From the IMG/VR virus record IMGVR_UViG_3300042542_004067, positions 1 through 25,534 of that record: a stretch of 25,534 bases of DNA. The stretch is one strand, 5' to 3'. Origin of the DNA: a virus. Shown piece by piece: positions 1 to 25,534 of the stretch. The position numbers were made by a program, and so were the translations under genes. Within the stretch, counting starts at the first letter, position 1; each line of letters begins with the position of its first letter. Below the pieces are notes generated by a model. That model was not told the DNA's origin, did no database searches, and was given only the letters and a program-made list of their open reading frames with translations.

Positions 1-595
1 TTGCAATATTGCTTTCATTGGTTGTTACGCGCCCAGCCAATGCGGTCACACTAGAAACATCTGCTTTATTGGTTTCTACTGCGCTTAAACGAGTATCAAG
101 CGCGGAATCTGCGTTACTTCTATCCGTGATTTCTTGTTGTAAATCTGTTTCTAAAGCACGAAGATCAACATCACTTACCAGATTATCAATTTGATTTTGT
201 AGATCGGTGATATCACCTTCTACGCTTGTAACTCTTGTATCTAGTGCATTTAAGCTAGATACATCTGCTTTATTTGTTTCTAAAGAAGTAACTCTTGTAT
301 CTAGCGCTTCGATTGCTTGGGTGGTTGGTACTATTGCGCTTGTGAAAGAATTTGTAAATCTAGTTTGTGTATAATACCAATTAGAACCCTCAGCAATATT
401 TGAAGTTGTGATGATTACATCCCCATTTCCATCAGGGGAAACTCCATTCACGCTATCAACAGTCCCCGCGCCAATCCCTCCAGGAATTTGGGATAATGGG
501 ATTTTACCATTTTCATCAAGTGTTGCTACACCCCCAGCAATCCCTTTATCACTAGTAGGAATCCCACCCCCTGTTTTTTGTGGTAGAGTAGCCAT
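1..595 (-). CDS. Tail-fibre-like protein, N-terminal part (runs off the window)
   Basis: Read on the minus strand from an ATG at 595, the frame stays open to the window edge (198 codons), so only the N-terminus is seen. It begins MATLPQKTGGG, continues with glycine-rich stretches such as GVATLDENGKIPLSQIPGG and VNGVSPDGNGDV, and then becomes a heptad-like region. The phrase LDTR(V/L)..(L/V)ETNKADVSS occurs twice, and LDTRVTSVEGDI is a further partial copy. The N-terminal pattern (GVA.LD..GKIP..QIP) and the coiled-coil ALDTRV/ETNKADV repeats are typical of phage tail fibres and baseplate spikes, which are trimeric. A good ribosome binding site (AAAGAGG) precedes the ATG. The start lies two bases downstream of the stop of the 597-908 gene, so the two are probably translationally coupled. 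The receptor-binding C-terminus is outside the window, so host range cannot be inferred. Confidence 0.8.
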   Translation of the reverse strand, partial: MATLPQKTGGGIPTSDKGIAGGVATLDENGKIPLSQIPGGIGAGTVDSVNGVSPDGNGDVIITTSNIAEGSNWYYTQTRFTNSFTSAIVPTTQAIEALDTRVTSLETNKADVSSLNALDTRVTSVEGDITDLQNQIDNLVSDVDLRALETDLQQEITDRSNADSALDTRLSAVETNKADVSSVTALAGRVTTNESNIA

Positions 596-596
596 A

Positions 597-908
597 TTAA
601 ATACCTCTTTCCCAACAGGTTAAAGTAACGGTTACACTATCTAAAGCATCGTTCAAAATTACTTTGACCGCTTCAAATAAAGGTGCATCTTTACCAGCGA
701 TCATTACAGTATCAATCTCAGTTGCCCCGCTTACATGGGTCTTAAATTCAGTTTCACCAGGTAATAGGATAAGAACATCAAAAGTTGCCCCAGCCAATGG
801 GGAACAGCTTATTTGAACATTCATTGGGTACGCTGCATAATCTTGTTTTGTAGTCGCCCAGTTAAAAACTGCTTCTGTACTACTCATGATTTTAAAAGTC
901 TTGTACAT
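597..908 (-). CDS. Small protein of unknown function, probably virion-associated
   Basis: A 103-residue reading frame between terL and the tail-fibre-like gene on the same strand. The start at 908 is preceded by AAAGGAGA at good spacing; an internal Met at codon 8 (MSSTEAV) is possible but has no better site. The sequence is beta-rich in appearance (NVQISCSPLAGATFDVLILL, DSVTVTLTCWERGI), has no predicted membrane span, and has no motif I recognise. Its position directly before a fibre gene suggests a small structural or fibre-connector protein, but that is inference from context only. Confidence 0.75.
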   Translation of the reverse strand: MYKTFKIMSSTEAVFNWATTKQDYAAYPMNVQISCSPLAGATFDVLILLPGETEFKTHVSGATEIDTVMIAGKDAPLFEAVKVILNDALDSVTVTLTCWERGI

Positions 909-969
909 AGTATTATTTCTCCTTTGACGCTATGATAATATATTTAACATTTTTTAAATAGTTATTATG

Positions 970-2682
970 TTATTCTTCGTTAGTATCATCGTAATCAACG
1001 CCCCAAGAAGCTAAAACATCCCTTAAATCCCTATTAACGCTATCCCCTTGATCTTCGTTTTCTAAGCGTTTAATCTCTTCTTCGCTACCATATTCCCTAT
1101 TTCCGAATGCAATTCTATGACTAAATCTTTGTTCCCTTAGTACACAATGCGCAATCCAAAGACTCATGACTGTATCATCATGTTTCTCTCTTCCCAGCCC
1201 CCAAAGTTCATTGATTAATGGGGTTGTAATTTCATTATCTCTATTTGTAGCGCTTGGGATAATAACCTTTCTATTTTCAAAGAGCACTGATAAGCTTGGC
1301 ACTCCTTCCCATGGACTAGCTTTTTTTGCGCCAGTGGTTAAATGGGGTCTCAAAGGTAGATCGGTACTTGTTTGTAAACCTACAAAATGGATTTCACCGA
1401 ACGCGTTTCTTTCCACGGCTACCGCGTAAACCTTGCCTTTGAACTTTGAGTATTCAGATAAAACAGATTGTCGTAATTCGGTAGGTGATAGCCCTCGTTT
1501 TCTAAACAAGCCTAGAAGATAATGATCCCCTGTTGATCTATCCCTTGCCCAAGTAGTCCCCACCGTGAAATCTGTATCCTTGGCTTCCGCTTGTGTGATA
1601 CTCTGCACTAGTGAAAAATCCCAACCTTGTACAATATCCAGATCATCAATTGGTGGAATTTCATATAAACTTAGATTCTTGCCCCTTTGTTTCGCATACT
1701 CTAGCCATTCCCATTTAAACGCGGCCGCGCTATCATCTTGTACTTGATTCAAAAATTCCCTAGAAAATATTTGTTCGCCCATTGTTCGGCGCTCTTTTAC
1801 TAAATAGGTGAATGGTCGTTCTTCTGGCCATAGTACCTTCGCTTCTCCCTTGACTTCAACACCCGTAATCATCTCTTTACCTTCGATCACTTCTAGCTTG
1901 AAACTATATGATTCAGGCCATTGAGAAATTGCGGGGTTTTGAATCACCGTCCATGTAGGATCTACGATTAAATGCCCGTATAGATCATCGTGGTGCTTCC
2001 TAGTACCAATCACAATCATGATACCACCCCTAGAAAGCATAGGTTGAACGGTACCTTTAAACCAGCGCCTAGTTTTCTCTCTTCCAGCTGCTGAATAAGT
2101 TGTTTTATCATCCTCTAGATCGTCCGCCAAGATAATATCAAAGTGAGCACCAGTTATCGCACCCCCAGAACCAATCGCCTGTAATGTAGCGTCTACGCTG
2201 TGCTTCGTTCTTTGTACATATAATTGATTTTGGGTCCAGGATTCATCACCACCTTCAAAAGGTAAACAACCCTGAGAAGGATCACTCGCCCAATCTTCCA
2301 CGATACGCGGACTTTTTAGCAATTCTTTCACTCTTCGCATTCTTCGTTCTGCCTGTGCTGAACTTGCACAAATCCATAAGATACGGATATTTCTATCAAG
2401 ACAAATAGCGCGTAAAGCGTAGGTAACGCCAACTTCTGTTTTTCCATGATCACGCGGTGCAAGAACCAGTAAGCGCCCCTTATCCCCTTGATCTTGTGAT
2501 ATCTTTCGCACCTTATCAAATGTTTTCAACCATTTTTCTCTATGGGTCGCATAACGCATACCACAATAGTAAACATCGAAAAATAGGGGACTATGTAAAG
2601 CTAATAGTCGTCTATCTTCAGGCGTTGCGGGTAAGATCATTTTACTTGTTTGATTTGTTTGATTTGTTTGATTTGACAACAT
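970..2682 (-). CDS. terL: Terminase large subunit (packaging ATPase and nuclease)
   Basis: The DNA-packaging motor that docks on the portal and cuts the genome concatemer. From the chosen ATG at 2682 (570 residues) the ATPase domain shows Walker A APRDHGKTE near residue 75, Walker B IILADDLED near 183 and the coupling motif VIGTRKHHDD near 224. The C-terminal RNase H-like nuclease is marked by GWDFS (Asp about 355), TDFT, VERNAFGE and HDDTVM near 501. I chose ATG 2682 because it follows AAGGG at usual spacing; an in-frame TTG at 2703 would add seven residues. The N-terminus carries a 9-bp tandem repeat coding NQTNQTNQT. The small subunit is not next to it: the best terS candidate is about 9 kb away on the other strand. 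The gene is divergent from the lysozyme gene and is followed by two probable structural genes. Confidence 0.95.
   Translation of the reverse strand: MLSNQTNQTNQTSKMILPATPEDRRLLALHSPLFFDVYYCGMRYATHREKWLKTFDKVRKISQDQGDKGRLLVLAPRDHGKTEVGVTYALRAICLDRNIRILWICASSAQAERRMRRVKELLKSPRIVEDWASDPSQGCLPFEGGDESWTQNQLYVQRTKHSVDATLQAIGSGGAITGAHFDIILADDLEDDKTTYSAAGREKTRRWFKGTVQPMLSRGGIMIVIGTRKHHDDLYGHLIVDPTWTVIQNPAISQWPESYSFKLEVIEGKEMITGVEVKGEAKVLWPEERPFTYLVKERRTMGEQIFSREFLNQVQDDSAAAFKWEWLEYAKQRGKNLSLYEIPPIDDLDIVQGWDFSLVQSITQAEAKDTDFTVGTTWARDRSTGDHYLLGLFRKRGLSPTELRQSVLSEYSKFKGKVYAVAVERNAFGEIHFVGLQTSTDLPLRPHLTTGAKKASPWEGVPSLSVLFENRKVIIPSATNRDNEITTPLINELWGLGREKHDDTVMSLWIAHCVLREQRFSHRIAFGNREYGSEEEIKRLENEDQGDSVNRDLRDVLASWGVDYDDTNEE
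2646..2672. repeat. 9-bp tandem repeat, three units, in the terL 5' end
   Basis: TTGTTTGAT occurs three times head to tail (plus-strand view) and a partial fourth unit follows. On the minus strand it encodes repeated Asn-Gln-Thr just after the terL start. The unit is a multiple of three, so copy-number change would alter length without shifting frame. It sits next to the TTGACA of the divergent promoter. Confidence 0.8.
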
Positions 2683-2700
2683 AATTAAAACCCTTAAACT
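2673..2700 (+). promoter_or_regulatory. Candidate promoter for the lysozyme-clamp genes
   Basis: TTGACA at 2673-2678, a 16-bp spacer and TAAACT at 2695-2700, which puts a transcript start about 20 bases before the ATG at 2727. It lies inside the first codons of the divergent terL gene. Called by eye from the sigma70 consensus. Confidence 0.45.
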
Positions 2701-2726
2701 CAATTACTTTTTACATCGGAGTAATC

Positions 2727-3206
2727 ATGATTTGTTACTTTTTAGTCTTATCCCTCTTTTCATCTTCGGATTCAATGGGATATACAAAAAAACTCGCACA
2801 AAGCACAGAATCCAGAATTGAAACCTGTTTATTGGTACATGAAGAGGCCCGCCGTCAAGAAGTCGATATTCTTCTTGCTTTGTCTATTGCATTCCATGAA
2901 TCCAAGTTTGAAAAAGATGCTATTGCTTCAGATGGTAAAGGTTTTGGAGCAATGCAAGCCACCCCTCGTTTATGGTGTGATAACAAGAAAAAAGAAAATT
3001 GTGATCTCATTAAAGCGGGTGTTACTGCTCTTAAACAATACCTAGTCATTCATGATTACAATGAAGCAAAAGCCGTTGAATCCTACGCGGGTAAAGGCAA
3101 AAAAGCTAAACAGTATTCAAAAAAGATCCTAAAACTAAAAAACAAAGCAACCATTATCATGGAGTCTATAAAGCATGAAACTATTGTTATCTTTAAAACA
3201 GAGTAA
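2727..3206 (+). CDS. Lysozyme-like lytic transglycosylase (SLT fold), probable endolysin
   Basis: A 159-residue protein with a hydrophobic N-terminus (MICYFLVLSLF), which looks like a signal peptide or signal-anchor, then an SLT-type domain: ALSIAFHESKFEKDAIASDG with probable catalytic Glu58, then GKGFGAMQATP, the usual G..G.MQ pattern of goose-type and Slt lysozymes, and later AVESYAGKGKKAKQY matching the family's YN.G tail. Two cysteines (about 84 and 92) could form a disulphide, which fits export. It probably cleaves peptidoglycan, either at lysis or, if virion-borne, at DNA entry. GGAG lies just upstream of the ATG. Its last 32 bases overlap the start of the clamp gene, so the two are co-transcribed. 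The short C-terminus past the domain (about 20 residues) is charged. Confidence 0.8.
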   Translation: MICYFLVLSLFSSSDSMGYTKKLAQSTESRIETCLLVHEEARRQEVDILLALSIAFHESKFEKDAIASDGKGFGAMQATPRLWCDNKKKENCDLIKAGVTALKQYLVIHDYNEAKAVESYAGKGKKAKQYSKKILKLKNKATIIMESIKHETIVIFKTE

Positions 3207-4260
3207 ACAAGCGCTTAAGAATCTTGTCAACATCGCTAAAACCACTAAACAACCAGATTACTTAAGTTTTGTACTCATTGAAGCAAAAGATGGGGTTATC
3301 ACCGCCAAGGCAACCAATTTACAAGCTTCTACAATCGAACTTTTGACCGGTGAAATTGAGCAAGAAGGATCATCATTACTTGAGTCTTCGTTCTTAGCTA
3401 AAATCGCATCACTAGACATCGATTTAATTGATATCTTTGTTGATGAAATTACACTACACGCGGAAGCAAAAGCAAAAAAGATCAAATTGATTCCCAAGGT
3501 TCTCAACCCAGATTTATACCCAAGCATTACCGCGGAAAATGGGGACTTTGTTAATGTATCTCTTGAAGATACTCAAGACTTGATCAAGATGATTAATGTT
3601 TGTACACCCAGCATTAGCACCGAAGAAGCAAGACCCAAATTAACAGGATTACTATTTGAAGCGGATAAGTATAGAGAGAATAGCCTTACGCTAGTTTCTA
3701 CTGATGGTCATCGTTTAACCCGTGTATTTACAGACATCAAAATTAATTTTGTTAGTGCACTAGTACCAAGAACCAGCTTATCAATGCTTATTAGCTTCTT
3801 GGCTTCTTCTGAATCCCTTGAAATGGGTATCTCAAAAGGCAATTTGATCTTAGTGGATAATAAAAAACGATTTCTTTTGATTCGCTTGATTGATGAAACT
3901 TTCCCAGAATACCACGCAATTATCCCAAAGAGAGATAATAAACTAAGACTTAAATTCTCAGAAGATATCAAGGATGCGTTTAAAACTGCTTCAAAGTTTT
4001 TAACTGATGATAAAGCAATCCATATTAAAGGGGATACAAAAGCAAATAGATTTAAGCTAGAAATCGATCAAGCTTTTGAGTTTTCCGAACTTTTAGATAG
4101 TGATGAAATCGATTACAAATCTTCTTTTAAATATGATTACCTATCTCTAGCCTTGGATAGCACGGATCTATTTTTTCATGATTATAGTGAAACAACCCCG
4201 CTTCTTTGTGAGTCGGATGATGCTAAAATAACTCAAATTGTTATGGCCAGAAGAAGATAA
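3175..4260 (+). CDS. dnaN: DNA polymerase III beta-type sliding clamp
   Basis: A 361-residue homologue of the bacterial processivity clamp, near the usual length of about 366. Family marks are RPKLTGLLFE (residues 153-162), STDGHRL (175-181), FPEYHAIIP (243-251, the FP.Y...IP motif of domain 3) and a C-terminus QIVMARRR in place of the usual ...MPMR. The three clamp domains therefore appear complete. Such a ring would hold a DNA polymerase, host or phage, on the template; the changed C-terminus and binding pocket may favour phage partners. A GGAG site lies inside the 3' end of the lysozyme gene, which overlaps by 32 bases. Most phages that encode clamps use T4 gp45-like versions, so a bacterial-type DnaN in a phage is less usual. 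No polymerase gene is seen in the window. Confidence 0.93.
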   Translation: MKLLLSLKQSKQALKNLVNIAKTTKQPDYLSFVLIEAKDGVITAKATNLQASTIELLTGEIEQEGSSLLESSFLAKIASLDIDLIDIFVDEITLHAEAKAKKIKLIPKVLNPDLYPSITAENGDFVNVSLEDTQDLIKMINVCTPSISTEEARPKLTGLLFEADKYRENSLTLVSTDGHRLTRVFTDIKINFVSALVPRTSLSMLISFLASSESLEMGISKGNLILVDNKKRFLLIRLIDETFPEYHAIIPKRDNKLRLKFSEDIKDAFKTASKFLTDDKAIHIKGDTKANRFKLEIDQAFEFSELLDSDEIDYKSSFKYDYLSLALDSTDLFFHDYSETTPLLCESDDAKITQIVMARRR

Positions 4261-4261
4261 G

Positions 4262-4312
4262 TAAAATAATTTTGTAAAAATATTTGACACAACACAAAAC
4301 ATATATTAATCT
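4262..4312 (+). promoter_or_regulatory. Strong promoter with A/T-rich upstream element (copy A of a shared motif)
   Basis: TTGACA at 4284-4289, a 17-bp spacer and TAATCT at 4307-4312, 37 bases before the ATG at 4349. The A/T-rich stretch 4262-4289 is identical over 28 bases to the reverse complement of 18918-18945, and the core TGTAAAAATA.TTGACA recurs at 10380-10396 (minus). The shared A-tract upstream of the -35 looks like an UP element. Confidence 0.7.
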
Positions 4313-4348
4313 TGGTACACCGTCCACCCTTTTTAAAGGAAAACCAAG

Positions 4349-4933
4349 ATGCTAAATGCACAAGATATTCAAGCATTCTTCGATGAAGATACACGCTTTG
4401 AAGTAGAAGTAGCGCAAGTAAGCGCCTGTATGATTCAAGTTTCTTATAAGTCAAGTAAAATCGTACTCATGAATGACAAAAAAGAACAAGAAACCACCAT
4501 TTCAACCACCATTTTACAAGATTCAGAACCAGCGTTAGGCTGTCCTGTACTTGTGCCCGTGTATAGAACAGATTCAGAAGAAGAGCAAAGAATTTTAAAT
4601 TATCTTTTTGATCTTGTTTCTATTCAAGCGGTGATCGAAGAAGCACAAGAATATGATATGGATGTCAAAGCAATATATGTTTCTTTACACCTATGTGAAT
4701 ATAAAATCATCTTTGAACCCGTGACTGAAATGGTATGTTATCATAATGGGATCGATTTTGACTATAAAGACAAAGAAACCCAGTATATGGTTATCAAGAA
4801 ATTAGGCGAAGAAGCCAAGTTTCAAGAATTTGAACATCATAAATTCAACGGTCAAAGAATCATTTACAAAGATGGCTGCTATTCCCCATTACTGAGCTTT
4901 GTTCAAGTAAATATTTTCAGTGAAGCAAATTAA
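4349..4933 (+). CDS. Unknown acidic protein, 194 residues
   Basis: I do not recognise this protein. It has a clear ribosome binding site (AAAGGA) and its own strong promoter just upstream. It is acidic, soluble in appearance, without membrane spans, and has six scattered cysteines, but no pattern I would call a zinc finger. The region from about 91 to 125 (RILNYLFDLVSIQAVIEE...) looks alpha-helical; the C-terminal third has alternating aromatic and polar residues (YKIIFEPVTEMVCYHNGIDF). A solitary strong promoter of the type shared with two other orphan loci suggests an early gene, perhaps acting on the host; that is inference. It is followed after 23 bases by the 4957 gene. Confidence 0.75.
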   Translation: MLNAQDIQAFFDEDTRFEVEVAQVSACMIQVSYKSSKIVLMNDKKEQETTISTTILQDSEPALGCPVLVPVYRTDSEEEQRILNYLFDLVSIQAVIEEAQEYDMDVKAIYVSLHLCEYKIIFEPVTEMVCYHNGIDFDYKDKETQYMVIKKLGEEAKFQEFEHHKFNGQRIIYKDGCYSPLLSFVQVNIFSEAN

Positions 4934-4956
4934 CCAAAACCAGAAAAGGAAATAAA

Positions 4957-5190
4957 ATGATAGAAGTAAACATCCACAAAAAAAACCTTGTGTGTTACAT
5001 CCCATACATTAAAGCGGTGAAACGCGTAACACGCAAGAAAAGAATAATCTTAGAGTGCTGTATTGATGGTCGTGTTGTAACTTGCTACACATCTGGAACA
5101 TTTGATAGCGTTGAACAATTTGAAACTTTATTTCATGCTGCTATCGAATCTTTTTATTCAGAATCGGAATCAGAATCAGAAGAAGAATAA
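4957..5190 (+). CDS. Small unknown protein with basic body and acidic tail
   Basis: A 77-residue frame preceded by AAAAGGAAATAAA, a good ribosome binding site, and lying 23 bases after the 4349 gene, so probably in the same transcript. The first half is basic (VKRVTRKKRIILECC), the C-terminus is a run of Ser-Glu pairs ending SESESESEEE. The beta-like core with a charged tail does not match a family I know. Its stop is 6 bases from the convergent nrdJ stop. Confidence 0.7.
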   Translation: MIEVNIHKKNLVCYIPYIKAVKRVTRKKRIILECCIDGRVVTCYTSGTFDSVEQFETLFHAAIESFYSESESESEEE

Positions 5191-5196
5191 TATTAT

Positions 5197-7581
5197 CTAA
5201 ATTAAACAGGCGCCGCCGGCGCACGCCACTTCTTGGATACCTTCTGTTTCATCGTGATCTTCAATAATAGAATCAAAGTCAAATTTTAATCGTTTAGTAT
5301 GTAGCTTTTGCCAAAGTGTATACATTGCATATTTAGCTTCCCAATCCGCATGAACACTTTTCATAGATTCTAAGTAATCATGTTCTGCATCACCAAGATC
5401 ATTTTTTTGCATTTCTAAATTATGCTTAATGAAGTCTTGGTATACTGCATCGATCATCTCGCACTCAGCTTCAAGTAAATCTTTATCTTCTATGCGCTTC
5501 CCAGCTTCCTCAAGTAATGAAGTTACTTCTTTTAGCTTGGCAAGTCTTTCATCATTGTAAGCGCTTTTAATTTGTCTTTGTGCTTCTTTGTACTCGCGTT
5601 CTATTTGGGTTTTTGCAACATTATAAACTTCGTTGATTTGATCCAGCTCATACACGCGTTGAAATGGCGCTTGGATATAATCATAATCGCCTGTTGCGCT
5701 TAAGAAACTAAGTCCACAAAAAGTACCTTGATTCTCATATAGGTATTTGCTTACTTCCCCCCATTCGGTAACTTTTACGGTAGTGGTATTGCTGACATTA
5801 TGCACCGCTTTTTCTACGCTAGTAGGTCTAGAAGTCCCATATTTAACCCATGTAGTTTGAATCATTTTTACCAGATTCAAGAAGTCAATCGCTGATGCGT
5901 CCTCTTTGAATAAAGATACTGAGTCGCATTCAATCGCAAAAGATACAACTTCATCGGTTTTTGTGGGACTCCAGGCGCTTAATTCCACCGCTTCCGGAAG
6001 CGCTTTTTTATATGCTTGGACAATTGGCGAACTTGCATCAACCTGATTTCTTCTTATATACTTTTGCGCATGTTCCAAGTGAACACCACTTGCACAACCA
6101 AGGACAAGCGAAGCCGTGCCAGATGGTTTTACGCAAGTGATTCTAGATGCAGCGTTGACCCCAATTGTTGGCGCAAAAGTCCTATTGATTAAACAAGCGT
6201 GTTTAGCTAGATCGCTCAAAGTAGACTCTACTAGATCCTTTTGTTCTTTGTGTGCTTTGAAAAATATGGAATTAGCTAAACCAGTTAACGAAACGCCTAG
6301 TAAAGCTTCTCTTTCAAGTATTTTCTTTGATACATCGCCTAAATAAGTGGATTCCGTATATCCCGCCTGAATGGTTCCCAACTTCGTGGCTAATCGTACA
6401 CAAGTAAACATCTCTTTGATTGTTTGGGGTTCAAAGTCTTTAAATTGACTTGCATTCACTTCTGTTAAATTGCACGCTTGCCAACCAGATTCAAACTTGT
6501 ATCCCATAGCTTCATATTTGCTTCGATTACTCCTATCCAATAGATCAAGTGAATACTCTTTGCATACTTCGCCATCCTTGGTTACCAAGATAGGACACAT
6601 ACTTATTTCAACACACGGATTGAAACAGAACTCAAGCGAATCAGTGAAAATAAACCCTGGTTCTCCCCATTGCCTTGTACTCTCCATAATCGCATTAAAT
6701 TGATCTTCTGTTACACTATGGCGGGGTACAGCTATAGAAATATTAGCCCTGGCGCGTTGGCCGTCAGTTTGAAACCAAGTATTTGTTTTAGATTTCAACA
6801 TTTCTTCATCATCCATAGAGAACAGAGCAAGTAAAGCAGCCCTACGAACTCCCCCGCTTCTTACACAATCGGCGGCATGGCAAACAATATCTAAACAATC
6901 GATAGGTTTTAATTGTTTCCCTGCGCGCTTTAAAAATACTTCTTCGATTCTTTGAAGCGCTTTTTTCAATGCAAAAGGACCAGGCGCTTTCCCGCCGTGT
7001 CTTAATGCACTTCCATTTTTGCGAATCCTTGAGTATGAGAATTGGGGGTACTCTTCACTTAGACCAAAGAAGAAATTTACAAGAGCATTCAACGCGTCCG
7101 CCCAGCCTTCAATAGAATCTTCAATCACAAAAGTTTTATATTTAGCTTGAAGTACTTGGTTCATATCGATCACTGCGGGCAAACAAGAAACGTGCTGCTT
7201 TTGGATAGAAAAACCTACACCGCTCCCACAAAGTAACAACCACAATGATTCACTAAAAAAGCGTGGACGATCACAATAAGAAGAAGTGCAATTGTAGATT
7301 CTCCAATGCTTTTCAAGGATAGCATCCCCGCCAAATTGTAACGCGCGTTGACTACCTAGAATCTTTTTATCTTTGATCGCATGTTCAATATCTGAAATAT
7401 CTTGCTTTAATTCATTGGTCATATATGGCAAGTAAAACGCTTTATGGGTGCTCATCATACGCTCAACTGCTTCCCCCCAGTTTTCACGGCGTTTCTTGTC
7501 TTTTAGGTATCTTGCATAAGTTTGTTTAAAAGTAAATTCAGAGCAAAGTTCTCTTTGATGGTCTTGAATAATGGAACTCAT
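5197..7581 (-). CDS. nrdJ: Adenosylcobalamin-dependent (class II, monomeric) ribonucleotide reductase
   Basis: Reduces ribonucleotides, probably triphosphates, to deoxyribonucleotides with a B12-derived thiyl radical and no oxygen need. The N-terminus (FKQTYARYLKDKKRRENWGE) matches Lactobacillus-type RTPR. Key residues visible: a YNCTS cysteine (97, one of the redox pair), NPCVE at 321-325 with the radical Cys323 and Glu325, ACNLTEVN with Cys370 (second redox partner), KPSGTASL at 485 and a C-terminal CAGGAC pair that recycles the active site. At 794 residues it is longer than the roughly 740-residue prototype: about 45 residues separate Cys323 from Cys370, and a charged helical, probably coiled-coil segment (about 650-750) precedes the C-terminal cysteine pair. 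It is the last gene of the minus-strand operon, or has its own promoter at 7611-7640. Start ATG 7581 follows AAGGA. Confidence 0.95.
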   Translation of the reverse strand: MSSIIQDHQRELCSEFTFKQTYARYLKDKKRRENWGEAVERMMSTHKAFYLPYMTNELKQDISDIEHAIKDKKILGSQRALQFGGDAILEKHWRIYNCTSSYCDRPRFFSESLWLLLCGSGVGFSIQKQHVSCLPAVIDMNQVLQAKYKTFVIEDSIEGWADALNALVNFFFGLSEEYPQFSYSRIRKNGSALRHGGKAPGPFALKKALQRIEEVFLKRAGKQLKPIDCLDIVCHAADCVRSGGVRRAALLALFSMDDEEMLKSKTNTWFQTDGQRARANISIAVPRHSVTEDQFNAIMESTRQWGEPGFIFTDSLEFCFNPCVEISMCPILVTKDGEVCKEYSLDLLDRSNRSKYEAMGYKFESGWQACNLTEVNASQFKDFEPQTIKEMFTCVRLATKLGTIQAGYTESTYLGDVSKKILEREALLGVSLTGLANSIFFKAHKEQKDLVESTLSDLAKHACLINRTFAPTIGVNAASRITCVKPSGTASLVLGCASGVHLEHAQKYIRRNQVDASSPIVQAYKKALPEAVELSAWSPTKTDEVVSFAIECDSVSLFKEDASAIDFLNLVKMIQTTWVKYGTSRPTSVEKAVHNVSNTTTVKVTEWGEVSKYLYENQGTFCGLSFLSATGDYDYIQAPFQRVYELDQINEVYNVAKTQIEREYKEAQRQIKSAYNDERLAKLKEVTSLLEEAGKRIEDKDLLEAECEMIDAVYQDFIKHNLEMQKNDLGDAEHDYLESMKSVHADWEAKYAMYTLWQKLHTKRLKFDFDSIIEDHDETEGIQEVACAGGACLI
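5210..5222. repeat. GC-rich palindrome at the end of nrdJ
   Basis: GCGCC-GCC-GGCGC is a perfect 5-bp inverted repeat inside the codons for the C-terminal CAGGAC of nrdJ. On the minus strand it is followed by a T-rich but broken tract. It may slow transcription between the convergent genes, but codon constraint explains it as well and I do not call it a terminator. Confidence 0.4.
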
Positions 7582-7584
7582 AGT

Positions 7585-7609
7585 ACAATCCTTTTTGAGT
7601 GTGGATTGT
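7585..7609 (-). promoter_or_regulatory. Hairpin holding the nrdJ Shine-Dalgarno sequence
   Basis: In the nrdJ leader, ACAATCC pairs perfectly with GGATTGT seven bases long across an 11-base loop (plus strand 7603-7609 and 7585-7591). The 3' arm contains the GGA of the ribosome binding site just before the ATG at 7581, so folding would hide it. It is far too short to be a cobalamin riboswitch. Confidence 0.45.
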
Positions 7610-7610
7610 C

Positions 7611-7640
7611 AATATATGCTTTTTAAAATACCTAGTGCAA
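7611..7640 (-). promoter_or_regulatory. Candidate promoter for nrdJ
   Basis: On the minus strand TTGCAC (7640-7635), an 18-bp spacer and TATATT (7616-7611) lie about 30 bases before the nrdJ ATG. A moderate match to sigma70; transcription from the upstream operon is an alternative source. Confidence 0.35.
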
Positions 7641-7644
7641 ATTT

Positions 7645-8001
7645 TTAATTAGATAAAGTATGATATAAAACTACGCGTCTAGCATCGATAATCGTGGATC
7701 TAATTTGCTCAAAAAACGCATTATAAGCTTCTGGAATATGTAAAGTATCGATAATCTTATGACTCAAAAGAATTGAAGCGCTTGGGTTCTCTTTGCCCTC
7801 GATACTAGCAATAAAGGATCTACGAAGCATAGAATTAATATGATCAATTGTTAACCTAATCTCTTCAATTTCACATTGATATTCATCAATCGTTTGCATT
7901 GGGTCTCTTTGCTCCAGCTTGGGAATCCTATTGTTTACAACGCTAATCAAAAGCTTCATAAGCTCAAATTTTGTTACTTGGTTATCTAGATTCATGTTCA
8001 T
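7645..8001 (-). CDS. Unknown helical protein, 118 residues
   Basis: Its ATG at 8001 overlaps the stop of the 7998 gene by four bases, a sign of coupled translation in the thyX operon. The protein looks all-helical, with a charged middle (QCEIEEIRLTIDHINSMLRR) and a C-terminal FFEQIRSTIIDARRVVLYHT. No motif known to me. It lies between thyX and nrdJ, so a role near nucleotide synthesis is possible but unsupported. Confidence 0.7.
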   Translation of the reverse strand: MNMNLDNQVTKFELMKLLISVVNNRIPKLEQRDPMQTIDEYQCEIEEIRLTIDHINSMLRRSFIASIEGKENPSASILLSHKIIDTLHIPEAYNAFFEQIRSTIIDARRVVLYHTLSN

Positions 8002-8198
8002 TCTTCATCCTCCGTAAATTTTGGTAGATCGGATTCTTTGAGTCCGTGTTTATCCATTAAAAGTTTCATCGCTTTCTTCTCCAATAAAGCAATAAGCTCA
8101 ATATTGATCTTTCTTGCACACCATAGAGAAGTAAGCATCTCATTAATCTGTTCCAGGGTATACTTATCTAAATCGGATTCTTGTATCTTGTTACTCAT
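7998..8198 (-). CDS. Small helical protein, 66 residues
   Basis: Starts inside the last codons of thyX (8-base overlap) and overlaps the next gene by four bases, so it is embedded in the operon. Highly charged and helical: LDKYTLEQINEMLTSLWCARKINIELIALLEKKAMKLLM, ending in acidic FTEDEE. This looks like a short coiled-coil or helical hairpin, perhaps an adaptor or inhibitor. No function recognised. Confidence 0.65.
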   Translation of the reverse strand: MSNKIQESDLDKYTLEQINEMLTSLWCARKINIELIALLEKKAMKLLMDKHGLKESDLPKFTEDEE

Positions 8199-9093
8199 GA
8201 TTAGCTACCATATATCTATAAGTATTCTTTAGATCCTTTAAATCTTGTTCCAGATTAACCCTAAGGTTTTCACTTCGTTTAAGAGAATTATAAGCAATCT
8301 TTGTTTCCATAGCTTCTATTTGCCCCTGTATTTCTCTTGTTCTTGGCTTCTCATTGCTTGTAATAATCAAATCTTTCAATGATTCTCCAAACACCGCGGT
8401 AAGCGCATGAGGGTAATACTGATATACCAAAGTTAAAACGCATCTAGCATAAATTTGAATTTCCAATTGTGCATGAGTATCTAAGCGCTGTTGTAAAAAG
8501 TGGATTAAAGCTTGTAAGCTTGGGGTCCAGATCATCTCAGTATACAAGCCTTGAGGAAGCAAAGCGCGCGCCTGTTCTTTGGCTACTCCATGCTTCAAAA
8601 GTAATTCGTATTCTGCATAACTTCTTAAATAGCTTGATCTATAAACTTCAAGTAGCATCGCTTCTTCTGATTCATCGATTAAATAACCTTCGCTACCTTG
8701 CTTATTTTGAGCGCTTTGCTTCCTTAGGCTTAAAGGATGCCAAAATGATTCAGCCCATTCTACATACCTCCCAGAAATTTCGTTTTCCGGTGTGTCTATG
8801 GGACTGCCTACCTTGTATTTTTCCCATTGTCTGGCTATGAATATGGGTAACTTTACATTTAAACTTATGAAACTGTGCCTAAATGGGGAAGTGTGCCCAT
8901 GCTGCCAAAGATAATTCACAAGCTTTTCTTCTTTTTCCGTCCATGTTTGCGCTTTCTTGCCAAAAGATACACGCGCAACATCTGCAATATCTAAATCTGT
9001 ACCAAGTACCGAACGAACACGAACAAAACCATCGTTAAAAACTTTGATTTCACTGATCAAACCGGATTCATTGTACACCAGTTGGGGAATCAT
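8191..9093 (-). CDS. thyX: Flavin-dependent thymidylate synthase with a divergent signature motif
   Basis: Converts dUMP to dTMP using FAD, NADPH and methylene-tetrahydrofolate. Family marks: DVARVSFGKK near 38, GHTSPFRH near 66, PIFIARQW at 83-90, NEISGRY at 104-110 with the conserved Ser107, and RLDTHAQLEIQ, equal to the dUMP-binding Arg region (LR.DSHAQWEIQ in Thermotoga ThyX). The signature RHR..S.NE.S.RY is altered: RHR is replaced by KYK and about five extra residues (PIDTP region) separate the motif halves. FEH before it is FRH. At 300 residues it is longer than the usual 220-250, with a charged helical C-terminal tail. Start ATG 9093 follows AGGAG and overlaps the RecU-like gene by 26 bases. 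Confidence 0.9.
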   Translation of the reverse strand: MIPQLVYNESGLISEIKVFNDGFVRVRSVLGTDLDIADVARVSFGKKAQTWTEKEEKLVNYLWQHGHTSPFRHSFISLNVKLPIFIARQWEKYKVGSPIDTPENEISGRYVEWAESFWHPLSLRKQSAQNKQGSEGYLIDESEEAMLLEVYRSSYLRSYAEYELLLKHGVAKEQARALLPQGLYTEMIWTPSLQALIHFLQQRLDTHAQLEIQIYARCVLTLVYQYYPHALTAVFGESLKDLIITSNEKPRTREIQGQIEAMETKIAYNSLKRSENLRVNLEQDLKDLKNTYRYMVANHE

Positions 9094-9619
9094 TTATATA
9101 TGCTCCTAGTATATCGGGGATCTCTTTTTGAGTACCTAGATAGCTAGTAATACGAAATTTAGCTAAATCCTCCAAATTTAAACTTTTCTTTTTTGTGTGT
9201 TTCCACTCGCTAAATGGGATCACAAAGAAACCCCCATCATCTATATTCAAATATAAACAAATCAAAGATAGATACCCCCAGCTATCCATTAAACTCAGCT
9301 CCTCAATTTGCTTTTCATTGAGTATTGCCAATGGTACATATTTAGAAGTACGCATCTTCATTTCAAGTAAACCTGATTTACCATTACGCAAAAATACTTC
9401 AAAATCCGGACCACTCGCACCCGTATGAATGCCTATGAATCTTGACCCGCTTAATGGTTTACCTACTCGTTTATATGGTTCATATCGTTTCTTTATATAT
9501 CCCATCCCTTTAGATAAATAATACTCCGAAACTTTGGTTATTACATCTTCAAATGCTACGCCCAATCTTTGCGAATGGTTACCCAGCATCTGCGCTTCTT
9601 TTGGTTCTTTGCTTCTCAT
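9068..9619 (-). CDS. recU: RecU-like Holliday junction resolvase (PD-(D/E)XK nuclease)
   Basis: A 183-residue protein with the RecU layout: an N-terminal helix RLGVAFEDVITKVSEYYLSK, a basic stretch YIKKRYEPYKRVGKP, then the nuclease core with GPDFEVF (Asp72) and LLEMKMRTS (Glu86, Lys88), PLAILNEKQIEEL like RecU's P...I..HQ, a strand LICLYLNI and FVIPFSEW. It would cut four-way junctions formed during phage recombination or before packaging. The fit is to family pattern rather than long identity, so a related RecU/penicillin-binding-associated nuclease variant is possible. It precedes thyX in the operon and overlaps it. The ATG at 9619 has only a weak AGAGAAA site; a second Met at codon 11 is an alternative start. 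Confidence 0.75.
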   Translation of the reverse strand: MRSKEPKEAQMLGNHSQRLGVAFEDVITKVSEYYLSKGMGYIKKRYEPYKRVGKPLSGSRFIGIHTGASGPDFEVFLRNGKSGLLEMKMRTSKYVPLAILNEKQIEELSLMDSWGYLSLICLYLNIDDGGFFVIPFSEWKHTKKKSLNLEDLAKFRITSYLGTQKEIPDILGAYINDSPTGVQ

Positions 9620-9707
9620 TGTTTCTCTGTTTCTATTTCCCAGTGTTTATCATACTTATATATAGCAAAGAACCTTTAGATCAAAATTTATATACTGAGA
9701 TACTTGA

Positions 9708-10061
9708 TTATACCGCGTACTTTTGCACCATTGTTTTAACAAAAGTATTTAAATTACTTACCAAGGGATTCACATTGGTATGAGAAAGAAACTCAATTAA
9801 ACTAGCTATATAGCGCCTATTATCTAGTACCTCGTTTAATGATGGTTCAATGCGAACCAAGGTATAATCAAAATCTACATGAATGTAGCTAGATTCTTGA
9901 TTATATACCAGCGTATTCAAATACGCGTTGACCATGTAAATCAAGGAATCATTGACAACATCGGTTAAGCTGCTTGTTTGCGCTTGGCGTACATCATTCA
10001 TACTTTTCATTAGCGTACGCAATGCTAAAATCGTAGCGATCTTTGATTCTTTGCTTACCAT
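9708..10061 (-). CDS. Unknown protein, 117 residues
   Basis: I place the start at the ATG at 10061, whose ATGGTAA overlaps the TAA of the upstream membrane-protein gene and follows GGGAG; the frame is open further upstream to 10136, but those codons lie over the previous gene. The protein is helical with SLTDVVNDSLIYMVNAYLN, then IHVDFDYTLVRIEPSLNEVLDNRRYIASLIEF. Nothing recognisable. The next gene (RecU-like) starts about 90 bases downstream. Confidence 0.6.
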   Translation of the reverse strand: MVSKESKIATILALRTLMKSMNDVRQAQTSSLTDVVNDSLIYMVNAYLNTLVYNQESSYIHVDFDYTLVRIEPSLNEVLDNRRYIASLIEFLSHTNVNPLVSNLNTFVKTMVQKYAV

Positions 10062-10318
10062 GGATTCATCCCGCTCCCATAGCAAAGAATTGTGTATGTT
10101 GTCATCAATCCAAGGATCACAAATACAAGGATACAATACGCTAATTCCAGACGGTCATAAGTCTTTGATTCTATCTTGAAAAAGTAAAGAAAAGGTACTT
10201 TGTTACTCACAATTGCCTTGGGTTGTGCTTTTTGCTCTTCTTGGCGAATTTGATTCACTGGTTTTACGGGTTTTACGATAGGATATAATCCACAATTGAA
10301 ATCTTTTTGACGACTCAT
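10055..10318 (-). CDS. Small single-span membrane protein, first gene of the minus operon
   Basis: An 87-residue protein from the ATG at 10318, chosen because AAAGGA precedes it at good spacing (the upstream TTG at 10348 has none). The N-terminal half is polar and rich in Pro, Lys and Gln (YPIVKPVKPVNQIRQEEQK); residues about 57-79 (LELAYCILVFVILGLMTTY) are one membrane span, with a short C-terminal tail. It is led by promoter copy C. Possible roles are an inner membrane effector, superinfection exclusion or a holin-like protein; sequence alone cannot choose. Confidence 0.7.
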   Translation of the reverse strand: MSRQKDFNCGLYPIVKPVKPVNQIRQEEQKAQPKAIVSNKVPFLYFFKIESKTYDRLELAYCILVFVILGLMTTYTILCYGSGMNPW

Positions 10319-10356
10319 TTTATTTATTTCCTTTGTTAGGGTGGTCAATTTCTATC

Positions 10357-10397
10357 AAAGTACAAAAGTTTTATAAGGTTGTCAATTATTTTTACAC
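10357..10397 (-). promoter_or_regulatory. Promoter for the minus-strand recU-thyX operon (copy C of the shared motif)
   Basis: On the minus strand TTGACA at 10385-10380, a 17-bp spacer and TACTTT at 10362-10357, 39 bases before the ATG at 10318. Upstream lies GTGTAAAAATAA, the same A-tract element as at 4271-4283 and 18924-18936. Confidence 0.65.
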
Positions 10398-10493
10398 TTT
10401 TAAAAAAGATTCATAAATGATAGGTTTACATAGTGCAATGAACCAATAAACCAATGAATCAATGATGCACTGATTCAAAGAAAGATAAAGAAC

Positions 10494-10874
10494 ATGGAAC
10501 CCCTACAATCGATTGATCCAACCTTGGAAACAATTAAAACCATCCCCCAGACTCAAACAGAAGTACACCAGCCTAAACAGGACATTGAAGCGCTGCGCGA
10601 ACTGATTCAAATCACTGGTAGCGTTCCCCTGTCTATTGCTATCGTTCTAGCTATGCTCTTTTATCGTACTCAGAAGACCAGCGCGCAAAGCTTACAAGAT
10701 ATCCAATATAAACAAGCCAAATTAGAGCATGAGATTTCTAATGTTAAACAAGAACTTTTAGAGATCAAAGATGAAATTGATTCTCATGCGAAGGTTAAAC
10801 TAGAGCTTCAAGATACTAAGGTTAAAATTGCCAGGATAGAACAAGCGCTTGAACTATTGGAAACTAAAAACTAA
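10494..10874 (+). CDS. Membrane-anchored coiled-coil protein
   Basis: A 126-residue protein with a polar N-terminal segment, one hydrophobic span at about 43-58 (SVPLSIAIVLAMLFYR), and a long charged coiled coil from about 66 to the C-terminus (QAKLEHEISNVKQELLEIKD). This topology occurs in phage holin or spanin-type and membrane-tether proteins, but none is proven here. The ribosome binding site is weak (AAGAAAGATAAAG). It stands alone, divergent from the minus operon, and is followed by the GTTAAGAT repeat region. The 5' leader 10432-10471 contains overlapping short inverted repeats (AGTGCA/TGCACT and GAATCA/TGATTC). Confidence 0.65.
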   Translation: MEPLQSIDPTLETIKTIPQTQTEVHQPKQDIEALRELIQITGSVPLSIAIVLAMLFYRTQKTSAQSLQDIQYKQAKLEHEISNVKQELLEIKDEIDSHAKVKLELQDTKVKIARIEQALELLETKN

Positions 10875-10896
10875 GTACCATGCTCAAATTTACCTA

Positions 10897-11478
10897 GTTA
10901 AGATTAAGTTAAGATTCAGTTAAGATTCCCTTTTTCAATCTTAACTTTGATGCTTTTTTACTATATTCAATTCTTCTTCTTATTTCGCTTCTTGGAAACG
11001 CATAAAAAATCACTTTGAATAATTTTGTAACATATTTTTACGATTATTAAAAAATTATGGGTTTTGCACCTTCTGAACCAGTTTCACATAAAATTTAGTT
11101 AAGATTGATCCTGTGTACCGAGAATCTTAATTCTATCTTAACTAAAAAATATCATTGTATTTCAATAACTTAGCTAGCTAGTTAAGATAATCATTTTTAT
11201 CTTACTTCAATCTTAACTTGAAAATTGTGACATAATATCAATACCTTAGCTTATGTTTAGTTAAGATTGATCTCTTTTTAAACGATTGGAATAGGAAATA
11301 TATATATATATGATACACATATATACACATGATACATATATATATAGGGAGCCAAACACCCCCTGAATCTTAATTATCTTAACACATAGTAGCTAAGTTA
11401 TTGATAATCCGTCATAATTTTCAATTAAGATCCTGTTAAGATTGGTTTTTGAGTACTTTTGAATCTTTTTATCTTAAC
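10897..11478. repeat. Iteron-like array of GTTAAGAT in both orientations
   Basis: The 668-base non-coding stretch 10875-11542 holds twelve exact copies of an octamer. GTTAAGAT starts at 10897, 10908, 10919, 11098, 11181, 11260 and 11435; its complement ATCTTAAC starts at 10938, 11135, 11210, 11376 and 11471. One-mismatch copies sit beside several of them (11124, 11199, 11367, 11424), so that many are pairs 11 bp apart (one pair 9 bp), i.e. on one face of the helix. The copies at 11098 and 11260 share TTTAGTTAAGATTGATC. Such spacing implies cooperative binding by a protein. Candidates are a replication initiator (iteron origin), the terminase small subunit encoded just downstream (packaging site), or a repressor. 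I saw no other such cluster in the window. Confidence 0.85.
11297..11346. other. Almost pure A/T segment inside the repeat array
   Basis: About 50 bases of alternating TA broken only by GATACAC, ACAC and GATAC, with a repeated unit (TATGATACACATATATA and CATGATACATATATATA). It lies between the inverted GTTAAGAT copies at 11260 and 11376. It would melt easily, as a DNA unwinding element does, and is also a likely bent or cruciform-prone segment. Confidence 0.6.
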
Positions 11479-11542
11479 TAAACTTGTTTCTTTGATCCAG
11501 AAGTTAAAAATTGTATCTTAGACCCAAAGGAGAACAACAAAA

Positions 11543-12094
11543 ATGAACCCATTGATTCCCAAAGAACATAGAAGCCAGATAGACGAGTACATAATAACAA
11601 GTGATCAATTAGAAGCTTTGCTAGTGGAACTAGAAGCGGGTACAGATTGGGTTACTGCGTGTACATTGGCGGATCTAACACCCAAGCAAACAAAAGCGCT
11701 ACAAAGTGATCTAGAACTTTACCTAGAAGATGAACTAGATGATCAACCAAGCGCATTCTTAGCTATGTACTATGTAAATAAGGCCTTGGCGCGTAGGAAT
11801 AAGAGATGGCATGATTTCGTTGAGCGTGGACAAGGGAAGCAATTTAACGCGGGTACTTGGCTTCTAGAGAGAAGAGTAGGTAAAGAGTATGCTGCACCCG
11901 TCCAAAAAGTGCAACAAGAGGTAAAGGGTGGGATGGTATTTGGAAGCGTGCATGAAGCGCTTGAGGCCACCAGATCAAAGCTTGGTATTGAATCTATAGA
12001 AGCGCAAGGGGACTATTGGGCAAAGCTTCAAACAGCCGTACAAACTCAAAAAGAATTGCCAAGGCTACCCAGTGAAGAAGAGGGGAAGAAATGA
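11543..12094 (+). CDS. terS: Probable terminase small subunit
   Basis: A 183-residue protein that would recognise the packaging site and load TerL. Evidence is moderate: an N-terminal helical region with a possible helix-turn-helix (DWVTACTLADLTPKQTKAL, about 35-53), then an oligomerisation-like segment containing NAGTWLLERRVGKEYAAP (103-118), which matches the W.LERR...E(F/Y) phrase common in small terminases, and an acidic-to-basic C-terminus ending PSEEEGKK. A clear site AAAGGAG precedes the ATG. It lies directly downstream of the GTTAAGAT array, as small terminase genes often adjoin their own recognition sites, and overlaps the methyltransferase gene by ATGA. The large subunit is remote. 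Another DNA-binding protein is the alternative. Confidence 0.6.
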   Translation: MNPLIPKEHRSQIDEYIITSDQLEALLVELEAGTDWVTACTLADLTPKQTKALQSDLELYLEDELDDQPSAFLAMYYVNKALARRNKRWHDFVERGQGKQFNAGTWLLERRVGKEYAAPVQKVQQEVKGGMVFGSVHEALEATRSKLGIESIEAQGDYWAKLQTAVQTQKELPRLPSEEEGKK

Positions 12095-12855
12095 GTTTAG
12101 AGATTAACCAAGTGCATCAAGGGGATTGTTTAGCATTGATGCCCAACATACCAGATAAATCGGTGGATATGATTCTTTGCGATTTGCCTTATGGTACTAG
12201 CTATTGCGAGTGGGATTCGATTATTGACATGGGGAAACTTTGGGCGGAGTATGAGAGAGTAATCAAAGATAATGGAGCTATTGTTTTAACAGCATCTTCC
12301 CATTTCACTTTTAAGCTCTGGCAAAGTAATGAAAAAATTTTTAGATATAAGCTTGTATGGGATAAGCGATTAAAGTTGGGGTTATTTGATGCCACAAAAA
12401 GACCAATGCGACAGCATGAAGACATTTTAGTCTTTTATAAGAAATCCCCATGTTACAATCCACAAAAAACAATATCTAATAAATCGTATTCACTAAAAGC
12501 CGGAAAAAAATTACATTGTGATTTTCAAAAGAATCCTATTTTTACACAAGAAAAAAAAGATGTAGTAACAAGATACCCATGCGATATTATACAAATTGAT
12601 TCAACCAAGTTAACAAGAGAAGGGGGGTTACACCCAACACAGAAGCCAGTAGCCTTATTTGAATACCTAATAAAGACCTACACGAATGAAGGTGATTTAG
12701 TGCTAGACAACTGCGCGGGGAGTGGGACAACAGCAATAGCCTGTATCAATGCAAATCGTCGCTATATCTGCATAGAACAAAATGAAGAGTATGTACGAAG
12801 ATCAAGGGAACGAATAGCCAACCATGAACCACTTTTGCAATTGATCCAGCCTTAG
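12091..12855 (+). CDS. DNA N6-adenine (or N4-cytosine) methyltransferase, beta-type order
   Basis: A 254-residue amino-methyltransferase with motif IV first (CDLPYG at 30-35, the DPPY variant DLPY) and the AdoMet-binding motif I later (LDNCAGSGTT at 206-215), which is the beta class. HPTQKP at 182-187 before it is the usual partner of motif I in this group. It begins in a four-base ATGA overlap with the putative terS, so it is co-translated. No restriction endonuclease is seen beside it, so it is an orphan methylase, likely protecting phage DNA from host restriction or marking DNA for packaging or replication. The target sequence cannot be read from the protein; GATC and GANTC are frequent in the window but this is not evidence. 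Confidence 0.9.
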   Translation: MSLEINQVHQGDCLALMPNIPDKSVDMILCDLPYGTSYCEWDSIIDMGKLWAEYERVIKDNGAIVLTASSHFTFKLWQSNEKIFRYKLVWDKRLKLGLFDATKRPMRQHEDILVFYKKSPCYNPQKTISNKSYSLKAGKKLHCDFQKNPIFTQEKKDVVTRYPCDIIQIDSTKLTREGGLHPTQKPVALFEYLIKTYTNEGDLVLDNCAGSGTTAIACINANRRYICIEQNEEYVRRSRERIANHEPLLQLIQP

Positions 12856-12956
12856 AATACGAGTTTAATTAATTATATCTTTTTTAAACTAGATGAAATG
12901 AAATCAAAATATGATGTGTTTATTGAGTACCTATCCCCCAACAAGAGAGAGTACAA

Positions 12957-13781
12957 ATGTTATTCACTAAAAAAGAAGGCCTAAGAATTGGCTACGCTAG
13001 AGTATCAACAGAAGATCAAAGCTTAGATCCACAAATTGACGTATTAAAGCATTATAGTGATATTTGCTTCCAAGAGAAGATGAGCGCCACGAAAGAAAGA
13101 CCAGAATTACAAAAAGCATTGAAGCGCCTGAATGCTGGTGATACCTTGGTGGTTGTGAAGCTTGATCGCTTAGGTAGATCCGTGAAAGATTTGATTTCTA
13201 TTGTGGAGAAGATCAAGGCCAAGGGAGCGCATTTTAAATCCTTGGATGGGATCGATACTTCAAATTCTTATGGTACTTTTGTATTTCATATCTTTTCAGC
13301 GTTGGCCGAGATGGAATTGAATTTGATTAAAGAGAGAACCAAAGCGGGGTTAAAGGCTGCTAGAGCGCGCGGGCGTATTGGTGGACGGCCTAAAGGTGTT
13401 TCACTAGAAGGCAAAAGAAAAGCATTCGTAGTGAAATCTTTGTATGATAGCGGTGTATCGATTGCTGAGATTTGTAAACAGTGTGATACGTCAAAAGCTA
13501 CTATCTACAAATATTTGAGATTAGCGAATGGATCGCCAAATAGAGATACTTTAGTAAAGTGTGAAAAGAGTGGTTATATTAGACCCAATAGACAAAAAGG
13601 GTTATCTGAAGAAGCTCAAAAACAAGCGCAAGAAGTAAAAGCATTGTATGAACAAGGATTGCCACTTCTTACAATTGCCAAGAAAATAGATATATCTGTT
13701 TCTACGATATACAAGTATCTTAGATTCTTGAACATAGAACCCAATAGACCCAGATTCTTTGATAAGAAGGCAAAAAAATAA
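12957..13781 (+). CDS. Serine recombinase (resolvase/invertase type) with two helix-turn-helix units
   Basis: Catalyses site-specific recombination through a Ser-DNA link. IGYARVSTEDQS carries catalytic Ser17 and Arg14; VVKLDRLGRS carries Arg71 and Arg74; the dimer helix FVFHIFSALAEMELNLIKERT and AARARGRIGGRPKG follow, as in Tn3/Hin enzymes. The C-terminus has not one but two HTH units: SIAEICKQCDTSKATIYKYL (168-187) and LLTIAKKIDISVSTIYKYL (237-255), with a linker of about 50 residues. At 274 residues it is longer than the usual 180-200. Whether it inverts a fibre or effector segment, resolves dimers or integrates is unknown. GAGAG precedes the ATG; the stop abuts the next start. Confidence 0.92.
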   Translation: MLFTKKEGLRIGYARVSTEDQSLDPQIDVLKHYSDICFQEKMSATKERPELQKALKRLNAGDTLVVVKLDRLGRSVKDLISIVEKIKAKGAHFKSLDGIDTSNSYGTFVFHIFSALAEMELNLIKERTKAGLKAARARGRIGGRPKGVSLEGKRKAFVVKSLYDSGVSIAEICKQCDTSKATIYKYLRLANGSPNRDTLVKCEKSGYIRPNRQKGLSEEAQKQAQEVKALYEQGLPLLTIAKKIDISVSTIYKYLRFLNIEPNRPRFFDKKAKK

Positions 13782-14132
13782 ATGAATAAACTTTTTGATC
13801 ATGTTCAATTTAAAGATGTTCCCCTATATACAGAATACACGGGGAATTTTGATGATCTTGATGCTATTGTCACTAAGGTAAATGATTGGTGGAATGCTAT
13901 AAATTTCAAGGGTCCAGAGATAAAAGATTTTGAGACCTTGAGATCATATATAATCTATTTACCCATAGACAAAGAAGCATTAAGCTATGATCAAAGATAT
14001 TACTTGTTTTCCGTAGCCACAGCCTGTTCTTTTTGGCTTTGGAGAGAATCCGACCAAGTAAAGAGTATCAAGAATTTTGAGAGAACAAGATTTGCTGCGC
14101 ATTCTTTATTTACAGATGTTAAAGGTGTATGA
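13782..14132 (+). CDS. Unknown protein, 116 residues
   Basis: Starts on the base after the recombinase stop codon and uses AGAAGG within the recombinase end as ribosome binding site, so the two are translated together. The protein is rich in aromatic residues (DWWNAINFKGPEI, YYLFSVATACSFWLWRESDQ) without a clear membrane span. It may partner the recombinase, but no motif supports a function. Confidence 0.7.
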   Translation: MNKLFDHVQFKDVPLYTEYTGNFDDLDAIVTKVNDWWNAINFKGPEIKDFETLRSYIIYLPIDKEALSYDQRYYLFSVATACSFWLWRESDQVKSIKNFERTRFAAHSLFTDVKGV

Positions 14133-14193
14133 AATAAAAACCTAGAGCAATGGTTTATTATGCTGCTCAACCACCATCAAAGGAAAACAATAA

Positions 14194-14742
14194 ATGAGTA
14201 CCTTATATATGAAATATCTCATTGATAAAAAGATCCAAGAGACAATCAAAACACTTTCTTATAGTGAATCGTTAAAAAATTCAAATTTCCCAGTGATCAT
14301 AGAAGATGGGTTCGCATTAGAAGCCGTTGCAAAAAAGGATTTGATAATTCTGGATTCCTTGGAATATAAACCCCAGCAATTGATCAACGCTACACCGCAC
14401 CCAATTGTAATTATGCGCGAAGATCAATCGGTCATTACTACCATCCAACCCAGTGGTATTCTTCCTAGATTGGTTGCGATGTGCCAAGAGTCTAGCAATG
14501 AATATGAAAACTTTTGCTTTGCTGAAAAAGAAGATCTAAGATTCTTTGAAATCCCAGTAACGCGCAAAAATGGGATATTAAAAACTGATGGTCTACCAGC
14601 GTACGAAGAGAACATTTTCTACATTGTATCTTTTGCTATTTTTCAAGCACACCCAGAACGAATCGATCTTTTATCGGTGGATCCGGTGAGAGATAGCAAT
14701 AATTTCACTATTGGCGCTAAAGGATTTATTAGACATATCTAA
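14194..14742 (+). CDS. Member of a widespread phage protein family of unknown role
   Basis: A 182-residue protein. From about residue 63 it follows a pattern I know from many phage and prophage proteins: N.TPHPI.I....V..I.PSG..PR, then IPV...G...GLP....... YIVS......P.R.DLL..DP.RD..., ending IGAKGFIRHI. Family members usually lack the extra first 60 residues seen here (YLIDKKIQETIKTLSYSES...). I know of no assigned function. AAAGGA lies upstream of the ATG, and a weak hairpin (GAGCA/TGCTC) with TATTAT lies between this gene and the previous one. Confidence 0.7.
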   Translation: MSTLYMKYLIDKKIQETIKTLSYSESLKNSNFPVIIEDGFALEAVAKKDLIILDSLEYKPQQLINATPHPIVIMREDQSVITTIQPSGILPRLVAMCQESSNEYENFCFAEKEDLRFFEIPVTRKNGILKTDGLPAYEENIFYIVSFAIFQAHPERIDLLSVDPVRDSNNFTIGAKGFIRHI

Positions 14743-14755
14743 ATAATTTGATTCA

Positions 14756-14784
14756 TTGAAATAAAGAAACTATTTACCTATACT
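14756..14784 (+). promoter_or_regulatory. Near-consensus promoter for the 14908-17971 operon
   Basis: TTGAAA at 14756-14761, exactly 17 bp, then TATACT at 14779-14784. It stands about 120 bases before the first good start at 14908. The leader between them contains the palindromic GGATCGATCC within a longer G/C-flanked repeat (14845-14863). Confidence 0.65.
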
Positions 14785-14907
14785 AATCAAAATAACAAGT
14801 TTCTACGGGTTCTTATTTTAATCAAAATACCGCTTATGGTGATGGGGTGGATCGATCCCCCAGGACTCAAAGAAACTTCATTTAATTTCAACAAAGGATA
14901 TGAAAAA

Positions 14908-15123
14908 ATGCTAGAAAATAGAGCATACATTGACACACTGCAAAAGCTTAGGGCGTATCTTTCTACACAAGGAAGGCAAGAGAATAACCATATCATCACC
15001 AGCTTGATCACAACCCTCTTAGAAATTGAGTATCAAGCGGTAAAAGAGAGGACTTTGTGTAATGAAAGAATTGAAACAAACGCGCCACTTAAGGCGAAGG
15101 TACAAGACTATAGAATTTATTAA
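14908..15123 (+). CDS. Small helical protein, 71 residues
   Basis: Start chosen at ATG 14908 because AAAGGA precedes it; the open frame extends to an ATG at 14836 without a ribosome binding site. Predominantly helical: YIDTLQKLRAYLSTQGRQENNHIITSLITTLLEIEYQAVKERT. The 3' 62 bases overlap the next gene in another frame. No family recognised. Confidence 0.6.
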   Translation: MLENRAYIDTLQKLRAYLSTQGRQENNHIITSLITTLLEIEYQAVKERTLCNERIETNAPLKAKVQDYRIY

Positions 15124-15826
15124 ACCTAGAAGTTTATGCGATGCTGCACTATTTGCCACCAGGCGCGCATTAAATGATTGCGAGGTTCGTGGGTGGATAG
15201 CTGAGGAGTTAGAGATCAATTACCCCGCGTTTTGTAGGATGCTAAATAACAATAGTTTTTCAAGGGAAATTGTGGACCAGTGGGGCAAATTGTGGAAGGT
15301 GAAATCATGCTACATTGAAAAAATGCTTTCCTATGATCCAGATGCACCAAGTTTAATCGTTACTAGACTATCGCAAGAAGATGAACTATCAACAAAATTG
15401 ATTAGTGACCTCTTAACCTGTTCGGAGATAGTAAATAGAAACTTGAATCAAAGTATCAATGATCAACGAATAGCGGTGAAGCAATATTATGACCAAGCAA
15501 CAAGTGAACTTGCTTATTTATCACCCAGTTTATATCATCTTTCTTCGGTGTTGATTGATACTAGACTAGATGAATATCAATGTGAATGTAGAATCAATAG
15601 TGAAATCTTATATAACTTGGCAACATGGGGAGGATTCCAGCTAAAAGCGGAGCTTGAATATTGGCAAAGTAGTGTAGCGACCGTGTTTAGGGGTGTATCT
15701 TATGGAGCGTATGATAAGAAGTCAATACCCGTAGATTTCACCAAGTTGACCATGACCCCCGCTATTTTCCCAGCGCGTGAAATATTGATGCTAGATAAAA
15801 TAAAATTCATAGTTAACATTGTATAA
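15062..15826 (+). CDS. Possible DNA-binding regulator, 254 residues
   Basis: The first 80 residues resemble a class of phage regulators with a helix-turn-helix that ends in a ...R.L...: SLCDAALFATRRALNDCEVRGWIAEELEINYPAFCRMLNNN, followed by FSREIVDQWGKLWKVKSCYIEKML. The rest is helical with ELAYLSPSLYHLSSVLIDTR and shows nothing known. The start at 15062 has AGAGG upstream and lies inside the previous gene. The DNA-binding role is an inference from the pattern and from the place in an early-type operon. Confidence 0.65.
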   Translation: MKELKQTRHLRRRYKTIEFIKPRSLCDAALFATRRALNDCEVRGWIAEELEINYPAFCRMLNNNSFSREIVDQWGKLWKVKSCYIEKMLSYDPDAPSLIVTRLSQEDELSTKLISDLLTCSEIVNRNLNQSINDQRIAVKQYYDQATSELAYLSPSLYHLSSVLIDTRLDEYQCECRINSEILYNLATWGGFQLKAELEYWQSSVATVFRGVSYGAYDKKSIPVDFTKLTMTPAIFPAREILMLDKIKFIVNIV

Positions 15827-15893
15827 AAATTGACAATGTAAAATAAAAAGTGAAATTCATGTGTTTAGTATCGTCTATCACACAGGAGAACCC

Positions 15894-16223
15894 ATGAAAA
15901 AGACAAAAAAGAATCAAGGTAAATTGAAGCAAAAACTACAAAAAGCGACTTTACACTTGAACCCCATTGAAACCTTTGTTTTGCGTCACTTGAACACGGT
16001 TACAGGCTTAACAGATAAGCAATCATTTAAAGCGTTGCTATGCTTGGCGCTACATACGGAGTTAAAGCTTTGGAACGAAACAGACGCGTTTAAAACAGCT
16101 ATGATTAGCTTGGCGGATAGTAATTTAGTTCAAGCGATTGAGGACCTGGCGCAAAAGTACGCTGAAGCTATGGTAACCCCAGCCAAAGAAATCGATCTAA
16201 AAAGCGAAGTTTTACATGACTAG
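15894..16223 (+). CDS. Unknown basic protein, 109 residues
   Basis: The ATG at 15894 is chosen for its excellent AGGAG; the frame is open to 15861. The N-terminus is very basic (MKKTKKNQGKLKQKLQKA), then helices FVLRHLNTVTGLTDKQSFKALLCLAL and ending acidic. The basic tail suggests nucleic acid or membrane contact. It overlaps the next gene by eight bases. A TTGACA with upstream GTATAAAAA at 15821-15835, akin to the shared promoter element, may start a transcript here, but no convincing -10 follows. Confidence 0.65.
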   Translation: MKKTKKNQGKLKQKLQKATLHLNPIETFVLRHLNTVTGLTDKQSFKALLCLALHTELKLWNETDAFKTAMISLADSNLVQAIEDLAQKYAEAMVTPAKEIDLKSEVLHD

Positions 16224-16842
16224 AACTGAAATCATTGAGCAATTGGCTTGTATGGATCACCTAGAAACCCAAGATCAAAGGGTTGAAGAGGACCCAGCGT
16301 ACACACGCAAGAAAACCATCTTGACCGAGCTAAATAAAGACTTGCTTCTCAGTAGAGATATTGCTGATCTTTGCCTTCGTGCATCGCATTTACTGGACCA
16401 GATTTCAAAGTTAGCCAAAGAACCCCAAGCATTAGATATTTTTAGCCAACAGGCAACAAATTTAAGCTTAAGATTCAAGTATCTAGCTAATAGAGCACCA
16501 TCAACAGATCCTAGTAAATTGGTTGATCTTTGGGCTAGTGAAAAGAAGAGTAGCCGGCAAATTGCAACGCTTTTAAATGAGCATGGATTTACCACTAAAT
16601 ATGGGATGGCGTGGAGTCATGCAAATGTGATCCATTGCTTCGGTGATATCCTAGAATCCCATAGGAATGTAAATGTTGTCCCATTGAAAGACCGTGCAAA
16701 AGAATTAAGGATGCGAGGTTTAACGCTTCACCAGATAGCGGACCAGCTTAATCAAGAGGGTTATAAAACACCCCGAGACACCGAGTTAACCTATGCAAAA
16801 GTATTTCACTTGCTCAAGGTGGACGGGAAGATCACAACATGA
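16216..16842 (+). CDS. Protein with two recombinase-type helix-turn-helix repeats
   Basis: A 208-residue protein. The first 95 residues are helical and unknown. Then two copies of one unit follow: KSSRQIATLLNEHGFTTKYG plus MAWSHANVIHCF (111-142), and LTLHQIADQLNQEGYKTPRD plus TELTYAKVFHLL (169-200). This phrase (S..QIA..LN..G..T..G..W....V...L) is the helix-turn-helix found after the catalytic domain of large serine recombinases and in some phage regulators, but no catalytic domain is present. It is thus probably a DNA-binding regulator or accessory factor. It overlaps its neighbours by 8 and 4 bases. Confidence 0.75.
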   Translation: MTRTEIIEQLACMDHLETQDQRVEEDPAYTRKKTILTELNKDLLLSRDIADLCLRASHLLDQISKLAKEPQALDIFSQQATNLSLRFKYLANRAPSTDPSKLVDLWASEKKSSRQIATLLNEHGFTTKYGMAWSHANVIHCFGDILESHRNVNVVPLKDRAKELRMRGLTLHQIADQLNQEGYKTPRDTELTYAKVFHLLKVDGKITT

Positions 16843-17333
16843 AACCAAAGCATTTAGAACAGCGTATGAATCAAGTGCTTCTTTTGTCTCAAAGTTCATC
16901 ATGTATAAGAAGAAAATTTGGGTGTATTATCGTTGACCCTGTGACAAATAGAATTATTGCGGATGGTTGGAATGGCGCGCCAAGGGGTGATTTTCATCTA
17001 TGCGCGGGGAACTATTGTTCAAGGGATGCTTTGGCGCTTCAAAGTGGAGATAATCCACAGATTGGTTGTCACCATGCTGAAGCTAATGCAATTTGTAACG
17101 CTGCATCAATGGGAGTAAGCACCCGAGGGGCTTGGGTTATCGTCAATGGGGAACCTTGCTTAATGTGTGCTAAATTGATTCATCATGCTTCTATTGAATC
17201 CGTGGTGATCATCCGCGGTGGATATCTTGGCGCTCAATTAACCCAGGATGCTGGAGTTTCTTATTTAAAAGAGAATGGGGTGAACATTGTTTTTGAACGC
17301 GTAGGATGCGATGAAAGAGGTGATAAATGTTAA
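16839..17333 (+). CDS. Deoxycytidylate (dCMP) deaminase
   Basis: Converts dCMP to dUMP, the substrate of ThyX. A 164-residue zinc enzyme of the ComEB/T4 Cd type: C.IRRKFGCIIVD at the start of the core, NGAPRGDFHLCAG, the catalytic CHHAEANAI (His79, Glu81) and GEPCLMCAK (Cys107, Cys110). Extra Cys22, Cys55/60 and His78 could bind a second, structural zinc as in the T4 enzyme. Its start overlaps the previous stop (ATGA). Together with ThyX and NrdJ it completes a route from CDP/CTP to dTTP. Confidence 0.93.
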   Translation: MKPKHLEQRMNQVLLLSQSSSCIRRKFGCIIVDPVTNRIIADGWNGAPRGDFHLCAGNYCSRDALALQSGDNPQIGCHHAEANAICNAASMGVSTRGAWVIVNGEPCLMCAKLIHHASIESVVIIRGGYLGAQLTQDAGVSYLKENGVNIVFERVGCDERGDKC

Positions 17334-17557
17334 TTTCTTACATTATGGGACTTGGTTTATTTTTTTGCTACTTGCTATTTCTATCCCCAGTGATAGGCGT
17401 AGGAATCCACTTTCTCAGAGATTACGATGATCCTAGACCCCTTGGGTTGATGATGGCTTGTATCTTTGGCCTTGGGCTGCTTTGCTTCTATTTCCCCTTG
17501 ACTATGGGAATCTTGTTAATTGTAATTGAAACTTTTGAGCTTTTGAGAGGTGTATAA
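17327..17557 (+). CDS. Small membrane protein with two spans
   Basis: A 76-residue hydrophobic protein: span 1 about 3-28 (YIMGLGLFFCYLLFLSPVIG), a short charged loop FLRDYDDPRPLG, then span 2 about 40-70 (MMACIFGLGLLCFYFPLTMG). It overlaps the deaminase end by seven bases and its TAA overlaps the next ATG. A GAGAGG lies before the start at usual spacing. Small two-span proteins in phages include holins and host-membrane effectors; early-gene context favours the latter, without proof. Confidence 0.65.
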   Translation: MLISYIMGLGLFFCYLLFLSPVIGVGIHFLRDYDDPRPLGLMMACIFGLGLLCFYFPLTMGILLIVIETFELLRGV

Positions 17558-17697
17558 TGGATTCATTTTTAATTGTGCAAACTTTGGGACTTTTGAAACA
17601 AATTGCTGAACCATTGCTAAGGGAACACGAAGACATTCAAAAAGAAGTTTTAGCTTTCATTGATTCCATCATTGCGAGATACCATGACCCAGTTTAA
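17557..17697 (+). CDS. Very small protein, 46 residues
   Basis: A TAATG overlap with the previous gene and GAGAGG upstream support this short frame. The peptide MDSFLIVQTLGLLKQIAEPL then LREHEDIQKEVLAFIDSII is an amphipathic helix pair. It overlaps the next gene by 14 bases. No family known. Confidence 0.6.
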   Translation: MDSFLIVQTLGLLKQIAEPLLREHEDIQKEVLAFIDSIIARYHDPV

Positions 17698-17971
17698 AGA
17701 GATTGCTAAGGGTGTAGCCCAGGAGCTAGAGAAGAAAAATTTAGCTTATGGGAACGCGTTTGATAAGACTACAAAAATGCTTTTGTTACTTTATCCTAAT
17801 GGAATACCAGTAACTAGCTATCCGGATATTCATGTAATTGTTCGTATGCTAGATAAGATTTCAAGGATCGCTCAAAACAAAGACCCCTATGGGGAATCAC
17901 CCTATTTAGATTTAGCGGGTTATGCGATACTTGCCACCGCCAACAAAGAAGCTACTAAGAAAAAGAAATAA
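17684..17971 (+). CDS. DUF1599/Nmad1-like protein (MazG-related)
   Basis: From ATG 17684 the 95-residue product reads LEKKNLAYGNAFDKT, LLYPNGIPVTSYPDI, VRMLDKISRIAQNKD, then GESPYLDLAGYAIL. This follows the pattern YG..F.K....L.(I/L)LYP.GI....Y.D.......I.DKL.RIA..KDA.GESP..DIAGYA.L of a small phage family I associate with DUF1599 (nucleotide-modification associated domain 1), related to all-helical MazG-type nucleotide hydrolases. A role in the nucleotide pool or in base modification is plausible. The ribosome binding site is weak and the frame continues upstream to a TTG at 17660. Confidence 0.7.
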   Translation: MTQFKEIAKGVAQELEKKNLAYGNAFDKTTKMLLLLYPNGIPVTSYPDIHVIVRMLDKISRIAQNKDPYGESPYLDLAGYAILATANKEATKKKK

Positions 17972-18008
17972 AGATTGACCCAGTGAAATAAAGAGATATA
18001 TTGATTCA

Positions 18009-18102
18009 TGTATTGGGTGCGATCATCCTTGTGTATGTTTATGTATGTTGTTTTTTGGGAAGAGTGATTGATCGAACGCGAAGCACCTTAGCACCCAATA
18101 CA
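18009..18102. repeat. 12-bp inverted repeat around a structured non-coding region
   Basis: TGTATTGGGTGC (18009-18020) and GCACCCAATACA (18091-18102) are perfect complements 70 bases apart. An inner GATCA (18021-18025) pairs with TGATC (18069-18073), so one asymmetric stem of about 17 bp could form. AGCACC is repeated in the 3' arm. No T run follows on either side. It may be a stable RNA, a recombination site or an operator. Confidence 0.6.
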
Positions 18103-18130
18103 CCAATTTAACGCGTTGCCAGAAGCACAA

Positions 18131-18160
18131 AATAAAAAAGGCTGCCTTGGTAGACAGCCT
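18131..18160 (-). terminator. Rho-independent terminator of the 18838-18192 operon
   Basis: On the minus strand, AGGCTG pairs with CAGCCT (18160-18155 with 18144-18139), the stem continues through a T-G wobble and CT/AG, the loop is ACCA, and TTTTTTATTT follows. This is the clearest terminator in the window. Confidence 0.85.
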
Positions 18161-18191
18161 AAGCAAACGCGCTATTTATTGATTCTTGATC

Positions 18192-18464
18192 TTATAAAGC
18201 GTATCTTGAATCTAGTTTTTGACTTTTTGGCACAGCACAAAGAAAATTGACTTTGTTATTAAAACAGAAACTTACTTGAAGGGTTTCAGTTTGTGCTAGT
18301 GCTGCATCATTGATGAATTTGTTTAACTTTTTACTGGTTGATTCATCTTGCATACTTTTTGTTAAAATCTCAAGTGCTTCATCTCTTGGAACTGCATGGC
18401 AATCACCATCTAAAAGTATATCACAAATCTTTAAGAAGAAGTTATGTGTTGTATTATGATTCAT
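18192..18464 (-). CDS. Unknown small protein, 90 residues
   Basis: Preceded by AAGGAAAAACAAG and followed by a strong terminator. Sequence: helical N-terminus (FFLKICDILLDGDCHAVPRDEALEILTKS) then VSFCFNNKVNFLCAVPK. Second gene of a two-gene operon read against the surrounding genes. No family recognised. Confidence 0.7.
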   Translation of the reverse strand: MNHNTTHNFFLKICDILLDGDCHAVPRDEALEILTKSMQDESTSKKLNKFINDAALAQTETLQVSFCFNNKVNFLCAVPKSQKLDSRYAL

Positions 18465-18496
18465 CTTGTTTTTCCTTATGTTTTTTGTTTAGTTTC

Positions 18497-18838
18497 TTAG
18501 AGTCCGAGGATATCTGCTTCAAAGCCATCAACAATCTCTTGATCCATACCAGCCAAGGACAACACACCTTCAAGATCACAAGGTTCACCCCATGAATACA
18601 TTTTACCGGTAGAGGTGTAGACATTGTATACAATTTGATCTTCAGACTTAACAAACCATTCGATTCTTCTTTCAAAGGTGTGATCGTTGATTGTAGCTTC
18701 TAAATAGATAGTTCCGAATCTTGTAACAGTGTAAGAGATTTGACTTGCAAATTTACGACCAGAATTAGCCAAGATTTCATCAAGTGCGGTTTCCATGCGT
18801 TCAATTTGTGCATCTGATAAAGCGTTTTGTAAAGACAT
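18497..18838 (-). CDS. Unknown protein, 113 residues, led by the shared strong promoter
   Basis: AGGAAAAGAAAA precedes the ATG. N-terminal helix ALSDAQIERMETALDEILA, then a beta-like region FGTIYLEATINDHTFERRIE and EDQIVYNVYTSTGKMYSW, then an acidic helix ending QEIVDGFEADILGL. Soluble and acidic. The first gene of a short minus-strand operon inserted between the early-type and head gene blocks, driven by promoter copy B; this is typical of an early host-interaction gene but unproven. Confidence 0.75.
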   Translation of the reverse strand: MSLQNALSDAQIERMETALDEILANSGRKFASQISYTVTRFGTIYLEATINDHTFERRIEWFVKSEDQIVYNVYTSTGKMYSWGEPCDLEGVLSLAGMDQEIVDGFEADILGL

Positions 18839-18894
18839 TTTTCTTTTCCTATGTTTAAGGGTGGTTGGGTGGCTTGATTGCCTTAGGTGATCTC

Positions 18895-18945
18895 AAGGTA
18901 TCTTGTATTTTGTGACTTGTCAAATATTTTTACAAAATTATTTTA
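18895..18945 (-). promoter_or_regulatory. Strong promoter with A/T-rich upstream element (copy B)
   Basis: On the minus strand TTGACA at 18923-18918, a 17-bp spacer and TACCTT at 18900-18895, 57 bases before the ATG at 18838. Bases 18918-18945 are the exact reverse complement of 4262-4289 (28 of 28), and CACAAAA follows three bases after TTGACA in both. Confidence 0.7.
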
Positions 18946-18984
18946 TTGTTTTTGATTGACCCTGCAAATCTATTGATTTTGTCA

Positions 18985-19014
18985 ATTGTTAAACAATGTT
19001 AAAAAGCTTATTAT
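18985..19014 (+). promoter_or_regulatory. Portal-operon promoter overlapped by a palindrome
   Basis: TTGTTA at 18986-18991, 17 bp, TATTAT at 19009-19014, 34 bases before the portal ATG. The palindrome ATTGTT-A-AACAAT (18985-18997) covers the -35 box and could be an operator. GGTGAACT just before the ATG is a usable ribosome binding site. Confidence 0.6.
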
Positions 19015-19047
19015 GTACCTAATAAACCATAGAAAATAAGGTGAACT

Positions 19048-20682
19048 ATGTATCAAATAAGAAGAAATCAAAGCGCAATGCAAGAAACACTAGAGGAATT
19101 ATCTGATGAAAGTGAAAATTTGATTCAAAAAGCTTTGAAAATTGCGCATGAAGGGGGCAAGGTTGAACCAGTAGCATTTGATATTGACCCTACAAATGTA
19201 GCGATCTATTCAGCTTCAGATACTTATCGCGACAATGTGCACGAGGGAACTTTTGGCGTTGATTATGATATCCTACAATTCATTTCCCGCGTACCAGTGA
19301 TAAGCGCAATCTTGCAAACAAGAATCAATCAAATAGCTGAATTTTGCGTACCCCAAGAAGACCAGTTTAAAGCCGGTTATATTATTCGCTTAAAGGATCA
19401 AAGCAAGAAGCCAAGCGCGGAAGAATCAAAAGAAATCCAGGATTTAACGAGGTGGCTTGAAACCTGTGGCGAAGGCTATCGATTTGGCGGCGCGTTCAAT
19501 TTTGAAGCTTTTATTAAAATGATCCTACGCGATAGTTTGACTTATGATCAAGCGTGTTTTGAGATCATGAAAAATAGAAGGGGTGATATTATTGGTTTTG
19601 TGCCCGTGGATGCGTCAACCATTAGGCGCCGTGCTTTGACTGAAGAGGAAAAGAAGGAAGGTAGGCGCGATTGGGAAGCTTCTGGATATATCCAGATTAT
19701 CAATGGCAAGAAAGTAGCTGATTTTGAACATGATCAACTAGCTTTTTGCATCCGAAGGCCAAGAACCACCTATTTCGCTAAAGGGTACGGATTCCCAGAG
19801 CTTGAGGAGCTTGTAAGGGTTGTAACCCATTTAGTTAACGCAGAAACGTATAATGCGAGTAATTTTGTAAATGGCATTCATGCACCAAGTATTCTAGTTC
19901 TTAAGAGTAAAATGACACCCCAAACATTTAGAAATTTCAAGCGTGATTTATACGCCATGTTGAGCGGGGCAGCACAAGCAAAGAGAACCCCAATTGTTCA
20001 ATTAGATCCTGATGCTACACTAAAAGAGGATCTACAAAGCGTCAATATTGGTGGGACCGCGGAAGAGATGGGTTATACAACTTGGATAGGGTATTTAACT
20101 AAATTAGCGTGTGCTTTGTTTCAAATAGATCCCGCTGAACTTGGGTTCGTTTTTGGTACAGAAGGACAAACAGGCGCTTTGACTCAACAGGGACCAGGGG
20201 CAAGAATCCAAGCTTCAAAAGATAAGGGGTTGTATCCATTGCTTAGGAGTATCCAAAATTGGGTTAATATGTTCATTCTATCCAAAGTCTCAGATAAATA
20301 TGAATTGAGATTCGTGGGTCTTGATTTGGATACTGAGAAAGATGTTTTAGCCGGTGATATTCAACGCGTAAGCAATTACATGACGGTCAACGAAATACGC
20401 GCCAAGTACGACCTAAAACCCATTGAAGGCGGGGATATTGTACTAAGTCAAGCGTATATCACTAGCTTAAGCATGGCACAACAAGCGCAACAGGACCAAG
20501 GACAACAAGATCAAGGGGATCAAGGATATGATGAAAATCAAGGAGATGATGAATACAATGATCAAGATGAAGAGCAAGAAAACGATGAACCAGAGCAACA
20601 AGGACAACAAGAACAAGAAACAGAAGACAACAAAGAAGAGATAGGGAAATCAACTAAGCACAAATTCAGCATTGAAATTTAA
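19048..20682 (+). CDS. Portal protein
   Basis: A 544-residue dodecamer-forming protein that makes the DNA entry ring of the head and the dock for TerL. Family features: RVPVISAILQTRINQIAEF near 80, a middle domain KMILRDSLTYDQACFEI with the G.I.GFVPVDASTIR phrase, YGFPELEELVRVVTHL then a long helix with NGIHAPSILVL, and WIGYLTKLACALFQIDPAELG. The last 65 residues (from about 476) are a low-complexity Gln/Asp/Glu region with QQDQG repeats that ends in a basic tail (KSTKHKFSIEI). It is the first gene of the head block and has its own promoter. Confidence 0.93.
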   Translation: MYQIRRNQSAMQETLEELSDESENLIQKALKIAHEGGKVEPVAFDIDPTNVAIYSASDTYRDNVHEGTFGVDYDILQFISRVPVISAILQTRINQIAEFCVPQEDQFKAGYIIRLKDQSKKPSAEESKEIQDLTRWLETCGEGYRFGGAFNFEAFIKMILRDSLTYDQACFEIMKNRRGDIIGFVPVDASTIRRRALTEEEKKEGRRDWEASGYIQIINGKKVADFEHDQLAFCIRRPRTTYFAKGYGFPELEELVRVVTHLVNAETYNASNFVNGIHAPSILVLKSKMTPQTFRNFKRDLYAMLSGAAQAKRTPIVQLDPDATLKEDLQSVNIGGTAEEMGYTTWIGYLTKLACALFQIDPAELGFVFGTEGQTGALTQQGPGARIQASKDKGLYPLLRSIQNWVNMFILSKVSDKYELRFVGLDLDTEKDVLAGDIQRVSNYMTVNEIRAKYDLKPIEGGDIVLSQAYITSLSMAQQAQQDQGQQDQGDQGYDENQGDDEYNDQDEEQENDEPEQQGQQEQETEDNKEEIGKSTKHKFSIEI

Positions 20683-20760
20683 GTAATAAGGTACTTTTTA
20701 AATTAGGATTCTTTGAATTATAGTAATATGTTCTTAACCCATTTCATGAGGAAAAGAACA

Positions 20761-21534
20761 ATGATCAAGTTTCAAGAGATAATCAAGTCACTAATGCACC
20801 CGCACCCCAGGCTTGACGAAGTAAAAGAAGTACTTGCAGAGCATCCAAAGATATTAAGTGAAAAACAAGTGTTTGATATAGTCAATGATGCAATCATGAA
20901 TGAATACGATTTTCTTTGCGATCAAATGGATACACAATTGACTCAAGTGGACGATGAAGAACGCGCTAGAATGAAGCAAAGAATCATAAGAAAACCAGTA
21001 ATTCAAATGTTCGCCAGCCGTGTGTATCGAGATTGTACAAGAAGCGCTAATATGCACTTGTTACTAGAACATGTTTTGCATAGTACTGAACAAGATTTAA
21101 CTGAGCATATTCAAGATTTGATTCAATATGGATTAGTCCCCTTGATGGTTGATATTATCTATCGAAGAACTAAGTTAACCAAAGGGGGCGATAGTTACGA
21201 AGTTCCCCAGGGTGTAAGAGATGCAGCGCAAAGAGGCCTAGAATTACGGCGCGAATATGGTCACGGTGGTTTAGATTCTAAACAAGCGGGTAAATTGGGA
21301 ATTGGTAGCGGTGTTCAACGCGCAAGTAATTTGATTCAAGGTAGAGTATCTAAGCAGACCATCAAGCGCATGTATTCCTTTTTCTCAAGGCATAGCGCAT
21401 ACAAAAAGTTTCACAAAGACAAATCCAGCAAAGCAAATATCTCATGGCTTCTTTGGGGTGGTGATGCGGGTTTTACTTGGGCTAAAAAGATGATCAACCA
21501 GTTTGAAAGAGAGGAACAAAAGAATGAAAATTAA
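20761..21534 (+). CDS. Head-module protein with a C-terminal phage domain of unknown role
   Basis: Start at ATG 20761 (AGGAAAAG upstream); the frame is open to 20713. 257 residues. The N-terminal two thirds are helical and unknown. From about 165 the pattern YEVPQGVRDAAQRGLELRRE, GIGSGVQRASNLIQGRVS, TIKRMYSFFSRH and SWLLWGGDAGFTWAKK is one I know from many phage proteins near portal and capsid genes (..VR..A..GL..R...G..G....A..L..G...S..T..RM.S.F.RH....WLLWGGD.G..W). The function is not established, though it recurs in head-assembly and protease-like proteins. Place directly after portal fits a head role. Confidence 0.75.
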   Translation: MIKFQEIIKSLMHPHPRLDEVKEVLAEHPKILSEKQVFDIVNDAIMNEYDFLCDQMDTQLTQVDDEERARMKQRIIRKPVIQMFASRVYRDCTRSANMHLLLEHVLHSTEQDLTEHIQDLIQYGLVPLMVDIIYRRTKLTKGGDSYEVPQGVRDAAQRGLELRREYGHGGLDSKQAGKLGIGSGVQRASNLIQGRVSKQTIKRMYSFFSRHSAYKKFHKDKSSKANISWLLWGGDAGFTWAKKMINQFEREEQKNEN

Positions 21535-21781
21535 TATTGAACTTAGTAATGAAGAATTGAAGAGATTCAACTTAGATTCACTAGCCAAGCATATCGCTCA
21601 ACACGCGGAACATATTAGCGCTTCCGTTTACGCTGATCAACTATGTAAAGCAGATCACAAGCAGCATAGGGGCGGAGAATTTAAGGTGATTGATGAATTG
21701 GCGGATAAGATGAATAGCTTATATGCTGATCGATTAAATGAGATTTCAAAGACTGTTTTAAACAAGGCTAAACAAAGATAG
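21524..21781 (+). CDS. Small charged protein in the head operon, 85 residues
   Basis: Start at ATG 21524 preceded by AGAGAGGAACAAAAG, overlapping the previous gene by 11 bases; the frame is open upstream to 21503. Helical and charged with His-rich patches (LAKHIAQHAEHISASVYADQ, DHKQHRGGEFKVIDELADKM). No motif recognised. It is tightly placed between two virion-type genes, with the next start 11 bases after its stop. Confidence 0.65.
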   Translation: MKINIELSNEELKRFNLDSLAKHIAQHAEHISASVYADQLCKADHKQHRGGEFKVIDELADKMNSLYADRLNEISKTVLNKAKQR

Positions 21782-22256
21782 GAAAATAACAATGTTTTCA
21801 TTTTACAAAGTGATCCTGGATCTACTTAAAGCAAGAACACATAAGTATGTAAGACGCGTACCAATTGGATCAACCCATACAGGCAGTACAAAATATAAAT
21901 ATTATTACCAGGAGCAAGCAGGACATGGTAAAGGTTTAGGGCATGAGTCTGAACTTGTCAAGGATGCTTCTTTTTCATTTGGTGAAGGTGAAAATAAGTA
22001 CCATGCTCATATTAAATCCGTTGATGGTGATAAACTTACAATTGAGTACGATGATGGGGATAAAAAGGGAACGAAAGAAACACTATCTAAAACAGAGTTT
22101 CAAAATAGAATCCACAAAGAACATGCTACCAGTATCAAACAAGCTCATGAAAAGGCAAAGAAACAACTTGCTACTTTTGAGAAAATGAAAACTACAGGCG
22201 CTAAAGTTAAAGATTCTACTCTTGATAAATTGAAAGCACAAGTAGAGAAGCTTAAC
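21780..22256 (+). repeat. Duplicated segment, copy 1 (partner at 24659-25135)
   Basis: From AGGAAAATAACA before the ATG through about codon 155 the sequence matches 24659-25135. Many differences are at third codon positions, for example CTGGATCTACTTAAAGCA against CTTGATTTACTCAAGGCT, with the protein unchanged there. Similarity stops near the end of the helical linker. Confidence 0.85.
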
Positions 22257-23087
22257 TCTTTAGCTAAGACTCCAGCACAAGAAGAATATATTGAACAATA
22301 TCATAGATCCATTGAGCAGCTTGGTTCTCTTGCTAAAACTATTAGAGATTTGAGTCATGGGGATAAAGATAAAGCGGGGCTAAGATTCATAAGTGCCCCT
22401 TTTATGGGATCGCCAGAAATTGAAGATATTGTAAACGAGGTCAACGAATCTTCGGAAAATGGGGACTACAACAAATACAAAGATGAATTAAATACATTAC
22501 CTTCCGATTCTATTGGAATGGATGCTTATAAGTATATCGATAAACAAATGAATAATCCAAGTGAGAAAGGGATGTATGCGGTGATCACAAGAAAGAAGTA
22601 TGATGAGGATACTTGGAAAAATCATATTAAACCCGCGTTACAATCGATAGGAATGGATAAGTTTATGGGAGTTTTGAATTTTGATAAGCATGGAAGCGGG
22701 TTACAATATCACATCCCATTCTATTTTATCCAGAAGCTTGGAACTGAGAAGGCAAAACAATTTTTAAAAGATACATTTACACAAGATGAAAACATAGAAT
22801 CTAAGCCAAAACAATTAACTGAGTCACAACATGATTACATTCAACGCTATAACAATTCAAGATATCAAGGTTACGATTCGTATATTTTTGAAGATGGTAG
22901 CGTAGGAACAGAGATTGATGATGATGATATGGAAGGCAGGAATCCAGACAACCTATATTTATATGTTGAAGGTGATTTCAAAGATAAAGATAAACTTTGG
23001 CGATTAGGATTCAGATGGGATCGAAAGAAGGAAGGTAGCCGAGGTTTATCATATTACAAATATAAAGCACCAGTTTCAAAACAATAA
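21792..23087 (+). CDS. Modular protein: conserved N-terminal module plus unique C-terminus (paralogue 1)
   Basis: A 431-residue protein. Residues 1-155 are shared with the 24671 gene: MFSFYKVILDLLKARTHKYV, a RRVPIG...KYKYYYQEQ phrase like the KY..R.....GK..Y.Y start of many phage proteins encoded near MuF, a glycine-rich GHGKGLGHESE, a beta region (HAHIKSVDGDKLTIEYDDGD) and a charged linker helix. Residues from about 165 are unlike the paralogue: MGSPEIEDIVNEVNESSENG, AVITRKKYDEDTWKNHIKPA, FYFIQKLGTEKAKQFL, and a C-terminal KLWRLGFRWDRKKEG that recalls small domains ending LG.RWD....WY. I cannot name the C-terminal function. Conserved front, variable end and a place beside MuF suggest a virion-loaded effector or structural variant. 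Ribosome binding site AGGAAAATAACA. Confidence 0.8.
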   Translation: MFSFYKVILDLLKARTHKYVRRVPIGSTHTGSTKYKYYYQEQAGHGKGLGHESELVKDASFSFGEGENKYHAHIKSVDGDKLTIEYDDGDKKGTKETLSKTEFQNRIHKEHATSIKQAHEKAKKQLATFEKMKTTGAKVKDSTLDKLKAQVEKLNSLAKTPAQEEYIEQYHRSIEQLGSLAKTIRDLSHGDKDKAGLRFISAPFMGSPEIEDIVNEVNESSENGDYNKYKDELNTLPSDSIGMDAYKYIDKQMNNPSEKGMYAVITRKKYDEDTWKNHIKPALQSIGMDKFMGVLNFDKHGSGLQYHIPFYFIQKLGTEKAKQFLKDTFTQDENIESKPKQLTESQHDYIQRYNNSRYQGYDSYIFEDGSVGTEIDDDDMEGRNPDNLYLYVEGDFKDKDKLWRLGFRWDRKKEGSRGLSYYKYKAPVSKQ

Positions 23088-23107
23088 GAATCAAAGTGAT
23101 AAATATC

Positions 23108-23165
23108 TTAGGTTATTCGGAAATAACTAATATATGATATACTATGCAAAATAGGAGCATAGTAT
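23108..23165 (+). promoter_or_regulatory. Two hairpins before MuF, the second exposing its Shine-Dalgarno in the loop
   Basis: Hairpin 1: GTTATT-CGGA-AATAAC extended by TTA/TAA across one bulged G (23108-23130). Hairpin 2: ATACTATGC (23139-23147) and GCATAGTAT (23157-23165), a perfect 9-bp stem with the nine-base loop AAAATAGGA. The stem's 3' arm takes the last G of AGGAG and the AT of the start codon at 23164. TATGAT/TATACT here could also be a -10 box without a clear -35. Confidence 0.6.
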
Positions 23166-24624
23166 GAAAAAACAAGAGTTACAAGATCAAGCGTTGCAAA
23201 GCGTACAAGATCAACATGATTTATTTTTGATTGAGTTATTTGGGATACAAAATAGCGGGTTAAGTCCAGAACGCATTAAGGATTTAGCGCAAAATGGAAC
23301 ATTGAAGCTAGATACAAAGGGTTTACAAATAGCGGGTTTAGATCCTTATGCTTTTTTGTTTATGATGGGGCAAGTGCTGAATGAGATGAACAATACACAA
23401 ATCAAAGAAGCTAGAGATTGGGGATTGAGTGAATGGGAACCAGTGATCAAAGAACATTTAAAAAGTATTGTATCACTAGAACCATCACAAACAGAGATAG
23501 ACGGTCAAAATTCCACTATGGAAACACCAGCGCCAAGCTATGAACATATTTACGGAGAACCATTACAACCCCCGCGTAATTTGCCTTCTTGGATGGGTGA
23601 TTCAGAGAAACAAGCGTATAGTTCCGCATTACAAAGAGCGGGTATTTATGCGAGGGGTTTAGGTAACCAAGTAGGGGAAGATTTAAATAGTGCAATTGCT
23701 GAAGGTTGGGAAGGGACTGAGATTACAGAAGAAGTTAATGCGCAACAGCGCCAATTTATGCTAGATACAATCAAGCAAGAAACAGCGAATGAAATTGTAG
23801 ATGGGAGAGATTACAAGGCCTTGGCTTCCAGATTGGCGGATATCACTAAGGACTATTCTAGAAATTGGGATAGAATCGCAAGAACCGAGTTACAAGCAGC
23901 ATATAACGAAGGGCGCTTATTGGATGCGATAGATCAAGATTCATTGGTTGCCAGATTCCCAAATACTAGCGCTTGTGATATTTGTTTATCGTTGTTTGTA
24001 GACGGTGAAAACCTAGTGCTATTTGAACCAGATCAATTAATTGCTAATGGTGTAAATGTTGGGCGATCCAAAGAAAACATATTGCCAACCTTATTCCCAG
24101 TGCATCCTAATTGTAGATGCGATACGCTACCTATTCCACGGGGTTTTATTGTTACAAAACAAGGGCGAATGCTCAAGGAAACAATCACAAAATCCATACC
24201 TAGCAAGTATCTAAGAGGACTAGAACCAGATGAAAAAGAGAAGAGAACAAAACAAATAGAACAACGCAAACAAGGCAAGATCAAAGCTAAGGATAAGTAT
24301 AAACCTTTGGTGGGTGATGATACCAAAACAAAACCTTCCAAGTATTCAAGAACCAGTTTAGCCAGTGCAGTAAGAGAAAAAACTAAGGGAAATACAACCC
24401 AAGAATTTATCAAAGTAGCTTCTCAATTAACAGGCGTTTCAAAGCGCATTATAAGCGAAGTACACAAGCGCGGGGCTGAAGCTTGGGCAACAAGCGGACA
24501 TAGACCAGGAGCAACACAAATAGCATGGGCAAGGGCGCGCGTTTATTCGTTTTTGACGGGTGGAAAGACTAGAAGAACAGCGGACGCGGATTTATGGGCG
24601 GAACATTTAAAAACTAAAAAATAA
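23164..24624 (+). CDS. MuF/SPP1 gp7-like head morphogenesis protein with C-terminal extension
   Basis: A 486-residue minor head protein, expected inside or at the vertex of the capsid. The MuF domain spans about 200-325: helical QETANEIVDGRDYKALASRL, NWDRIARTELQAAYNEGRL (RTE at 240-242), CDICLSLF (Cys271, Cys274), and VHPNCRC at 313-319, the usual end mark with its Cys pair. After a basic linker (about 345-400), residues 414-486 form a second domain, FIKVASQLTGVSKRIISEV then AEAWATSGHRPGATQIAWAR and RVYSFLTGGKTRRTADADLW, a phrase common at the end of phage head and capsid proteins. In temperate phages MuF proteins can carry toxin domains at this place; this one does not look like a known toxin. 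AGGAG precedes the ATG within a hairpin. Confidence 0.9.
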   Translation: MKKQELQDQALQSVQDQHDLFLIELFGIQNSGLSPERIKDLAQNGTLKLDTKGLQIAGLDPYAFLFMMGQVLNEMNNTQIKEARDWGLSEWEPVIKEHLKSIVSLEPSQTEIDGQNSTMETPAPSYEHIYGEPLQPPRNLPSWMGDSEKQAYSSALQRAGIYARGLGNQVGEDLNSAIAEGWEGTEITEEVNAQQRQFMLDTIKQETANEIVDGRDYKALASRLADITKDYSRNWDRIARTELQAAYNEGRLLDAIDQDSLVARFPNTSACDICLSLFVDGENLVLFEPDQLIANGVNVGRSKENILPTLFPVHPNCRCDTLPIPRGFIVTKQGRMLKETITKSIPSKYLRGLEPDEKEKRTKQIEQRKQGKIKAKDKYKPLVGDDTKTKPSKYSRTSLASAVREKTKGNTTQEFIKVASQLTGVSKRIISEVHKRGAEAWATSGHRPGATQIAWARARVYSFLTGGKTRRTADADLWAEHLKTKK

Positions 24625-24658
24625 ATAATAAAAATAGTATAACTAAGAAAACCAATAA

Positions 24659-25135
24659 AGGAAAATAACAATGTTTTCATTTTACAAAGTGATCCTTGAT
24701 TTACTCAAGGCTAGAACCCATAAGTATGTAAGGCGTGTACCAATTGGCGCAACTCATACAGGCGCTACAAAGTATAAATATTACTACCAAGAACAAGCAG
24801 GACACGGTAAAGGTTTAGGTCACGAGTCTGAACTTGTTAAGGATGCTTCTTTTGCCTTTGGTGAAGGTGAAAATAAGTATCATGCTCATATTAAATCTAT
24901 TGATGGTGATAACCTTACAATTGAGTACGATGATGGCGCTAAAAAGGGTCAAAGAGAAACACTATCTAAAACTGAGTTTCAAAATAGAATCCACAAAGAA
25001 CACGCTACCAGCATAGAACGATCACATGAACGAGCAAAGAAGCAATTAGCCACTTTCCAACAAATGAAAGAAAAAGGGCATAAAGTTAAAGATTCTACTC
25101 TTGATAAATTGAAAGCTCAAGTAAACAAGCTTGAC
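24659..25135 (+). repeat. Duplicated segment, copy 2 (partner at 21780-22256)
   Basis: Second copy of the N-terminal module, including the identical AGGAAAATAACA and start region. The constant offset between the copies (2879 bases) shows no insertion or deletion in the shared part. Confidence 0.85.
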
Positions 25136-25534
25136 TCTTTGAAAAAGAAACCAGAAGCGCCACAAGCCCCAAAACCTACCGGTATTTTTGAAGGTAAATC
25201 TAAAGAAGAAATTGTTTCCTTGGTTAAAAAACAAATTGATCGCGATATTCAACAATCATCAGGGTATATTGATAGCTTATTAATGAGGCTTAAAAAGATA
25301 TATACATTTGGCGAACAAAATGGATTCCCATTTGATGATATTTTCAATGTAGATACACTGGAATTATCAGATAAACAAATGCAAAGTATTTTTCCTTTTT
25401 ATAATGATGCTAAATATTATGAAAATAGGCATATAAAGGAAGTTGCGAATCATCCATTAAGTAACATTTTGTTTGATAAGCATTATAAATATGAGAATCT
25501 TGTTAGCATTGTAACAGCAAAAGCACGACAATCT
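24671..25534 (+). CDS. Modular protein, paralogue 2 (runs off the window)
   Basis: Open from ATG 24671 to the window edge (288 codons). The first 115 residues differ from paralogue 1 at only eight positions (27, 32, 62, 77, 81, 90, 94, 95); the linker helix 116-155 is less alike, and from about 160 the sequences are unrelated. The second half begins with a proline-rich hinge (KKKPEAPQAPKPTGIFEG), then helical KEEIVSLVKKQIDRDIQQSS, YIDSLLMRLKKIYTFGEQNG and DKQMQSIFPFYNDAKYYENR. It has no match that I recognise. The hinge between a conserved module and a distinct C-terminal domain is typical of delivered effectors, but this is inference. The C-terminus is outside the window. Confidence 0.8.
   Translation, partial: MFSFYKVILDLLKARTHKYVRRVPIGATHTGATKYKYYYQEQAGHGKGLGHESELVKDASFAFGEGENKYHAHIKSIDGDNLTIEYDDGAKKGQRETLSKTEFQNRIHKEHATSIERSHERAKKQLATFQQMKEKGHKVKDSTLDKLKAQVNKLDSLKKKPEAPQAPKPTGIFEGKSKEEIVSLVKKQIDRDIQQSSGYIDSLLMRLKKIYTFGEQNGFPFDDIFNVDTLELSDKQMQSIFPFYNDAKYYENRHIKEVANHPLSNILFDKHYKYENLVSIVTAKARQS

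Follow-up and report, generated by a model that had tools for sequence, protein, structure and literature searches.

Phage P4 has two separated cis regions, ori1 and crr, whose octamer-type repeats run in both directions, and its alpha protein combines primase, helicase and origin-binding functions. Short repeats also lie 5' of or inside terS-type genes, as in lambda cosB and P1 pac, those of P1 pac flanking a cleavage region beside pacA. The published PICI origins always contain two iteron sets around an AT-rich region (PMC6092414). PICIs and SaPIs encode a helicase of SF3/D5 type, which in some cases is fused with a primase, and iteron sequences vary among related elements (PMC6092414, PMC7581432). 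Both SaPI Rep and its relative Cch2 bind repeats of this kind, Rep through its C-terminal domain and apparently as two hexamers (PMC7581432). The lytic phage SPP1 possesses two initiator-binding regions, oriL and oriR, with G38P (PMC5615212).

The window analysed here is a 25,534-nucleotide IMG/VR phage contig (IMGVR_UViG_3300042542_004067), a fragment, and its largest inter-ORF gap (10875–11542, 668 bp, 27% GC) is a non-coding element and putative replication origin. All 12 exact copies of the octamer GTTAAGAT in the window fall within 10897–11478, 7 on the plus strand (10897, 10908, 10919, 11098, 11181, 11260 and 11435) and 5 on the minus strand (10938, 11135, 11210, 11376 and 11471); the expectation for the entire window is 1.17, and the maximum over 100 shuffles was 5. 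The 7-mer TTAAGAT occurs 16 times, 15 of them inside the array region. Three one-mismatch copies, ATTAAGAT, lie within the array (11124 and 11367 on the minus strand, 11424 on the plus strand), and the 17-base context TTTAGTTAAGATTGATC is found at both 11094 and 11256. A first-pass annotation of this DNA had described twelve exact octamers (7 and 5 by orientation), several near copies, two copies with a common 17-base context, a non-coding region of about 0.67 kb and a terS-like start 65 bases beyond the last copy, all of which were borne out on recounting. It had also named octamers equally common in other intergenic regions as a finding that would speak against it; the rest of the window contains no exact copy. 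The 11-bp phasing that it proposed holds for the two pairs in 10897/10908/10919, the only exact-copy pairs at that distance, and, counting near copies, for 11124/11135 and 11424/11435, but not for 11367/11376, which are 9 bp apart. Two features were missing from that reading: the order of copy orientations (+++-+-+-+-+-), with 9 alternations (P about 0.045) and with a plus copy first and a minus copy last in most clusters, and a quasi-palindrome over the whole region. Elsewhere, exact paired-octamer matches were found in L007 and L008, with only 2 and 4 copies and no array.

The region is a large imperfect palindrome, in which opposed repeat clusters and inverted arms surround a TATATATA..GGGAG centre. 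The left iteron cluster (10897–10945) consists of the three plus copies in 11-bp phase followed by the minus copy at 10938. The second (11094–11146) has the plus copy at 11098, the near copy at 11124 and the minus copy at 11135, with a 15-nt inverted repeat (TTTAGTTAAGATTGA / TCTATCTTAACTAAA), and the third (11181–11217) has the plus copy at 11181, a degenerate minus copy near 11199 and the minus copy at 11210. The left inverted arm (11123–11176) pairs with the right inverted arm (11390–11443) at 76% over 54 nt, and an inner left arm (11218–11251), which corresponds to the AATAATGTTATAGATCAATAACTTA arm in relatives, pairs with 11391–11424 at 85% over 34 nt. Between these arms lie a plus copy of GTTAAGAT (11260–11267), the AT-rich centre (11298–11351), which terminates in TATATATAGGGAG (11339–11351), resembles the centres of relatives and is a candidate unwinding region, and two minus copies (11367–11383; near copy at 11367, exact copy at 11376). 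The right arm holds the near copy at 11424 and the exact copy at 11435, both on the plus strand, and the last exact copy (11471–11478, minus strand) ends 65 bases 5' of the TerS-like ORF.

A scan using no prior word placed the highest inverted-repeat density of the window in this element (z 8.2). Of 10 genomes scanned, 8 had an element of this kind, or an array resembling it, as their densest inverted-repeat region; the exceptions were G009 and G011. The DNA folding z was -6.8 for the window element and ranged from -3.1 to -17.5 for the 12 elements tested, while the lowest of 48 random windows reached -2.9. An Rfam search returned nothing above a gathering score, and no tRNA genes were found. 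RNAalifold on eight copies yielded only a 9-pair hairpin, since the copies align poorly.

Relatives of up to 72 kb were found via a TerL query; direct searches of viral collections that used the TerS-like and 15062 proteins of the window found none, and GTDB genomes scanned with ThyX and a TerS alignment revealed neither host nor prophage. The closest relatives (G003, G004 and G005) have the gene order around the element in common with the window, and in these and G014 (4 of 4) the element stands directly before the TerS-like gene, laid out as in the window. The terS-side repeat word is GTTAAGATC in G004 and G005, GTGATGAT/GTGAAGAT in G003 and GCATAAGAT in G014, and closely spaced repeats of the relatives are 9–11 bp apart. 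The more distant G006 has its own inverted array of AAGGTGTGTCACTT around TATATATATAAGGAATAGGG, with a similar centre and with two genes between the array and its likely terS. G-rich inverted-repeat regions were observed in G007, G008 and G010, and they may be unrelated to the element, since no SF3-type initiator was present among the searched ORFs of these phages. DnaN-like and RecU-like genes are adjacent in all three, the G-rich region adjoining recU in G007 and G008, and the ribonucleotide reductase large chain of G010 (L046:2516-5335) is split by a LAGLIDADG-containing intein.

G003, G004 and G005 each carry a second copy, some 340 bp long and composed of clusters, arms and a TATATATA-type centre, directly 5' of a gene encoding a protein of 1,108–1,122 aa, and contigs L081, L083 and L085 also have an element before this gene. 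The two copies in G003 have partly different words (GTGATGAT vs GTGAAGAT/GGGGAGAT). In its second copy (L060:12587-12860), the outer repeats are G-runs (GGGGGGATT, AAATCCCCCC) and the inner pairs are GTGAAGAT, so that word identity can differ inside one element. In G005, the arms are complementary within each copy although they differ between the two copies. Among the eight copies compared with RNAalifold, the left hairpin shows compensatory changes at 4 of 9 pairs.

The 1,108–1,122-aa protein matches PHROG 19930 (DNA polymerase/primase; 1e-11 to 3e-13) and contains an AEP-like motif (FIALDFDA), cysteine/histidine pairs and an SF3-like Walker A (SANTKAAGKTTF). Judged by these motifs and the PHROG match, it reads as a protein of the AEP-primase/SF3-helicase type; Pfam returned nothing above cut-off, and the structure model is poor overall (mean pLDDT 32), the segment at about 750–850 appearing winged-helix-like at modest confidence. 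The gene is not present on the window contig, which is incomplete. G006 encodes an SF3-type protein (DUF5906, 3.7e-18) that is not beside its array. Caulobacter phage proteins resembling the helicase part of the primase-helicase (in phage records such as MZ574429.2) are annotated as PE-PGRS family proteins, which is probably a misannotation.

In the window, the element is preceded by a gene (10494–10874, plus strand) for a small protein that has a hydrophobic stretch and is coiled-coil-like at its C-terminus, a position also occupied by an ORF in relatives, and followed by the gene for the 183-aa TerS-like protein (11543–12094, plus strand). Homologues of the latter in G003, G004, G005 and G014 are 50–58% identical; for the first three, identity is 50–51% over the alignment and 52–55% in local matches. 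The gene had been called a probable terS, and its position directly 3' of the element recurs in 5 of 5 close phages, the window included, but PHROG, Pfam and PDB gave no support for this identity. Its structure model is good for residues 1–86 only, the N-terminal part forming confident helices compatible with an HTH, and a PDB search with the model returned no match.

Beside the TerS-like gene, 12091–12855 encodes an N6/N4 DNA methyltransferase, whose gene is near the DnaN-like gene in G003, G004 and G005 and has therefore moved between positions. The window also encodes a DnaN-like sliding clamp (3175–4260) and a RecU-like resolvase (9068–9619), and its second largest non-coding gap (10137–10493, 357 bp, 31% GC) includes a terminator-like minus-strand hairpin (10455–10477).

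GC skew was calculated at third codon positions and expressed on the plus strand to remove the effect of transcription; this test was preferred because raw cumulative skew, which has its minimum at the array, can follow gene strand. Mean third-position skew was -0.15 for the 12 genes left of the array and +0.16 for the 19 genes to the right (Mann-Whitney, 2e-5). It was negative in 10 of the 12 left genes, including 3 of the 4 on the plus strand, and positive in 18 of the 19 right genes, including both on the minus strand. The best split over all gene boundaries fell one gene from the array, with a permutation p of 2e-4 that is approximate because neighbouring genes are not fully independent. 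G003, G004 and G005 show no flip of this kind, and thus the skew backs an origin for the window only.

We propose that the element at 10875–11542 probably serves a tailed phage as a replication origin and that a phage initiator would bind it at the octamer iterons. The observations behind this proposal are the array, the palindrome, the conserved layout, the copy beside the primase-helicase gene and the skew flip of the window; opposed iterons at an AT-rich region, an SF3-type gene by one copy and the flip fit a bidirectional origin. The first-pass annotation had given origin and packaging site equal odds because of the TerS-like neighbour. That adjacency stands, but the odds do not, and an origin is now favoured because the second copy precedes the primase-helicase gene in three relatives, because the strand-independent flip lies within one gene of the array, and because the layout matches that of published PICI origins (PMC6092414). 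Against an origin, the relatives lack the flip, the window contig has no primase-helicase gene of its own, and the two copies of G003 differ partly in word, so that a single initiator would need to accept varied repeats.

If the element were instead a pac or cosB-like site, a TerS oligomer would bind the iterons and TerL would cut the AT-rich centre, and the constant place of the TerS-like gene together with its modelled, HTH-compatible N-terminal helices would be accounted for. The modelled helix 47–61 begins with TPKQ in the three phages with GTTAAGAT and with TPKK in G003 with GTGATGAT, a single change that is only suggestive, this co-variation of word and protein being based on very few sequences. 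We consider such a site unlikely, as in three relatives the architecture recurs by the primase-helicase gene, a long way from terS, two genes separate the G006 array from its likely terS, the TerS assignment lacks database support, packaging does not predict the flip, and no contig end was noticed inside the element in a non-systematic look. An arrangement in which a phage regulator on the octamers jointly controls the promoters of the terS and primase operons is likewise improbable. Every element does lie directly 5' of an operon, a promoter-like TTGACA-17-TATTTT was seen by eye after the primase-side copies, and 15062-type and 16216-type proteins are encoded in 4 of 4 terS-element phages tested for both; the first-pass annotation had suggested testing both for binding, and a search of the more distant G006, which has its own array, detected neither. 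However, promoter-like sites in the window were not above chance (3 found, 5.9 expected from shuffling), a quasi-palindrome of 250–600 bp with 30–50-nt arms and an AT-rich centre exceeds the needs of an operator, and the flip would be left unexplained.

Recognition by shape rather than by the letters of the octamer, through a cruciform or hairpins in single-stranded DNA or RNA, would explain why self-complementarity persists while the word changes, why the arms of G005 match within each copy, the folding z values down to -17 and the compensatory changes in the left hairpin. Yet template-switch correction of quasi-palindromes or homogenisation of the word would leave an identical pattern, a consensus structure for all the copies has only 9 pairs, and the word is very exact inside each array, as protein sites are; we regard recognition by shape as quite unlikely. 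The window also encodes, 1.5 kb from the element, a serine resolvase (12957–13781) whose C-terminal part has two HTH segments and which could in principle act at a res-like recombination site in the element. This idea was not supported and is scarcely credible, since G003, G004 and G005 have the element but no resolvase homologue was found in them; the more distant G007, G008 and G010 have one.

Returning to the replication origin, the initiator would most likely be an AEP-primase/SF3-helicase fusion like that encoded beside the second copy of the relatives, and the phage of the window, with its incomplete contig, would be expected to encode the same protein. It would bind the octamer iterons, whose opposite orientation on either side of the AT-rich TATATATA centre would load two helicase assemblies face to face; these may then melt the centre and start forks both ways. 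The repeat word and the DNA-binding surface of the initiator may co-evolve, and the word could thus change while the layout stays. A more speculative and unlikely extension is a phage family whose genomes each use a matched pair of giant quasi-palindromic origins, the first beside the primase-helicase gene and the other beside the packaging gene. What is conserved in them would be self-complementarity and not the letters, shape would contribute to recognition, and the copy at terS would link replication with packaging.

If origins of this kind operate in full-size phages, by an AEP-primase/SF3-helicase gene and in duplicate at terS, the PICI-type origin would extend beyond satellites, which would bear on the source of the satellites' origins. 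Related phages with different repeat words offer a ready natural experiment on initiator-iteron co-evolution and on why one phage keeps two such sites, and with the layout kept and the letters changed, recognition of the origin by a phage primase-helicase can be tested directly.

Compared with known systems, the elements of the window and its relatives resemble PICI/SaPI origins in having two iteron sets around an AT-rich region. The second copy of G003, G004 and G005 adjoins a gene for a putative primase with an SF3/D5-type helicase, read as such from motifs and a PHROG match with Pfam below cut-off, and this gene is missing from the window contig. The elements differ from PICI origins, which are 3' of rep, in that the copies here precede the primase-helicase gene and terS, and in belonging to phages of about 65–70 kb, with two copies per genome in three relatives and with long inverted arms. 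The repeats 5' of a terS-like gene recall lambda cosB and P1 pac, but here a copy lies by a replication gene, the skew flip is strand-independent and TerS is only putative. Two copies in one phage recall the two initiator-binding regions of SPP1, although its initiator G38P is not a primase-helicase. As in P4 with ori1 and crr, the phages with two copies combine separate cis regions, octamer-type repeats pointing both ways and a putative primase-helicase; P4 is a satellite, and the likeness drawn here is one of layout.
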